Positions 1 through 62,207 of a DNA stretch of 62,207 bases are shown one piece after another. Source of the stretch: Petrotoga sp. 9PWA.NaAc.5.4 (lineage in GTDB: Bacteria; Thermotogota; Thermotogae; Petrotogales; Petrotogaceae); the NCBI RefSeq assembly GCF_002895485.1, contig NZ_AZRK01000020.1, positions 1 through 62,207 on the forward strand, written 5' to 3'. Below the pieces are notes generated by a model. That model made no database searches and was not told where the DNA came from. It was given only the letters and a program-made list of their open reading frames with translations. Position numbers and translations under genes: made by a program. Position 1 is the first letter of the stretch; every line of letters begins with the position of its first letter.

Positions 1-1
1 T

Positions 2-352
2 AGAGTAAACCAAACGACAGTAAAAGTAGTAGGAACGATAGAAGACATAAACAAAGAAATGGGAAATGTATTAGAAAGTTTCAAACACATAACAGAAAGA
101 ATAGAAAAGATGAATCAAGGGATAGAAAACATGACAGCCAGTGCTCAAGAACAAAGTGCAAGTGCCCAAGAGATGAGTTCGGCGATGCAAAAGGTTGAAA
201 ACTCTATTAAAAGTATAATGGAAAATTTACACAAAAACTATAACAGTATAAAAGAACTTCAAGGAGATTCAAATAAAATAAGAGAAAACAGCAAAAATTT
301 ACATGAAATATCCCAAAATCTTATTTCTCAGATTAGTACGTTTAACTTTTAA
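2..352 (+). CDS. Methyl-accepting chemotaxis protein, C-terminal fragment (cut by window edge)
   Basis: The reading frame is open from the first bases of the window and ends at 352, so only the last ~117 residues are seen. They form a heptad-like helix rich in Gln, Ser, Asn and Glu with the segment SAQEQSASAQEMSSAM, typical of the second methylation helix of bacterial chemoreceptors. The tail ends in ISTFNF, a common chemoreceptor C-terminus. The protein would signal to CheA/CheW at the inner membrane, but the ligand-binding part lies outside the window. The family call is secure; the ligand cannot be judged. Confidence 0.85.
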   Translation, partial: RVNQTTVKVVGTIEDINKEMGNVLESFKHITERIEKMNQGIENMTASAQEQSASAQEMSSAMQKVENSIKSIMENLHKNYNSIKELQGDSNKIRENSKNLHEISQNLISQISTFNF

Positions 353-370
353 CTTAGCAGGCATTTTAGA

Positions 371-575
371 ATTTTAGAAATAGAGGCTTTTCTTTTGAAA
401 AATAAATTTTTTATGGGCGCAAGGCGGAGTCTTCCTCACTATCTTTAGGTAAAAATAGCGAAGAGTTAAAGAAATAGAGAATAGTTCAAAATTAGAATCG
501 TGGAATCATTTTATTTAAAGTTAAACGTTAAAATATTGATAAAACTTGAATTTTATAATTTTTAAAGCGAGCAAA
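371..575 (+). repeat. Dispersed leader element, copy 1
   Basis: This is a member of the intergenic element family described in the findings, oriented like the downstream binding-protein gene and ending about 20 bases before its GGAGG. It keeps hairpin H1 as AAGGC-GGA-GTCTT, where one G-C pair has become a G.U pair that exists only in the sense RNA. Hairpin H2 is worn. The 3' end reads AATTTTTAAAGCGAGCA. Confidence 0.7.
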
Positions 576-608
576 AAAAATCCAATTACCAAAAGGAGGT
601 AGAAAAGC

Positions 609-1856
609 ATGAAAAAGTTAGTTAGCTTAGTACTTTTAAGTGTATTAAGTTTCACGGTAATATTTGCTCAAAGTGGACGATTAGAAATATTCAGCTGGTG
701 GACAGGCGGTGGTGAAGAAGCTGCATTACTTGCAACAATAAAAGACTTCAATTCCTTATATCCTAACATTGAAGTTATTAATGCAACTGTAGCTGGAGGA
801 GCTGGAACAAATGCAAAAGCAGTTTTGAAAACAAGGATGCTTGGAGGAAACCCTCCAGACACATTTCAAGTACACGCGGGTTGGGAACTAACTGATACAT
901 ATGTCATTCCTGGACTCATGGAACCTTTAACGGACGCATTAATTTTATGGGGTGTTTATGACAAGTTTCCATCAGGTTTAATAGATATAGTAAGTTACAA
1001 TGGTGAAGTATATTCGATTCCCTTAACAGTTCATAGAAGTAATGTTATCTTTTACAACAAAAAACTATTTAAAGAAATTGGTTTAACTAAAGAACCAGAA
1101 ACTTGGCAGGAATTCATCGACGCTTTGAATAAAGCGAAAGCCGCAGGATACATACCTTTAGCTATGGGTGATAAGGAAAAATGGGAAGCTGGACAAATTG
1201 TAGAAAATCTTATGGTTGCTGAATTCGGTTCCCAGGATTATAATGCACTTTTTAATGGGGAACTTTCCTTTAACGATAAAAGATTAGACAACGCACTACA
1301 AAAGATGGTACAACTAATGGACTATGTTAACGTTGATCACGCTGCCTTAGCATGGCAAGAAGCTGCAAGACTTTTGTATGATAACAAAGCAGTTTTCAAT
1401 TTAATGGGAGACTGGGCTGAAGGTTATTTCAAAGAATTAGGATGGAAACCTGGAGAAGATTTTGGATGGTTTGAACTTCCAGGGACACAAACCGTATTTG
1501 TATTAATATCAGACACATTTGGATTACCCAAAAAGGCACCTCACAGAGAAAATGCTTTAATATTCTTAGAATATTTGGCTTCTAAAAGAGCTCAAGAAAT
1601 ATTCAATCCAATTAAAGGTTCAATTCCAGCAAGAATAGATGCAGATCCGGGAGATGATCCATATCTAATAGAAACTGCAGAAGACTTTAGAAAATTAGCT
1701 ATTAGCCCTTCAATAGTTCATGGTTCAGCAGCGCCAGAAGCGTTTGTAACTTCCTTCAATGATGCGGTTAATGCTTTAGTTACAACAAAAAATATATCTC
1801 AAGCAAAACGAATGATTTTGTGGGCAGCTGAAGATGTAGGATTATTAACAGATTAA
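609..1856 (+). CDS. ABC transporter glucose/mannose-type solute-binding protein
   Basis: This is an exported family 1 extracellular solute-binding protein of 415 residues with a signal peptide over residues 1-20 (charged start, hydrophobic core, cleavage near FAQS). The mature start RLEIFSWWTGGGEEAAL and the segments INATVAGGAGTNAKAVLKTR, NPPDTFQVHAGWEL and FNPIKGSIPAR closely match what I recall of the Thermus thermophilus glucose/mannose-binding protein. Glucose or a related aldohexose is therefore the best substrate guess. The start has AAAGGAGG nine bases upstream. The two downstream permease genes complete the transporter except for its ATPase, which Thermotogae often encode elsewhere. 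Confidence 0.9.
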   Translation: MKKLVSLVLLSVLSFTVIFAQSGRLEIFSWWTGGGEEAALLATIKDFNSLYPNIEVINATVAGGAGTNAKAVLKTRMLGGNPPDTFQVHAGWELTDTYVIPGLMEPLTDALILWGVYDKFPSGLIDIVSYNGEVYSIPLTVHRSNVIFYNKKLFKEIGLTKEPETWQEFIDALNKAKAAGYIPLAMGDKEKWEAGQIVENLMVAEFGSQDYNALFNGELSFNDKRLDNALQKMVQLMDYVNVDHAALAWQEAARLLYDNKAVFNLMGDWAEGYFKELGWKPGEDFGWFELPGTQTVFVLISDTFGLPKKAPHRENALIFLEYLASKRAQEIFNPIKGSIPARIDADPGDDPYLIETAEDFRKLAISPSIVHGSAAPEAFVTSFNDAVNALVTTKNISQAKRMILWAAEDVGLLTD

Positions 1857-1888
1857 TTTAAAAATATCAAAAATAAATGTGTTGTTTT

Positions 1889-1918
1889 AGACTCGGTTCT
1901 TTTGAACCGAGTCTTTTT
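1889..1918 (+). terminator. Hairpin terminator between binding protein and permease genes
   Basis: A perfect 11-bp inverted repeat, AGACTCGGTTC (1889-1899) and GAACCGAGTCT (1904-1914), has a 4-base loop and is followed by TTTTT. It lies between the binding-protein stop and the first permease. In binding-protein transport operons such a hairpin commonly causes partial termination or protects the upstream mRNA, so that more binding protein than permease is made. Confidence 0.85.
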
Positions 1919-1944
1919 AAAAAATAAGAAAAGGGGAGATAGAA

Positions 1945-2868
1945 ATGGCTGTTCAAAGAAAAAGAGCAAGGGCAGGATTCTTCATTATTCTACCTTCTCT
2001 TATATTTATAGGTATATTTGTTTATTATTTTATCTTTCTAACTATTAAAACATCAACTTCGAATTGGAACAGTTTTGCTGCGTTGGTAAGGGGAGAATAT
2101 CAATTTGTTGGATTACGAAATTACCAAAGACTTTTTATGGATCCAAGATTTCAAACTGACCTTTGGAATACGCTTTTTTTTACATTATTCTTTTTAGCAG
2201 GGTGCATAATATTAGGTTTATTCCTTGCAAATATTATTGATAAAAAATTAAAAGGATCAAGTTTTTTTCAAAATCTCTTCTTATTTCCTATGGCAATTTC
2301 GTATGTTGTTACTGGAACAGTTTGGGGATGGATATTTGCTCCAGGAAATCTACCTACTGATCCACAAGGCATAAATCTCCTGTTACAAAATCTTGGTTTA
2401 ACAAATTTGCAATGGATGTGGTATACAAGTACCCAATCCCTCGGAAAATTTAACTTAGCACTTATTCCAGTGATAATTGCGGCAACTTGGCAAATGTCAG
2501 GTTATGTTATGGCTATGTATCTTGCTGGTTTAAGAGCAATTCCTGAAGAAATGATAGAAGCTGCCCAAGTTGATGGTGCAAGTGGAACACAAATCTTTTG
2601 GGGAATAAAAATGCCTATGTTAAGGCCAATTACTTTAAGTGCGATGATCGTAATAGGCCATATGTCTCTTAAAATATTTGATCTAATATATGCTATGACA
2701 GGAAGTGGACCAAACAATGTTACGGATATGCCAGCCATATACATGTTTGAACAAATGTTTAGATCGAATAGATATGCCATAGCTTCAGCAATAGCAATAA
2801 TAATGTTAGTTATGGTAGCAGCAGTTATTATACCATATCTATACAGTTCTTTTAGGGGGGAGAGATAA
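1945..2868 (+). CDS. ABC sugar transporter permease, MalF-like
   Basis: This inner-membrane permease of 307 residues has about six hydrophobic segments. A canonical EAA loop, EEMIEAAQVDGASGTQIFWG, begins near residue 201 and is the docking site for the transporter ATPase. The start at 1945 follows GGGGAGAT. It is paired with the next gene through a one-base TAATG overlap, so the two permeases are probably translationally coupled and form the heterodimeric channel served by the binding protein at 609-1856. The length is normal for a MalF-type permease without a large periplasmic loop. Confidence 0.93.
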   Translation: MAVQRKRARAGFFIILPSLIFIGIFVYYFIFLTIKTSTSNWNSFAALVRGEYQFVGLRNYQRLFMDPRFQTDLWNTLFFTLFFLAGCIILGLFLANIIDKKLKGSSFFQNLFLFPMAISYVVTGTVWGWIFAPGNLPTDPQGINLLLQNLGLTNLQWMWYTSTQSLGKFNLALIPVIIAATWQMSGYVMAMYLAGLRAIPEEMIEAAQVDGASGTQIFWGIKMPMLRPITLSAMIVIGHMSLKIFDLIYAMTGSGPNNVTDMPAIYMFEQMFRSNRYAIASAIAIIMLVMVAAVIIPYLYSSFRGER

Positions 2869-3698
2869 TGGCTGAAAAAACCAGTAAAACCTCTATGGTC
2901 ATATATTATATAATACTTGCAATATTTACAATCTTTTATATACTTCCTTTTTATGTAACTCTAAGTACATCTTTCAAACCTTTTGAAGAAGTATCCATTG
3001 CTAATATGTGGAAATTACCAAATAAAGTATCTTTTGATGGTTTCAAGCAAGCTTTTATAAGGCTCAGTCCAAATCTTAAAAACAGCCTTTACTTAACTAT
3101 TCCCGCTACTTTAATTTCAGCAATGATAGGTTCAATAAATGGTTTTGCATTATCTAAATTAAAATTTAGATATTCCAATTTAATTTTTGCATTAATCTTA
3201 TTTGGTATGTTTATACCTTATCAAAGCGTTTTGTTCCCATTGATACAGTTTTTTCAAACAATAGGATTGTATGGAACGATACCTGCTTTAATAATTACTC
3301 ATGTTATATATGGAATACCGATTACAACTTTGATGTTCAAAAATTATTATGAAGAAATACCCAATGAGTTAGTGGAAGCAGCATCGGTTGATGGAGCAAA
3401 TATATGGCAGTCCTATACAAAAATTCTTCTTCCAATATCAATACCAGGATTTGTAGTAGTAATAATATGGCAATTTACCAATATCTGGAATGAATTCTTG
3501 TTTGCTGTAACTATAACAAGTGATCCTACAAAACAGCCTATAACAGTCGCTTTAGTAAATTTAGCGGGTAGTCAAATCGTAGAATGGAACGTGCAAATGG
3601 CAGGAGCTTTGTTAGCCGCTCTACCTACGTTGATAGTGTATATTATCTTGGGAAGATATTTTGTAAGAGGATTACTCGCAGGTTCCGTTAAAGGATAA
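2868..3698 (+). CDS. ABC sugar transporter permease, MalG-like
   Basis: This second permease of 276 residues has six predicted membrane helices and an EAA loop (NELVEAASVDGANIWQSYTK) near residues 165-184. The C-terminal GRYFVRGLLAGSVKG is the typical MalG-family tail. Its ATG shares a base with the stop of the upstream permease. No ATPase gene follows; the operon ends at the convergent terminator at 3805-3850, so the ATPase must come from elsewhere, perhaps from a shared MsmK/MalK-type subunit (inference). Confidence 0.93.
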   Translation: MAEKTSKTSMVIYYIILAIFTIFYILPFYVTLSTSFKPFEEVSIANMWKLPNKVSFDGFKQAFIRLSPNLKNSLYLTIPATLISAMIGSINGFALSKLKFRYSNLIFALILFGMFIPYQSVLFPLIQFFQTIGLYGTIPALIITHVIYGIPITTLMFKNYYEEIPNELVEAASVDGANIWQSYTKILLPISIPGFVVVIIWQFTNIWNEFLFAVTITSDPTKQPITVALVNLAGSQIVEWNVQMAGALLAALPTLIVYIILGRYFVRGLLAGSVKG

Positions 3699-3804
3699 TT
3701 TTAAAATTTTAATTCAACCAAAAAATAATAAAATATTGAAAATCCATAACACATATTATGAAAGTAAAAAAGACAAATAAATATTAATACACTATTTTTT
3801 TAAA

Positions 3805-3850
3805 ATAAGCCGCAATATTAAGCTATGATTCATGATGCGGCTTATATTTT
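3805..3850 (+). terminator. Bidirectional terminator between sugar transporter and trkH
   Basis: An inverted repeat, ATAAGCCGCA (3805-3814) and TGCGGCTTAT (3836-3845), lies between the convergent genes, with A/T-rich flanks on both sides. It can serve the plus-strand ABC operon and probably the minus-strand trk operon. The remaining gap (3699-3935) otherwise holds only A+T-rich sequence and a weak inverted repeat at 3862-3889. Confidence 0.7.
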
Positions 3851-3935
3851 GTTATTTTTAAATTTGTTTTTTGTATATGAAAAACAAATAATCGTTCAAG
3901 TATTATAGATGTTTAAAAATAAAAAATTTATAAAA

Positions 3936-5480
3936 TTATAGAAATTCTCTTAAATCTTTCATAACTTTAATAACAGCATCAATAATTACAAAAAATTCCA
4001 AACGTCCTAAATACATTCCCAATGTTTGTGTCCAAATTACAACAAGAGGGGCATTTGCAGAGGTAATACCTGTTGAAAGGCCAACTGCAGAAAGAGTAGA
4101 AGCATATTCAAACAAAGCTTGATCTAAAGGATAACCATAAATAAGTAAGATAAAAACTCCTATAAAGTAGGTAAGAAAATACATTGTAAACACAACCACC
4201 ACATTTCTAATAGCTTCAAGGTCTATTTTTTTTCTTGAGACGCCTTTGTAAACTTCTATGTAAAAAGTAGAACCAGTGGGTTTAAAAAATTCTGAAATTT
4301 GGTTTGCAATTAATTTAAAAGCTATATATACTCGATATAGTTTTAATCCTCCAGAAGTGGAGTCCATCATGCCACCAAGAGTCATTAGTATTGTCAGAAT
4401 TAATAACCCAAAGTAGTTCCAGTTGTTAAAAGAAACTGTCGAAAATCCTGTTCCTGTTAAAGCTGTAACGCTCTGGAAAGCTGAATGTATTATTCCATCT
4501 TTAATGCCATATAGCGGGAAGGTTGTGAAAATAAAAATAACTATAAAAGCTATGATCAAAATCATAAACATTACTTTAGGTTCTGGATTTTTAAAGAAAG
4601 GTTCGGATTTTATCTTTTCTTTAAAATCCAGTGAGCTAATCTTACCTTCTCTATAATCCTTTCTATATCGCGCAATTTTTCTTACCATCAATAAGCCCGC
4701 ATAATGTACACCGAAACCGGTACTACCCATTATCATTAAAAGCATAATAATTATTTCAACACTTAAACTATTAAAAGCACCAATACTTGCATTTTTAGTA
4801 GAAAAACCTCCTGTCGCTAAAGCCGTTAAAGTATGATTAAATGCATCAAAAAATGGAAGTTTACCGACTAATATTAAAAGTAAAAGTCCAATTATAGCCC
4901 ATGTTAAATATATACGAGTTATAATTTTAGCAGATTCTCTAATATTGGGAACTAAGTTATCCGTCCTTCCTTCTGCTTGATATATACCTACTCCTAATGG
5001 GCCTGCTATAACAACAGTTATTATAGCAAAGCCTGCTCCACCTACATATTGCATAACAGATCTCCAAATTAATATAGATCGAGGTAATTTCTCAACATCC
5101 TCAAACATCGAAAGCCCGGTTGTTGTCCAACCGCTTGTAGATTCAAAAATAGCTTGATGAATATTGAGAAGCCCAGAAAATACAAAAGGTAAAGAAGATA
5201 AAAAAATAGATAAAGTCCATACGAAAAAGACAGTAACAACCGCATCTTGCATTGTTAGTTCTTTCCTTCTACCTTTTTTACCTAAGCTTCTAAAAAGCCA
5301 ACCTATAACAAACGTTAAAAAAGCTGTATTCAAAAAAGGAAAAAATTCATAGTAACTATCATAGAAAAATGCACTCAAGCCAACCACAAATATCAAAACA
5401 GATAAACCTATAGTAATATTTCCGGTATTTCTAAATATTGTTTTGTATTTTAGCGCCAAAAAATGTCTGTAAGATGGCAC
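3936..5480 (-). CDS. trkH: Potassium uptake protein, TrkH/KtrB family
   Basis: This polytopic membrane protein of 514 residues is the pore subunit of a Trk/Ktr potassium transporter. The four pore-loop motifs of the family can be seen, for example STSGWTTTGLSMF, TALATGGFSTKN, TALTGTGFSTV and LSAVGLSTGIT, each with the central filter glycine. It is the last gene of the minus-strand trk group, 11 bases downstream of the first TrkA-like gene, so its gating partners are made together with it. The overall length fits TrkH better than the shorter KtrB. Whether it uses protons or sodium cannot be read from the sequence. Confidence 0.93.
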   Translation of the reverse strand: MPSYRHFLALKYKTIFRNTGNITIGLSVLIFVVGLSAFFYDSYYEFFPFLNTAFLTFVIGWLFRSLGKKGRRKELTMQDAVVTVFFVWTLSIFLSSLPFVFSGLLNIHQAIFESTSGWTTTGLSMFEDVEKLPRSILIWRSVMQYVGGAGFAIITVVIAGPLGVGIYQAEGRTDNLVPNIRESAKIITRIYLTWAIIGLLLLILVGKLPFFDAFNHTLTALATGGFSTKNASIGAFNSLSVEIIIMLLMIMGSTGFGVHYAGLLMVRKIARYRKDYREGKISSLDFKEKIKSEPFFKNPEPKVMFMILIIAFIVIFIFTTFPLYGIKDGIIHSAFQSVTALTGTGFSTVSFNNWNYFGLLILTILMTLGGMMDSTSGGLKLYRVYIAFKLIANQISEFFKPTGSTFYIEVYKGVSRKKIDLEAIRNVVVVFTMYFLTYFIGVFILLIYGYPLDQALFEYASTLSAVGLSTGITSANAPLVVIWTQTLGMYLGRLEFFVIIDAVIKVMKDLREFL

Positions 5481-5491
5481 TCAATCACCCT

Positions 5492-6166
5492 CTATTTTAA
5501 AATATCCCTAACTTTATCAACTTCTTCTTTAAGTCCTAAAATAATTAAACGATCTTCTGTATTTATAATGGTTTCTCCCTGTGGAACTAAAATGTCACCA
5601 TTTTTTCGAACTATTACAGCTATTATTGAATTTTCTGGAAGTTTTAATTCTTTTAATCTTTTTCCTAAAGCTTTATCGTGCTCGTTCATCACTAATTCTA
5701 ATATAGACAATTTCTCTACATATGGATTAAAAAAATCAGTAATATCTTCATGCAGAATAGAAGATTCTATAAGTTTTTCCATCCATAAAGTAGGTGATAA
5801 AGTTTCAACATTTATACCTTTAAATATAACTTCATTCTCCATAGCATTGACTAAAGCAATTATCTTTATATTTTCATAATACTGCCTTAGTAACCAAGAA
5901 ACAACAAAATTTAATGAATCATCCGATGAAATAACAATTATTGCTTCCACTTTTCGGTTTAAATCAAGGTTCTCTATCCATTTAATATCTGTAGGATCTT
6001 CACGAACTAATTCTAACTTTGGGAAATTAACTTTCAATCCATCTAACATTTCAAGACTTTCTTTATCTTTACTTATATAATATACATCGTTTCCCATTAA
6101 TAAAAGTTTTTTAGCCAAAGAATAGGCAAGCATACTCCCTTCAATAATATAAAAAATTCTACTCAT
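5492..6166 (-). CDS. TrkA-like potassium transport regulator with TrkA-C domain
   Basis: This cytoplasmic protein of 224 residues has an N-terminal Rossmann-like RCK domain (residues ~1-135) and a TrkA-C domain (~140-224, ending in the LVPQGETIINTEDRLIILG type motif). The nucleotide-binding glycine motif at the N-terminus is degenerate: IIEGSMLAYSLAK stands where GxGxxG is expected. It overlaps the next upstream gene by four bases (ATGA at 6163-6166). Together with that protein it probably forms the gating ring under TrkH, with ligand binding left to the intact partner (inference). Confidence 0.85.
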   Translation of the reverse strand: MSRIFYIIEGSMLAYSLAKKLLLMGNDVYYISKDKESLEMLDGLKVNFPKLELVREDPTDIKWIENLDLNRKVEAIIVISSDDSLNFVVSWLLRQYYENIKIIALVNAMENEVIFKGINVETLSPTLWMEKLIESSILHEDITDFFNPYVEKLSILELVMNEHDKALGKRLKELKLPENSIIAVIVRKNGDILVPQGETIINTEDRLIILGLKEEVDKVRDILK

Positions 6167-6594
6167 ATTTTTTCATCTACCTTGTCTAACTCTTCGACTA
6201 ATTGATTGACAGAATCTTCAATAGGACAAAACAAGTTCACATTAGCTTTTATGAAAATAGCTTTTTTCAAAGGGTCATTAACTCTCGCCGCTAACTTTAT
6301 TTCTTCGTTTATTTCACGAATACCGTATGCAAGCATAAAATTCAAATTATCATCAGGCGTAACTATATATATCATATCTGCTTTATCAATGTTCAAATCC
6401 TTTAAAGCTGCCATATCGTTAGTATCCACAACTCTTGTAAAGCCGATAAAATTCCTTTTCGTGAGCCTTTCAAATGATGTCTCATCTTTATCTATCACAA
6501 CAACGTTGTGATTTTTACTTAATTTTATAGCTAATTCAGACCCTAATCTACCACAACCAATTATTATTATAAACTTAGTTTTACGATCTCTCAT
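6163..6594 (-). CDS. TrkA-N domain potassium transport regulator
   Basis: This 143-residue protein has a single RCK/TrkA-N domain with an intact nucleotide fold: IIIIGCGRLGSELAIKL (GxGxxG) followed by VVIDKDE, whose acidic residue normally binds the ribose of NAD(H). It has no TrkA-C domain. With the downstream gene it makes a two-protein version of TrkA in which one partner has the intact nucleotide site and the other has the C-terminal domain. It is co-transcribed with trkH and lies 20 bases downstream of hslU. Confidence 0.85.
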   Translation of the reverse strand: MRDRKTKFIIIIGCGRLGSELAIKLSKNHNVVVIDKDETSFERLTKRNFIGFTRVVDTNDMAALKDLNIDKADMIYIVTPDDNLNFMLAYGIREINEEIKLAARVNDPLKKAIFIKANVNLFCPIEDSVNQLVEELDKVDEKI

Positions 6595-6613
6595 TTTATA
6601 TCACTTCCAAAGT

Positions 6614-8023
6614 TTACAAAATATATTCTCTAAGATCTTCATCTCCAAAAATTTTGTTCAATCTAAGGTCCACATAATTTTTATCAATTTTTAATTCCCA
6701 CTCTCCACTTGCGGGAGCTTCATACGAAACCTCTTCTAACACCTTTTCCACAATTGTATATAACCTTCTTGCCCCTATGTTTTCAACTTTTTCATTTAAT
6801 TCAAAAGCAATATCTGCCATTCTTTCTATACCATCCTCTGTAAACTCAATATTAACTCCATCGGTTTGCAACAAATACTTATATTGCTTTAAAATAGCGT
6901 TCTTTGGTTGAGTTAAAATTCTTACAAAATCTTCTTTTGTTAAATCAGACAATTCAGCTCTTATAGGAAACCTTCCTTGCAACTCTGGAATCAAATCTGA
7001 AGGTTTTGATTCACTAAATGCACCTGCAGCAATGAAAAGAATATAATCGGTTTTTATGCTACCATACTTTGTTAATATAGTTGTTCCTTCAACTATTGGC
7101 AATAAATCTCTTTGCACACCTTCTCTTGATACATCAGGTCCTGAAGAGCTTCCTCCTTTAGAAGTTACCTTGTCTACTTCATCTATAAAAATTATTCCAC
7201 TATTTTCAGCTCTATTTAACCCTTCCTGAACAAGTTTATCTTGGTCAATAAATTTTTCTGCTTCTATAGGTTCCAAAACTCTTCTTGCTTCCGAAATCTT
7301 CATGCGTCTTCTTTTTTTCTTTTTTGGCATCAAATTCTGAAACATTTCACCAAATTGTATACCCATATCTTCAAATTCTGGTCCTAATCCAGCAAACATT
7401 GGAGCAGACTGTTCTTCAACTTCTATTTCTATTTCCACATCTTCTAATTCTTTATTACGCAGTTTTTCTAAAATTTCTTGTCTTCTTCTTATTACTGATT
7501 CATCTTCTTCTATCGGTTTTTCACGACTATATTGATTTCCTTGATTGAGCATTTGAAACATATCCATAAATGATGCCTGCTGTTGCCGGTACTTCTTTTC
7601 TGGAGGAACTAAAGCTTCGGCAATTCTTTCTTCTACAGCTTTTTGCGCTTTATCTTTTACTTCTTCCATCATTTCTTTTCTTACCATATTCATAGAAATG
7701 TCTACCAATTCTCTAACCATACTTTCAACATTCTTTCCAACATATCCAACTTCTGTAAACCTTGTAGCTTCAAATTTAGCAAAAGGTGCATTTGCGATTT
7801 CTGCTAACCTTCTAGCAATTTCTGTTTTACCTACACCTGTAGGACCTATCATCAAAATATTTTTGGGTATAACGTCTTTTCTTATATCTTCATCTAAGGC
7901 AAGCCTTCTTATTCTGTTTCTTAAAGCAATAGCTACTTGCCTTTTTGCTTCATCTTGACCAATTATATACTTATTTAACTCTTCAACAACCTTCTTTGGA
8001 GTTAATTCATTTTTATTTTTCAT
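6614..8023 (-). CDS. hslU: ATP-dependent protease ATPase subunit HslU (ClpY)
   Basis: This AAA+ unfoldase feeds proteins to the HslV peptidase. Walker A GPTGVGKTE is near residue 60, Walker B IIFIDEVDK is in the second half, and a charged inserted I-domain lies between them. The C-terminus EDLREYIL resembles the E. coli tail (EDLSRFIL) that docks into HslV, so an active HslV partner is expected. However, no hslV gene lies beside it. I chose the ATG at 8023 (469 residues) over a GTG at 8032 because GAGGTG then sits six bases upstream. Pyruvate kinase is 29 bases upstream. Confidence 0.95.
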   Translation of the reverse strand: MKNKNELTPKKVVEELNKYIIGQDEAKRQVAIALRNRIRRLALDEDIRKDVIPKNILMIGPTGVGKTEIARRLAEIANAPFAKFEATRFTEVGYVGKNVESMVRELVDISMNMVRKEMMEEVKDKAQKAVEERIAEALVPPEKKYRQQQASFMDMFQMLNQGNQYSREKPIEEDESVIRRRQEILEKLRNKELEDVEIEIEVEEQSAPMFAGLGPEFEDMGIQFGEMFQNLMPKKKKRRRMKISEARRVLEPIEAEKFIDQDKLVQEGLNRAENSGIIFIDEVDKVTSKGGSSSGPDVSREGVQRDLLPIVEGTTILTKYGSIKTDYILFIAAGAFSESKPSDLIPELQGRFPIRAELSDLTKEDFVRILTQPKNAILKQYKYLLQTDGVNIEFTEDGIERMADIAFELNEKVENIGARRLYTIVEKVLEEVSYEAPASGEWELKIDKNYVDLRLNKIFGDEDLREYIL

Positions 8024-8052
8024 AAAAATCACCTCAAATTTAAATTCTCATA

Positions 8053-9489
8053 TTATATTTCATGAATTTTCAAAAGATTAGTTTTACTTGAAAAACCATA
8101 TGGAATACCGGCAGTTATTACTATATTTTCTCCTGAGACTCCAAAATTCAACGATTTAACTATATTAGTTACATTTTCTAACATTGTATCGGTATCCGTA
8201 AACTTCTGCATAATAACAGGAGTCACTCCCCAAACCAAAGCCAATCTATTATAAATAACCTGCCTTGGAGAAGCGGCTATAATTTTAATATTTCTTCTAA
8301 AGCGAGATATTGCTCTGGCGGTATACCCACTATAAGTTGTTGCAACTATAACATTTATCCCTAATTGTTCAGCCACTTTTATCGCAGATAAAGAAATTGC
8401 ATTTGTTGAAGGGTCTCCTCCTCCATAAGTGGAATACTCAAATTTATATGAGTAATCATCCAAATATTTTTCGGTTTCCAGAGCAACTTTACTCATAACT
8501 TTAACTGCTTCGGCAGGATATTTTCCAATAGAAGTTTCACCAGACAACATAACTGCATCGGTACCGTCTAAAATTGCATTAGCTATATCAGTTGCTTCAG
8601 CCCTTGTTGGAAATGGATTGTTTATCATGGTTTCAAGCATTTGAGTAGCAGTTATAACAGGTTTTGCCATCGTGTTTGCAATCTCAATAATTCTTTTTTG
8701 AAGTAAAGGAATTTGTTCTACTGGGGCTTCAACTCCCAAATCTCCTCTTGCTACCATAACCCCATCAGCTTCTTCAATAATAGCTTCAAGGTTATCGATT
8801 GCCTGAAGAGTCTCTATTTTTGCAATTATTGGTAAATCAGGGATTCCCATTTCAGTTAAAACCCTTTTTGTTTTTATTATATCTTCTGGTTTTCTTACAA
8901 AAGATTGGGCAATATAATCTATATCCCATTCCATAGCTTTTACCAAATAATCTTTGTCTTTTTGAGTTAAAGGTGGTAAACTAATATCAACACCAGGGAC
9001 ATTTATACCTCTATGATGAGTTATATATCCCCCAACTAAAATTTTTGTGGTAATTTCTTTCCCATCTACTTTCAAAACTTCTAACTTAATTTTTCCATCA
9101 TCTAATAAAATTATTACTCCACTTTTAACTTCTTTTGGAAGTTCTTTATAATTAATGCTAACTCTTTCAGCATTACCAATAATATCTTCTGTAGTTAAAA
9201 TAAATTGTTTACCTTCTTCAAGAAGTACCTGGTCTGTTTCAAAATTACCTGTTCTTATCTTGGGACCCTCTAAATCCAATAAAATCGCTAAAGGTACGTT
9301 CATTTCTTTTCTTACCTTTTTTAAAAGCATAACCCGTCTTTCATGTTCTTGTATACTATCGTGAGAAGTATTTAACCGGGCGACATTCATCCCATTAGAT
9401 ATTAACTTTTTTAACATTTCTTCACTATCAGTTGATGGACCTATTGTACAAACAATTCTTGTTTTTTTATTTTCAATATTATCGGACAT
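8053..9489 (-). CDS. pyk: Pyruvate kinase
   Basis: This 478-residue enzyme converts phosphoenolpyruvate and ADP to pyruvate and ATP in glycolysis. It shows the signatures CTIGPSTDSEEML, NTSHDSIQEHERR, IIAKIETLQAIDNL (catalytic Lys) and MVARGDLGVE, with the C-terminal regulatory domain present. The start ATG has GGGGGTGAA upstream. It lies 45 bases downstream of phosphofructokinase in the same direction, so the two committed glycolytic kinases are probably co-expressed, which suits a sugar-fermenting organism. Confidence 0.97.
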   Translation of the reverse strand: MSDNIENKKTRIVCTIGPSTDSEEMLKKLISNGMNVARLNTSHDSIQEHERRVMLLKKVRKEMNVPLAILLDLEGPKIRTGNFETDQVLLEEGKQFILTTEDIIGNAERVSINYKELPKEVKSGVIILLDDGKIKLEVLKVDGKEITTKILVGGYITHHRGINVPGVDISLPPLTQKDKDYLVKAMEWDIDYIAQSFVRKPEDIIKTKRVLTEMGIPDLPIIAKIETLQAIDNLEAIIEEADGVMVARGDLGVEAPVEQIPLLQKRIIEIANTMAKPVITATQMLETMINNPFPTRAEATDIANAILDGTDAVMLSGETSIGKYPAEAVKVMSKVALETEKYLDDYSYKFEYSTYGGGDPSTNAISLSAIKVAEQLGINVIVATTYSGYTARAISRFRRNIKIIAASPRQVIYNRLALVWGVTPVIMQKFTDTDTMLENVTNIVKSLNFGVSGENIVITAGIPYGFSSKTNLLKIHEI

Positions 9490-9534
9490 TTTTCACCCCC
9501 TAAAACTTTCTAATAACTAATTTACCCAAAAGCT

Positions 9535-10503
9535 TTACGAAAGAACGTTAGCTAATTTAACGATATTCATATCGATAGACTTTTTTTCAGATAAAACCTT
9601 CTCTAAACTTACCCTTGCCATATCATTTCTACTAAGTCCGATCATAACATTATAATCTCCATCTAAAAGAGTTCTCACCGCTTCATGACCGATTCTTGAA
9701 GCTAAAATTCTATCAAAAGCCGAAGGAGAACCTCCCCTTTGAACATGCCCCAAAATAGTTATTCTTGTTTCAAAACCTATTTTGTTTTCTAAATGTCTTG
9801 CAACGGTATAAGCACTTGCAGACCCTTCAGCAACAACTACAATAGAATTAATTTTTCCTCTTTTCCTTTCGTCCCACATCTTTTCTGCCAAAGAATCGTA
9901 ATCAATTGGAACCTCAGGAATGATAATTGCTTCGGCACCCACAGCGAGTCCCGCCATCAATGCAATGTATCCAGACGTTCTTCCCATAACTTCAACTATA
10001 AAAGCTCTTTCATGAGAAGAAGCCGTATCTTTTAGCTTTTGCATAGCATCAATAACTGTATTTAAACAAGTATCAACTCCTATACACATATCGGTATAAG
10101 CAATATCATTATCTATGGAACCAGGAATCCCAACAACTGGTATTCCTTGTTCTTCTACCAATAATTTACCGCCTGTTAAACTCCCTTCCCCACCAATTAT
10201 TACTAAAGCATCGACACCTAATTCTTTTAATATATCCGCTGCTTTTTTTCTTACTTCTGGTACCTTAAATTCGGGCACTCTGGAAGTTCTTAAAATTGTT
10301 CCGCCACGTTCCATAATTCCACCCACATCCGAATAAGAAAGCTTTTTATATTCCTTGTCTAAAATTCCAGCAAAACCTCTTAAAAATCCATAAACTTCTA
10401 TACCCTCAACAACGGCGCTTCGAGTCACAGATCTAATAGCAGCATTCATACCAGGGGCATCTCCTCCACTGGTTATAATTCCTATCCTTTTTATTTCATT
10501 CAC
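9535..10503 (-). CDS. pfkA: ATP-dependent 6-phosphofructokinase
   Basis: This enzyme phosphorylates fructose 6-phosphate with ATP. Visible motifs are [36 protein letters not shown] (catalytic loop) and [12 protein letters not shown]. The Gly in GGEGS, where pyrophosphate enzymes have Asp, points to ATP as donor. I chose the GTG at 10503, giving 322 residues as usual for the family, because AGGAGGG lies seven bases upstream. The longer open frame to 10596 adds a non-conserved 31-residue start. An extended -10 promoter lies at 10668-10673. Confidence 0.95.
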
Positions 10504-10667
10504 TTTTATCCCTCCTAAAAGATCCTTTTTAATATCTTTAAATATTTTAAAACTGGAGTTTTTTATTATAAAACACTTCCAAAATCTAATTCTCACTAAA
10601 TATAAATTTCTTTAACTTTTAAAAAAATACTTTTAAATAATTCTCTATAGAAAAAAACTACTTCATA

Positions 10668-10673
10668 ATTATA
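10668..10673 (-). promoter_or_regulatory. Probable pfkA promoter -10 (extended TGATATAAT)
   Basis: On the minus strand TATAAT is preceded by TGA, giving the extended -10 form TGATATAAT. The -35 region is poor. It would start a transcript with a leader of about 160 bases ahead of pfkA. The same extended -10 is seen before other genes in this window. Confidence 0.55.
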
Positions 10674-10716
10674 TCACTTAAAACATTAATCTTTTGTTAA
10701 GATGTCTATAAAATGG

Positions 10717-10745
10717 ATTATTGAGAGTTGTATTTATGTTATAAT
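10717..10745 (+). promoter_or_regulatory. Probable promoter of Fur-family regulator gene
   Basis: A consensus TATAAT at 10740-10745 is preceded by TGT, an extended -10 pattern. The -35 hexamer 17 bases upstream (ATTATT) is weak. The resulting leader is about 33 bases. It lies back to back with the pfkA promoter. Confidence 0.6.
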
Positions 10746-10784
10746 ATTTTTAGAAAGATTTTTATTAATCAAAAGGTGATGCCA

Positions 10785-11231
10785 ATGGAGAATATTTATG
10801 ATAAAGGGAATATAGCAAAAATTTTAAAAAATTATAATATTAAAGAAACTCCGAATAGAATAAAAGTAGCTTATGAACTACTTAATTCTTCAAATCATCT
10901 TACAATAAACGACATTCATGAAAAACTTTTAAAAAAAGGGCAGAGAATATCTTTTACTTCTATATACAATATAGTAAAACTTTTTGAAAGTGCTGGATTA
11001 GTAAAAGAATTAAAAACTAACGACAAAATACATTATGACTCTAATACTTTGCCGCACATACATTTCATATGTGAAAAATGTCAAAATATATGGGACTTAA
11101 ACATTCAAGAAAATACTGATTGGAAAGAATTGCTGGAAAGCAACTTACCAAATTACAAATTGGGAAGTGTAGAAATTACTTTGCATGGAATATGCGAAAA
11201 TTGCTCAAAAAATCAGAATATTAATGTTTAA
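10785..11231 (+). CDS. Fur-family metal- or peroxide-responsive repressor
   Basis: This 148-residue protein has an N-terminal winged helix (RISFTSIYNIVKLFESAGLV is the recognition region) and a C-terminal dimer domain with two Cys pairs, CEKC and CENC, that normally hold structural zinc. The metal-sensing histidine stretch is reduced to LPHIHFIC. It could be PerR-, Zur- or Fur-like; the sequence alone does not decide. I chose the ATG at 10785 because AAGGTG lies six bases upstream. Upstream ATG/TTG codons in frame lack a site. It stands alone, divergent from pfkA. Confidence 0.88.
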   Translation: MENIYDKGNIAKILKNYNIKETPNRIKVAYELLNSSNHLTINDIHEKLLKKGQRISFTSIYNIVKLFESAGLVKELKTNDKIHYDSNTLPHIHFICEKCQNIWDLNIQENTDWKELLESNLPNYKLGSVEITLHGICENCSKNQNINV

Positions 11232-11236
11232 AAAAA

Positions 11237-11854
11237 TTATCTATGAATCGTGCGAGCTACAGTTAAACATACGAGAATTTCGCACTTATTTTTAACTAAA
11301 TTCTCTATTTCATTCATAGTAGATCCTGTTGTGTAGACATCATCTATAATTATTAGATAAGGTGTAGGAGTTCCCGTTAACTTAATTTTATTCTTCATAT
11401 TTTTTGTTCTTTCTTTGACATTGAGTTGAGCCTGCCTTCTGAACGCCTTTGATTCAAATAGCTGAATTAGTGGAAATCCTAAAAGTTGTGAAAAACTTTC
11501 AGCAATTAGTTTAGCTGGAGTAAAACCCTTTTCGTATTTACTAAGATAATTAGATGGTACATAAGAAACAGAATAAGATAGTTCGGGAAAGTTTAAACTT
11601 AAAAACCATTTTGATAATAGTTCACCAAACGTATTAGCTATTTTAGGATGTGAATGATATTTAAATTCGGTAATTATTTTTGATAGAGGGTATTCATATT
11701 TACCATAATGATAAATTTTATACGCTCCATCTGTAATGGAAGGAGCATATATCTTTTTTATACACTTTCTGCACAACATTTTATTAAAAGCAATAGGTTC
11801 CCCACAAATAATACAAGTTGGTTCAAAGAAGATTTCAAAAATTTTTTTAAAAAT
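11237..11854 (-). CDS. comF: ComF-family phosphoribosyltransferase-like protein (start codon unclear)
   Basis: The C-terminal half carries the PRPP-binding signature LIIIDDVYTTGSTM, and the middle has the ComF segment YEKGFTPAKLIAE and later RRQAQLNVKER. The first ATG (11779) would remove half of a zinc ribbon: reading further upstream in frame gives CIICGEP and then CRKC, the expected CxxC...CxxC pair. The frame is open to 11854 but contains no ATG, GTG or TTG above 11779. Translation must begin at a rare codon such as ATT or enter by +1 frameshift from the HEAT gene, whose stop overlaps here. The coordinates give the full conserved frame. ComF proteins aid uptake of transforming DNA. Confidence 0.75.
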   Translation of the reverse strand: MFKKIFEIFFEPTCIICGEPIAFNKMLCRKCIKKIYAPSITDGAYKIYHYGKYEYPLSKIITEFKYHSHPKIANTFGELLSKWFLSLNFPELSYSVSYVPSNYLSKYEKGFTPAKLIAESFSQLLGFPLIQLFESKAFRRQAQLNVKERTKNMKNKIKLTGTPTPYLIIIDDVYTTGSTMNEIENLVKNKCEILVCLTVARTIHR

Positions 11855-13115
11855 TTACTACCATCTCCGCATTTAATCTCAGAAGGGCATTTAAAGCCGA
11901 TAACTTCAAACTACCGTTTTCATAAGGATCTTTTAAAATCCTATGAGGGATTTCCCAATACTCTTTAGCATTAAAAAATTTTAGCAAATTTACAGCGGCT
12001 TTTCTTATTGAAACAGGATAAATCTTTTTTGCAGCAATTTCTGAAATCTCATTTAAAAAATTATTTAATTTCATTTTTTTAATTATTTTTAAACCTTCTT
12101 TTATACGTTTAGATGAAACAGAATTCATGAAATCATTAATATAATCTGTTAACGTATAATCTTGAAAAGAGAGAAGATAATCAGCTGCTCCTATAACTAA
12201 ATCATCATCGATTTTGTTTAATAAATTTCTGCTAAACTCAATATATCCCATATCTTCTTTCTCAGCTGCTAATTTCAAGCCGAATCTTATCAATTTAGTA
12301 TTCTCACTATTTATAAATCGATCGATCAAAAATGATGGTAAATTATCAATCCCACATACTTTTTTTAATGTTTTTGCAGCATTTTGAAGAACTTCTAAAT
12401 TATTCTCTTCGTTAATTACTTTCTCTATAAACTTATTTATAACTTCGCACGGCAGTCCAGAAAAAAACTTAACGATTAAATTTTTTACTTGGTCATCACA
12501 TTCAAAATAAATTTCTTTTAAAGAATTAAAAAAACTTATAGAATCTGATACAGCATAAAATCTTCTTAAAGCCATAAGCTTGACACTGTTTTCTATATTT
12601 GTATCTATAAGAGTTTCTGAAATATTATCTAACGCAAATATCAATTGCCTTATTTTGACGTAAGGATCTTCTTTCATTAAATCAATTATTTCGTTAGATT
12701 CTTCAGGACAAAATTCTAAAAACATACATAAAAGTTGATATCGAACATTAGGATCAGGATCTTTACTATATTTTAAAATGAAATTAAGGGGTTCAATTTT
12801 CATTGAAATATAACTAACAATAGCTTCTTTTCTAATTGCTGATGAAATATCGTTTAAAGCTGTTTTCACTGTTTCTTCATCTAAAAGAGCCATTTTATCT
12901 AAATATTTGTACGCATAAAATCTTACATCTTTATCAGGATCTTGCAAATAATCTTTAACTATTGAAATTTCTATTTTGTGCTTAGTTAATTCTTGAATAG
13001 CTTTTGATTTAAAAGCCGGATATGGAGAATTTAACATTTCATAATATATTTGAACATTTTCTGATTTTATTCTTTCTTCTAATATCTTATAACTTTCAAT
13101 TATTTCGTTAGCCAT
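11847..13115 (-). CDS. HEAT-repeat protein
   Basis: This 422-residue soluble protein is built of helical repeats. Copies near residues 75-95 (LQDPDKDVRFYAYKYL) and 135-155 (SKDPDPNVRYQLL) have the D-x-x-V-R pattern of HEAT/PBS-lyase repeats. No catalytic motif was found, so a scaffold or adaptor role is likely. The gene ends in GTAAATTTTTAA, inside the start of the ComF frame, so the two are coupled. A copy of the dispersed leader element lies just upstream, and the start has a GGAGG site. The precise function is unknown. Confidence 0.8.
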   Translation of the reverse strand: MANEIIESYKILEERIKSENVQIYYEMLNSPYPAFKSKAIQELTKHKIEISIVKDYLQDPDKDVRFYAYKYLDKMALLDEETVKTALNDISSAIRKEAIVSYISMKIEPLNFILKYSKDPDPNVRYQLLCMFLEFCPEESNEIIDLMKEDPYVKIRQLIFALDNISETLIDTNIENSVKLMALRRFYAVSDSISFFNSLKEIYFECDDQVKNLIVKFFSGLPCEVINKFIEKVINEENNLEVLQNAAKTLKKVCGIDNLPSFLIDRFINSENTKLIRFGLKLAAEKEDMGYIEFSRNLLNKIDDDLVIGAADYLLSFQDYTLTDYINDFMNSVSSKRIKEGLKIIKKMKLNNFLNEISEIAAKKIYPVSIRKAAVNLLKFFNAKEYWEIPHRILKDPYENGSLKLSALNALLRLNAEMVVNF

Positions 13116-13134
13116 TTTACCTCCTAATAATAGA

Positions 13135-13307
13135 CGTTACTTACTTTAGAAATTCCAAAATCCTTATTATATGTATGTTTTAGATTTGAATTATTTTATA
13201 ATGCCGATCTTGGTACTTGTAGCCAAGAAAGGGGAAAGGGCTCCGCCCTGAACCCGTTTTAAATTCAAAAGCTTATTTTTCAAAAATCTTTAATCCTAAA
13301 GTCCCTA
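13135..13307 (-). repeat. Dispersed leader element, copy 2 (HEAT gene leader)
   Basis: The element is oriented like the HEAT gene and ends about 20 bases before its start. On the minus strand H1 reads AGGGC-GGA-GCCCT. H2 has CTTGG/CCAAG arms instead of the TTCGC/GCGAA arms of other copies, a coordinated change. Confidence 0.8.
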
Positions 13308-13429
13308 TCCAATCCTTACTAATTCTTAATTTTTTTAACTCTTTCGCTTACGTATAGCCAACGAAGGGGAGGGCTCCGCCCTGGACCCATTTTAAATTCA
13401 AAATTCTATTTTTAGAAAATTCTCATTTT
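13308..13429 (-). repeat. Dispersed leader element, truncated tandem copy
   Basis: This second, partial copy directly precedes copy 2 in the transcribed direction. It keeps the 5' half (GAATTTAAAATGGGTCC, H1 and H2) but lacks the 3' third with the TATAAAATA and TTTCTAAAGTGAG segments. It touches the stop codon of the pseudopilin gene. Confidence 0.75.
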
Positions 13430-13874
13430 ACTGAGGAAGAGGGGAGGATTCCGGTTTTATATATAATCTCATTATATTTTCCTCATTGAAAATTACTTTT
13501 AAGAAATTCTCGTCATATGAAAAACCGATTACTTTATCCGAAATTAAAGTTTCACGAGAAGGATACTGTGATCGAAACCTATAAATCCTTTTGGTAAGAT
13601 TATCATAATACAAACCAACCTGACCGCCTTCTTTAAAATCTCCTTGTACATATTTAGAATCATAGACTCTAACATTTTGCATCTCATTTTTTGAGATGAT
13701 GATAATCTCCATTGCAGCATTTGATATGAGATTTTGATAAATCATCTCTTCTAAAGATATCTTTAAAATATTAACGGTACTTGCAAAAGTTGTTAATACG
13801 ATTAACGTGCTCAAACAAACTATAAATATTTCAAAAACTGTCTCTAAAAGTATGAATCCTTGATTTCTTCTCAT
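13428..13874 (-). CDS. Type IV pilin-like/pseudopilin protein
   Basis: This 148-residue protein starts with MRRNQGFILLETVFEIF, a class III prepilin signal: a short positive leader, cleavage after Gly6, Phe at the new N-terminus and Glu at mature position 5, followed by a hydrophobic helix. The rest is a small globular domain without motifs I recognise. It starts directly after the stop of the upstream exported-protein gene. No other pilus gene is nearby, so it may be a minor pilin of a competence or secretion machine encoded elsewhere. Confidence 0.75.
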   Translation of the reverse strand: MRRNQGFILLETVFEIFIVCLSTLIVLTTFASTVNILKISLEEMIYQNLISNAAMEIIIISKNEMQNVRVYDSKYVQGDFKEGGQVGLYYDNLTKRIYRFRSQYPSRETLISDKVIGFSYDENFLKVIFNEENIMRLYIKPESSPLPQ

Positions 13875-14390
13875 TTAAATTGGTTCTACTAAAAAAATTG
13901 AAAAATCTATTCTACCGTTTACAAGTCTTAACTCCATTTTTAAATCATCTATAAAGTCTACAGGTTTAGGAACAATATATCCAACTTTTAATACAAAATA
14001 ATCTAAGAAATTTTCACCTCTTTGAAAAGGATATCCTACATAAAATTTAGCCAAAATGTTTTGAAAATTAGCATTTATCGCAGAATATAAAAAGTTTCCT
14101 CTATATGCAGCATCATTTAACCACAACAATCCCACATCCAAAAAAAGATATTCATTAATATCCCAAATTTTTGCAGAAACATCTGTTATAGTAATCAATT
14201 CAAAATTTTCACCAAACTTAGGGCTCATATCAAAAGAAAAGTTAAAAGCACTTGATTCCAAACCAAATCTTAACGCAAAATTGAAGCCACTTTCATCATT
14301 TAAAACCGAAAAACCAAGGTCATAAGAGGTTTGAGAAAAAGTTAGAATTATTATTAATAAAGCTAATAAAACTAAAAACGTTCTTTTCAT
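13875..14390 (-). CDS. Exported beta-strand-rich protein, possible outer envelope protein
   Basis: This 171-residue protein has a clear signal peptide (MKRTFLVLLALLIIILTFS). The mature part is made of alternating aromatic/hydrophobic stretches such as FNFALRFGL, FNFSFDMSP and ENFLDYFVLKVGYIV, which look like beta strands. That would suit a small barrel or beta sandwich in the toga sheath (inference). I do not recognise a family. It ends immediately before the pseudopilin start and has a leader element copy upstream. Confidence 0.6.
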   Translation of the reverse strand: MKRTFLVLLALLIIILTFSQTSYDLGFSVLNDESGFNFALRFGLESSAFNFSFDMSPKFGENFELITITDVSAKIWDINEYLFLDVGLLWLNDAAYRGNFLYSAINANFQNILAKFYVGYPFQRGENFLDYFVLKVGYIVPKPVDFIDDLKMELRLVNGRIDFSIFLVEPI

Positions 14391-14410
14391 ATTTTTCCTC
14401 CTTTATTTTA

Positions 14411-14627
14411 TTCATTTACTAACTTTAGAAACTCTCAAATCCATATTTTATAAATATTTTAGCCTTTAACTTTATATAAAATACCTTCACAGATCTAATT
14501 TTGAACAATTCTCTATTTTTTTAATGCATTCAGTACTTGTCCGAAAAAGAAAGATAAGGCTCCGCCTTGGACCCTTTATAAATTCAAAATATTATTTAGA
14601 AAGTCTCTATCTCCAAAGTATCTATTT
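14411..14627 (-). repeat. Dispersed leader element, copy 3
   Basis: The element precedes the exported-protein gene in sense orientation. H1 reads AAGGC-GGA-GCCTT on the minus strand, a fully compensated version of the AGGGC/GCCCT stem. H2 is degraded. Confidence 0.75.
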
Positions 14628-14629
14628 AT

Positions 14630-14680
14630 CCATTTACTAACTTTAGAAACTCTAAAGCTACTATTTTATTTATATAACAA
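14630..14680 (-). repeat. Dispersed leader element, 3'-end fragment
   Basis: A second copy of the element's gene-proximal end (ACTTTAGAAACTCTAAAGC on the plus strand) follows copy 3 in tandem and then loses similarity before the stop of the LptA-like gene. Confidence 0.5.
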
Positions 14681-14694
14681 TGTTGAATAGATTA

Positions 14695-15312
14695 TTAATC
14701 ACCTACTTCTAACGTCAAATCAACTGTTGTTGCTTCTATTTCCTCTGTTATTGTATCAAAAGTAGCTTTTTCAGATTTCATATCGATTTTTTTTGCTTTA
14801 TTAATAATGTGAACTTCTTCCATTAGATTCAACAAATTTTTTTCTTCTTCATATCTGAATTTTTTTGAATATATAAAATAATCACTTTTTGTAATAGTCA
14901 CTAAATTATTTGAATTTCCTTCATAAATTTTATTTATGTTATCAAATTGCATTTCATCACAAATAATTTCTATTGTTGAATCCTCTAACAAAATTTTAGA
15001 AATAACCTCACCTTTTAATAACCCTTTCTCCATTTGAAGGTCAAAATCCATTAATAATGCTTTTGATTCAAAAGATTCACTTTTAATTGACACTTCATTT
15101 GTTTTTACATTTCTCCACTCATTGTTGATCAAAGTAATTGTAGCATGATTAGTGGTTATAGATAAATCCCCTTTTTGAATCAGTACATTATCCGTTAAAA
15201 TGTATTGATTTTCACCTCCTCTGACATTTCCTGCGCGAACATTTATTGTAGCAGAAAAAAGTAAAATATTTATTAAAAAAAAGCTTAATAAAAGAATTAA
15301 AGACTTTTTCAT
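14695..15312 (-). CDS. LptA/OstA-like periplasmic protein
   Basis: This exported protein (205 residues from the chosen start) has a signal peptide (MKKSLILLLSFFLINILLFS). Its repeated beta-strand pattern includes LTDNVLIQKGDLSITTNHATI and FDTITEEIEATTVDL, typical of the OstA/LptA fold that carries lipopolysaccharide across the periplasm in Gram-negatives. Thermotogae are not known to make classical LPS, so it may move another envelope lipid. I chose the ATG at 15312, which overlaps the upstream stop as ATGA and has GGAGG upstream, over a start six residues earlier. Confidence 0.7.
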   Translation of the reverse strand: MKKSLILLLSFFLINILLFSATINVRAGNVRGGENQYILTDNVLIQKGDLSITTNHATITLINNEWRNVKTNEVSIKSESFESKALLMDFDLQMEKGLLKGEVISKILLEDSTIEIICDEMQFDNINKIYEGNSNNLVTITKSDYFIYSKKFRYEEEKNLLNLMEEVHIINKAKKIDMKSEKATFDTITEEIEATTVDLTLEVGD

Positions 15313-16085
15313 ACGTGCTCCTCCCACCATTTTTCTGATTCATTATGGCCATCAAAAAATAAAGCCATATTATAAAAATTACTATTAGAAATTTTCGAAG
15401 GTATAATGCTTTGATGTTTTTCTGATAATATTTTATAATTTTTAAGAGTTCGAGAATAAGAAACTTTTAATAGCAGTTCAACAATATTTTTGGGATTAGG
15501 GTATTCTAAAGATGAATCAAAAGATATTATTACTGCGTTCTTAGAAAATTTCTGAGGAATGAATGAAAGAAAAGAAGTAGGGATAAAATTCCCTCCTTGA
15601 TACTCATAAAAATGGTAATATGGTGGAAAAGATAATTCCATCATTAACATATCAACAATCATTGTTTCTTTAGGTAAAATAAAAACTTTGTTCTTTTTAA
15701 TATCAAAAACTTCAAAATATATGTTTGCTGGTAAACTTTCCAAAGTTTTATCCCCAAAGTACTTTTCTAAAAAGGCTTTTAAATCATTTGGTTCATACAA
15801 AGACATCTTGCCTCTTCCAAGCTTTAAAAGTGCTGCGGTTTGTGCATACAAACTATTGTACAATTCTGAAGATTTCATTATTTCTTTCAGAGGATTATTT
15901 TTTTCTAATATAAAGTCTTTTAAACGAATAAAAAAATGTTGTCCATATAACCCAAAAAAGACACCCCTTAAACTCCCTATACCCGTAGTATAAAGTGTTA
16001 TGTTTTCTGTTTTTTTAGCAAAGAATTCTAACGCACCTGATTCCCAATAAAAACCTTCAAAATTCCCTCCCATTACTAAATTCAT
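15309..16085 (-). CDS. Degenerate patatin-like protein
   Basis: This 258-residue protein aligns by eye with the preceding patatin. It keeps an N-terminal GGNFEGFYWESGALEFF where the oxyanion loop should be, and TGIGSLRGVFFGLYG where the true enzyme has TGSSAGAIVGAYFALYP. The catalytic G-x-S-x-G is broken and I see no DGG dyad, so lipase activity is unlikely. It overlaps the patatin by four bases and the LptA-like gene by four bases. It may be a regulatory or structural partner of the active enzyme (inference). Confidence 0.6.
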   Translation of the reverse strand: MNLVMGGNFEGFYWESGALEFFAKKTENITLYTTGIGSLRGVFFGLYGQHFFIRLKDFILEKNNPLKEIMKSSELYNSLYAQTAALLKLGRGKMSLYEPNDLKAFLEKYFGDKTLESLPANIYFEVFDIKKNKVFILPKETMIVDMLMMELSFPPYYHFYEYQGGNFIPTSFLSFIPQKFSKNAVIISFDSSLEYPNPKNIVELLLKVSYSRTLKNYKILSEKHQSIIPSKISNSNFYNMALFFDGHNESEKWWEEHV

Positions 16086-16882
16086 TGTAAAACACCTTCT
16101 TGCTGAAAATTCTCAGATATCTGCTGTTTGGATTGTTGATATATCTCAGTAAAATGGTCGAAATCATTCCAAGAAAATCCTATTTTATAACTATATACTT
16201 CATCTGCATTTTCTAAATCTTTTTTTACTAAAAATTGGTTTTTATAATCATCTATAGAAATTAAATATTCTAAGCCATTGTCAAATTCAAAATTTTTTAT
16301 TTCATCTTCATTTAAATCACTTGCTATAACATAATCTGAACCTAATTTTTTTGCAAAATTTACAGGAATTGGATTTAAAATTCCGCCATCTAATAAATCC
16401 ATTCCTCCCAATCTAAGAGGGGGGAAAACACCAGGAACACTCGATGAAGCCATAACTGCATCTATTATATAACCTTCTGTAATTTCTACTTCCTCTCCAC
16501 TTTCCAAATCATAAGAAACAACTCCTAACTTAATTTTACAATCAGAAAATTTTTTCTTTCCATAAAGTCCTTTGTAAATATCATAAACAAACTCATTTTT
16601 TAAAAAACTTTTCGAAGCAACTAATTTAGGAAAATTAGAAATTTTTCTATTTAAAACTTTGAAATTTGAGGATATCTTCTTTTTATTCTCTTTTATTATT
16701 TCCTGAAAAACTTCTGTTAAATTACTTTCAGGATACAATGCAAAATATGCTCCAACAATGGCTCCTGCACTTGAACCAGTTACTATCTCTATATCGATCT
16801 TTCTGTATTTTAAAACTTCTATTAAAGCCAAATGAGCAGCGCCTCGTGCTCCTCCACTACCTAAGGCTAATCCGTAATGCAT
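16082..16882 (-). CDS. Patatin-like phospholipase (RssA type)
   Basis: This 266-residue cytoplasmic acyl hydrolase has all active-site parts: oxyanion loop GSGGARGAAH (residues ~8-17), nucleophile motif GSSAG near residue 37, and the Asp of DGG in LLDGGILNPIPV near residue 165. The family hydrolyses phospholipids or other acyl esters. It is followed by its degenerate copy and the LptA-like gene in a tight overlapping operon, which points to envelope lipid work. The start has AGGAG upstream. Confidence 0.9.
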   Translation of the reverse strand: MHYGLALGSGGARGAAHLALIEVLKYRKIDIEIVTGSSAGAIVGAYFALYPESNLTEVFQEIIKENKKKISSNFKVLNRKISNFPKLVASKSFLKNEFVYDIYKGLYGKKKFSDCKIKLGVVSYDLESGEEVEITEGYIIDAVMASSSVPGVFPPLRLGGMDLLDGGILNPIPVNFAKKLGSDYVIASDLNEDEIKNFEFDNGLEYLISIDDYKNQFLVKKDLENADEVYSYKIGFSWNDFDHFTEIYQQSKQQISENFQQEGVLQ

Positions 16883-17000
16883 TTATTTCTCCTTTCTTTT
16901 TATTTATAAATTAAGTAAAATATTTAATTCTATATTTAATTTTTTATTATACTATAACTAAAAATACTATTAACTACGAAATAGTCGCATTCTTGTAATA

Positions 17001-17044
17001 TTTTTAAATTCAAAACTCCATTATTAGAAAAATCTTTACTTCTA
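17001..17044 (-). repeat. Dispersed leader element, 5' fragment
   Basis: Only the gene-distal end of the element is recognisable (TTTTAAATTCAAAACTCC... on the plus strand). It lies between the Omp-alpha-like gene and the patatin gene and has the orientation expected for the patatin. Confidence 0.4.
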
Positions 17045-17068
17045 TGCATCAAATAAATATGTGCAATT

Positions 17069-19144
17069 TTATTGAGATGACAAAATGAACCATGTAATAA
17101 TTACCCCCGCTGCTACCCCTAATAATCCTGTAGTAAGAGGAATCCAATAATTTTGTTGAGGTTTTTGAATTTCAATTAATGAATTTTCAACAGCTTCTAC
17201 ACGTTTTAAAGTTTCTTCATTATTCAAAGTTAGTTTTCTTATATTATCTTCATAGGTAACAAAAGTTTTTTCAATGTTAGTTAATCTTAAATCTAAATTA
17301 TATAGCTCGTTGCTCAAACTATTAATATTTCTTTCTAAACCAACTATTTCTAAAGATAAATTTTGAGATAATTCAGCTTTAATATCATTTTTCAATACCA
17401 TTGTATCTGTTGTATATTCCCATTGGCTTCTAAAGACATAATACTCGTCAAGCAAATCATTATAAGCTTTTCTAAGTTCTTGTATCTCAGCAGAAGTTAT
17501 TTGAAAGTTACCCAACGCATTTTCTATTTCATTTATCCTGCTTTCTAAATTTATTATATCATTTGAAAGTTGAAACTGCTCTTTACGTAAATTTTCTATG
17601 TTATTTCCTAATACATTAAAATTAAATGACAATTCAGCAATATCTCCCATATGTGTCAAAGTTTCTTGATCAAGATTGTTTAATTTTGATAAAGCCTTAA
17701 CCTGTGCATCAATACTCTCCATTTGTTTTTGCAAATTGCTCATCCCTGCTGAATTTATTTCCACTGTTCTTTTTAAAGCTTCAAAGTCCTTATTTAATTT
17801 CTCAAAAGTTGAAGCATAAACACTTAACTTTCCCATTTCATCATAATAAATGCCCATAGTTCTTTCTAAACTAGACACTCTCTCTTCCAAATTTTTTAAA
17901 TTTGTATCATTTAGAGAAAGTAAAGTTTCCGTTGAATTTGAACTCAACTTTGATATTTCAAAGATTATACTATCCAATTTTTTATTCTGAAAATTAATCT
18001 GTTCTAATAATGATTCATACTTTTTTTGCATATCATTTATTGAATTGTTGTAATAAAAATGTCTTGCGTCAAAAGTTTCTATATATGATTTGTTAGTTTT
18101 AATTTGATCACTAAGTGAAGAAAGTTCCAATAATATATTATCAGTTTTCATCTTTAAACCTTCAATATCAGCCTGAATCCACAAAAATTTATCATTATTA
18201 TTAACTTTTGCATCTGAAATAGTAATATTTTCTAATATATAATTTAACTTTGCTTCATTTTCGTTAATTCTTCTATTGAGCTCTAAATAATCTCTTTCTT
18301 GAGGATTAATTTGGGATTCTAAATTTGCGACTCTCATATCTAAAGAAGTTATCGTGCTTGAAATAGAGGCATTCAAAAGAGCGACCTCATACCGAGCAAT
18401 GTTAGTTAAAGAAGTTTTTAAAGCATCGATTTCTCTGTTTATTTGAAAATCAATATAATTTTTAAAATTTTCTTGATTTTTTTCAATATAATCTGTAAAA
18501 AGATTGTTTAGACTTTGAGTAACTTTATCAAATTTTTCATTTAATGCTTTTACTTCTGATTCAAATTTATCAAGTTGTTCTTGATAAATAGTAAGTGTTG
18601 TTAAAGAAGTTTCTGAAATTTTTTGAACTTCTTTTTGTGCCGTTTTTTCTGCTACTTCTATAGCACCTTGAGCAATATTTTGGAAAACAATATTTTCCTC
18701 ATTTATTGGTTGACCTATTTGTATAACTTCAAGTATATCCGATACTTCTTTTTCCAACTGTAAAAGTACGGAGTTCAAATAAGAGAGTCTATCGTCAAAC
18801 GCAAAAATAGTATTTTCTATGTTAGAAATTCTTGGTTCCCAATTTAAATTTTGTAACTGGTTCAATCTTTTTTCCAATTCTTCTATTTTAGGATCATATG
18901 TCCTTCCCAAATAATCAAGCATATTTGAACCAAATTCAGCCAAATCATATCTTACAACTCCTTGAGAACCACGAAATCTACCTTGAACATCTATACTCAT
19001 AATTCTTGTATTAATCATCCTTTGTACGTAAGGATATGCTGGAGAGGAAACTGGAACATCTACAATACCTGTTTGAGAAAAAAACACATTTGTCATAAAA
19101 ACAACAAATAATAAAAGCATAATTTTTTTATTTTTCTTTTCCAC
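17069..19144 (-). CDS. Omp-alpha-like toga spacer protein (SLH domain, coiled-coil rod, C-terminal anchor)
   Basis: This 691-residue protein has a signal peptide (~1-23), an SLH-like domain (~27-75, with AYPYVQRMINTRIMS and RYDLAEF), a very long heptad-repeat coiled coil (~80-660) and a final hydrophobic anchor (IPLTTGLLGVAAGVIITWFI). This is the layout of Thermotoga Omp-alpha, which spans the wide periplasm and ties the outer toga to the peptidoglycan. It is longer than the ~400-residue Thermotoga protein as I recall it, implying a longer rod. It lies two bases downstream of the PEGA gene, so both are made together. Confidence 0.85.
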   Translation of the reverse strand: MEKKNKKIMLLLFVVFMTNVFFSQTGIVDVPVSSPAYPYVQRMINTRIMSIDVQGRFRGSQGVVRYDLAEFGSNMLDYLGRTYDPKIEELEKRLNQLQNLNWEPRISNIENTIFAFDDRLSYLNSVLLQLEKEVSDILEVIQIGQPINEENIVFQNIAQGAIEVAEKTAQKEVQKISETSLTTLTIYQEQLDKFESEVKALNEKFDKVTQSLNNLFTDYIEKNQENFKNYIDFQINREIDALKTSLTNIARYEVALLNASISSTITSLDMRVANLESQINPQERDYLELNRRINENEAKLNYILENITISDAKVNNNDKFLWIQADIEGLKMKTDNILLELSSLSDQIKTNKSYIETFDARHFYYNNSINDMQKKYESLLEQINFQNKKLDSIIFEISKLSSNSTETLLSLNDTNLKNLEERVSSLERTMGIYYDEMGKLSVYASTFEKLNKDFEALKRTVEINSAGMSNLQKQMESIDAQVKALSKLNNLDQETLTHMGDIAELSFNFNVLGNNIENLRKEQFQLSNDIINLESRINEIENALGNFQITSAEIQELRKAYNDLLDEYYVFRSQWEYTTDTMVLKNDIKAELSQNLSLEIVGLERNINSLSNELYNLDLRLTNIEKTFVTYEDNIRKLTLNNEETLKRVEAVENSLIEIQKPQQNYWIPLTTGLLGVAAGVIITWFILSSQ

Positions 19145-19146
19145 AA

Positions 19147-20838
19147 TTATTCCTCCTCAAATAACTTATCCAAATCTATATTTTGTGGTTTATATATGAA
19201 AACAACTACTGATTTTTCTCCGTCAGAAAATAGGTTTGGACCAGATTTTAAATACAACAACTTTGGAGGTTCCATATATGTTTGTGAGTTAACTATTAAA
19301 TTATCTCCACTATAACTTAAATTTACAGGAATTTTTTGATCAAAACTAAAATTAACGTAAGTTTTTTCTTTTTCTTTAATATGTACTTTCTGTGTTTTAA
19401 CTTCATTCATATATCTCACTTCTATATTATATATACCGGGTTTTAATGGAATTCCAAGAGCTTCTTCTTTTGTTAAATACTTCCCATCTAAATAAATTAA
19501 AGGTTTTTCAATATTAGTAGTTATAAAAAGAACTCCAAAACCTTGATCAATAAAAAGGTCATAACTTTCTGAAGCTTCAATTAATAAGCTATAGGTCCTA
19601 TTTAAGGTCCTAACGTTAACGAACTGAGACTTACCCAAAATATTAAATGGGAAAAAAGCAGGAGTCTTTTGTGATTTATCAAACAAATTTACAGTTTCTT
19701 TGTTTTCAGAATATACATTTACAGTACTCATCCTATTCAAATCAATAACATTACCGTTTTCCCAAAAATTAGGATATATTATAAATTCTAAAATTTTACC
19801 TTTTGAAGAACTTCTTAATAAATGTTTATTGTCATCTAAAACTATTTTAGTAATATTTTTTCCTAAATTGACTCCATCTATATTAAACTCATAATTATCA
19901 GAATTAATAAACATCAAATTATCCATTCTTTTATCTAATTTAACAAAATATCTATTCAACCCTTCTTTATTTATTGATACATTCATTTCTTTTGCTTGAT
20001 AACCAGTCTTTGAAAAATATAATTTATAATCACCACTTTCAATAATTTTTTCTAAAGGTGTCAATCCAAGAAATTCACTATTCAAAAAAACAGCAACGCC
20101 TTGAGGGTCACTATCAATGAACAAGGAAGCTCCCTTCTTTAATTCAGCAATTACCGTTGGACTTTCTTTTGAAGGTATAATATCAAATTTTTTATCTATA
20201 TATCCATCTTTTTTTAAAATAACCTTAGGAAGATCTTCTTTTTTTACCTTAATAGGGGTTTCGCCAATAAAAACATTATCTAAAAACACTCGAACATTTT
20301 GAGGTTCAGAACATATCAAAACTTCATCCATACCAATTAAATCGACTTTAAGTTCTTTTTTCATAAAAGGTTTAAGATCAAATTCTATCTCTTTAGGATA
20401 ATAACCTTCCTTTTTCAAGAGTATTTTTGAAACTGTGTAAGGAAGTTCAACTTCATCTAAGGAATTCACAGTTATAATATACTTTTTTTCTAAAAATTCA
20501 TACTCTAATAAAACATTATTAAGTCCTACTCCAAAATCAAAAAAAATTTTGGTCAAAGGTACTTGTATAGCTTTTATTGTAGCCTCACTTCCAACAAATT
20601 GAACCTCAACGCTAAAATCACTGTATCCATTTTTTTTAATTAGTACATTACCGGACGTAACATCAGAAACATTTATTTTAAAAGGAATTTCTTCTACAAT
20701 TCCTACGAATTTTGTATTAAAATAAACACTACTTCCTTTTAGAGCTTCTATATTTATCATATATGAAAAAAAAGTGACCCCTAAAACCAAGTAAAAACAT
20801 AAAATAAAGAAACTTTTATATTCATACTTTACTATCAT
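19147..20838 (-). CDS. PEGA-domain surface/envelope protein
   Basis: This 563-residue protein has an N-terminal membrane anchor (~10-30) and several PEGA-type beta repeats. Examples are near residues 170-200 (EPQNVRVFLDNVFIGETPIK) and 240-270 (DPQGVAVFLNSEFLGLTPLE), which contain the 'xxVxVxGxxxGxTPxx' pattern. PEGA repeats are found in bacterial surface proteins that bind wall or other proteins. It lies 11 bases downstream of marR and is followed by the Omp-alpha-like gene, so it is probably another toga or periplasm component. Confidence 0.75.
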   Translation of the reverse strand: MIVKYEYKSFFILCFYLVLGVTFFSYMINIEALKGSSVYFNTKFVGIVEEIPFKINVSDVTSGNVLIKKNGYSDFSVEVQFVGSEATIKAIQVPLTKIFFDFGVGLNNVLLEYEFLEKKYIITVNSLDEVELPYTVSKILLKKEGYYPKEIEFDLKPFMKKELKVDLIGMDEVLICSEPQNVRVFLDNVFIGETPIKVKKEDLPKVILKKDGYIDKKFDIIPSKESPTVIAELKKGASLFIDSDPQGVAVFLNSEFLGLTPLEKIIESGDYKLYFSKTGYQAKEMNVSINKEGLNRYFVKLDKRMDNLMFINSDNYEFNIDGVNLGKNITKIVLDDNKHLLRSSSKGKILEFIIYPNFWENGNVIDLNRMSTVNVYSENKETVNLFDKSQKTPAFFPFNILGKSQFVNVRTLNRTYSLLIEASESYDLFIDQGFGVLFITTNIEKPLIYLDGKYLTKEEALGIPLKPGIYNIEVRYMNEVKTQKVHIKEKEKTYVNFSFDQKIPVNLSYSGDNLIVNSQTYMEPPKLLYLKSGPNLFSDGEKSVVVFIYKPQNIDLDKLFEEE

Positions 20839-20849
20839 AGAAAAACCTC

Positions 20850-21293
20850 CTAAGTGTTTTCAATCAGTAAAATATTTATTTCGTTTAATATTTCTATAGT
20901 TTCCTCTTTATTTCCCAATTTATCATAGACTTTTTCCATTAACCCAACTCTGTTTTTTATTACATTGTTTATAATTTCTTCTCCAATAGGAGTTATAGTA
21001 ACAACAAAAACCCTTTTATCCTCTTTTGATTTTTGACGTTTTAAATATCCCATCAACTCTAACCTTCTTATAAGACCAGTCGTCGTACTTTTTGTTATGC
21101 CAAGCCTTCTGCTTATTTCACTCAATTTTTTTGGGCCTCGAAAATATACATTTTGTAAAACATCAAATTGAGCAGGTGATATATTAAAATCTTTTAAAAC
21201 CTTTCTTCCTTCACTTTTGATCTTTGAACATATTTCTCTCAATAATTTTTCCATTTTTTCAGATGGAGCCATATCATTAATATCTTTTCCCAT
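20850..21293 (-). CDS. MarR-family transcriptional regulator
   Basis: This 147-residue winged-helix protein contains LSEISRRLGITKSTTTGLIRRLELMGYL (HTH) and KRQKSKEDKRVFVVTITPIGEEI (wing with the conserved D-K-R). It is divergent from the MATE pump gene, and a dyad inside the pump promoter (21541-21561) is a plausible operator. MarR proteins usually lose DNA binding when small aromatic or drug-like ligands bind. It also heads the PEGA/Omp-alpha genes, so it may control envelope genes too. Confidence 0.9.
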   Translation of the reverse strand: MGKDINDMAPSEKMEKLLREICSKIKSEGRKVLKDFNISPAQFDVLQNVYFRGPKKLSEISRRLGITKSTTTGLIRRLELMGYLKRQKSKEDKRVFVVTITPIGEEIINNVIKNRVGLMEKVYDKLGNKEETIEILNEINILLIENT

Positions 21294-21539
21294 AATTATA
21301 TTCTCCTTTCTTTTTTTGATATAAACCTTTTTTAAATATTTTAATATGTATTGATCTATTTTTAGATTTCAAATTTTAATTTTAAAAAAACTTATTTAAA
21401 TAAAATTTTTATTTTTTAAAAACTCTTAAATATTATATGATTTCATTTGTTAATTAAAATTATTTATGTTATATAGTATATCATAATTTATAATTAATAT
21501 ATTATTAACAAGTGTAAAAAATGGTATTATCAATAATTT

Positions 21540-21567
21540 TTGAACAACATTATACTGTTCATATGAT
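21540..21567 (+). promoter_or_regulatory. MATE pump promoter with internal dyad operator
   Basis: TTGAAC (21540-21545) and TATGAT (21562-21567) are 16 bases apart. Within and across the spacer lies the inverted repeat TGAACA (21541-21546) / TGTTCA (21556-21561), with arm centres 15 bases apart. A repressor bound there would block RNA polymerase. The divergent MarR protein is the obvious candidate. The remainder of the 21294-21647 gap is A+T-rich; I see a direct repeat AAATACGAA near 21590-21611 and nothing else. Confidence 0.55.
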
Positions 21568-21647
21568 AAAATAAAAATAAATAAAAATGTAAAATACGAA
21601 ATAAAATACGAAGCTAGAAATCCAAAACATAGGAAATGGAGGAATGA

Positions 21648-23009
21648 ATGGAAAGAGACCTAACTCACGGTAATGTTCTCAAACAAGTTTTCTCAATGTC
21701 TATTCCTACAATGATAGGCTACAGCGCTGAAATGTTTTATGACTTAGTAGATCTTTATTGGATAGGCATGATTTCAAGCGATGCAATTGCAGGTGTCACA
21801 GTTTTTTCTACCATCTTTTGGATCGTTACTGTTTTGAACGAAATAATAGGTTCTAGTTCCATTTCCTTGATATCTCAATCTTACGGGAACAAGGATTTTG
21901 TTCAAACAAGTTTGGTAATAGAGCAAACTATTAGCTTTAAATTTTTGATGGCTTTAATTGCTACAATTTTTATGGCATTTTTTTTGAAACCTTTAATGCT
22001 TTTATTCACAGATGAACATGTGGTAAATTATGGCTTAGATTATGGATACATACGCCTCTTTTTTTTACCCATTATGTTTTCTTCATATTCTGTAGGAACA
22101 ATCTTTCGTTGTTTAGGTGATTCCAAAACGCCCATGTTAATAATGATATCAGTAAGCACACTAAATATTTTTCTAGACCCTATTCTGATATTTGACAAAA
22201 TACCTTTTACTAATTTAAATGGCGCTGGTTTAGGCGTATTTGGCGCCGCTGTAGCAACAGTTATCTCCCAGACTATATCTTTTTCAATCGGTTTTTTTAT
22301 TTTATTCACAAGAACTCATGAAGTCAAACCAAAAATTAGAAAGCTTTTCAAACTTGTACCTTCTATAGACAAAAAACTTTTAACAATCGGTTTACCAAAT
22401 GGGTTAGAAATTTTTTTTAGAAATCTTTTTAATATAATTATTTTAGGATTTATTTCAATTTTTGGAAATGAAGCCATTGCAGCAAATGGTATCGCTGGAA
22501 GAATATTTGGTTTTGCTTTCATTCCGTTATTTGGTTTAACCACGGGCGCAGCTGCGGTAGTTGGGCAATCGTTAGGTTCAAACAATATACCAAGAGCACA
22601 AAATGCTGCAAAATCAACTGCAATTATTTCTTCATTCATTATGTTTTGTTTTACTTTGCTATCTTTTTGTTTAGGAGAACAAATTATGCATTTATTTACT
22701 GACAACTTAGCTGTAATTGACTATGGAAAAGATTTTTTAAAGTTTGGTTCCTTAGGTTTACTAGCATTAGGATATGGTTTAGGATTGACACCTGCTTTTT
22801 CAGGATCCGGATATAATTACCCTTTCTTTTTTTCGAGTATAATTTCAAGGTGGGGGGTCCAATTACCTATATTAATCTTTGCCATAAATGTATTTAAATT
22901 ACCTATAACCTGGATTTGGTTATCTTATATGTTCGGTGATATTGCAGAATCAATTATTCACGTTTATTTTTATAAAAAAGGCAAATGGAAAAATAAAAGA
23001 GCTTGGTAA
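21648..23009 (+). CDS. MATE-family multidrug/cation efflux pump
   Basis: This 453-residue inner-membrane protein has about twelve helices in two MatE halves (PTMIGYSAEMFYDLVDLYWI opens the first, LPNGLEIFFRNLFNIIILG the second). MATE pumps export drugs or metabolites using sodium or proton gradients. The start ATG has GGAGG eight bases upstream. It is transcribed away from marR and stands alone. Its 3' end nearly meets the convergent sir2 gene. Substrate unknown. Confidence 0.92.
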   Translation: MERDLTHGNVLKQVFSMSIPTMIGYSAEMFYDLVDLYWIGMISSDAIAGVTVFSTIFWIVTVLNEIIGSSSISLISQSYGNKDFVQTSLVIEQTISFKFLMALIATIFMAFFLKPLMLLFTDEHVVNYGLDYGYIRLFFLPIMFSSYSVGTIFRCLGDSKTPMLIMISVSTLNIFLDPILIFDKIPFTNLNGAGLGVFGAAVATVISQTISFSIGFFILFTRTHEVKPKIRKLFKLVPSIDKKLLTIGLPNGLEIFFRNLFNIIILGFISIFGNEAIAANGIAGRIFGFAFIPLFGLTTGAAAVVGQSLGSNNIPRAQNAAKSTAIISSFIMFCFTLLSFCLGEQIMHLFTDNLAVIDYGKDFLKFGSLGLLALGYGLGLTPAFSGSGYNYPFFFSSIISRWGVQLPILIFAINVFKLPITWIWLSYMFGDIAESIIHVYFYKKGKWKNKRAW

Positions 23010-23023
23010 CATTTGCAAAAATC

Positions 23024-23785
23024 TTATTTTTTTAATTTATGATAATTGTTTGCTACTCGTCTAAAAAAGGAATCTAATTCTTCATCTATTATCATGGCTG
23101 TTTTATCTAAGGGTAAATACATTTTAGAAATTTCTCCCTTGTTAATTACGATTATTTTCCCTTCTGTCAAAGACGGAAGCATAGCGGCAGGTATTACAAC
23201 AAGTGAAGAACCCAAAACTAAAACTAAATCGGCATTTTTCATTAACTTTTCAGCTTCAGTTAAATATTTAACAGGTTCTCCAAAAAATACAATATCTGGT
23301 TTAATAATTCCTTCGCAGGTATCACATTTTGGAACAATCTCTTTGTCCATTTTTTCCATTATTTCATCTTGTGAATATTCTTTGCCACATTTTAAACAAT
23401 AATTTTTCCAGCAGCCTCCATGGATTTCGTAAACTCTCTTCGAACCAGATTTTTGATGTAAAGAATCTATATTTTGAGTTACAATTCCTTTTAATTTTCC
23501 TTCTTTTTCTAGTTCCACTAAAAATTTGTATGTAAAAGTAGGTTCAGCATTTTTTACTAATTCTAAAAATTTTTTATGAAACTTATAAAACAAAGTGGGA
23601 TCTTTATAAAAGTAATCTATATCAAATATCCTTTCGGGATTTTCTATATTCACTCTTTTATATATACCATTAGGGCCACGAAAGTCAGGTATTCCTGCAT
23701 TAGTAGACATCCCAGCCCCACTTAAAACTGCTATTGAATTTGAATTAAAAATCATTTCAGCGCATTTTTGAGGTAGATCTTCCAT
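23024..23785 (-). CDS. cobB: NAD-dependent protein deacylase, Sir2 family
   Basis: This 253-residue sirtuin has GAGMSTNAGIPDFRGPNGIY (NAD-binding loop, residues ~20-39), QNIDSLHQKSG with the following catalytic HGG region, and a zinc ribbon CLKC...CDTC. It removes acetyl (or longer acyl) groups from lysine with NAD. The length and zinc spacing match the compact bacterial type, like the Thermotoga maritima Sir2 used in structural work. It has a leader element copy directly upstream. Confidence 0.95.
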   Translation of the reverse strand: MEDLPQKCAEMIFNSNSIAVLSGAGMSTNAGIPDFRGPNGIYKRVNIENPERIFDIDYFYKDPTLFYKFHKKFLELVKNAEPTFTYKFLVELEKEGKLKGIVTQNIDSLHQKSGSKRVYEIHGGCWKNYCLKCGKEYSQDEIMEKMDKEIVPKCDTCEGIIKPDIVFFGEPVKYLTEAEKLMKNADLVLVLGSSLVVIPAAMLPSLTEGKIIVINKGEISKMYLPLDKTAMIIDEELDSFFRRVANNYHKLKK

Positions 23786-23810
23786 TTTTATCTCCTCCTG
23801 TAATAGGTCT

Positions 23811-24020
23811 CATTAATCACTTTAAAAATTATAAAACTTAACTTTTTATAAATGTTTTAGTTTTCAATTTTTTCAAAAATTTCTTCATAGATCTAATCCT
23901 TACTAACTATGGTTTTTTTAGTTTTTTCATTATGCGCAATTAAATAAAGGATCCGCATCTGAACCCGTTTTAATTCAAAAACTTATTTTTAAAAATCTTC
24001 ATTTCTAAAGCCTTTATCAG
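23811..24020 (-). repeat. Dispersed leader element, copy 4 (sir2 leader)
   Basis: The element is in sense orientation and ends about 25 bases before the sir2 start. Both ends are conserved (CACTTTAAAAATT and CATTTCTAAAGCC on the plus strand). Hairpins H1 and H2 are worn. The rest of the gap to 24081 holds only A+T-rich sequence. Confidence 0.7.
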
Positions 24021-24080
24021 TCTCATTATAAATTCACAACATTATTTTCAAAATCATTGTTAGAGTTTCTAAACCTAATT

Positions 24081-24118
24081 AAAATAGGAATTAGTAGTAT
24101 ACTACTAATTCCTATTTT
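24081..24118 (-). terminator. 19-bp perfect palindrome, probable terminator of the PEPCK-like gene
   Basis: AAAATAGGAATTAGTAGTA (24081-24099) and its exact reverse complement (24100-24118) abut without spacer and overlap the last codons and TAG stop of the PEPCK-like gene. The RNA would be a long hairpin running into a short U-rich tail (TTTT). It may terminate transcription or protect the mRNA end. A full 19-bp match with no spacer is unusual. Confidence 0.6.
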
Positions 24119-25902
24119 ATAATTTTAATATTTTTCAAATATTTTAATAACCCTTCTGCTGCAATTAATGGGCCCTTTTCTTCAAAGTCCGGTATACCTA
24201 ATTGAGTTCTAATTGTTCCAACTTTAACTCCTGATTTTATCATCGCTTCCATATACCTTTTAGCTATTTGTTCATGTCTTTCTTTTCTTTGGATGGCGCC
24301 AAAAGGATTTGCAAAATAACTATAAGTCAATCCTTTTTCCGAAGTAGTTCCTTTAGCCATTCTTGCTCCTTTAGAAAAAACTTCCAATGCTTTTTCAACC
24401 TCGTCATAAAACTCAATTATTTCAAATTCATCTCCAACTTTTTCATAATTATTAGCATAGAGAAAGAAATCTATTTTAGTAGGTTTGATAATTTCTTCGT
24501 AATTAGAGTAAGGAACAATAACTCGAGCATTTACTTCATTAGGATTCATAAAAATACTTCTATCTATTGCTGAATAAGCATATCCTGGTTGTAAGTCGTC
24601 CAATCTTACAAACGCTCCTGTCTCAGTTCCATAGGCTACAACTGTTCCATCTGATAATATGTCTAATGAACCCATATCATCTATCAAAATATTTACTTCT
24701 GATACTTGTTTTTTAATCCTATTTAAAGCATCTAATGTTTCAGATTTTCCTGCTCCACTGTCTCCAACAAACATTATATTAAATGAACTACCATTTCTTA
24801 ACTTTATTTCGGCTAACGCTCCGTGAACGGGGAGTCTATTTTCATCTATTACAATAAGATTATGAATAGTCAAAATCATTTTTTTCATGTATCCAAAATA
24901 ATCTATGGAAGGATCGTCCCCCACCAACGCCACATATGTCCCATCATTTTCTTTGTAAATAATACCATTGGAATCTTCTTCACTTTCAAAAAAACTTTTC
25001 TTTACACCAAAAAAGTAAATACCCTCAGGTTTTTGATTTTCTAATGTCTCAAACTTAGCAAATTCGAACAGATTAGCTAATCCAGTTGCTAAAGCAAAAT
25101 ATTCTTTATATACAACTACAAATATCAATTTATCATTGACATGTATAGGAAAGACTAACCAATCATCTGGATTTTCAATATGTATTTTTTCAAGTATTGG
25201 ACTGTCAACTACTTTAAATAAGCCTGATCTTTTATTTGAGCGAGTATAAAAAATCACAGGTGGTTCCAAAACGACACTCCAAACGTAATTCATATTATAT
25301 AAGAATTCTGCATTTTTTATTTTAATTTCTTCATTAAATTTTGGATTATCGAAAATAAAACCAGCCTGAGCACCACTTGGTAATTGTCTCAGTATTTTCA
25401 TTCTTCTTTCAGAAATATTAACAAGTATTTGCCTATATAAGCCCAATACTAAACTTTTTAAATCGGAATTATTTTTTACTAATGATATTTGCTTATGAAT
25501 TCGTGTTGAAGAACGGTAACTAAATGTATCTTTTTTTATCATGAATCTATGTTTGCTACGCCATAAGTTGAATACATCTTCAACAAAAATTGCTAATACC
25601 TCTCGATAAGGAGCCAAAGTAGGAAAACTGAAATATGAAGAAGAATCTAAATGATCCAATGTATTGACAGATAAAGCTAATAACAACTGAGTTATTTCTT
25701 CTATATCGTATCTATCCGCTATCAATTCAGCTTCTGAATCCTTAAGAAACAATTTAAAAAATGAATATAAAGAATTGTTAGTTTCTTCAGAATCTTGTAT
25801 TAATTCTAAAATAATATTTTTTAAATAAACAGAGTTAAAAATCTGTGAAATATTACTATAAGAAACTTCCCCAGGAATCAAAGCAGTTCTTTCAAATGAC
25901 AT
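24112..25902 (-). CDS. PEP carboxykinase (ATP)/HprK-like P-loop protein of unknown role
   Basis: This 596-residue protein has an unknown N-terminal ~360 residues followed by a domain resembling ATP-dependent PEP carboxykinase. The P-loop GDSGAGKSETL near residue 377 also fits HPr kinase. LIDDMGSLDILSDGTVVAYG and FVRLDDLQPGYAYSAIDRSI correspond to the metal- and ligand-binding loops, and ARVIVPYSNYEEIIKPTKID keeps the conserved Arg. The later GTERG motif of PEPCK is replaced by KGTTSEKG. It may be a kinase or a PEPCK variant; I would not assign PckA with confidence. It has two tandem leader elements upstream and a palindrome at its 3' end. Confidence 0.65.
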   Translation of the reverse strand: MSFERTALIPGEVSYSNISQIFNSVYLKNIILELIQDSEETNNSLYSFFKLFLKDSEAELIADRYDIEEITQLLLALSVNTLDHLDSSSYFSFPTLAPYREVLAIFVEDVFNLWRSKHRFMIKKDTFSYRSSTRIHKQISLVKNNSDLKSLVLGLYRQILVNISERRMKILRQLPSGAQAGFIFDNPKFNEEIKIKNAEFLYNMNYVWSVVLEPPVIFYTRSNKRSGLFKVVDSPILEKIHIENPDDWLVFPIHVNDKLIFVVVYKEYFALATGLANLFEFAKFETLENQKPEGIYFFGVKKSFFESEEDSNGIIYKENDGTYVALVGDDPSIDYFGYMKKMILTIHNLIVIDENRLPVHGALAEIKLRNGSSFNIMFVGDSGAGKSETLDALNRIKKQVSEVNILIDDMGSLDILSDGTVVAYGTETGAFVRLDDLQPGYAYSAIDRSIFMNPNEVNARVIVPYSNYEEIIKPTKIDFFLYANNYEKVGDEFEIIEFYDEVEKALEVFSKGARMAKGTTSEKGLTYSYFANPFGAIQRKERHEQIAKRYMEAMIKSGVKVGTIRTQLGIPDFEEKGPLIAAEGLLKYLKNIKIIK

Positions 25903-25925
25903 ATCTAAAGCCCTCCCTTAAATAT

Positions 25926-26146
25926 ATTTTTACTCACTTTAAAAATTCTAAACTTCACATTTTATAAATATTTCAGCGTTTAACTTTTTATAAAATACCT
26001 CTCCACTTCTAATCCTTACTAATTACTAATTTCTTTACCTTTTTCGGTATTTTTACCGAAGGAAGGGGGAAAGGGCTCCGCCCTGAACCCATTTTAAATT
26101 CAAATGCTTATTTTCTGAAAAATTATCATTTCTAAAGTTCCTAATA
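25926..26146 (-). repeat. Dispersed leader element, copy 5a (gene-proximal of a tandem pair)
   Basis: This is one of the best-preserved copies. On the minus strand H2 is a perfect TTCGGTA-AAAA-TACCGAA hairpin, a double compensatory change relative to TTCGCTA/TAGCGAA, and H1 is AGGGC-GGA-GCCCT. The terminal repeat ATTTCTAAAG is intact on the distal side. It ends about 25 bases before the PEPCK-like gene. Confidence 0.85.
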
Positions 26147-26366
26147 TACTTTTATAATGTCTTTAGAAACTCTAAAACTTTACTTTTTTTAGTGTTTCAG
26201 CGTCTTATTTTTTCAAAGATACCTCCTCAACTCTAATACTTATAAAATATGAATTTCTTTAACTTTTTAAGTATTTTTACCTAAGAAGAAGGGTTTCTCA
26301 CTGAACCAACTTTAAATTTAAAAGCTTATTTTTATAAAAACTATCATTTTTAAAGTTCCTAATACA
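26147..26366 (-). repeat. Dispersed leader element, copy 5b (gene-distal of a tandem pair)
   Basis: A second full-length copy is joined head to tail with copy 5a. In the minus-strand RNA, H2 reads UUAGGUA-AAAA-UACUUAA and stays fully paired only through a G.U pair. H1 is eroded. It follows the engB stop. Confidence 0.75.
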
Positions 26367-26386
26367 TCTTAGGTAATTAACTTTAA

Positions 26387-26971
26387 TTAATCGCCTAAAA
26401 TCTCTCCTATAGTTTTCAACAATAAATTGATACCTTCTTTGGTTTTAGAAGAAAATGGTAAATATATATACTCTCCATAATTGGAAAGAGAGATTTGAAT
26501 TTCTTTAAACTTTTTTTTCTTCTCAAAATTTTTTAATTTATCAGCTTTGGTTAATACAAACATAAACGGTATTTCAAGTTCTCTTAACCATTCTATCATC
26601 GAATAATCCAATGGCTGTGGCACATGTCTATGATCCAAAAGTAAAATAACAGTAATTAAATTTTTTCTGTTTTTAAAATAATCATCTAACAAATAACTCC
26701 ACTTTTCTTTTTCTTGCTTTGAAACACTCGCAAAACCATAACCTGGCAAATCCACAAAATAATAGTTATCATTTACCAAATAATAATTTATGGATCGAGT
26801 TTTACCTGGCGTTGAACTAACCTTAGCAATTTTGATTCCCAAAAGTGTGTTAAGTAAACTTGATTTTCCTACGTTAGACCTTCCTGCAAAAGCTATTTCT
26901 TTTTTATCTTCTGGAGGCATATCTTCTATTTTATAAACAGTTTTAATTAATTTTGCTGAATTGACTTTCAC
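26387..26971 (-). CDS. engB: Ribosome biogenesis GTPase EngB (YsxC/YihA)
   Basis: This 194-residue TRAFAC GTPase is needed for 50S subunit assembly. G1 is GRSNVGKSSLL (~30-40), G3 is DLPGYG and G4 is TKADK; the TPGKTRSIN segment is the switch I region of this family. The GTG start at 26971 has AAGGAGGAA upstream. It is followed by tandem leader elements and preceded by the YfcE-like phosphoesterase gene with a 120-base gap that shows nothing notable. Confidence 0.96.
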   Translation of the reverse strand: MKVNSAKLIKTVYKIEDMPPEDKKEIAFAGRSNVGKSSLLNTLLGIKIAKVSSTPGKTRSINYYLVNDNYYFVDLPGYGFASVSKQEKEKWSYLLDDYFKNRKNLITVILLLDHRHVPQPLDYSMIEWLRELEIPFMFVLTKADKLKNFEKKKKFKEIQISLSNYGEYIYLPFSSKTKEGINLLLKTIGEILGD

Positions 26972-27094
26972 TTTGATTATTCCTCCTTGACGTTACTCAA
27001 TCAATCGTCTCGGACCTACTCTATACTCTAAAGTAAAACGTTCCTCTTCTTAAAACTACATTTCTAAATTTTTTAACATTTTAGTCGACTATTA

Positions 27095-27571
27095 TTATAA
27101 TTCCTTTATTTCAACTTCACCTGTAATGGGATCTAACAAGGCATAAGTCGCTTTTGATGTCAACCAACCACATAATTCACCAGGATTCAATACTAAAGTT
27201 TTCCCAAATCTTCTTTTTACTATTTCGTGAGTATGTCCAAAAAATATGTAATCATACAAACCAGATTTTTCTGCTGATATTAAAGAATAAGGTTCGTGCA
27301 TTAGAAAAATCTTTTTATTTTCTAATTCAATCGTTACTGGACCATTTTTAATCTTTCCATTAGATTTTTGGTGAAGTAATATCTTTTCTCCATCATTGTT
27401 TCCGAAAACTCCATAAAATTCTATATTTTCAAATAAAAAATAAGGTAAAGTAAAAGGAGATACAAAGTCTCCACAATGAAAAATAGCGGTTACATTATTT
27501 TCCTCAACTATATTAGGAATGTGTTTTATTTTTATCATATTATCATGTGAATCAGAAAGTATAAGCCACAT
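27095..27571 (-). CDS. YfcE/MJ0936-type metallophosphoesterase
   Basis: This 158-residue calcineurin-like phosphodiesterase has the metal ligands in order: SDSHDN (residues ~6-11), HCGDF, GNND, and HEP...GHTHE near the end. Relatives cleave model phosphodiesters or cyclic nucleotides with Mn or Ni; the natural substrate is uncertain. The start follows AAAGGAGAAAATA, 12 bases after the thiamine pyrophosphokinase stop, so the two form an operon. Confidence 0.9.
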   Translation of the reverse strand: MWLILSDSHDNMIKIKHIPNIVEENNVTAIFHCGDFVSPFTLPYFLFENIEFYGVFGNNDGEKILLHQKSNGKIKNGPVTIELENKKIFLMHEPYSLISAEKSGLYDYIFFGHTHEIVKRRFGKTLVLNPGELCGWLTSKATYALLDPITGEVEIKEL

Positions 27572-27583
27572 TATTTTCTCCTT

Positions 27584-28231
27584 TCACCATTTTTTATTTA
27601 TCCATCTTACAAATAATATAGTCCCTTTTTTAAGAAAAATTCTTACCTTATTACTTATTGCTTCATTGCTTATACCCAAGGACCTAAAATTATTTAAATC
27701 TTTGTTCTTAAGTTCATATTTAAAACCTTCAAGAGTTAATCCTTCAACTTTATCTCCTATTCTCAAAATGGACCATGTTTCTCCAACAAAAGCATCTTCC
27801 TCTTTAAATCCGCTTACAACTCCTATTTTCACATCTTCCTCTAAAATACAAGGATTTAAATCGATATATTCTACTAATAAATAGAGCGAAGCAACTTCTT
27901 GATCTATTCTATCGCCCAAAACTCCTGAAATAATAACATCTTTTTCTTTTCTCTCCCTTAAAACTATCAAAGCTAATTCTGTATCAATTTCTTCTTTTTC
28001 TGCCGGATATGTTAATATTTCACACCCATTCTTTTTTGCCCATTCTAAATCTTCAGGAGAGGCTGAATCAAAATCACCAATCAAAATATCTGGAACCACA
28101 TTAATCTCTCGGTAAATTTTAATACCCGAGTCACACGCTATTTTTAAAGAAGCTTTTTCTACTATATTTTTATAAAATTTTAAAGAACTTCTTTTTCCTG
28201 CTCCACCTATTACATAAACTATTTCGTCCAC
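27584..28231 (-). CDS. thiN: Thiamine pyrophosphokinase
   Basis: This 215-residue enzyme makes thiamine diphosphate from thiamine and ATP. Visible family features are CDSGIKIYREINVVPDILIGDFDSA (DFDS motif), YPAEKEEIDTELAL and GVLGDRIDQEVASLYLL, which together bind ATP and magnesium. The GTG start lies just behind AAAAGGAAG. It sits upstream of the phosphoesterase and downstream of nnr in the same direction. Confidence 0.92.
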   Translation of the reverse strand: MDEIVYVIGGAGKRSSLKFYKNIVEKASLKIACDSGIKIYREINVVPDILIGDFDSASPEDLEWAKKNGCEILTYPAEKEEIDTELALIVLRERKEKDVIISGVLGDRIDQEVASLYLLVEYIDLNPCILEEDVKIGVVSGFKEEDAFVGETWSILRIGDKVEGLTLEGFKYELKNKDLNNFRSLGISNEAISNKVRIFLKKGTILFVRWINKKW

Positions 28232-28345
28232 TTCCTTTTAATTAATAATATTTGTATATTTGTCACCTACCAATTTTAATCTTTATACTTTGCAAATCAA
28301 TCATTTTAGTTAAATTCACAGATTTTTTCAACTTTTATAAAGACC

Positions 28346-29818
28346 TTACTTTGTTAACTTAGAAATTGTTCTATAAATATTATCACATATAAGTTTAGGA
28401 GTAATAAAATATTCTGTATAATCTTTAGATAAATTTTGAGCTGTATCATAAACCACATATGTCCCTATAATAGAAGCTTTAAGTGAGCTTAGGCCTTGAG
28501 CAATATAACCACCTATTACTCCAGAAAGCAGATCTCCTGAACCACCTTTTGCTAAGCTTGAATTACCAGCAATATTAAAATATGTTCTTTCTCCATCAGT
28601 AATAATCGTTGTAGAAGATTTTAGAACTATTGTACTGCCTATCTCTTTAGAGTAAGATTCCAAACCCAAAACATCATTTTTTACATTTCTATAAACTTTC
28701 GTTAATTCTCCTACGTGAGGAGTAATAACAAAATTTTTATTTAGTTTTATCTTTCTATCTTTTAATATCAACAATGCATCAGCATCAAGTAAAAAAAGCT
28801 TTTCTTCTTTGTAATCGTTGACTAATCTCAGTATAAACCCTGTTGCTTGCTCTGTAATTCCCGGACCTATGATTAAAACATCAGCTTTTTTTATATCCTC
28901 TTTTATTATTTCTACATCTCTACTTTCAAAATATTCCTTATCAAGTGATCTGTAAATTATTGAAGGTTCTAAAGCTAAAATACCGGAAGAATCAGCCGGA
29001 GTAATCAGTTTAACTATTCCCGTACCAACTCTTTGAGCGCCTAAAGCGGTCAAAATAGGAGCTCCAGGATATTTAGCGCTTCCTGAAAGTATTAAAACAC
29101 TTCCAAATTTATATTTATAAGAATCTTCCGGCCTATCAGGAAGTAAAGATTTAACCATATCGCTTGTTACCAAATTTCTATTAATTGAATCTAAAATAGA
29201 ACTATCAAATGAAAGATTAGCTATTTTTATATCTCCACAAAATTCCCTTGCAGGATAAAGTAGATGCCCTATTTTTAAATTACCAAAAGTAACTGTTTCA
29301 CTTGCTTTAACAGCGTTCCCCATAATTTCTCCCGTATCACAAGACAGTCCTGAAGGAATGTCTATAGAGATAATTACGTTGTTTGAACTATTTATTTTAT
29401 CTATTACCTCTGCTATTTCATCTTTGACATCTCCATTCAAACCTATACCAAGGAGTCCATCTATTATCAAATCATATTCCTCAAAATCTACATTATCTTG
29501 CCCAAAACGATAAACTTTTACTCCATAATTATTTGCTATTTTAAATTGTTTTTTGAATCCTTCGCTTGATTGCCCCACATCTCCTACTAAAAGAATTTCA
29601 ACTTTATAACCTCTATTTTTTAATATTCGGGCTGTTGCAACTCCATCAGCACCGTTATTACCTTTTCCTACAACACTTAAAATGGCATGAGGCTTATATG
29701 TTTCTACAATATCTGCTACAGAAGCTGCCGCTTGTTCTATCAAAGTTTCTTCCATTATACCTTTTTGAACAGTTTCTCTATCTATCTGCTTAGCTTCTTG
29801 AGATGTTAATACTTTCAT
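28346..29818 (-). CDS. nnr: Bifunctional NAD(P)H-hydrate repair enzyme (epimerase NnrE + dehydratase NnrD)
   Basis: This 490-residue fusion protein repairs damaged NADH and NADPH. The N-terminal YjeF/NnrE part (residues ~1-205) has GKGNNGADGVATARIL, and the C-terminal carbohydrate-kinase-like NnrD part (~225-490) has PGAPILTALGAQRVGTG, LLDADALLIL, TPHVGE and KGGSGDLLSGVIGG, the nucleotide-binding loop. The fusion is the common bacterial arrangement. The start lies behind GAAGGTGAT. Transcription probably continues into thiN and the phosphoesterase. Confidence 0.96.
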   Translation of the reverse strand: MKVLTSQEAKQIDRETVQKGIMEETLIEQAAASVADIVETYKPHAILSVVGKGNNGADGVATARILKNRGYKVEILLVGDVGQSSEGFKKQFKIANNYGVKVYRFGQDNVDFEEYDLIIDGLLGIGLNGDVKDEIAEVIDKINSSNNVIISIDIPSGLSCDTGEIMGNAVKASETVTFGNLKIGHLLYPAREFCGDIKIANLSFDSSILDSINRNLVTSDMVKSLLPDRPEDSYKYKFGSVLILSGSAKYPGAPILTALGAQRVGTGIVKLITPADSSGILALEPSIIYRSLDKEYFESRDVEIIKEDIKKADVLIIGPGITEQATGFILRLVNDYKEEKLFLLDADALLILKDRKIKLNKNFVITPHVGELTKVYRNVKNDVLGLESYSKEIGSTIVLKSSTTIITDGERTYFNIAGNSSLAKGGSGDLLSGVIGGYIAQGLSSLKASIIGTYVVYDTAQNLSKDYTEYFITPKLICDNIYRTISKLTK

Positions 29819-29866
29819 TTTTTATCACCTTCAATTAAAACAATAAATAAAATCTTTTTAACTTTT

Positions 29867-31126
29867 TTATCTATCAATATTCAATATTAAATGATTTTTT
29901 GAACACATTTCTTCAGTTTTTGGACCATAGGATATGTAATCAACATTTATTTGTGTTTGTTCTTCTATAAATGAGAGATATTTTAAAAAGTTTATGTCAC
30001 TTGTATTTTTCCAACCCTTTAACTCTTTGTAAACTGGTTTTGCAACAAAAAAATCATAAGATGACGACGGCGTATCTTTAATTTTTCCTTTTATTTCATA
30101 GTTTGTACATACTTTTATTTGATCAAAACCATTTAATACATCCGACTTGGTTATAACTAAACCTGTTAAACCTGATCTAATTTTAGCGTATCTTAAAGCA
30201 GGTAAATCAAGCCATCCTACTCTTCTTGGCCTTCCTGTTGTTGCGCCATATTCGTTACCTAATCGCCGTATCTTTTCTGCTTCTTCACCAAAAATTTCGG
30301 TTGGGAAAGGACCTTCTCCAACTCTGGTGGTATAAGCTTTCAATACGCCATATACATCATCTAATTCAAACGTCGAAAATCCAACAGAAGAAACACCATG
30401 AGCCATACAAGAAGAAGAAGTAACAAAGGGATAAGTTCCAAAATCCAGATCAAGTAAAACACCTTGAGCGCCCTCAAATAATACAGATGTACTCCTGAAA
30501 ACTTCCCCCATTTCAATAGCACTAGCATAATTAACTTTTAATTTCTCTAATCTATTTCGAGCCTTTATTAAAAATTCATAAACTTCGCTTATCGAAGTTT
30601 TAAGCTTATTACCATAATAACTGCTCTTAAGATAATATATATCCTCTAATCTGTTCATGAGCAAGCTTTCATCAAATAAATAATAAAATTTTATGCCTTC
30701 TCTTGAAACTTTATCCGTATACGAAGGCCCTATTCCTCTTCTTGTAGTACCAATAGGTTTTTTTCTCATAGACTCAATAATTTCATCTTCTTCTTTATGC
30801 CAGGGAAGAACCAAAAAAGCTTCTAAATCTATATAAAATTTTGAAGATATATCAGGAAAATCCGATTCTAAAATGGATAATTCTTCAACTAATTTTTCAA
30901 GATCAAGAACCATGCCTGCACCTAAAAATCCTTTAGAATTAGAATTAGGCATAATTGAAGGTAATAAATGATTCACATATTTTTTATCTTTGTAATATAT
31001 AGTATGGCCTGCATTAGAACCCCCAGAAAAACGAACTATCCATTCAAAGTCTTTTGAAAAATAATTAACAATTTTCCCTTTACCTTCATCTCCCCATTGA
31101 GCACCTACAATCGCCATTTTTTTCAT
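29867..31126 (-). CDS. purA: Adenylosuccinate synthetase
   Basis: This 419-residue enzyme makes adenylosuccinate from IMP, aspartate and GTP in AMP synthesis. It shows the start IVGAQWGDEGKGKIVNYF, SGGSNAGHTI, RRGIGPSYTDK, FEGAQGVLLDLDFGTYPFVTSS, and TTGRPRRVGWLDL. The length is slightly short of the usual 425-430. The ribosome site is unusual: GGAGGG is 34 bases upstream, separated from the ATG by a small hairpin (see the separate entry). Confidence 0.96.
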   Translation of the reverse strand: MKKMAIVGAQWGDEGKGKIVNYFSKDFEWIVRFSGGSNAGHTIYYKDKKYVNHLLPSIMPNSNSKGFLGAGMVLDLEKLVEELSILESDFPDISSKFYIDLEAFLVLPWHKEEDEIIESMRKKPIGTTRRGIGPSYTDKVSREGIKFYYLFDESLLMNRLEDIYYLKSSYYGNKLKTSISEVYEFLIKARNRLEKLKVNYASAIEMGEVFRSTSVLFEGAQGVLLDLDFGTYPFVTSSSCMAHGVSSVGFSTFELDDVYGVLKAYTTRVGEGPFPTEIFGEEAEKIRRLGNEYGATTGRPRRVGWLDLPALRYAKIRSGLTGLVITKSDVLNGFDQIKVCTNYEIKGKIKDTPSSSYDFFVAKPVYKELKGWKNTSDINFLKYLSFIEEQTQINVDYISYGPKTEEMCSKNHLILNIDR

Positions 31127-31166
31127 AATTACATTTCACACTAATTTAAAAGTGTGCTTTCCCTCC
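31127..31166 (-). promoter_or_regulatory. purA translation start region with hairpin between ribosome site and ATG
   Basis: On the minus strand GGAGGG (31161-31166) is followed by a hairpin with CACACT/AGTGTG arms (31137-31142 and 31151-31156) and then by about ten bases before the ATG at 31126. Folding of the hairpin would bring the ribosome site to ~14 bases from the start; unfolded, it is 34 away. No closer Shine-Dalgarno sequence is visible. Confidence 0.5.
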
Positions 31167-31180
31167 TTTTTCAAAGACGT

Positions 31181-31392
31181 TTATTTATTTACTTTAGAAA
31201 TTTTAAAAACCTTATTTTATATAGGTTTTAATATTAAATTTTTTATGAAATACCCCCACAATCTTAATTTTGATCAATTCTCTATTTCTTTAACTTCTTC
31301 GGTAAGCATCCTGAGAAAGAAAAAAGGGCTCCGTCCCAAACCCGTTATAACAAATAAATTCAAAACATCATTTTTCTAAAATCCTTTTAATT
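31181..31392 (-). repeat. Dispersed leader element, copy 6 (purA leader)
   Basis: The element lies just upstream of the purA ribosome site in sense orientation. The gene-proximal end (TTTACTTTAGAAATTTTAAAA on the plus strand) is well kept. H1 is GGGAC-GGA-GCCC with one bulge. H2 is imperfect. Confidence 0.75.
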
Positions 31393-31414
31393 AAAAAGAT
31401 TATTTAATAATGAT

Positions 31415-31882
31415 TTAATAATGATAACTCTCATTGTTCAATATTTTGTTACTTCTAAATATCTGTTCTAATATCAACAATACTGCATATTCGTGGGTAA
31501 AAGTAAATTTCGATAAAGATATCATATCATCAGCAACGTCATAAACTTTTTCTGAATGGCCGAGAGGTCCTCCAACATAAAAACTTAGAAATTTTTTACC
31601 ACATCTGCTTTTTATTTTATCATAAAACTCTGCAAATCCTATAGAATCTAATTCTTTACCTCTTTCATCTAAAAAAATATTGTAAGAATCTTCAAAAAAT
31701 TTTTGTATCTTTTCAAAATCTCTATCTTTAATACTCTTACTTGGAAGTTTGTTCAAATCTCCCGAAATGGGAAGCTCTATTAATTTAATATTCTCATATT
31801 TTTTTAACCATTTTAAATATTGCTTTACACCACTTTTTACAAATTCAGTTTTCAATTGTCCAATTACTATTATTCTTGTCAT
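31415..31882 (-). CDS. rlmH: 23S rRNA pseudouridine-1915 N3-methyltransferase RlmH
   Basis: This 155-residue SPOUT methyltransferase has the knot signature [17 protein letters not shown] and the C-terminal [22 protein letters not shown]...YHY that closes the SAM pocket. It methylates helix 69 of 23S rRNA. The gene starts two bases after the ftcD stop, with the ribosome site inside ftcD. The length matches the usual ~155 residues. Confidence 0.96.
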
Positions 31883-31884
31883 AA

Positions 31885-32793
31885 CTATATTTGATCTTTT
31901 CTTATTTTTCTAACTTCCGAATTTGCCAATATTTTTTCTTCTATTGTGATTATTTCTCCATCCAGTTTTTCAGCTAAATTTCTAAAGGATTTAAGAAAAG
32001 TACTTCCCATTATTGGAGAAGATAAAGTCACCCTTTCTAACTCACATCCAAAATGGTTTATGACTCTTGTTACCTCATTGTATAAAATTGTTAAAGAAAT
32101 CTCACCTTCTTTGGCATTGACACTCATATTAAATTTACCATTGAATTTTCTTTCTAAAAAAATATTAGCTGGGAGAATCATCAAAAGTTCTTGCTTTATT
32201 TGTTCTACAAGCCATCTGTCAGAATTATTTAAATGAAAATCTAACGTTATTAAAGGATCTCTAACTCCCATTATTGTAGCTCCAGCCGTTGGATGAGGAA
32301 TATCAGGACCAAAATCTGGTTTCCATTCAGGTAACTTCATCTTTTTTTCTAAAAACTCGAACTCACCTTTTCTTATATTATTTATATTCTTTCTTTCCTC
32401 TTTTTTTGCAGATTTCTCGTATAGATATATAGGTAAGGAAAAACTTTCAGAAATCTTTTTAGCTAATCTTTCTACAAGATTATTTGCCTCTTCAAATGTA
32501 ATTCCAACAACAGGTACAATAGGTATCACATCAATAGCTCCTATACGCGGATGATAACCTGTATGATTATTCATATCTATTTTTTCGATACAAATAGCCG
32601 TTAATTTATACAAAAAGTCTTCAATTTCTTCACAATCTCCCGCAACACTGATAAAACTTCTATTAAAATATTCATCACTTTTACAAGATATAAACCAAAT
32701 TCTATTATAATTATCTGATAAATCCCTTATCTGCCTTATTAATTCACTATTTCTTCCTTCACTAATGTTTGGAAGTGTCTCTATTATTTTCAT
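31885..32793 (-). CDS. ftcD: Glutamate formimidoyltransferase (FTCD N-terminal type)
   Basis: This ~302-residue enzyme transfers the formimino group from formiminoglutamate to tetrahydrofolate in histidine breakdown. It begins [15 protein letters not shown] and shows [19 protein letters not shown] and [21 protein letters not shown], characteristic of the family. The cyclodeaminase domain of the animal enzyme is absent, as is common in bacteria. I chose the ATG at 32793 with GGGGTGA seven bases upstream over a GTG at 32805. No histidine-degradation genes are adjacent. Confidence 0.92.
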
Positions 32794-32801
32794 AGACAAA
32801 C

Positions 32802-33911
32802 TCACCCCGTAATATTTTTTTCAATCATCAAACCTTTAGCTGCTAACCCTAAAATTATAGAAAACGTTAGAATAGACGTTCCTCCATATGATATTAAAGG
32901 TAAAGGAATACCTGTCACTGGCATAATTCCTAAATTCATACCGACATTTTGGAAAACGTGAAAAAAAAGTAAAAATGCCGCTCCAAAATAATAATATTTC
33001 CAAAAATTATCTTCGGAAATTTTATATCCTTTAAACAGCCTCCACAAAATAATAATATACAATAACAATATCAAAGATACACCTACAAACCCAAACTCTT
33101 CCCCAATAACTGAAAGTATAAAATCTGAATGACTTTCAGGTACAAAATTCGTTAAATTCATAAAACCACTCATATAACCTTTACCTAAAATTCCTCCTGA
33201 ACCAATAGCTTTCATTGCTTGATCTGTGTTATAAAAATAACTCAACGCATATTGTTCGGGAAAAAGAAACCCAAGTATTCTTCCTTTCTGATATTCTTGT
33301 AAATTTAAAAAAACAAATGGCCCAGCTATCAAAGCTAAACCTAATGAATATTGCCATAATTTTTCAAATTTTCCTGAAACAAAAACGATTATAAACCAAG
33401 TAAACAAAACGATCAAAGTAGTGCTAAAATCTGGCTCTTTATATATTAAAATCGACGAAAAAATAATTATTAACGAAGAAAAATAAAAGTATCTTTTACT
33501 AACTTTTTCAGAAATAACATAACTCAGATACAAAATTAAAGACAATTTAAAAAATTCCGATGGTTGAAACCCGAAAGGTCCTACCCTTATCCATCGTCGC
33601 GCTCCACTTATAGGATTTGAGAATAAAACTAAAATCAAAGCAAAAAAATTCAAATAAAACAATACTGGGGCAAAAGTCTTAATTAATCTTTCTGGGATAA
33701 ATAGCGATAAAGTAAAAAAGACTATCCCTAAAATCATCCATAAAAATTGCTGTTTTTCTATACCTTCTAAAGAACTATTCAAAACTGAACTTTTAACCGC
33801 AAAATACCCAATAGTCAACAAAACAACATAAGAAATTATCAAAAGAAATTCTATTCTCTTAATCTTTTCTTTATTATTGAAAAAAGATAATTTGGAAACA
33901 GCTTTCAACAA
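32802..33911 (-). CDS. rodA: SEDS-family peptidoglycan glycosyltransferase, RodA/FtsW
   Basis: This 369-residue polytopic protein polymerises lipid II during wall growth. Family signatures are FSNPISGARRWIRVGPFGFQPSEFFKL, SGGILGKGY, FVPESHSDFILSVIGEEFGF and PVTGIPLPLISYGGTS. The length and lack of long tails favour RodA (rod elongation) over FtsW, but this is inference. Its stop lies close to the ftcD start, and an extended -10 promoter is seen at 33965-33970. Confidence 0.93.
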   Translation of the reverse strand: MLKAVSKLSFFNNKEKIKRIEFLLIISYVVLLTIGYFAVKSSVLNSSLEGIEKQQFLWMILGIVFFTLSLFIPERLIKTFAPVLFYLNFFALILVLFSNPISGARRWIRVGPFGFQPSEFFKLSLILYLSYVISEKVSKRYFYFSSLIIIFSSILIYKEPDFSTTLIVLFTWFIIVFVSGKFEKLWQYSLGLALIAGPFVFLNLQEYQKGRILGFLFPEQYALSYFYNTDQAMKAIGSGGILGKGYMSGFMNLTNFVPESHSDFILSVIGEEFGFVGVSLILLLYIIILWRLFKGYKISEDNFWKYYYFGAAFLLFFHVFQNVGMNLGIMPVTGIPLPLISYGGTSILTFSIILGLAAKGLMIEKNITG

Positions 33912-33964
33912 TCTTACACCTCTTAAATTTAAGAAAAAAACATTTATCTTTTTAACCTTTATTT

Positions 33965-33970
33965 ATTATA
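33965..33970 (-). promoter_or_regulatory. Probable rodA promoter -10 (extended TGATATAAT)
   Basis: The minus strand reads TTATGATATAATAAA, again an extended -10 with little -35 conservation. It gives a leader of about 47 bases for rodA. The remainder of the 33912-34182 divergent gap is A+T-rich; I do not see a clear promoter for birA. Confidence 0.5.
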
Positions 33971-34182
33971 TCATAAAAGAAAAGAGTATTAATTTTTTCA
34001 GATTACCTCAAAGCTGTGATAAAATAAAAATAAAATTTATTGTAAAAACCTCAAATAAAATCAAATACTCCCTTCCCATGTGTTTTATAAAAACTTAAAT
34101 TTTAAACTTTAACATAGATGAAATTTGAGTTTCATAACTTAAAAACCAAGTAAAAAATGAATTTTAGGAGGAAAATTCCAAT

Positions 34183-34917
34183 ATGATTGGAGATAAACTA
34201 ATTATATTAGATAAAATAGACTCTACTAATCAATATATTAAGGAAAATTGGGAGAAGCTCCCTTCTGAAACTGTTGTTTGGGCTTTAGAACAAAAAATGG
34301 GATATGGAAGAAAAAAAAATTTTTGGCATTCACCCTTAGGAGGACTTTGGTTTTCCGTTTTATTTAAACCAAGAAAAAGGCCTTTAGTTCCTTATTATTA
34401 CGTTCGAATGTATTCACTTGTTATATTTGACTTATTAAAGAAAAAATACAATTTAAAACCTGTTATAAAATGGCCAAATGATATCTTAGTTAACGAAAAA
34501 AAAATATGTGGTATATTAGGTGAAAGCGTGTATAAAGGTAATAACCCAGTATGTGTAATAGTAGGAGTTGGTTTAAACGTTAACAATGAACTTCCATTGG
34601 AAATAAGTAACAAAGCAATTTCTCTAAAAGAACTTTTAGGTCGAGAAGTATCTCTTAAAAAAATCTTGAATCAAATTAACCATATCGCTTATAATTCATA
34701 TTATCTAAAATATTTTAAGCCTAAAGCTTTGAATGGTTTAACCAAAATTTGGATTAAACATCTTAACATCAAACCAGGTGATACAATAAGTTTAAAATAT
34801 AACGAAGATATCATATATGGAAAATTACTTGAAATAAAATCCGAAAGCTTAGTAGTACTAACAAACAAGGGAGAAATAAAAGAATATAATTCTGGGGAAA
34901 TAAGCGTCTTAAAATAA
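34183..34917 (+). CDS. birA: Biotin--[acetyl-CoA-carboxylase] ligase, monofunctional
   Basis: This 244-residue enzyme activates biotin with ATP and attaches it to carboxylase/BCCP lysine. It begins directly with the catalytic domain (LDKIDSTNQYIKENW), followed by EQKMGYGRKKNFWHSPLGGLWFS in place of the usual GRGR loop, then KWPNDILVNEKKICGILGE and VGVGLNVNN. There is no N-terminal DNA-binding domain, so it cannot act as the biotin repressor. The start has AGGAGG upstream. Confidence 0.93.
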   Translation: MIGDKLIILDKIDSTNQYIKENWEKLPSETVVWALEQKMGYGRKKNFWHSPLGGLWFSVLFKPRKRPLVPYYYVRMYSLVIFDLLKKKYNLKPVIKWPNDILVNEKKICGILGESVYKGNNPVCVIVGVGLNVNNELPLEISNKAISLKELLGREVSLKKILNQINHIAYNSYYLKYFKPKALNGLTKIWIKHLNIKPGDTISLKYNEDIIYGKLLEIKSESLVVLTNKGEIKEYNSGEISVLK

Positions 34918-34952
34918 ATCTTTCTCGTCTAAAAATTAAATGTCAGAATTAA

Positions 34953-34979
34953 TTGAAAATGACGCTAATGTGATACAAT
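34953..34979 (+). promoter_or_regulatory. Promoter of hpt-punA
   Basis: TTGAAA (34953-34958) and TACAAT (34974-34979) are 15 bases apart, and TGA directly precedes TACAAT as an extended -10. The leader to the hpt start is about 60 bases. Confidence 0.6.
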
Positions 34980-35044
34980 ATTTATAAAGATAAGAATTTA
35001 ACATTATATAAAATACATTTTTATTATCCATTAGGAGGCAAATT

Positions 35045-35557
35045 ATGTCATTAAATGTTCTTATTGGGGAAGAAAAAATAAACAAGAAGATTGAAGAATT
35101 AGCTTTAAATATAACTGATTATTACAAAGAAATGACTGACGAAATCGTTGGAGTGTGCGTTCTAAAAGGATCGGTTAATTTTTTTAGCGACCTTGTCAAA
35201 AGAATAAAATTAAATGTGAGATATAATTTTATACAAGTTTCAAGCTACACAGGAGAAGTTACAACTGGATCTGTAAAAGTAAAAAGTTGGCTTGATGAAC
35301 CTTTAGAAAATAAACACGTCCTCATAGTGGAAGATATTGTGGATACTGGTAACACTCTAAAATACATAGTAAAATATTTTCAAAGGCAAAATCCTCTTTC
35401 TTTAGAAATAACTTCGTTGTTAATGAAGACCGTCCACAATCATGAAGTTAATGTTAAATTCCCTGGTTTTGAAATTGGAAACATATTTGTTGTAGGATAT
35501 GGGTTAGATTACGACGAAAAATATAGGAATCTCCCTTACATAGGGTATATTAACTAA
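35045..35557 (+). CDS. hpt: Hypoxanthine phosphoribosyltransferase
   Basis: This 170-residue purine-salvage enzyme converts hypoxanthine (and often guanine) with PRPP to IMP/GMP. It has VCVLKGSVNFFSDL, the PRPP-binding motif LIVEDIVDTGNTL and FVVGYGLDYDEKYRNLPYIG near the C-terminus, which is the nucleobase-binding end. AGGAGG lies upstream of the ATG. Purine nucleoside phosphorylase follows 17 bases later, giving a compact salvage operon. Confidence 0.96.
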   Translation: MSLNVLIGEEKINKKIEELALNITDYYKEMTDEIVGVCVLKGSVNFFSDLVKRIKLNVRYNFIQVSSYTGEVTTGSVKVKSWLDEPLENKHVLIVEDIVDTGNTLKYIVKYFQRQNPLSLEITSLLMKTVHNHEVNVKFPGFEIGNIFVVGYGLDYDEKYRNLPYIGYIN

Positions 35558-35574
35558 TAAAGGAGGCTATTATA

Positions 35575-36411
35575 ATGGATATGAAAGAATACGTTTCAAA
35601 AGTAAGACAGGCTGCTAATTATATAAAAGAAAAGTCAAATATAACCCCAAAAATTGCTATTATATTAGGATCTGGTTTAGGAAAGATATCGGAAAATTTA
35701 GAAAGTCCTATCCAAATTGTTTATGAGAATATCCCAAACTTTCCAAAATCAACTGCCCCTGGCCATAAAGGTGAATTACTTATAGGTAAATTCGGAGATA
35801 AAAATATTTTACTTATGAACGGAAGATTTCATTATTATGAAGGATACACAATGAAAGAAGTTACATTTCCTATAAGAGTAATGCAAGAATTAGGAATTGA
35901 ATATTTAATATTGACAAATGCTGCGGGAACTTTAAACCCCGATTTTGAAATAGGGTATCCTTGTTTAATAACAGATCATATTAATTTTTTTGGAGATAAT
36001 CCTCTAATTGGACCTAATTATGATGAATGGGGAGAAAGATTCCCTGATATGACAGAAGTGTACTCAAAATATTTGATAGATGCCGCGTTTAGTTCCGCGA
36101 AAAAATTAAACATTCGCATTTACTCTGGAGTATACCTTGGATTAAGCGGTCCTACTTTCGAAACTCCGGCAGAAATGACTATGATGAGAAACTTTGGAGC
36201 AGATTTAGTTGGCATGTCAACAGTTCCTGAAGCCATAGTTGCAAGACATGCTGGTATAAAATTATTAGGATTCTCAGCTATTACAGACAAAGCAGTACCT
36301 ACTCAATTAAAAAAAGTGACTGCCGAAGAAGTTTTAGAAGTAGCAGAGAAAACCGGTGGAAAAATTGCTGACATAATAATGGATATGATAAATTCAAATA
36401 TTTTTGAATAA
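35575..36411 (+). CDS. punA: Purine-nucleoside phosphorylase, trimeric type
   Basis: This 278-residue enzyme splits purine nucleosides with phosphate. Signatures of the trimeric PNP/MTAP family are IILGSGLGKI, PGHKGELLIG, GRFHYYEGYTMKEVTFPIRVM, TNAAGTLNPDFEIG, GLSGPTFETPAEM and FSAITDKA. The following hpt product reuses the freed base, so both genes act together. The ATG at 35575 follows AGGAGG closely; the second ATG at 35581 is an alternative start with better spacing. Confidence 0.95.
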   Translation: MDMKEYVSKVRQAANYIKEKSNITPKIAIILGSGLGKISENLESPIQIVYENIPNFPKSTAPGHKGELLIGKFGDKNILLMNGRFHYYEGYTMKEVTFPIRVMQELGIEYLILTNAAGTLNPDFEIGYPCLITDHINFFGDNPLIGPNYDEWGERFPDMTEVYSKYLIDAAFSSAKKLNIRIYSGVYLGLSGPTFETPAEMTMMRNFGADLVGMSTVPEAIVARHAGIKLLGFSAITDKAVPTQLKKVTAEEVLEVAEKTGGKIADIIMDMINSNIFE

Positions 36412-36468
36412 TTTTACTAGATTCTTTTTTAGCTTGATTTTAATTATCTTGGTTAGAAGGTGAACCTT

Positions 36469-37476
36469 TTGAAAAATGTTGGTTTATTTATATTATTTTT
36501 CTTTTTTTCTATGCAAGCGTTTTCTTTTTATGAAATGTACGATTATTTTTTCATGAAACCTGGAAATTATTTTGAATATAATTCAAGCAGCAATGGAGAC
36601 TTCGGATTAGAATTTTATACAGTTAAGAAATATCCATTAATGGATTCAAACACTCTTTTAGAATCCGTTTGGTCACAACCTAGGTCTTTAATCGGCGGTC
36701 AAATGATGGTTGAATCCGGAAACTATACCCATGCCATATCATCATCAAAAGCTATGGGATTATTACAAATTAAAAACCTTACCGCACTTGACCTTTACGT
36801 TTACAATCTTTTTGATCCATATGATAATTTAAAAGGTGCTTTAGAATATCACGGTTACCTTCGTAGAATGTTTAATGACGAAAGACTGCAATTGATAGCA
36901 TATCATGATGGCCCTACAGCAGTAATGGCTGGAAACATTTCTGCATCAGGTGAAAGGTACTATGAAAAAGTAAAAGAAGCTCAAAAAAATTATACTAATA
37001 GAAAAATATACTCACCATATTTTTTGGGAGGCAGAATATCTTACGACGATGATAAAATTATTGACGGAGAATTTAAAGCAGGCTTAGCATATAGAAAATT
37101 AGAACTTTATGGCGATATTTCTGTTAACTTAAATTTTAGCGAGAATACTCAAGATGATAATTTTGGAATTGACTATAATTACACAATACTTTATGTGCCT
37201 CGTACAAATGTTGGTTTTGGTATAGGAGGAAATCCTATCCCAAATAAAATTGTTTTAAGATTAGGCTTTCCGTGGCAGAATTTTGTTATAACAGCTTTTG
37301 ATGAACCATCAATTACATATAAACACGAATTAAATAAATATTTTACTTCTAAAATCACTTTAAATAATGATAATTTGCTATTTTCAGGTTATTTTTCCAT
37401 ATACAATATTGACTTGTTTTTGGGATATGAAGTCTTCCATCAAGCTTTAAATTTAGGATTTCGTTTATCTTTTTAA
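36469..37476 (+). CDS. Exported lytic transglycosylase (SLT domain) with beta-rich C-terminus
   Basis: This ~335-residue protein has a signal sequence (LFILFFFFSMQAFS) and an SLT domain over residues ~75-170 with catalytic Glu in GQMMVESGNY, then SSSKAMGLLQI and IAYHDGPTAVMAG. The C-terminal ~150 residues are strand-rich (TILYVPRTNVGFGIGGNP) with no family I know. It cleaves glycan strands, and its place before fliF suggests making space for the flagellar rod (inference). I chose TTG 36469 with AAGGTGA upstream over GTG 36460. Confidence 0.8.
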   Translation: MKNVGLFILFFFFSMQAFSFYEMYDYFFMKPGNYFEYNSSSNGDFGLEFYTVKKYPLMDSNTLLESVWSQPRSLIGGQMMVESGNYTHAISSSKAMGLLQIKNLTALDLYVYNLFDPYDNLKGALEYHGYLRRMFNDERLQLIAYHDGPTAVMAGNISASGERYYEKVKEAQKNYTNRKIYSPYFLGGRISYDDDKIIDGEFKAGLAYRKLELYGDISVNLNFSENTQDDNFGIDYNYTILYVPRTNVGFGIGGNPIPNKIVLRLGFPWQNFVITAFDEPSITYKHELNKYFTSKITLNNDNLLFSGYFSIYNIDLFLGYEVFHQALNLGFRLSF

Positions 37477-37510
37477 TTAAATATAGATATTTCAAAAGAG
37501 AGAGGTCATC

Positions 37511-39058
37511 ATGGAAAAATATTTTCAAAGTGTTGTTGACTGGTGGAAAAATTTAGGAAAAGAAAAACAAAGAACGATATTAATTATCGGTTCTATTATC
37601 TTGATACTAACTATTATACTTACAGTATTTCTCACACGAAAAAATTATACTTTTTTAATTGGAGGATTAGATCAAGTAAGCTCAGGAAATATAATTAGAA
37701 GTTTAGAAGAGATGAGAATACCCTACAAAGTTGATAACTTTGGAAATATATATGTAGCTAATCAAAATGTAGCGGAACTAAGAATGAAAATGGCAGCAGA
37801 AGGGATTTTAGGAACAAATATTCAAGGATATGAGATTTTACAAAATCAAAGTTTTGGAGCTACAAGCTATGATAAGCAAGTCAATTATCAAATAGCCTTG
37901 GAAGGCGAACTTGCTCGAAGTATTTCTTCAATGTCAGGTATAAACTCTGCCAGAGTACATTTAGTCATTCCACCCAGGACTTATTATCAAGTTGGCAGTA
38001 ATCCAGAACCATCTGCTTCTGTTTTGTTGATGGTTAATCCAGGCGTAACTATAACTCAAGATCAAGTGAGAGCCATAATTAATTTAGTATCGGGAGCTGT
38101 TCAAGGGTTAAAACCTGAAAACGTTAAAGTAATAGATAACTTTTCCAAAGATTTGAGTGCCCAAGTTATGCTTTCAGAAAATATAAACGATGCCAACACA
38201 AAATTTCGATTAAAAACAGAAGTTGAAAAATATTATTCAAATAAAGTTGAAAACAGTCTTCAATCCGTTTTCGGTTTAGGAAACGTTGTAGTTGTCTCTG
38301 AAGTTGACTTAAACTGGGAAAAGATAGAACAACAGGAAAGAAGGGTAGAACCTGTAGTAGATGAGAACGGAATAATACTAAGTCAACAAAGTAAAATGGA
38401 ACAAAGTGGCGGGCAATCAACAGGTAGAATTCCCGGAGTAGATTCAAACATTCCACCTTATACTTATCAAACTCAAGCAGGAACAGATAATTATTATATT
38501 AGCTCTAACATAATTACAAATTATGATGTAAACGAAATCTATAGAAAGACTATAGAAGATAAGACCGGAGAAATAGCTAATAAGAGTTTTACCATTTTTA
38601 TTGATTTTTCACAAAGTAAAATGCAAAACTCAGAAGAATTAAGATCTCAAATTACTAAAGCTATAGCAACTGCAGTTGGAACTTCTGAAACAAATATCTC
38701 ATTAGTCGATATTCAGTTTAATAGAGATATTGAGACTTTACGTTCTCAAATAGAAAGCGAATTACAACAAAGAAGACAGAGAATTGTAAACATTGTAATC
38801 GCTATTATTATTACTTTAATGGTAATTATCTTTTTGATTATAGTTTCTAGAACTGCAAAATCGAGAAAAGCCGCTCGTCTCATAGAAGAAAGAAAAAAAC
38901 AGTTAGAAACAGAAGCTGAAGCAGTTATAAACCAAAAAAAGGTAGAAGTTAAAGAATACAGCCCGGACGAAGAAAAAATAAAAGAACTTGAAGATTTAGT
39001 AAATAAAAATCCAGATGAAGTAGCGGAAATTATAAAAATATGGTTAAGGTCTCAATAA
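37511..39058 (+). CDS. fliF: Flagellar MS-ring protein FliF
   Basis: This 515-residue protein forms the membrane ring of the flagellar basal body. It has an N-terminal membrane helix (~25-45), the ring-building motifs (LRMKMAAEGI, FGATSYDKQVNYQIALEGELARS, VHLVIPPR), a variable middle loop and a C-terminal membrane helix (VNIVIAIIITLMVIIFLIIV). The tail after it (EIIKIWLRSQ) contacts FliG. It opens the fliF-fliG-fliH-fliI cluster. Confidence 0.96.
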   Translation: MEKYFQSVVDWWKNLGKEKQRTILIIGSIILILTIILTVFLTRKNYTFLIGGLDQVSSGNIIRSLEEMRIPYKVDNFGNIYVANQNVAELRMKMAAEGILGTNIQGYEILQNQSFGATSYDKQVNYQIALEGELARSISSMSGINSARVHLVIPPRTYYQVGSNPEPSASVLLMVNPGVTITQDQVRAIINLVSGAVQGLKPENVKVIDNFSKDLSAQVMLSENINDANTKFRLKTEVEKYYSNKVENSLQSVFGLGNVVVVSEVDLNWEKIEQQERRVEPVVDENGIILSQQSKMEQSGGQSTGRIPGVDSNIPPYTYQTQAGTDNYYISSNIITNYDVNEIYRKTIEDKTGEIANKSFTIFIDFSQSKMQNSEELRSQITKAIATAVGTSETNISLVDIQFNRDIETLRSQIESELQQRRQRIVNIVIAIIITLMVIIFLIIVSRTAKSRKAARLIEERKKQLETEAEAVINQKKVEVKEYSPDEEKIKELEDLVNKNPDEVAEIIKIWLRSQ

Positions 39059-39083
39059 TTGAAAATTCAGAAGGTGAATGACA

Positions 39084-40100
39084 ATGCCTGAAAAAAGTAA
39101 AGATTTAGACGGTATTAAAAAAGCTGCCGTCATATTAGTAATGATAGGCCCTGATAATGCTAGTAAAATTCTTAAAAAACTTAATGAAGAAGAGGTTGAA
39201 CAAATAACCCTTGAAATAGCTAATTTAGAGAAAATAGACGAAGATATTAAAAAAACAGTCATAAATGAATTTTATGAATATATGCAAGCTAAAGATTTTT
39301 TGAACATTGGTGGTGTAGAATACGCAAGAAACCTTTTAGAAAAAACTTTTGGACCAGAAAAAGCCATAGACATAATAGAAAAATTGGTTTCAAATTTACA
39401 AGTAAAACCTTTTGAATTTTTGAGAAAGGTTGATGTAGCGCAGTTAGTTAACGTTTTACAAAACGAACATCCACAAACCGTTGCTTTAATTTTATGTTAT
39501 CTCCCCCCTCAAATAGCAGCTCAAGTTATCTCGGAACTTCCAGAATCGTTACAAATAGACGTAATAAAAAGGATTTCCACTATGGATTCAGCAAATCCTG
39601 ATATTGTTAAGGAAATTGAATCAAAACTGAAAGACAGATTATCTGCTTTTACAATACAGTCTTTTTCACAAGTTGGTGGTATAGATATATCTGCTGAAAT
39701 AATGAACAATATTGATAGAGCTGTTAGTAACAAAATTTTCGAAAGACTTTCGGAAAGAGATCCAAAATTATCAGATGAAATTAGAAGAAGAATGTTTGTC
39801 TTTGAAGATATAATAAAACTTGATGATAGATCAATACAGAGAATTTTACGAGAGGTAGACAGTAAAGATTTAACGTTAGCTTTGAAAGGTGCCTCTGAAG
39901 AAGTCAAAAATGTTATATTTAAAAATATGTCTAAACGGGCATCTCAAATAATTAAAGAAGAGTTAGATTTCATGGGACCTGTGAGAGTAAGAGACGTTGA
40001 TGAAGCTCAGCAAAGGATCGTTAATATTATTAGAAAACTTGAAGAAGCTGGAGAAATAATTATAAGTAGTGGCGGGGCGGGTGAAGAATTAATTGAATAA
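39084..40100 (+). CDS. fliG: Flagellar motor switch protein FliG
   Basis: This ~338-residue rotor protein couples stator force to rotation. The N-terminal FliF-binding part starts with IKKAAVILVMIGPDNASKIL, the middle has NEHPQTVALILCYLP (EHPQT motif), and the C-terminal charged torque helix includes DDRSIQRILREVDSKDLTLALKG, whose Arg/Asp residues face the stator. I chose the ATG at 39084, six bases after AAGGTGA, over the ATG at 39078 that abuts it. It overlaps fliH by eight bases. Confidence 0.96.
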   Translation: MPEKSKDLDGIKKAAVILVMIGPDNASKILKKLNEEEVEQITLEIANLEKIDEDIKKTVINEFYEYMQAKDFLNIGGVEYARNLLEKTFGPEKAIDIIEKLVSNLQVKPFEFLRKVDVAQLVNVLQNEHPQTVALILCYLPPQIAAQVISELPESLQIDVIKRISTMDSANPDIVKEIESKLKDRLSAFTIQSFSQVGGIDISAEIMNNIDRAVSNKIFERLSERDPKLSDEIRRRMFVFEDIIKLDDRSIQRILREVDSKDLTLALKGASEEVKNVIFKNMSKRASQIIKEELDFMGPVRVRDVDEAQQRIVNIIRKLEEAGEIIISSGGAGEELIE

Positions 40101-40797
40101 ACGATATATAAACAATAAATTTGTGGTAATTGATAAAGCAATATCTATAAAAAATACCAATATTGCAGAAGAAAAAGGTAATGAAAAGTTAAAATTTAAC
40201 GACATAGTAGAAGAAAAAGAAAAACTTTTAGAAAATTCAAAAAAAGAAGCTGAAGCAATAATTCAAGCTGCTAAAAATGAAAGTGAAAAAATTTTGCAAT
40301 CTGCAAGAAATGAAGCTTCAAAAATTCAAAAAGAACAACAAAATTACTTAGAAAAAAAACAAAAATTATTTGAGGATGAATTAAAAAAAATACTTTCAGA
40401 AATAACCCGCATAGAAAAAGAATATGAAATTTACATCAACGAGGTTATTAAACAAAGTCTTGTTTTTACAGAAAGTATAATAAAAATAACGGTAGAAAAA
40501 TATTTTAAAGAAACTATAGAACCGCCTAAATGGTTTGAGACAATATTTAAAAACTTTGAAGATAAGCTAAATTCATTAAAAAACGCTAAATTAAGGATTA
40601 GCCCAACTTTTAATAAAAATTTAAGAGAAATAGTAATAAATGTTTTCAAAGAAAATTTTATGATTTTGGAAGATTCAAGTTTAAGAAACGGTGAAATTTT
40701 CTTAGAAACAGATCAAGGTATTTTTGATTTAACTCCCGAAACCTTCGTAAACAGTATATTAGAAATCTTGGAGGTTTCTTTTGATGAAAACAATTAA
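40093..40797 (+). CDS. fliH: Flagellar export regulator FliH
   Basis: This 234-residue protein has a long charged coiled coil (residues ~30-125) rich in Lys, Glu and Ala and a small C-terminal domain (ISPTFNKNLREIV...LETDQGIFDLTPETF), the pattern of FliH/HrpE. FliH dimers hold the FliI ATPase and regulate it. The TTG start overlaps the end of fliG, and the end overlaps fliI. Its identity rests on both the domain pattern and its place between fliG and fliI. Confidence 0.85.
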   Translation: MNKRYINNKFVVIDKAISIKNTNIAEEKGNEKLKFNDIVEEKEKLLENSKKEAEAIIQAAKNESEKILQSARNEASKIQKEQQNYLEKKQKLFEDELKKILSEITRIEKEYEIYINEVIKQSLVFTESIIKITVEKYFKETIEPPKWFETIFKNFEDKLNSLKNAKLRISPTFNKNLREIVINVFKENFMILEDSSLRNGEIFLETDQGIFDLTPETFVNSILEILEVSFDENN

Positions 40798-42121
40798 TTT
40801 TAATGCTGCGTTATCTATTTTTAAAGAAAAAGTAGAAAATAAGCCATTAATTGAATTAGAGGGAAAAGTTAATAGAATTATAGGAGTTACTATAGAATCT
40901 ATAGGCCCTAATTGTGCATTAGGTGATCTATGCAAAATAAAATTAAAAAACCACTCTAAAATACTTGCTGAAACAGTGGGATTTTCAGATAACAAAGTAT
41001 TGTTAATGCCTTTAGAGGACGTCAATGGAATCTACGTTGGAGCCCCAGTCGAAAAAGTAGATAGTAAGATAAATATAAAAATTGGTCCAGAACTTTTAGG
41101 ATATGTTTTAGATGGCATAGGTAGACCTATAGATGGAAAGAAAATTAAACACTATGAAACACGAAGTATTTATGCCAATGCTCCGAATCCATTATTAAGA
41201 AAAAGAATAAAAGAACCATTATCTGTAGGAGTAAAGGCGATTGATGGATTTTTAACGTTGGGAAGAGGGCAACGTATTGGCATAATGGCTGGTAGCGGAG
41301 TTGGAAAAAGCACTTTATTAGGCATGATCGCCAGAAATACGGAAGCTGATATTAACGTTATAGGTTTAATAGGTGAACGCGGAAGAGAAGTTAAAGAGTT
41401 TATTGAAAAAGATCTTGGTGAAGAAGGACTCAAAAAATCCATCTTGGTTGTTTCTACATCTGATTCACCTGCATTATTAAGGGTAAAAGCATTATATACT
41501 GCAACTACTATTGCTGAATATTTTAGAGATTTAGGATACAACGTTTTACTGATGGTTGATTCAATAACTAGATGGGCAATGGCTCAAAGGGAAATAGGTC
41601 TTTCAATTGGAGAACCTCCTACTACTCGAGGATACACACCAAGCGTATTTGCTAATATGCCAAAAATATTAGAAAGAGCTGGAAATTCTTCTCAAGGAAG
41701 CATGACAGCTATATATACCGTCTTAGTTGAAGCAGATGATATGAACGATCCAATAGGAGACTCTGTCAGAAGCATTGTTGATGGACACATTGTACTTTCA
41801 AGAAAACTCGCTGATTCTTCACATTATCCTCCAATTGATATTCTTTCAAGCGTGAGTAGACTTATGACAGAAGTTGCAAGTAAAGAGCATTTAGAAGCTT
41901 CTAAATTTCTCAAAGATATTTATGCAAATTATATTGATTCTAAAGATTTGATAGATGTTGGCGCTTATAAAAAAGGTGCTAATAAAAAGGTTGATATTGC
42001 TCTTTCAGAAATAGAAAATATAAACAATTTTTTAAAACAAGGCATAGAAGAAAAAGCAGATTTTAAAACCACGATAAACTCCCTTTTGGAAATTTATGAA
42101 AGATGTCAAAAACTTTTATAA
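40784..42121 (+). CDS. fliI: Flagellar export ATPase FliI
   Basis: This 445-residue hexameric ATPase energises type III flagellar export. It shows Walker A IMAGSGVGKSTLL (~168-180), IGLIGERGREVKEFIE, Walker B VLLMVDSITRWAMAQREIGLSIGEPPTTRGY, and the C-terminal helix region. I chose ATG 40784 over the TTG at 40781 because spacing to GGAGG is better. No fliJ gene follows; a sugar permease gene begins 20 bases later. Confidence 0.96.
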   Translation: MKTINFNAALSIFKEKVENKPLIELEGKVNRIIGVTIESIGPNCALGDLCKIKLKNHSKILAETVGFSDNKVLLMPLEDVNGIYVGAPVEKVDSKINIKIGPELLGYVLDGIGRPIDGKKIKHYETRSIYANAPNPLLRKRIKEPLSVGVKAIDGFLTLGRGQRIGIMAGSGVGKSTLLGMIARNTEADINVIGLIGERGREVKEFIEKDLGEEGLKKSILVVSTSDSPALLRVKALYTATTIAEYFRDLGYNVLLMVDSITRWAMAQREIGLSIGEPPTTRGYTPSVFANMPKILERAGNSSQGSMTAIYTVLVEADDMNDPIGDSVRSIVDGHIVLSRKLADSSHYPPIDILSSVSRLMTEVASKEHLEASKFLKDIYANYIDSKDLIDVGAYKKGANKKVDIALSEIENINNFLKQGIEEKADFKTTINSLLEIYERCQKLL

Positions 42122-42141
42122 TTTTTACTTGGAGGTATTAA

Positions 42142-43506
42142 ATGAACATTTCAACAATAGGCTATATACTTTTCTATGTTTTTTTAATTATATTTTTTTT
42201 ACTTTTGATAAAATTCTTTTCAAAAAGATTTCTAAAACCAATAAAATATAGAAAAGTAAAAGAGAGCGTTTCAGCTTATCTATATTTGTTACCTTCTTTT
42301 GTGATTTTAGGAATTTTTGTATTTTGGCCCATATTTTATTCCTTCTTTCTAAGTTTTTTTAAATGGGATTTCCAAAACCAAAGTAACCCAATTTTCATTG
42401 GTTTTGAAAACTATACTAAATTATTCAAATTAAACAATCCTGTTTCGATATCTTTCAATAACGCTTTTTTTAATACTCTACTTATAGTTATGACATCTGT
42501 GTTTCTAATGCATCTTATTTTTGATTTTAAAAAGATAGAAAAAAAAAGTCAAAAAACCTTAGTAATTGTTATGTTTTTATTAGGAATGATTGGTTTATTC
42601 CTACAAGGAAAGATAAATTATCTAAATATAATAATATCCTCATCTTTAGTTATAATATACACTGTTTTAATTTCTTCGCGATTCATATATCAATTATCAA
42701 ACAAGATTATACTTAGAACTATTTTTATCGTTGGCTTTTGGTTGATATGCTATTTTTGGGGAATTCCAGAAATCATAAGATTTTTATCTTTAGCAAAGCA
42801 ACAATCTTTATTTATTAAAGCAATTTGGAATACGACTTACTATGTCTTACTTTCAACTCCAATTACTATACTTCTTGCTTTAGTAATTGCTCTTCTTTTA
42901 AATAGAAATTTATTTGGAAAAACTTTTTTCAGGACAGTTTATTTCATACCTTTTGTTACAAGTGTTGTAGCAATTTCATTAGTTTGGCAGTGGATATTTA
43001 ATGACAACGGGCTAATAAATTATTTTCTAACTCAACTTGGTTTTTCTAAAGTCCCTTGGTTAAAAGATCAAGCATACACCATACCAACAGTTGCTATAAT
43101 TTCCATTTGGAAAATGGTTGGATACTACTCAATCATTTTTCTTGCCGGTTTACAAAACATAGACAAAAGTTATTATGAAGCTGCAGATGTTGACGGAGCA
43201 AGTTCTTTTCAAAAGTTTAAGTATATAACGATACCTCTACTTTCACCAACAACATTTTTTATAACCATAGTTGCGCTAATCGGAGCGTTTAAGGTTTTTG
43301 ATGAAATATTCATATTATATGTAGGTATGCCAGGTCCTTACAATAACAGCGGTATGACGTTAGTATATTATGTATATGACAAATTTTACAATCAGCAAAG
43401 AATGGGAGAAGCAAGTGCTGCGGCTTACGTTCTTTTTGCAATTACTTTGATTTTTACGTTCATACAAATGAGAATGAGTAAAAAAAGTGTCTATTATGAT
43501 TCGTAA
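42142..43506 (+). CDS. ABC sugar permease, MalF-like, with inserted membrane segment
   Basis: This 454-residue permease is about 150 residues longer than the simple family member at 1945-2868. The core has PSFVILGIFVFWPIFYSFFLS near the N-terminus and the EAA loop DKSYYEAADVDGASSFQKFK near residue 345. Between them (~105-235) lies an inserted region with several extra hydrophobic helices (MFLLGMIGLFLQGKINYL and so on). The start has GGAGG upstream. It pairs with the equally unusual permease at 43743, but no binding protein or ATPase gene is adjacent. A maltose/oligosaccharide role is a guess. Confidence 0.85.
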   Translation: MNISTIGYILFYVFLIIFFLLLIKFFSKRFLKPIKYRKVKESVSAYLYLLPSFVILGIFVFWPIFYSFFLSFFKWDFQNQSNPIFIGFENYTKLFKLNNPVSISFNNAFFNTLLIVMTSVFLMHLIFDFKKIEKKSQKTLVIVMFLLGMIGLFLQGKINYLNIIISSSLVIIYTVLISSRFIYQLSNKIILRTIFIVGFWLICYFWGIPEIIRFLSLAKQQSLFIKAIWNTTYYVLLSTPITILLALVIALLLNRNLFGKTFFRTVYFIPFVTSVVAISLVWQWIFNDNGLINYFLTQLGFSKVPWLKDQAYTIPTVAIISIWKMVGYYSIIFLAGLQNIDKSYYEAADVDGASSFQKFKYITIPLLSPTTFFITIVALIGAFKVFDEIFILYVGMPGPYNNSGMTLVYYVYDKFYNQQRMGEASAAAYVLFAITLIFTFIQMRMSKKSVYYDS

Positions 43507-43510
43507 AGAA

Positions 43511-43717
43511 TAGAACCCTTAGAAAATAAAGTTTTATAAAAGTTTCAAATTTTATAATAGGTTCAGAGTGGATCGCTTTCTACTCTTCTTCGTTACATGT
43601 AGCGAAAAAGATAAAAAATTCATAGTTAGCAGGGATTAGAATTATGGAGATATTTTATAAATTTAATATTAAATACTTATAAAACAAACTTAAGTTTTAT
43701 AATTTTTAAAACAGCAT
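43511..43717 (+). repeat. Dispersed leader element, copy 7
   Basis: This copy lies between the two unusual permeases and points toward the second. H2 reads TTCGTTA-CATG-TAGCGAA on the sense strand, paired throughout only with a U.G pair that exists in sense RNA. H1 is worn. The gene-proximal end reads ATAATTTTTAAAACAGC. Confidence 0.75.
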
Positions 43718-43742
43718 AAAGAAATTAAGGAGGATCACCATA

Positions 43743-45974
43743 TTGAATTATAAAAATTTCTGGAAAACTATGCAAATTTTAATAATATATCTATTATTAG
43801 TTGCGGGTACTATAGCAATGCTCTTACCTTTTGCTTGGATGATAATTACCTCTTTAAAAACTACAAGCGAAATTAATCAATGGCCACCAACATGGACAAC
43901 TAAAAATTTTAAAAATCATTGGAATTTAAATTTAGAAGTGTCTTCTTCCACTTTTTCGACACAGCGTGGGTTAAGTTTAGCCGAATTTAGAACTATATCG
44001 ACTGAACAAGATTATATTCCAAACAAATTAGTTTACACAATTAACGGAGATTTAGTAAAAAGAGGAGATATAAAGATTTCTTTTGAAAATATTAATTACT
44101 CTGATAGCTCTGACATAGACGGATTAATGACCGACATCTTCGAATATGTAGATAATATTGCATTAAAAGACGACTTACAAAATTTGTTGATAAACAGAGA
44201 TATTAATCTTAAAAACTTTGAAAAAATATATATCGATTTGTTCTCAGAAAATTCAGGTTATTACAAACAAACTAATATGATAAGAAGAGTCCAACAAACT
44301 ATTATAAACGTACAAAATTTTATAGATTTAACTTTAGAGAGAAATATAAACTTGTTACCTTATTTTAGAACAAACGAAAATATGGATCCATCTCAAATTG
44401 AGAAAATTCAAGAAAGTAAAAAAATCTTTTCAAACTATCTTCAGTCAATAAAAGAAGAATCAGTGAAACTAAATGAAATCCTTCGATCTTATAAATTAGA
44501 ATTGAGATTGATAAATTCTCAAGAAGCTGAAGAAATAATAAATCTATTAGCTGATTTTTTATCTAACATCGAGACATTTGATGATGAAATATTATCTAAT
44601 ACTAACACACTTATTCAAAGAAATATATATAATCCTATCCTTCAAGATATAAATACCCTTACTTTTTACATATTTTTTAAAGAAAAATACAACGTCATTC
44701 AAAATACTGCTTTGAATGACGTTTTCATATCTTTTAAAATACCAGATAAGCATATTAAATACCAAAACCTAATGCAAGATTTAGAAAGTTCAAATTTTTC
44801 ATCTTCTTTTATAAACACAGTGAAAGATTTAGCTTCACCGAATAATATAGATGCCTTAAATCATGAAATAATTTCATACTTCGAAAGAGATATTTTGGAC
44901 GACATAGAAAATTTATTAGTAAAAGATCCTCGAGAACTATCAACTTACTATAATATTATAAGAACTTTAGCAAGTAGAAATGTCCCTTTGGAAGAAGCAA
45001 GTAAAGTACTTTCAAGTAACGATTATCAATTTTTAATTAACAATATTACAGGCAAAGAAGATAATTTTTCAACAATCTTGGAAAAAAAGAAAGAATATGA
45101 TAGAATAATTAATGAATTTAATAAGTTTTATTTAGATTCAATTGCTAGAGCAATTTTAATAGAATCTCCCGATTTTATAGATAAAATTTTATTCAAAAAT
45201 AACTCTAAAATTGAAATTTTTACAAAGAATATTCCTGCTATTTGGTTAATAGACGAAAAACCTCAAGGAGAAGTTAACTTCACTTTTGGTGAAGTTTTAT
45301 TAAATACTTTTCAGAATTATTCAGACGCATGGAATGCAGCACCTTTTTCAAGATATTACATAAATACAATCATTGTTGCTATAGTAACAACAATTTGCGA
45401 AATAATATTTGCAGCAATGGCTGCTTTTGCTTTTGCAAAGCTTAATTTTTGGGGAAAAAACTTAATATTCACTATTTTTTTAGGAACAATGATGATACCA
45501 GGCGAAGTTTTATTAGTTCCAAATTATATCACAATAAGCAAATTTTCTTGGATCGATAGTTACTATGCTCTAATAGTTCCGTGGGTAGTAAGTGTTTTTG
45601 CTATATTTTTAATTAGACAACAATTTATGACAATTCCAAATGATCTTTGGGATGCAGCAAAGATAGATGGATCTAGTAGTTGGCGTTTTTTATGGACAGT
45701 AATGGTTCCTTTAAGTAAATCCGCAATTTTAACTGGAGCTTTATTGAAATTTGTCGGCAGTTGGAATGCTTTCTTGTGGGTATTAATAGTTACAAAAAGT
45801 CCAGAAATGAGAACTTTGGCAGTAGGATTACAAAATTTCAGAACAGATGCTGGAGAAATTTACAATTTATTGATGGCGGCTTCTACATTTACGATGATTC
45901 CGATAGTGATTCTTTTTATATTCTTACAAAGATATTTCGTAGAAGGAATATCCAGAAGCGGCTTAAAAGGATAG
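43743..45974 (+). CDS. ABC sugar permease, MalG-like, with ~450-residue extracytoplasmic insertion
   Basis: This 743-residue protein starts with a normal MalG first helix (LLVAGTIAMLLPFAWMIITSLKTTSEI) and ends with the normal permease core (EAA loop NDLWDAAKIDGSSSWRFLWT; tail RYFVEGISRSGLKG). Between residues ~50 and ~505 is a large, mostly helical, polar insert rich in Asn, Asp and Glu, placed where the first external loop lies. Ordinary MalG proteins are ~280 residues. I recall an unusually long MalG in Thermotoga maltose transporters, so this may be a lineage trait. The TTG start has AAGGAGG upstream. Confidence 0.85.
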   Translation: MNYKNFWKTMQILIIYLLLVAGTIAMLLPFAWMIITSLKTTSEINQWPPTWTTKNFKNHWNLNLEVSSSTFSTQRGLSLAEFRTISTEQDYIPNKLVYTINGDLVKRGDIKISFENINYSDSSDIDGLMTDIFEYVDNIALKDDLQNLLINRDINLKNFEKIYIDLFSENSGYYKQTNMIRRVQQTIINVQNFIDLTLERNINLLPYFRTNENMDPSQIEKIQESKKIFSNYLQSIKEESVKLNEILRSYKLELRLINSQEAEEIINLLADFLSNIETFDDEILSNTNTLIQRNIYNPILQDINTLTFYIFFKEKYNVIQNTALNDVFISFKIPDKHIKYQNLMQDLESSNFSSSFINTVKDLASPNNIDALNHEIISYFERDILDDIENLLVKDPRELSTYYNIIRTLASRNVPLEEASKVLSSNDYQFLINNITGKEDNFSTILEKKKEYDRIINEFNKFYLDSIARAILIESPDFIDKILFKNNSKIEIFTKNIPAIWLIDEKPQGEVNFTFGEVLLNTFQNYSDAWNAAPFSRYYINTIIVAIVTTICEIIFAAMAAFAFAKLNFWGKNLIFTIFLGTMMIPGEVLLVPNYITISKFSWIDSYYALIVPWVVSVFAIFLIRQQFMTIPNDLWDAAKIDGSSSWRFLWTVMVPLSKSAILTGALLKFVGSWNAFLWVLIVTKSPEMRTLAVGLQNFRTDAGEIYNLLMAASTFTMIPIVILFIFLQRYFVEGISRSGLKG

Positions 45975-45999
45975 ATTAAAATATTGAGGAAGTGTTTTC

Positions 46000-46332
46000 A
46001 TGCCGCTTATACAATTAGAAGATAAAAAATACAATAATAAAAATATATTTAAAAATCATAAAAAAAATTATTCATTTTTGTGGAAAATCATTCTAATAAT
46101 GATTCTAATTTTTGTTATAATATTTATAACATTTCAAATATATAGACAAGTTGAAAATTATTTTTTTCTTAAATCACAGTACGAAGACCTTGAAAATCAA
46201 AAAAAACTATTACAAAATAGAATAAAAGAAAAAGAAAAAATTATTTCCCAGCTTCAAAATGAATTGGAAAAAAAGGGTGTATTTTTTGATTATGAAAAAC
46301 CACGGCAAGAGAGTATTTACAACTTCCCATAA
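46000..46332 (+). CDS. FtsB/DivIC-like small membrane protein
   Basis: This 110-residue bitopic protein has a charged cytoplasmic start, one membrane helix (~residues 29-48), then a coiled coil (QYEDLENQKKLLQNRIKEKEKII). This is the layout of septum formation initiators FtsB/DivIC/FtsL, which link division proteins in the periplasm. Sequence identity is too low-complexity for certainty. The next gene begins inside its 3' end. Confidence 0.6.
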   Translation: MPLIQLEDKKYNNKNIFKNHKKNYSFLWKIILIMILIFVIIFITFQIYRQVENYFFLKSQYEDLENQKKLLQNRIKEKEKIISQLQNELEKKGVFFDYEKPRQESIYNFP

Positions 46333-47068
46333 ACCAACTGAAAAGCAGATAAAGACTGCTATGAAATTAAGTAATAAATATGATGGAATTTATATATCCA
46401 GAAAAAATTTAAGTAATACAGTAGATAACGATGAATTCTTTTTTGTGATTGATAAAAATTTAAAAATAATTTGTCAATGGAAGGATGGAAGATTGTTTTT
46501 CCATCCTTCTGTTTCAAAGATTAGGTTAAATAACTATTTAAAAACTGGAGTAGATTATTTAGTAAACTCTATTAAGCCTCATAAAGATGAAATAATACTT
46601 GATTTGACATTTGGCCTTGGTAGCGATGCCTTGCTTTTAGGATATTTTTGTAAAAAGGTTTTAGGCCTTGAAGCGTCTTTACCTATATATATTGTAGTAA
46701 AAGAAAGTATATTAAAGTACCCTTACAAAGAAGAATGGCTCAAAGAATCCGCAAAGAAAATCGAAATTTTGAATCAAGACTATAAAAACTTTTTAGCTTA
46801 TCAAGAAGATAATAGTTACGATACTGTATATTGTGATCCTATGTTTGAAAATCCTCAGCTTAAGTCCAGTTCTATGAATCCACTTAGAAAGTTTGCAAGT
46901 TATGATACCATCTCTGAGAATGATTTAGAAAATATGTTAAGAGTCGCAAGAAAGAGAGTTGTAATAAAAGCTCATTTAAACGATTCAATTTGGAATAAGT
47001 TCCATTTTAACATAAAAATGGGAAGCGACAAAAGTAAGGTTATATTCGGAGTGATTGAAAAACAATGA
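46292..47068 (+). CDS. Class I SAM-dependent methyltransferase, RsmJ/YpiP-like
   Basis: This ~258-residue protein has a family-typical N-terminus FTTSHKPTEKQI, the SAM-binding motif ILDLTFGLGSDALLL and the catalytic-type motif YCDPMFENP. RsmJ methylates G1516 of 16S rRNA in E. coli; the substrate here is inferred. Its reading frame overlaps the end of the FtsB-like gene by 41 bases (74 if the earlier ATG at 46259 is used); the later start fits the conserved N-terminus. It overlaps miaA by four bases. Confidence 0.75.
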   Translation: MKNHGKRVFTTSHKPTEKQIKTAMKLSNKYDGIYISRKNLSNTVDNDEFFFVIDKNLKIICQWKDGRLFFHPSVSKIRLNNYLKTGVDYLVNSIKPHKDEIILDLTFGLGSDALLLGYFCKKVLGLEASLPIYIVVKESILKYPYKEEWLKESAKKIEILNQDYKNFLAYQEDNSYDTVYCDPMFENPQLKSSSMNPLRKFASYDTISENDLENMLRVARKRVVIKAHLNDSIWNKFHFNIKMGSDKSKVIFGVIEKQ

Positions 47069-47979
47069 AAAAAGTTTTAATAATTGCTGGTCCTACCGGA
47101 GTGGGAAAAACAGACCTTTCCGTAAAAATAGCTCAAGTTTTAAATGGTGAGATAGTATGTTTAGATTCAAGACAAATATACAAGTACTTCAAAATAGGTA
47201 CTGCATTTCCAGATGAAGTAACTTTGAAAACTGTAAAACATCATTTGTTTGGAGAAATAGATCCTTCGATAAATTTTACAGCTTATGATTATAAAATAAA
47301 AGCAGAAACCACCATAGAAAATATAATAAATCAAGAAAAATTACCTATTTTAGTTGGTGGAACAGGTTTTTATATAGATGCTTTGCTGAACGGATTTCTG
47401 AATGTTGAATCAAATTATGGACTAAGAAGCTATTTGAGAAAATTAGAAGATAACAATCCTGGAATATTAAGGAAAATACTTGTAGACCTGGATCCCCAAA
47501 GTGCCTTAAAAATTCATCCAAACGATATTAAAAGGATTATAAGAGCAATAGAAATTTATATAGTAACTGGTAATAAAATGGGAGAGGTTATCAAAGAAAA
47601 TAAAACAAAAAATAAAAAATTTGATTTTGATATTTTTATTTTGGACAGAAACAGACAAGAGTTACATGAAAGGATAAACCAAAGAGTAGAAAAAATGATA
47701 GAGCAAGGTCTCATAGATGAAACCAAGTATATTTTATCCTTAGGATACTCGAAAAATCTAAACGCATTAAATACTATCGGTTACAAAGAAGTGATACAAT
47801 ATTTAGAAGGAAGAATAGATTTCAATAAAATGGTTCATCTTATAAAAGTACACACAAGAAATTATGCCCGTAGACAAATTATTTATTTCAGAAGGTTAGA
47901 AAAAGCCAAATGGATAAATTTAAGTTTGGATTCTGAAGAAAATGTGATAAAGCAAATAATTGAAAATATAAAAAATTAA
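47065..47979 (+). CDS. miaA: tRNA dimethylallyltransferase
   Basis: This 304-residue enzyme adds a dimethylallyl group to A37 of tRNAs reading U-starting codons. It shows the P-loop GPTGVGKTDLS, DSRQIYKYFKIGTAFP, VGGTGFYIDALL and the tRNA-binding end HTRNYARRQIIYFRRL. It starts within the methyltransferase stop (ATGA) and is followed by hfq 17 bases later. The miaA-hfq order is conserved in many bacteria. Confidence 0.97.
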   Translation: MKKVLIIAGPTGVGKTDLSVKIAQVLNGEIVCLDSRQIYKYFKIGTAFPDEVTLKTVKHHLFGEIDPSINFTAYDYKIKAETTIENIINQEKLPILVGGTGFYIDALLNGFLNVESNYGLRSYLRKLEDNNPGILRKILVDLDPQSALKIHPNDIKRIIRAIEIYIVTGNKMGEVIKENKTKNKKFDFDIFILDRNRQELHERINQRVEKMIEQGLIDETKYILSLGYSKNLNALNTIGYKEVIQYLEGRIDFNKMVHLIKVHTRNYARRQIIYFRRLEKAKWINLSLDSEENVIKQIIENIKN

Positions 47980-47996
47980 AAGTAGGGGTGATCAAA

Positions 47997-48239
47997 ATGG
48001 CTGAAAAATTTAATTTACAGGATAGGTTTTTAAACATTCTCAGAGTTAGTAAAATTGAAGTCAAAATCTACTTAGAAGGGGGATTCCAAACGAGCGGTAT
48101 AGTTAAATCTTTTGATGATTACACTGTTCTTTTAGAAAAAGGAAGCGAACAGTCCTTAGTATATAAACACGCAATAAAAATGATGGTTCCATCAAAATAT
48201 ATCAAATTATTTCAAGAACAATCTAATAAAGAAGAATAA
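47997..48239 (+). CDS. hfq: RNA chaperone Hfq
   Basis: This 80-residue Sm-like protein forms a hexameric ring that binds small RNAs and mRNAs. Sm1 runs from FLNILRVSKIEVKIYLEGG to FDDYTVLLEKG, and Sm2 contains YKHAI (usually YKHAIST). I chose ATG 47997 with GGGGTG six bases upstream rather than the GTG within that site. The C-terminal tail is short. It closes the ftsB-like/rsmJ-like/miaA/hfq run. Confidence 0.96.
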   Translation: MAEKFNLQDRFLNILRVSKIEVKIYLEGGFQTSGIVKSFDDYTVLLEKGSEQSLVYKHAIKMMVPSKYIKLFQEQSNKEE

Positions 48240-48350
48240 TTTTTGTCTTAAACGCATATTTTAAATATATTTTAAATATTTTAATAAGTAAGTCTTAGAA
48301 ATAAAGATTTTCGAAAGATAGCATTTTAAAATTAAAGGGAGGAAGTTTCT

Positions 48351-49337
48351 TTGAAAAAAAGTTTTTTATTATTAATAACATTAGTGTTTTCATTCACTTT
48401 AATATTTTCTCAACTTTTTCAACCACCTATAAAAAATTCTTATATAACCGCTTCTTTTGGTGAATATAGAAACACAGGACCTTTATCTCACTTTCATTTA
48501 GGGGTTGACTTTTCAACATTTAACAGGCGAGGTGAACCCGTTTACGCCAGCGCAAGCGGCTCACTTTATAAAGTTTGGCTTAACGATCCTTTATATGGTA
48601 ACGCAATTTTTATTTATCATGAAAAATCAGATTTAATTACCGGATATGCTCATTTACAAACATTTTCCGATAAAATTTTACAATATACTAAATTAGTACA
48701 AAACGAATTTGGAAATCAAAGAATTGAAATTGTATTTCCTAAGGGTAAAATACCTATAAATGTTAATGAAATCATTGCTTATTCTGGAGATACAGGAGAA
48801 GCAATAGCTCCTCACCTTCATTTTGAAGTGCTACAAGAAACCAATGAAGGTACTATCTTTTTCGACGCTTTAGACTTTTTGGAATATACCGAAACAAGAC
48901 CTAAACAATTAGAACTTTTACAAATAAGATCCAACAACAAATATTTTGATGTTGTTGAAAATGGCCAAACGATAGTTGAATATTCGGGTCTTTATCCCCG
49001 AATTGAAATTAGAGTAAGAGAAAAATTAGGAGATAATTCTACTATTTTACCTAAAAAAATTTCTTTATATATTAACAATATTTTAACTTATAAACTTGAT
49101 TTTAGTAAAATAAAAGAAGAAGAGTTTTACCAAGGAGATATAATTTATGGTTATGCTTCTACTTCTTCTGTTTATTGGGTAAAAATGTACTCAGATATTC
49201 TTTTATCTCCAATTGTCGTCAATGATTTTTCTGCGTTTTCATCTATACCAACAAATGGAAGATTGAATGGTAAAGTTATTTTAGAAGATGCATGGGGAAA
49301 GGAGAAGTCTTTTGATCTGATTTTTGTTAGACCTTAA
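48351..49337 (+). CDS. Exported M23-family peptidase-like protein
   Basis: This 328-residue protein has a signal peptide (KKSFLLLITLVFSFTLIFS). An N-terminal LytM/M23 domain spans residues ~25-180 and carries the zinc ligands in HLGVDFS (His, Asp) and HLHFEV (His), which suggests an active wall endopeptidase. The C-terminal ~150 residues are beta-rich and unfamiliar. The TTG start lies behind GGGAGGAAG. It stands alone between hfq and metK. Confidence 0.85.
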   Translation: MKKSFLLLITLVFSFTLIFSQLFQPPIKNSYITASFGEYRNTGPLSHFHLGVDFSTFNRRGEPVYASASGSLYKVWLNDPLYGNAIFIYHEKSDLITGYAHLQTFSDKILQYTKLVQNEFGNQRIEIVFPKGKIPINVNEIIAYSGDTGEAIAPHLHFEVLQETNEGTIFFDALDFLEYTETRPKQLELLQIRSNNKYFDVVENGQTIVEYSGLYPRIEIRVREKLGDNSTILPKKISLYINNILTYKLDFSKIKEEEFYQGDIIYGYASTSSVYWVKMYSDILLSPIVVNDFSAFSSIPTNGRLNGKVILEDAWGKEKSFDLIFVRP

Positions 49338-49446
49338 ATATTTATTATGATTTCAATTATCTGCTGTATAGAAAATTGGAAGCCCTTCTCCATAAGACGA
49401 TAAAATATATGATAATAAAAATTAACAAAAAATTATAAATATTGAG

Positions 49447-49474
49447 TTGAAGAAATTATTTTTTTTGATATAAT
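49447..49474 (+). promoter_or_regulatory. Promoter upstream of metK
   Basis: TTGAAG (49447-49452) and TATAAT (49469-49474) are 16 bases apart, with TGA before TATAAT. Transcription would start near 49481, so the following leader element is within the RNA. I looked for a SAM riboswitch in 49480-49763 and did not find its conserved core. Confidence 0.7.
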
Positions 49475-49496
49475 TTATGCCGGTTATTTTACATAA

Positions 49497-49739
49497 ATAT
49501 CTCAAAAATAAGATTTTAAATTTAAAGTAGGTTCATGGTAAAGTGTTATCCTCTTCCTGAGAGCGCTATATTAGCCAGAGGCGAAAAAAAGGTGCAGCAT
49601 ATTTCTTGATACAACGTATCAAAAATATTTAGAGATGCATGATTTTATATCTAAACCGTGTTTAGAAAATATTTTTTAAAAAAATTAAAATCAAAATGTT
49701 TATAAAACTTAAGTTTTGAAGTTTTTAAAATGGGCAGCA
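49497..49739 (+). repeat. Dispersed leader element, copy 8 (metK leader)
   Basis: This is a divergent copy recognisable by its start (AAGATTTTAAATTTAAAGTAGGTTC), position, and end (ATAAAACTTAAGTTTTGAAGTTTTTAAAATGGGC). The hairpin region has changed and seems to contain an insertion. It lies wholly inside the predicted metK 5' leader. Confidence 0.6.
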
Positions 49740-49763
49740 TACATCTTGAATAGGAGGTTTATA

Positions 49764-50969
49764 ATGAAGAAATATTTATTTACTAGTGAAAGTGTAACAG
49801 AAGGTCATCCTGATAAAATTTGTGATCAAATTTCTGATGCCATATTAGATGAACTGTTAGAAAAAGAACCCGAAGAAAATAGGATAAATGTAAGGTCTGC
49901 TGTTGAAACCTTAGTTACAAGAGGTTTGGTTGTTGTAACTGGCGAAATTAGAACTTCTGCATACGTTGATGTCCCAACTGTCGTTAGAAATACTGTATTG
50001 GATATAGGATATAACAGAGCAAAATTTGGATTTGACGGAGAGACTTGTGCAGTTGTTACTTCTATTGAGGAACAGTCCCCTGATATAGCTTTAGGTGTAG
50101 ACAAATCTTATGAATCTAAGTCAAAAAACGAAGAAGACCCTTTTGAGAAAATTGGAGCTGGTGATCAAGGGCTTATGTTTGGCTATGCAACAAATGAAAC
50201 GGAAGCTTATATGCCTTTACCTATAATTCTTGCGCATAGGCTTGCTAAGAAATTAGCCGATGTCAGAAAATCAAATGTCTTAGATTTCTTAAGGCCTGAT
50301 GGAAAAACACAAGTTACCGTAGAATACGATGAAAATTTAAAGTCTATCGCAATTAATACTATTTTGATTTCTACTCAACATTCACCTGAAGTGAAGAGAC
50401 AGGATTTAGAAGAATCTATTAGAAAATATATTGTAGACCCTGTTGTACCACAAAATCTTTTGACAAAAAATACAAAAATATTAGTTAATCCAACAGGAAG
50501 ATTTGTTATTGGTGGACCTCAGGCTGATACAGGATTAACAGGAAGAAAAATAATAGTTGATACCTATGGTGGTTGGGCACCACACGGTGGTGGAGCGTTT
50601 TCTGGAAAAGATCCTACAAAAGTAGATAGATCAGCATCTTATATGGCGAGATATGTTGCAAAAAATTTAGTTGCTTGCGGTGCCGCTGATCAAGTTTTAA
50701 TTCAAGTATCTTATGCTATCGGAGTTGCACATCCTGTGTCACTTAGCATCGATACAAAAGGTACTGCAAAAGTTGATGAAGAAAAAATATACAAAGTAGT
50801 GAACGATATATTTGATTTTAGACCTGCAGCAATAATACATAATCTTAACTTGCTACAACCAATTTATAGAAAAACCGCAGCTTATGGACATTTTGGAAGA
50901 GATGACATAGAATTTCCATGGGAAAAGTTAGATAAAGTAAAAGAACTTAAAAGTGCTTTGGGACTTTAA
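49764..50969 (+). CDS. metK: S-adenosylmethionine synthetase
   Basis: This 401-residue enzyme makes SAM from methionine and ATP. It shows the signatures [18 protein letters not shown], the ATP loop [15 protein letters not shown], and [21 protein letters not shown] with the following [18 protein letters not shown] chose ATG 49764 with GGAGG eight bases upstream; an earlier frame start at 49716 adds unrelated residues. A leader element copy precedes it. Confidence 0.97.
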
Positions 50970-51172
50970 TTTTATAAATTATTGTTTAGATTATAATTCT
51001 TTTATTTAAACAACCATAGAACATCTGTAGTGAGCCTATACATAGTATTAACTTAACTTTAGCAAAAACATATCAGTGTATATAAAAATTATACACTTTA
51101 TAAAAGATGTTTTTTCAAAAAAAGATGTTTTGAATTCATATTGAAACCAACATAGACAATAAAAATGAAAAT
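50970..51172 (+). other. Gap between metK and the rpsT leader element
   Basis: This A+T-rich stretch contains an 8-bp inverted repeat AGTGTATA (51075-51082) / TATACACT (51090-51097), which could end metK transcription though it has only a short T run, and a TTATAAT near 50991-50997 with no -35. I see no open frame of note. Confidence 0.4.
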
Positions 51173-51392
51173 TAGGAACTTTATAGAAATGAAAATTTTC
51201 TACAAATAAGTTTTTGAATTTAAAATGGGTCCACAGGATAGGGCCCTCTTCCCATTCCTTGGCTACAAGTACCGAAAAGCCAAAGAAATTAAAAATTAGT
51301 AAGGTTTAGAATGGGGGAGGTATTTTGTAAAAAAATCAGATATAAAACAATATATAATGAGAATTTTAGAATTTTTAAAGTGATTAAAAAAT
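51173..51392 (+). repeat. Dispersed leader element, copy 9 (rpsT leader)
   Basis: This full-length copy in sense orientation ends about 10 bases before AGGAGGT. H2 arms are TTGGCT/AGCCAA instead of TTCGCTA/TAGCGAA. H1 is AGGAT-AGG-GCCCT, partly paired. It includes GAATTTAAAATGGGTCC and GAATTTTTAAAGTGATTAAA. Confidence 0.85.
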
Positions 51393-51417
51393 GAAAATTA
51401 TAGGAGGTATTTAAAAA

Positions 51418-51735
51418 TTGCCAAATACAAAATCAGCAAAAAAGAGAGCTAAACAATCAGAAATAAGAAGAAACAGAAATAGAGGTTATCTAAAAAGAAT
51501 CAAAGAGGTTTCCAAAGAGTTAGAAAAGAGTATTTCTCAAAACGCTGATAAAGAACAAGTAAATGAACTATTACGTAAAGCTTTTAAAACCATAGATAAA
51601 GCAAAATCTAAGGGTGTCGTTCATAGAAATTATGCAGCAAGAAAAAAATCCTCTTTACACATTAAAGTGAAAAAGTATTTAGGAGAATTAGCACCTGAAG
51701 CAGTGAACAATACCGTTGAGACTTCATCTAATTAA
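51418..51735 (+). CDS. rpsT: 30S ribosomal protein S20
   Basis: This 105-residue basic protein starts MPNTKSAKKRAKQSEIRRNRN from a TTG codon with AGGAGGT nine bases upstream. KTIDKAKSKGVVHRNYAARKKSSL is the typical C-terminal half. It binds 16S rRNA early in 30S assembly. A short extra tail (LAPEAVNNTVETSSN) is beyond the usual ~88 residues. In several bacteria S20 regulates its own mRNA; the leader element could play a part (inference). Confidence 0.96.
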   Translation: MPNTKSAKKRAKQSEIRRNRNRGYLKRIKEVSKELEKSISQNADKEQVNELLRKAFKTIDKAKSKGVVHRNYAARKKSSLHIKVKKYLGELAPEAVNNTVETSSN

Positions 51736-51742
51736 AGTTAGT

Positions 51743-51812
51743 TGATTTAGAAATTGTTTTTAATTAATATACTTATAAAATCTAACTCTTGAAATTTTTA
51801 AAGTGAGTAATA
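51743..51812 (+). repeat. Dispersed leader element, 3' fragment (trmB leader)
   Basis: Only the gene-proximal third is present: TATACTTATAAAATCTAACTC, then GAAATTTTTAAAGTGAGTAA. It again ends just ahead of the ribosome site of the next gene. Confidence 0.65.
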
Positions 51813-51834
51813 TATTTAAAGTTGGAGGATTGCG

Positions 51835-52785
51835 TTGAAAACTTCCTTTTTAGGAAAGTATGAAGTGTATACTAATGATTTTCAAAAATATCCGATCCAA
51901 TGGCAGAATATATTTGAAAATAACCATTCTATTACCGTTGAAATCGGATTTGGCAGAGGAGAATTTTTAATTGAATCAGCCAAAAGAAATATTGATACAA
52001 ATTTTATAGGTATAGAAACTTCTTTGACTTCTTGCTATAAGATTCAAAAAAAGATATTTGAAAATAACTTGAGTAATATAAGAATCATACATGAAGATGC
52101 GGGATTTGCTTTAAGAGAGTTTTTCTCAGATAATTCTATAGGAAAAACTATATTTAATTTTCCTTGTCCTTGGCCAAAAAAGAGGCATGCAAAAAGAAGA
52201 CTTTTCGACGATAATTTTGTTGAAACCTTGGCACACGTGTTAACTTTTAATGGAGAAATTCTTTTGAAAAGCGATTTTTTACCTTATATTGAAGAAGTAA
52301 GAGAAAGACTTTTAAATAATGCTTCTTTCCATATCGATTCGATTGTAAAAGATTATGATTCTCATATAAAAACAAAATACGAACTTAAATGGAAAGAGTT
52401 AGGTAGAAAAACTTATTTGTTAGTTGCAAAAAAAGTAAAAACAAGTGATAAATCTTTAAAACGATTCTTAGAAGGGGAATTTGCCTTGCCTCATAGAAAA
52501 GTTTCTGATATTTTGCAAATAAAATTAACCTCTCTTAAAGGTTTCCAATTTACAAAAGGTGAAATCTTTTTCGTTATCAAAGACGTTTATTGCAATATAA
52601 ACAAAAATGAATATATGTTAAAAATTCATTCCTCAGATGCAGGATTTAATCAATTTTTCTTTGTTGTTGTCACTAAAAATGATGAAAACTGGTTAATAAA
52701 ATTAGACGATACATCTAAAGCTTATAGAACACCATCTGTAAAAGAAGCTGTTAATATCATAGCTCAGGAACTTGAGAAAGTATGA
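51835..52785 (+). CDS. trmB: tRNA (guanine-N7)-methyltransferase with C-terminal extension
   Basis: This 316-residue enzyme methylates G46 of tRNA. The catalytic part (~1-200) has [17 protein letters not shown] (SAM site), FIGIETS and [18 protein letters not shown], the TrmB signature (usually DPWPKKRH). The last ~110 residues (from ~[17 protein letters not shown]) are an extra domain not present in the E. coli enzyme. TTG start with GGAGG upstream. It overlaps gpsA by four bases. Confidence 0.93.
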
Positions 52786-53780
52786 ATAGAATTACTGTTT
52801 TAGGAGCGGGAAGTTGGGGAACAGCTATAGCAGCTTTATTAACAAAAAATGGTTATAAAGTTACTATTTGGGATAGAAACCCAGAAATTTTAGAGGATAT
52901 CAAACAGCGGGAAAATAAAAAATATTTGCCTCAAATACATTTACCAAAAGGTATCACAGTTGAAAGAAATATAAACCAAAGTGTTGAAAATTCTAATATT
53001 GTTATATTAGCCATTCCTGTTCAGCATTTAAGAGAAGTACTTTCAACAATCGAGAAAAAGAATATTCAAAGAGAAACTATTTTTGTAAATCTTTCCAAAG
53101 GAATAGAAATAAGTAATTTAAAATTACCTAATCAAATATTTGAAGAAGTCTTGGGAAAATACAGATATTGTACTTTAAGCGGTCCAAGCCACGCTGAAGA
53201 AGTCTCAGAGAATGTTCCAACGAGCGTTGTCGTCTCAGGTAATTCTCAAGAAGCGAATAATATTATCCAAAAAATATTTAGTTGTGAGACTTTTAGGGTT
53301 TATTCCAACACAGATCTTATAGGTGTCGAGATAAGTAGTGCTGTAAAAAATATATATGCCATTGGAGCTGGGGTTATCGATGGATTTGGAAAATGGGATA
53401 ATACTAAAGCGGCCCTTATTACACGTTCGCTTGTCGAAATAATTAGATATGGTTCTCATTATGGAGGAAACAAGGAAACATTTATGGGATTAGCTGGTAT
53501 AGGAGATTTAGTAGTCACTTGTACAAGCACGCACAGTAGAAATAGGTATGTGGGCGAAATGCTTTCAAAAGGGAAAACTCTTGAGCAAATACTAAAGAAA
53601 ATGACAATGGTTGCAGAGGGCGTTTATACAGCAAAAGCCGTGTATAATGATGCAAGAAAGAAAAACATTGAAATGCCCATAGCATTTAAAATTTATGAAG
53701 TATTATATACAGGATTAAATCCTAAGAAAGCAATCTATGAGCTAATGACGAGAGAATTAAAATCTGAGCTTTTTTATTAG
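52782..53780 (+). CDS. gpsA: Glycerol-3-phosphate dehydrogenase [NAD(P)+]
   Basis: This 332-residue enzyme reduces dihydroxyacetone phosphate to sn-glycerol 3-phosphate for phospholipid synthesis. It shows [15 protein letters not shown] (NAD fold), SGPSHAEEV, and [21 protein letters not shown] with the catalytic Lys, then [20 protein letters not shown]. It is coupled to trmB by an ATGA overlap. A TGATATAAT motif directly after it (53790-53798) probably starts the next gene. Confidence 0.97.
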
Positions 53781-53789
53781 TGAAATTTA

Positions 53790-53798
53790 TGATATAAT
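53790..53798 (+). promoter_or_regulatory. Probable promoter (extended -10) of the coiled-coil protein gene
   Basis: TGATATAAT is the same extended -10 found before pfkA, rodA and metK. The -35 region is T-rich only. It gives a leader of about 48 bases ahead of the ATG at 53853. Confidence 0.5.
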
Positions 53799-53852
53799 TT
53801 TAAGTGTCAGACTTAGTTAGTTTGATAAATTTTATATTTTGGAGGCATTTTA

Positions 53853-54302
53853 ATGCAAATTTCTCTTGATCAATTATTACAAATTTTGATGGCACGTTTA
53901 GAAAGTTTGGAAGTTTCGATGGAAGATCTGAAATTCCGAACAAACGTTGCCTTAAGGTTATTAAGGAAAAATGATATTTTAACTGAAGAAAATATCAAAG
54001 AAGCCGTAAAAGAAGAATTTGAAGCATTGAATGAATTAAGTGAAGAAGAAGTCGAAATTACAGAAGAAAGAATCGATTCAGTTACTGAAGGTATAGTTAA
54101 TTGGGTTGATAATAATCTTGATACCTTAAAAAAGAGGTTAGAAGACTATCAAGAAAAGCTGAAACAATTGATGGAGGAAGAGGAAAAAAGCAACAATATT
54201 TCTATAGCTTCACCAGAACTCTTGAAAGAATTAGAAAGAATTCAACCCCCTACGGCGAAACCAAAAAACTCACCTAACCGTGGAAATATAATAAAACCAT
54301 AA
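53853..54302 (+). CDS. Acidic coiled-coil protein of unknown function
   Basis: This 149-residue protein has no signal peptide or membrane helix. Two helical stretches (residues ~1-40 and ~45-115) are rich in Glu and Leu with heptad spacing, followed by a Pro/Asn/Lys-rich tail (PTAKPKNSPNRGNI). I do not recognise a family. The start has GGAGG upstream, and a strong bidirectional terminator follows. A good ribosome site, promoter and terminator support a real gene. Confidence 0.7.
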   Translation: MQISLDQLLQILMARLESLEVSMEDLKFRTNVALRLLRKNDILTEENIKEAVKEEFEALNELSEEEVEITEERIDSVTEGIVNWVDNNLDTLKKRLEDYQEKLKQLMEEEEKSNNISIASPELLKELERIQPPTAKPKNSPNRGNIIKP

Positions 54303-54303
54303 A

Positions 54304-54340
54304 TTTTAAAAGTCGGCTTTTGAAAGCCGACTTTTAAAAA
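54304..54340 (+). terminator. Bidirectional intrinsic terminator
   Basis: The inverted repeat TTTTAAAAGTCGGCTTT (54304-54320) / AAAGCCGACTTTTAAAAA (54323-54340) has a tiny loop and runs of T in both directions. It separates the convergent genes at 53853-54302 and 54358-55680. Confidence 0.9.
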
Positions 54341-54357
54341 TATTCCTTTGTTATCAT

Positions 54358-55680
54358 TTAGTTTTTAATAAATTCTCTCATATTTTTACTTTTCTTAAAA
54401 ATAATCTCTTTATACCAACTTTTATAATCTTTCAGAAGTTTATCTTCTGAAATTTCATAGATATCTTTTAAATCTTTATCCAAATTTAAGTATTGAAATA
54501 TTTCTGAAAGAACATCTTTTTTATTTTCTACTTGTTCTATACCATAACCATTAACTAAATCAAGAAGAAGTTCTTTTTCAAATTCTTTTTTACTTTTCAA
54601 ATCATTAAATAAAGATCCTAATTCATCTATTATATTTTTAATACCTTTTAAATACTTTTTCTTATCTTGCTTATTTAATTCATCATACATAATATGATCC
54701 ATAAAGTTCATAAATTCTTCTTCCATTTCAATGAGTAAATCATTGTATTCGTTATAAAAGCTATCTTTATTGATTTCCTGCATATCGTTATTTTCTTCAT
54801 AAATTGAATCTCTAATTTCTTCTTCCAATTCTTCCATATTACCAATTGTAAAATCTATATCTATTTCCGGATCTTTATTCATATTTTCAAAAAGATAAAA
54901 GTCAGAACTTTCCTGATCTTTTAAAGACGACAGATAATCTAAAAAATTTTCAAAATCGTTTTTAGCTTCCATGTACCCAATAACTTGTTCAGGAAAGATG
55001 TCAAACAATGAAAAAAAATCATCGTTTACATTTAAAATATCTTCATAACTAACTATACCGATTTTTTCAAGGATTTTTTCATAATACGGTGTAATTCTCT
55101 GAATAATATTTGGTAAAACAGCTAATCTAAAGTTATTTGTCTCATTCAATAAGTTTTTATAAAAACTTTTGATACTCTTTTCATCAGTTTGAACAACTAT
55201 ATCAAAAAAGTTCCCATAATTCTGAACTGTGAAAACTACATGGTGTTCAATTAGCCCATTTTCTATCTTTTTTAAATACAGAAAAACTCCATCGCTACTT
55301 TCACTTACAGCATAATTAAAAAAATTTTCATATATAATTTCTGGAGTATTATTTTCCTGATCCGTAGAAAAAAATGAAACCATACTTTTTTTATTAGTTC
55401 TAAAAAATGTGTTAATTCTCAAAATGGTTAACACTAACGGAACATATTCAATATCTATACAAAGTTTACTCAATTTATTTTTTTTATTTTCTTCTTCCAA
55501 TTCAAATTCATTGTTTAACCACTTAAAATTACCAAACCTTCCATCGATTTCATATGTATACTTTTCATAAAGATCTGACCCTTGATTGTTTCTCAAAACC
55601 ACATCATCAAAAAAGATCTTCTTAACTGCAACAGGTCTTAATTTCATATAATCTCCATATGCACCTTTTAACATTATCAT
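54358..55680 (-). CDS. Acidic protein of unknown function
   Basis: This ~440-residue soluble protein is rich in Asp, Glu, Asn, Lys and Phe, with a very acidic stretch around residues 260-330 (NMEELEEEIRDSIYEENNDM). No signal peptide, membrane helix or catalytic motif is seen, and I do not know the family. I chose ATG 55680 with GAGGTG six bases upstream over the GTG at 55689. It is downstream of the WecA-like and GT2 genes in the same direction, so it might be part of that surface polymer group, but nothing in the protein shows it. Confidence 0.65.
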   Translation of the reverse strand: MIMLKGAYGDYMKLRPVAVKKIFFDDVVLRNNQGSDLYEKYTYEIDGRFGNFKWLNNEFELEEENKKNKLSKLCIDIEYVPLVLTILRINTFFRTNKKSMVSFFSTDQENNTPEIIYENFFNYAVSESSDGVFLYLKKIENGLIEHHVVFTVQNYGNFFDIVVQTDEKSIKSFYKNLLNETNNFRLAVLPNIIQRITPYYEKILEKIGIVSYEDILNVNDDFFSLFDIFPEQVIGYMEAKNDFENFLDYLSSLKDQESSDFYLFENMNKDPEIDIDFTIGNMEELEEEIRDSIYEENNDMQEINKDSFYNEYNDLLIEMEEEFMNFMDHIMYDELNKQDKKKYLKGIKNIIDELGSLFNDLKSKKEFEKELLLDLVNGYGIEQVENKKDVLSEIFQYLNLDKDLKDIYEISEDKLLKDYKSWYKEIIFKKSKNMREFIKN

Positions 55681-55724
55681 ATTTAGCACCTCTTTTCTTA
55701 TTACTTCGATTTATTTAGATGATC

Positions 55725-56654
55725 CTAATTATAAGTATATAACTTAAAATAATATCCAATAAAAGCAAAGGTTATTATTACTATTATAACACCGATAAAT
55801 TGAAAATCCCAACTAATTACTCCTATAATTCCAAAAATAGATGAAATTAAATAAGTAAAAACAGCAACAAACTTAGATTCCTTATTGAATTTTTTCCTTA
55901 TTTTATCATAAATATGATCTTTATCGCCCAAAAAAGGAGATTTTTTATTCAAAATTCTCCTTATTACAGCATAAGTTAAATCAGTAAAATAAAAACCAGT
56001 GATAATCAAAGAAATAAAATATCCGCCTCTTCCAGATCTTCCAGACAAAAAAGAAAAAGAATAAAACAAAATGTATCCTATAAGATATGATCCGGCATCA
56101 CCTAGAAAAATCTTTGCAGGGTGAAAATTATAAATCAAGAATCCTGAAATTGCTGCTGCAAAAATTAATAATCCAAAGTTCTTAGAAATAAAAGCAAAAA
56201 ATAACAAACTAACAACAGCCGTACCTGCACACACTCCATCCATTCCATCAACCATATTTACTCCATTTATTAAGGCAATTCCTGTTATAACAAGCAAAAT
56301 AAATTGAAATGGTTGATCTATCCCTGCTACGTAATATATAGCCATAGATACTACGATAAATTCTGCTATTAATCTTATAAAGGGAGAGACTCGTTTTATA
56401 TCATCGTATAAACCTATACAGGTTAATAGACCTGCAGGAATTATAAATCCCAAATCCTTATAATAAAAAGGCAACACAGATAAAAAAATTACTATTCCAC
56501 CTAAATATGGTGTAGGTTCTTTGTGAACCTTTAAAATATTATCTGGTTTATCAACAATATTAAACTTCTTGGCAATTTTTATCATAAAAGGAACTAATAT
56601 TACCGAGATTAAAAAAGAAAGAAGCACTTGAACTAACAACATATTTTTTGCCAC
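55725..56654 (-). CDS. Undecaprenyl-phosphate sugar-1-phosphate transferase, WecA/TagO-like
   Basis: This 309-residue polytopic enzyme moves a sugar phosphate (usually GlcNAc-1-P) onto undecaprenyl phosphate, starting a cell-surface polymer. It shows DKPDNILKVHKEPTPYLGG, LYDDIKRVSP (Asp pair), GVNMVDGMDGVCAG and FHPAKIFLGDAGSYLIG, the Mg and nucleotide sites of this family. The start is ambiguous: GTG 56654 lies very near GGAG, and ATG 56642 is slightly far from it. A GT2 gene precedes it. Confidence 0.9.
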   Translation of the reverse strand: MAKNMLLVQVLLSFLISVILVPFMIKIAKKFNIVDKPDNILKVHKEPTPYLGGIVIFLSVLPFYYKDLGFIIPAGLLTCIGLYDDIKRVSPFIRLIAEFIVVSMAIYYVAGIDQPFQFILLVITGIALINGVNMVDGMDGVCAGTAVVSLLFFAFISKNFGLLIFAAAISGFLIYNFHPAKIFLGDAGSYLIGYILFYSFSFLSGRSGRGGYFISLIITGFYFTDLTYAVIRRILNKKSPFLGDKDHIYDKIRKKFNKESKFVAVFTYLISSIFGIIGVISWDFQFIGVIIVIITFAFIGYYFKLYTYN

Positions 56655-56672
56655 TCTCCAAAAATGCTATAG

Positions 56673-57674
56673 TCATTGCAATGACTTAATTATACTCCAC
56701 AATGTCCCCAATCCATAAGAAATATGCAAAACAGGAAACATTGACAAACAGTAGAAAAATAATCGTATATTCTTGCTACTTATTGCAAATTTAAAGGAAA
56801 AATAAATATCTATTAACAAATATACCAATATGGGAGAAGAAAAAAGTAAATTAAACAATATATTATCAGAAAATATTAAAAATAATATTAAAAAAAATAT
56901 ATACAACGTAAAAATGAAAGGGATGAAATGTCTAATGGAAATACCATGAGGAGCTAATTTTAAGGTTAAAAAGTTCCAATATCCATTAGAAAAATTTTTT
57001 TTGACAAAATCACTGAAATTTTTAGGAACAAAATAAGTATTTTCAATCGGCATAAGATATATTTTCAATCCGTTTTTTCTCATTCTATAATTAAATTCAA
57101 TGTCTTGATTTCTAAACAATCGTTCATCAAAGTATCCTATTTTCTCAAAAACTTCTTTTCTATAACATGCATATGCAACCGTATCTACTTCCTTTTCTCC
57201 ACTTTTATCGTATCTATGTTTAGCAGCTGTACCAAAAGGAGAAGAATACACAAAAGCAAACGCCTTCTCTAAAAAATTATTACTATCTATTGCTTCAGAT
57301 CGAGTAATACCGCCTACAGCATAAGCTTCATGATTTTTAACAAGAAAATTTATACATTTTTCTATATAATATTTATTGAATATTGTGTGAGCTCCTGCTA
57401 TCAATATAAAATCCCCTTTACTTTTTCTAATGCCTAAATTGAGACCATATGGAGTGTAAACCTTATCGTTAAAAAATAATGCTATATGATTATACTTTCT
57501 CTGATACTTCCTTACTATTTCAACTGTATTATCTGTCGACATTCCATCAACAATTATAATCTCATCTGGAACTTTCGTTTGATTTATCAATGATTCAAGG
57601 CAAGATTCTATAGTTTTTTCTTCATTTTTTGTAACTAAAACTACCGAAATTTTATACTCTTTCCCACTTTCCAA
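56673..57674 (-). CDS. Family 2 glycosyltransferase, membrane-anchored
   Basis: This ~333-residue protein has an N-terminal GT-A domain: VVLVTKNEEKTIESCLESL, IIVDGMSTDNTVEIV, and NQDIEFNYRMRKNGLKIY, with a catalytic-type acidic residue. Two or more hydrophobic helices follow at the C-terminus (FIFTLYIFFLILFLIF). It probably adds sugars to a lipid-linked surface glycan begun by the neighbouring WecA-like enzyme. I chose TTG 57674 with GAGGG seven bases upstream; the open frame extends eight codons further. Confidence 0.85.
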   Translation of the reverse strand: MESGKEYKISVVLVTKNEEKTIESCLESLINQTKVPDEIIIVDGMSTDNTVEIVRKYQRKYNHIALFFNDKVYTPYGLNLGIRKSKGDFILIAGAHTIFNKYYIEKCINFLVKNHEAYAVGGITRSEAIDSNNFLEKAFAFVYSSPFGTAAKHRYDKSGEKEVDTVAYACYRKEVFEKIGYFDERLFRNQDIEFNYRMRKNGLKIYLMPIENTYFVPKNFSDFVKKNFSNGYWNFLTLKLAPHGISIRHFIPFIFTLYIFFLILFLIFSDNILFNLLFSSPILVYLLIDIYFSFKFAISSKNIRLFFYCLSMFPVLHISYGLGTLWSIIKSLQ

Positions 57675-57738
57675 GTTGATCCCTCTCTCTATCGCCAAAT
57701 TATTAAGAGCATTTTTTATTGTTAATTACATTATTATT

Positions 57739-57940
57739 ATTTACTCACCTTAGAAATTTTAAAATTTGTATTTTATATATGTTTTAGCGTTAAATATTTT
57801 CAAAAACACTCCCACACTTCTAATCTTTACTAATTCTTAATTTCTTTAACTTCTTCGCTACGTACCGCAAAAGAATGGGAGAGGACCCTATCCTGTACCC
57901 ATTATAAATTCATATTTATTATATAATAATTATACACTTT
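57739..57940 (-). repeat. Dispersed leader element, copy 10
   Basis: In sense orientation ahead of the GT2 gene. On the minus strand H1 is AGGAT-AGG-GTCCT, a compensated variant with a U.G pair only in sense RNA. H2 (TTCGCTACGTACCGCAA on the plus strand) is partly broken. The distal end is worn. Confidence 0.75.
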
Positions 57941-57984
57941 AAAAATAAACTTTGAATTTAATTGGCTATTAGAATTTAAAATAA

Positions 57985-58018
57985 TTAAAAAAACAAAACC
58001 CCTAATTTAGGGGTTTGA
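57985..58018 (-). terminator. Terminator of the asparagine synthetase/PurH-like transcript
   Basis: On the minus strand AAACCCCTAA and TTAGGGGTTT (58016-58007 and 58005-57996) form a 10-bp stem followed by a T-rich run (TTGTTTTTTT). It lies seven bases after the stop of the PurH-like gene and should end the transcript begun upstream of the asparagine synthetase. Confidence 0.85.
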
Positions 58019-58022
58019 TTAA

Positions 58023-59492
58023 TTAATATTTATGATATCTTTGCGAAGTACTCAAAACTTCCACTCCATTATTTTCTAACTCTTTTACATATGTTTCATA
58101 ACCTGGCAAGTTTGGTGGCACTATTATCTTTTTTATATTCCACTCTAAAAGTTTTTTTACAATTTTTTCAGAATTCACCGTAGAATCCAAAATCATAGTT
58201 CCACCCATGGGAGTTTCTTCTGCCAATTCTAAAATTTGTTCGAGACTTAACAAAGCTATTTCTCTATTTAAACACGATTGATTACCTGAATATATCTTAT
58301 TATCCTTAACATAAACAATTGTATCAGATTTATGATTCTTCGATACTTCAAACGCAACTTTTTCAACAAGAGTTGTATTAGGCGAAAACTTTAAAGAATT
58401 TTGTTTTATAACGAGATCTCCTTCTACTATATATTCATCTTCATATGTTAAAAGCTCTTTTTTGATTCTAAAAACCATAGGTTTAAAAGATAACATTTCT
58501 TCTGTATTTCCAATATTAGCCGAAGTTAATAAACAATCATGTCTTGATTCCTTCAACTCTTCAATTGTTTGTAAATCATCACAATACACTACTCCACCTT
58601 TCAAACGCTTAACAATATCTATAAATTTCATACTTTCTTCTTCAGAAGGATTTAAATAACCAAAAACAAACGTTCCTTTTTTTGAAAAACCCAAAAATCT
58701 GCCTTCTAAATTACTAACAAGAGAATATAATATTTTTACATCTTTTAATATCCTTAACGTTGGCTTTTTATAAGAAGTTAGATTCTCAAGATTATTCACA
58801 AAACTTTTTTTATCCAAAAATTTCATCAAAACAGCTTCTTGCATAGGATTGGAGCCATATCGTAAATTGCCCAAAATCTCAAAGAACTCATGATCAAACT
58901 TTTCAGAAGCAAAGAGTTCCGAGAAGACTTTATGGATACTTGCATCATACTTTGAAGAAGAAAAGAAGACTTTCAACGAAAGTTTTCTTCTCAATTGCAA
59001 TGGAACATCTCCACATTCTTCCAAATTTTCCCTCACATTTTGGTAATCATTTGGGTCTACCAAAGGTACAACATCCTTATAATTTTTAGCAGCAGCCCTA
59101 ATCAGAGAAAATCCACCTATATCCAAATAATCAAGTAGCTTCTCTTCGTTTGCAGTTTTTTTTGCCATATCAATAAATGAAGGAAAATTAATCACTACCA
59201 TATCAATCCTTTTAATATTATATTGCTCCATTTCTTCCTCATGAACTTTATCGTTCGACTTGGCTAATATTCCACCAAAAAGTTTGGCATCGATACTTTT
59301 TATTCTTCCATTTAGTATCTCAGGAAAATCTATATAATCAGACATCTTAGTAACCTCTATACCTTTAGCCTTTAAAAAAGATGCCGTACCTTCCGTACTA
59401 ATTATTTCAACACCATTTTCAAATAAGAATCTTGCAAAATCTTCTAAATTTGTTTTGTCATAGACAGAAATTATTGCTCGTTTAATATTCAT
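58023..59492 (-). CDS. Divergent PurH-like protein (IMP cyclohydrolase/AICAR transformylase fold, active sites eroded)
   Basis: This ~489-residue protein aligns along its length with PurH. The N-terminal half keeps IISVYDKTNLEDFARFLFENG, STEGTASFLKAKGI, FPEILNGRIK, DIGGFSLIRAAAKN and LRYGSNPMQ. But GRVKTLHP has become GRIKSIDA, the Tyr of VNLYPF is lost (INFPSF), the KHxxPxG motif of AICAR transformylase is missing, and SDAFFPF near the end is ETPMGGT. Full PurH activity is doubtful. I chose ATG 59492 (GGAGG eight bases upstream). It follows the asparagine synthetase by 58 bases on one transcript. Confidence 0.7.
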   Translation of the reverse strand: MNIKRAIISVYDKTNLEDFARFLFENGVEIISTEGTASFLKAKGIEVTKMSDYIDFPEILNGRIKSIDAKLFGGILAKSNDKVHEEEMEQYNIKRIDMVVINFPSFIDMAKKTANEEKLLDYLDIGGFSLIRAAAKNYKDVVPLVDPNDYQNVRENLEECGDVPLQLRRKLSLKVFFSSSKYDASIHKVFSELFASEKFDHEFFEILGNLRYGSNPMQEAVLMKFLDKKSFVNNLENLTSYKKPTLRILKDVKILYSLVSNLEGRFLGFSKKGTFVFGYLNPSEEESMKFIDIVKRLKGGVVYCDDLQTIEELKESRHDCLLTSANIGNTEEMLSFKPMVFRIKKELLTYEDEYIVEGDLVIKQNSLKFSPNTTLVEKVAFEVSKNHKSDTIVYVKDNKIYSGNQSCLNREIALLSLEQILELAEETPMGGTMILDSTVNSEKIVKKLLEWNIKKIIVPPNLPGYETYVKELENNGVEVLSTSQRYHKY

Positions 59493-59550
59493 AACTTCTT
59501 CCTCCATTATTAGTTTCTCTTTGCCAAATGTGACTCAGCTTTACTTCATA

Positions 59551-60510
59551 TTAAATTGAAAATTTCCCAGGTGCTTTTGCAAAAAGTCTTGATTTCTCCA
59601 CATGATCAAGGCCTAAGATATACCTCGTAAACCTTTCTATGCCTATTCCACATCCAGCAGAAGGTTCTAAAAATCCTTCTTTTGCAATATTTAAATAATC
59701 TTCATAACTTTCCAAACCATTACCCTTTAATTCTATCCTTTTTACTATCTGTTCGTATTCATTTTCTCTTTCTCCACCAGATATACCCTCACCAAAACCT
59801 TCAGGATAAATCAAATCAAAATCCAACAAAGTTTCTGGATCTTTAGCATTCTGTTTGTCATAAAACTCTCTTTCTAATATAAGCATATCTATCAACCAAA
59901 CTGGTCCTTCGCTATGCTTTGACAAAGCAACTTCATAATCATTGCCATAAAGGAGTTTAGCTTCTTTAACAGTAATTTTTTCAAAAGGTTTACTTGGAAT
60001 TTTCAATGTAGGATGATACTTTAATATTATATCAGAATATTTGTCTAAAATATTTTTAATAACATAAATTATCAAATCTTCCATTAAATCCATAATATCT
60101 TCTCTTTTCGCATTTTTAACTTCCAAATCTAACTGTACAAAATCTATTAAATGACGTCCCGATTGATACTTTTCTTCTCTTTCTAACCTTAAATTTGGAG
60201 AAACGGAAAATATTTTATCATGCACAAGAACTCCTACCTGTTTTTGTAAGATCATAGATTTTGTAACATAGTATTTATAACCATAATAATCAATTTGTGC
60301 ATCAAAAACATCATGATTCAATGGATCTGTAATCGTTGAAATAATTACCGGTAAGAATTCTATAAATCCTTTAGATAATAAAAATTCACGAGAAAACCTT
60401 AAAATTTCTGATTGAATCAATAAAGCATCTTTATAGGTTTCGTTTTTCAAATATTCTTCAACCAACTTAACAGAGTCAACTTTTCTACCTTCACTTTTTA
60501 CTTTTTCCAT
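59551..60510 (-). CDS. asnA: Asparagine synthetase, AsnRS-related (archaeal AS-AR type)
   Basis: This 319-residue protein is a class II synthetase-like catalytic core without an anticodon-binding domain. Motif 2 region: VSPNLRLEREEKYQSGRHLIDF; motif 3 region: SAGCGIGIERFTRYILGLDHV. DAQIDYYGYKYYVTKSMILQKQ, FGEGISGGEREN and the size match the asparagine synthetase described from Pyrococcus abyssi, which makes Asn from Asp, ammonia and ATP. It could be mistaken for AsnRS, but it lacks the tRNA-binding part. The start has AGGAGGGA upstream. A leader peptide with seven Asn codons upstream fits this role strongly. Confidence 0.88.
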   Translation of the reverse strand: MEKVKSEGRKVDSVKLVEEYLKNETYKDALLIQSEILRFSREFLLSKGFIEFLPVIISTITDPLNHDVFDAQIDYYGYKYYVTKSMILQKQVGVLVHDKIFSVSPNLRLEREEKYQSGRHLIDFVQLDLEVKNAKREDIMDLMEDLIIYVIKNILDKYSDIILKYHPTLKIPSKPFEKITVKEAKLLYGNDYEVALSKHSEGPVWLIDMLILEREFYDKQNAKDPETLLDFDLIYPEGFGEGISGGERENEYEQIVKRIELKGNGLESYEDYLNIAKEGFLEPSAGCGIGIERFTRYILGLDHVEKSRLFAKAPGKFSI

Positions 60511-60534
60511 AATTTCTCCCTCCTGAAATTAGAT

Positions 60535-60751
60535 ATTTTTACTCACTTTAGAAATTTTAAAACTTAGGTTTTGTCAATATTTTAGTCTTAAATTCATTCA
60601 AAAATACCTCCATGCTTCTAATCCTCATTAATCCCTAATTCCTTTAACTTTTTCGCTATGTGTAGCGAAAGAGAGGGGGAGGGCTCCGCCCCGGACCCAT
60701 TTTAAATTCAAAATCTTATTTTCTGAAGATTATCATTTCTAAAGTCCCTAT
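60535..60751 (-). repeat. Dispersed leader element, copy 11a (gene-proximal, asnA leader)
   Basis: This is the best-preserved copy. The ends show the inverted repeat ACTTTAGAAAT / ATTTCTAAAGT (about 60544-60554 and 60734-60744). H2 is a perfect TTTCGCTA-TGTG-TAGCGAAA (plus-strand reading) and H1 is GGGC-TCC-GCCC. It ends about 10 bases from the asnA ribosome site. Confidence 0.9.
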
Positions 60752-60943
60752 TAGATATTTTTTACTCACTTTAAAAATTATGAAACTTAGTTTTTGTAAA
60801 TATTTTAACGTTAATTTTTTATAAAATATCTTCATAATTTTAATATTTACTAATTATTTATTTTTTTTACTTCTTCGGTATTTTTACTGAGAGATGGAAA
60901 AGGCTCTGCCCTGAACCCATTATAAATTCAAAATTTATTTTAT
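60752..60943 (-). repeat. Dispersed leader element, copy 11b (gene-distal of a tandem pair)
   Basis: Head-to-tail second copy. Both copies share the junction sequence TTAGATATTTTTTACTCACTTTA. In the sense RNA H1 reads AGGGC-AGA-GCCUU with a G.U pair. H2 of this copy pairs better on the opposite strand. Confidence 0.8.
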
Positions 60944-60955
60944 TTACTAATTTTC

Positions 60956-61070
60956 TGATTGCGTAATCAGGTTTAACGGTTTTATACATACAAAATTTTC
61001 AATTTTACTTTATTGGAGTCGCCCATAACCCATATAGGTTGTTTAGCCTTGATTCGACCCCAAACATAAT
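60956..61070 (-). other. Possible structured RNA segment between attenuator and leader elements
   Basis: Downstream of the attenuator (minus strand) is a 7-bp closing stem GGGGTCG/CGACTCC (61055-61061 with 61015-61021) enclosing an inner AACC/GGTT hairpin, then a second small hairpin CTGATT-GCGT-AATCAG (60955-60970). No reading frame of note. It could be an mRNA-stabilising structure seen only in read-through RNA; I do not recognise it. Confidence 0.4.
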
Positions 61071-61107
61071 AAAAAACCGGCGCTGATTTTTTTTATTCAG
61101 CGCCGGC
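61071..61107 (-). terminator. Attenuator terminator of the asparagine leader
   Basis: On the minus strand CCGGCGCTGA and TCAGCGCCGG (61106-61097 and 61086-61077) form a 10-bp G+C-rich stem with an A-rich 10-base loop, directly followed by TTTTTT. There is no T run on the other strand, so it acts on minus-strand transcription. The 5' arm is also part of the antiterminator. Confidence 0.92.
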
Positions 61108-61150
61108 AATCTTTACAATAACAATACTACAGCGTTAATTGCCGACGCTG
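61098..61150 (-). promoter_or_regulatory. Antiterminator and pause hairpin of the asparagine attenuator
   Basis: RNA segment CAGCGUCGGCAAU (61150-61138), inside the leader peptide frame right after the Asn codons, can pair with AUUGCCGGCGCUG (61110-61098) over 13 bp with one U.G pair. That pairing removes the 5' arm of the terminator. The same segment can instead pair locally, CAGCGU with ACGCUG (61135-61130), which would leave the terminator free. The three structures exclude each other as in classical ribosome-mediated attenuation. Confidence 0.85.
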
Positions 61151-61201
61151 CGTATTATTATTATTATTATTATTAATTTTTAATAACTTACTTATTTTCA
61201 T
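61127..61201 (-). CDS. Asparagine attenuator leader peptide (24 residues, seven consecutive Asn)
   Basis: This tiny frame reads MKISKLLKI, then seven Asn (all AAT), then TQRRQLTL and TAG. GGGTG lies five bases upstream of the ATG, and a consensus promoter lies about 25 bases before that. The Asn run is placed directly before the antiterminator segment. A ribosome stalled for lack of Asn-tRNA would leave that segment free; one that reaches the stop would cover it and let the terminator form. The target, 570 bases downstream, is an asparagine synthetase. The gene is too short for routine gene finders. Confidence 0.9.
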   Translation of the reverse strand: MKISKLLKINNNNNNNTQRRQLTL

Positions 61202-61232
61202 AAAATCACCCAAACCAAATCAAATTTACTTA

Positions 61233-61261
61233 ATTTTAGCATAAAATTTTTAAGTTGTCAA
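61233..61261 (-). promoter_or_regulatory. Consensus promoter of the asparagine leader
   Basis: The minus strand reads TTGACA (61261-61256), 17 bases, then TAAAAT (61238-61233). This is the most canonical promoter in the window. Transcription should start near 61226, about 25 bases before the leader-peptide ATG. Confidence 0.9.
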
Positions 61262-61467
61262 GTTAATACACTAAATCATATTAAATTCCTTTTATTACCC
61301 TTGCCTATAGCATACTTTTTCTTTGTTTTAAACCAATTAATCAAGATTTTAATACAATAGTTTGAAAGTTCAAAACGATATTCTAATTATTGTAGTAAAA
61401 TATTAAAGACGAAGAATTTTTGCTCAAGTTATAATTTTATAATTTTTTAGAAAGACGGTGTATTAAT

Positions 61468-62016
61468 ATGATCAATAATAGAGCGAAAATCATTTTGTTT
61501 TTATTGTCATATTTACCATTGTTTATTATATATGCTATTAATAATATAATTGTAGGAAACTATATTGTTTTTTGGATTTTTGTTTTAGTTATTATCGTAG
61601 TATGTTTACTTAGTTTATTGCTATTTAAAGCTGTTAAAAGAAAAGGTCGCAAAAGAAAGATAAACATTTTAAGATATCAAACAGTAAATCATAGACTGAT
61701 CGAATATATTTTTGTATATATTTTTCCATTTTTAGGATCTTTTGGAGAAATTGAACTTATTTCTTTTTTGATATTGTTTGTCGTTATTGGTAGTATATAC
61801 ATAAAAAGTGATCTTATTGCGATTAATCCAATTCTTTCATTATTTGGATATAGTATTTATGATATCGAATACTTCTTTTATGAAAATAAAGAGAAATTTC
61901 TTCAAGGATTTTTATTGGCTAAAGATATTGAAGAAGAAGGAGAAATCGTAGAAATAGAAGAAAAAATATTTATAAAATTTAAAAAGGGTAGGGGTATAAA
62001 CGTTGCAAAACAATGA
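61468..62016 (+). CDS. Four-helix membrane protein, possibly KwaA-like (anti-phage)
   Basis: This 182-residue protein has two N-terminal membrane helices (~7-28 and ~32-54), a basic loop (KAVKRKGRKRKI), two more hydrophobic segments (~76-92 and ~97-113), then INPILSLFGYSIYDIEYFF and an acidic cytoplasmic tail. The helix number, basic loop and NPILSLFGY segment resemble KwaA, the membrane part of the Kiwa phage-defence system, as far as I remember it; this is tentative. It ends just after the start of a following gene, which is the usual KwaA-KwaB layout, but that gene is broken here. Confidence 0.45.
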   Translation: MINNRAKIILFLLSYLPLFIIYAINNIIVGNYIVFWIFVLVIIVVCLLSLLLFKAVKRKGRKRKINILRYQTVNHRLIEYIFVYIFPFLGSFGEIELISFLILFVVIGSIYIKSDLIAINPILSLFGYSIYDIEYFFYENKEKFLQGFLLAKDIEEEGEIVEIEEKIFIKFKKGRGINVAKQ

Positions 62017-62170
62017 AAGATTCATAAAGCTATCTTTTAAGAAAGAAGTCTTTCAAGAGATTTATAATATCATCTCAACCTCAAAAATATCTCAAAGCCC
62101 CGAAACTTTTTTGATGAATTAAAAAAGAACAACGGCATACTTGGCAAAGATATAAAACTGCAGGAATAGA
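62003..62170 (+). pseudogene. Broken small gene after the membrane protein (frameshifted remnant)
   Basis: A TTG at 62003 with GTAGGGG upstream opens MQNNERFIKLSFKKEVFQEI and continues to a stop at 62120-62122. Shifting frame near 62098-62112 gives a further plausible coding stretch, NFFDELKKNNGILGKDIKLQE, ending at a TAG near 62169. The two parts look like one original protein split by a one-base change. If the upstream gene is kwaA, this would be where kwaB should start, but the remnant is too short to identify. Confidence 0.4.
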
Positions 62171-62207
62171 TTGCTTTGATAAATATACATAATCACCCCT
62201 CATAGAG

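Follow-up and report, generated by a model that had tools for sequence, protein, structure and literature searches.

How is an asparagine synthetase gene controlled when a promoter, a short reading frame containing seven consecutive asparagine codons, and an intrinsic terminator all lie upstream of it? The question is raised by the window, by which we mean the whole 62,207-nt stretch of Petrotoga sp. 9PWA.NaAc.5.4 DNA analysed here, for which a first-pass annotation had proposed the logic of trp and his attenuators turned to asparagine. Leader-peptide attenuators have been described for the trp, his, leu, thr, ilv and phe operons (PMC1183508), and the textbook cases come mainly from Proteobacteria and Actinobacteria (PMC1183508; PMC2965389). 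We hold with high confidence that the leader upstream of asnA is an asparagine-sensing, ribosome-mediated transcription attenuator of the trp/his type, responding to Asn-tRNA-Asn; at the level of sequence, the proposal draws support from architecture, conservation and covariation alike. The elements of the locus are as follows.

61233-61261, minus strand: sigma-70-type promoter TTGACA-17-TAAAAT (11/12 consensus, 17-nt spacer, TG before the -10 box)
61199-61211, minus strand: ribosome-binding site GGGTGAT and leader start codon ATG (61201-61199)
61127-61201, minus strand: leader peptide frame, MKISKLLKINNNNNNNTQRRQLTL*, 24 codons, stop codon TAG at 61127
61154-61174, minus strand: control codons, seven consecutive Asn codons (AAT)
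61137-61150, minus strand: segment A, CAGCGTCGGCAATT, the antiterminator 5' arm, predicted to be covered when a ribosome occupies the leader stop codon
61130-61150, minus strand: weak local hairpin CAGCG...CGCTG, seen in the sequence, a possible pause or 1:2-like hairpin
61098-61111, minus strand: segment B, GATTGCCGGCGCTG, the shared arm, which can pair with A (antiterminator) or with C (terminator)
61150-61138(7) and 61110(1)-61098, minus strand: antiterminator arm CAGCGTCGGCAAT(T) and its partner (G)ATTGCCGGCGCTG
61071-61106, minus strand: intrinsic terminator made of B, C and the T tract (10-bp stem, 10-nt A-rich loop, T6)
61106-61097, 61086-61077 and 61076-61071, minus strand: terminator arms CCGGCGCTGA and TCAGCGCCGG, then T6
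60515-61066, minus strand: interspersed intergenic repeat, two copies of a unit of about 220 nt, filling the spacer before asnA
59551-60510, minus strand: asnA, AsnRS-derived asparagine synthetase of 319 aa, the presumed regulated gene

Promoter, ribosome site, frame, hairpin arms and T6 were all re-found at the coordinates of the first-pass annotation. The 24-codon frame does carry its seven AAT codons, and their run is unique: runs of at least six AAY codons occur at a single site of the 2.2-Mb genome, which is the leader itself (two overlapping matches), and in 0 of 100 dinucleotide shuffles of the window. The 13-base segment said to pair either locally or further downstream is likewise present, and the A:B helix, with 14 contiguous pairs, was equalled by none of 400 shuffles. 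The 5' arm of the terminator (CCGGCGCTGA) falls within segment B, and the 10-bp stem followed by TTTTTT has a minimum free energy of -18.8 kcal/mol, with folding z-scores of -5.3 for the terminator and -4.1 for the antiterminator. The locus and its relatives thus present what is expected of an attenuator: a frame with a ribosome site near the promoter, a cluster of cognate codons, an intrinsic terminator between leader and gene, an antiterminator that excludes the terminator and is predicted to be covered when the ribosome is at the stop codon, and a codon run and helices conserved across species.

The gene past the terminator had been annotated as an AsnRS-derived asparagine synthetase, and this was borne out, with the addition of a repeat spacer of about 560 nt described below. 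Its product scores 427 bits against NF005054 (cut-off 309) and consists of the class II aminoacyl-tRNA synthetase catalytic core only (Pfam tRNA-synt_2, residues 21-312), without the anticodon-binding domain. The closest PDB chains are 1nnh and 3p8t, the latter matching over nearly the full length and deposited as archaeal asparagine synthetase A. The product is therefore predicted to be an AsnRS-derived (archaeal-type) asparagine synthetase, and in our enzyme tree it falls in a well-supported bacterial clade. Neither asnB (E value of 1e-60 or better) nor AsnA of the PF03590 family was found in the window's genome, so that asnA is apparently its sole asparagine synthetase; an AsnRS-like gene separate from asnA is also present (C12). 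A PurH-like protein is encoded 43 nt after asnA (58023-59507, minus strand), with an MGS domain and an AICARFT domain matched only in part. It scores below the NCBIfam cut-offs and may be a diverged paralogue that shares an operon with asnA.

The proposed sequence of events would begin with transcription starting a few bases past the -10 box and a ribosome loading on the leader frame. When charged Asn-tRNA is scarce, the ribosome would stall early in the run of Asn codons, leaving A exposed and free to pair with B the moment this segment is transcribed, before C exists; the A:B helix would then block the terminator, and RNA polymerase would continue towards asnA. When Asn-tRNA is plentiful, the ribosome would reach the stop codon and cover A, so that B would pair with C and transcription would end at the T tract. 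Translation of the leader, asparagine-dependent stalling and the relief of termination by it are inferred, as is the role of asparagine itself as the regulating signal.

This switch was modelled co-transcriptionally by folding a transcript truncated where C begins, with a ribosome placed on a chosen codon. In the window, the modelled probability of A:B pairing was 0.91 for a ribosome stalled at the first Asn codon, against 0.00 for one at the stop codon, in agreement with the earlier claim that stalling on Asn would expose the antiterminator segment and that a ribosome at TAG would hide it. Once C is present, equilibrium folding favours the terminator in the window whatever the state of the ribosome, and likewise in most leaders. 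Equilibrium folding of complete leaders was therefore rejected as a demonstration of the switch: it fails in most leaders, where the terminator wins, and the switch appears in truncated, co-transcriptional folding. The decision must accordingly be kinetic, as is usual for leader-peptide attenuators. Pairing probabilities discriminated only partly between leaders and shuffles, because the G+C-rich segment B pairs with something in most shuffles, and helix scores were used instead for the shuffle comparison.

Could asnA nevertheless escape an intact leader in this genome? The start of asnA (60510) lies about 560 nt past the terminator, a gap on which the earlier annotation was silent, and this gap is filled by the interspersed repeat, which has 68 matches in its own genome. 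Its units are spaced at 220-223 nt. A query of one unit gave 76 matches in the window's genome, 43 in one related genome (G003) and seven in another (G008), and one match or none in the other relatives tested. The repeat also contains shorter tandem units of about 105-135 nt, has no match in Rfam, and is missing from the interval between attenuator and asnA in those relatives that were read. The repeats might carry a promoter of their own or block read-through, uncoupling the gene from its leader. We consider this unlikely. The spacer holds no strong promoter on the asnA strand (the best reaches 9/12), and the intact state of the attenuator, whose helices are complete and whose control codons number seven, suggests continued selection on it in this genome.

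A search for the same leader upstream of asnA in relatives had been set beforehand as the comparison on which the asparagine attenuator should stand or fall, and both the Asn run and the mutually exclusive hairpins proved to be conserved. Upstream regions were compared across Petrotogaceae, Kosmotogaceae, Mesoaciditogaceae and two more families of Thermotogota; the family names of the loci are those that we presume from matching named public contigs and from general knowledge. A leader frame and a terminator were present at all 48 Thermotogota loci (the genes of asnA type with enough upstream sequence), and 41 of these 48 leaders contain three to nine consecutive Asn codons. Most relatives within Petrotogaceae and Mesoaciditogaceae have a TTGACA/TATAAT-like promoter of the same strength at the corresponding position, and ribosome sites resembling AGGTGAT or AGGAGG occupy the same position in most relatives. 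Outside the Asn run, the peptide is conserved only where segment A encodes its residues (QRR, GPGSVG, SIDIGRLG), which argues that the constraint there acts on the RNA.

Seven genes depart from a run of at least three Asn codons, and all seven keep the hairpins. Six belong to one genus of Kosmotogaceae (L027, L028, L043, L045, L046 and L047), with the run shrunk to DNN (DNNSWPGSVS and similar), and one is from Mesoaciditogaceae (L037), with DNDN (VDNDNP). The Asp residues beside the Asn codons in these leaders may mean that aspartate is sensed too, or that the sensor is decaying.

Three other readings of the leader, namely nascent-peptide arrest, a T-box or riboswitch, and an accident of sequence, all fit poorly. 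A short conserved frame ahead of a terminator is also what would be expected if the leader peptide arrested the ribosome in the manner of TnaC or SecM, with the Asn run as arrest motif and asparagine as a free ligand or irrelevant. The pattern of conservation just described, confined to the Asn run and the residues encoded by the pairing segment, speaks against this, as do run lengths that range from 2 to 9 and a regulated gene whose product makes the very amino acid encoded, and we regard peptide arrest as very improbable.

The attenuator requires that segment B serve two helices, and the alignments bear the mark of both. Among 19 Petrotogaceae leaders, 91% of antiterminator cells were paired with 16 double changes, and 97.8% of terminator cells were paired with 17 double changes; for either helix, none of 500 shuffles reached the pairing or the number of double changes. 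At one position, the terminator alternates between G-C and A-U while the antiterminator alternates between U-G and U-A, consistent with B being under two simultaneous pairing demands. In Mesoaciditogaceae together with one Caldisericum sequence, a 1:2-like hairpin and the terminator covary, and the Mesoaciditogaceae 1:2 hairpin is longer than the weak local hairpin of the window. The Mesoaciditogaceae antiterminator pairs are conserved and showed no covariation, so that support there comes from conservation and from the other two helices. Across 50 leaders, the ungapped A:B helix was no better than shuffles at the 5% level in ten.

The leader also follows the phylogeny of the enzyme. In a tree of 109 rows, it marks one supported asnA clade made of Thermotogota and Caldisericum, where 50 of 51 rows are labelled as carrying it; one labelled row (L038) has 56 nt of upstream sequence, too short to check, and the unlabelled one (L054) has 30 nt. 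L010, a gene of a Kosmotogaceae genome, clusters with the Petrotogaceae genes in the tree, and its leader resembles theirs, with KRR following the run; leader and gene thus appear to move together. No comparable leader was found before 20 Thermotogota asnB loci, or before the remaining homologues whose upstream sequence could be read, most of them archaeal and the rest from Bacteroidota, Clostridium and Micromonospora.

Outside the main clade, leaders were found in two Aminicenantes metagenome-assembled genomes (MAGs) and in candidate division B38, which are separate in the tree, MAG assignments being open to error. The B38 sequence shows the full architecture by eye, with CCTGATGGTGGG as A and CCCGCCATCAGG as B and a terminator left unscored by our scripts. 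In the last 300 nt upstream of the Aminicenantes asnA genes, Asn runs of 7 and 3+3 were found (L053 and L070), together with a hairpin GUCCCC/GGGGAC (GUCC/GGAC) that spans the leader stop codon and has no T tract; these leaders perhaps act through a different output, translational or Rho-dependent. On this distribution we tentatively propose, as a possibility that falls short of our preferred account of the window itself, an unreported family of Asn-specific attenuators that would be the standard control of asnA in Thermotogota, would have moved with the gene (Caldisericum; L010 in Kosmotogaceae) and would have arisen repeatedly (B38, on a different branch of the tree), the Aminicenantes combining the same sensor with an output other than an intrinsic terminator.

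T-boxes and riboswitches also work through a terminator and an antiterminator, and the leader RNA might in principle sense another signal through structure alone, the peptide being incidental. A T-box covariance model matched nothing in the window or across 41 genomes from the clade, no Rfam family was matched by the window or by 15 related loci apart from one tRNA, and no conserved aptamer-like element was seen upstream of the frame. Identification as a T-box or riboswitch was rejected for want of any model match, and we find such a sensor hardly credible. NCBIfam has no model that matches the leader peptide, and no second such leader, with a histidine run of at least five CAY codons, was found in the window's genome.

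That the run is a mere microsatellite and the hairpins the ordinary terminator of some upstream transcript, with no regulation, has next to no probability: the seven control codons here are all AAT, which does recall a simple repeat, but in relatives AAT and AAC are mixed in 32 of the 40 runs of at least four Asn codons, always in the leader frame (190 AAT and 61 AAC in the runs of all leaders), a synonymous mixing that indicates selection on the amino acid, and this artefact is ruled out by that mixing, by frame conservation and by the uniqueness of the run in the genome, while A:B and B:C covary and the arrangement is the mark of a single asnA clade, missing before asnB.

Having set these alternatives aside, we compared the asparagine attenuator with known systems. 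The his operon leader of Enterobacteria, hisL, contains seven consecutive His codons. The Petrotoga leader resembles it architecturally, in the long unbroken run of cognate codons within a short frame, the stop codon near the antiterminator arm, the mutually exclusive antiterminator and intrinsic terminator, and the downstream gene for biosynthesis of the same amino acid; it differs in that the amino acid is asparagine and not histidine, the host belongs to Thermotogota and the regulated gene is an AsnRS paralogue. With trpL of E. coli it shares a logic built on 1:2, 2:3 and 3:4 hairpins, and the Mesoaciditogaceae relatives show the full four-segment form. In Petrotogaceae, unlike trpL, the control codons are followed immediately by segment A, which serves as the antiterminator arm itself, and the local hairpin is weak; control codons typically number three to nine, against two in trpL.

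Firmicutes have T-box leaders specific for Asn. Such leaders share with the proposed attenuator the signal of charged versus uncharged tRNA-Asn and the terminator/antiterminator output; the Thermotogota leader would use translation instead of RNA that binds tRNA, in a clade where no T-box was found. A histidine leader peptide before hisS in bacilli has been inferred by comparison, and its authors wrote that, the atypical leader of ermC aside, leader-peptide systems were not known to them beyond Proteobacteria and Actinobacteria (PMC2965389). The asnA leader is like that of hisS in being a case of leader-peptide attenuation outside these two phyla proposed on comparative grounds, and unlike it in amino acid, gene and phylum.

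The mechanism is thus already known, and what appears to be new is the specificity for asparagine and the occurrence in Thermotogota. No description of an asparagine leader peptide was found in the literature searched; the work of Lopatovskaya et al. (2010), reportedly a comparative survey of attenuation in bacteria, lay outside that search and could list some of them. That survey is cited by PMC4833913 and PMC10272879. Priority for an asparagine leader-peptide attenuator is likely, not certain. Asparagine would join the list of amino acids under attenuator control, whose range would extend to a deep-branching thermophilic phylum. The sensor stays with one enzyme clade across large distances, and a separate origin in at least one further lineage is suggested. 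The leader would further allow the tightness of transcription-translation coupling in Thermotogota to be tested, and would provide thermophiles with a natural reporter that responds to asparagine.

Near the contig end, on the plus strand (61468-62016), lies a gene for a KwaA-like membrane protein, which scores 63.5 bits against NF041622 (cut-off 100) and is a possible divergent component of the Kiwa defence system.
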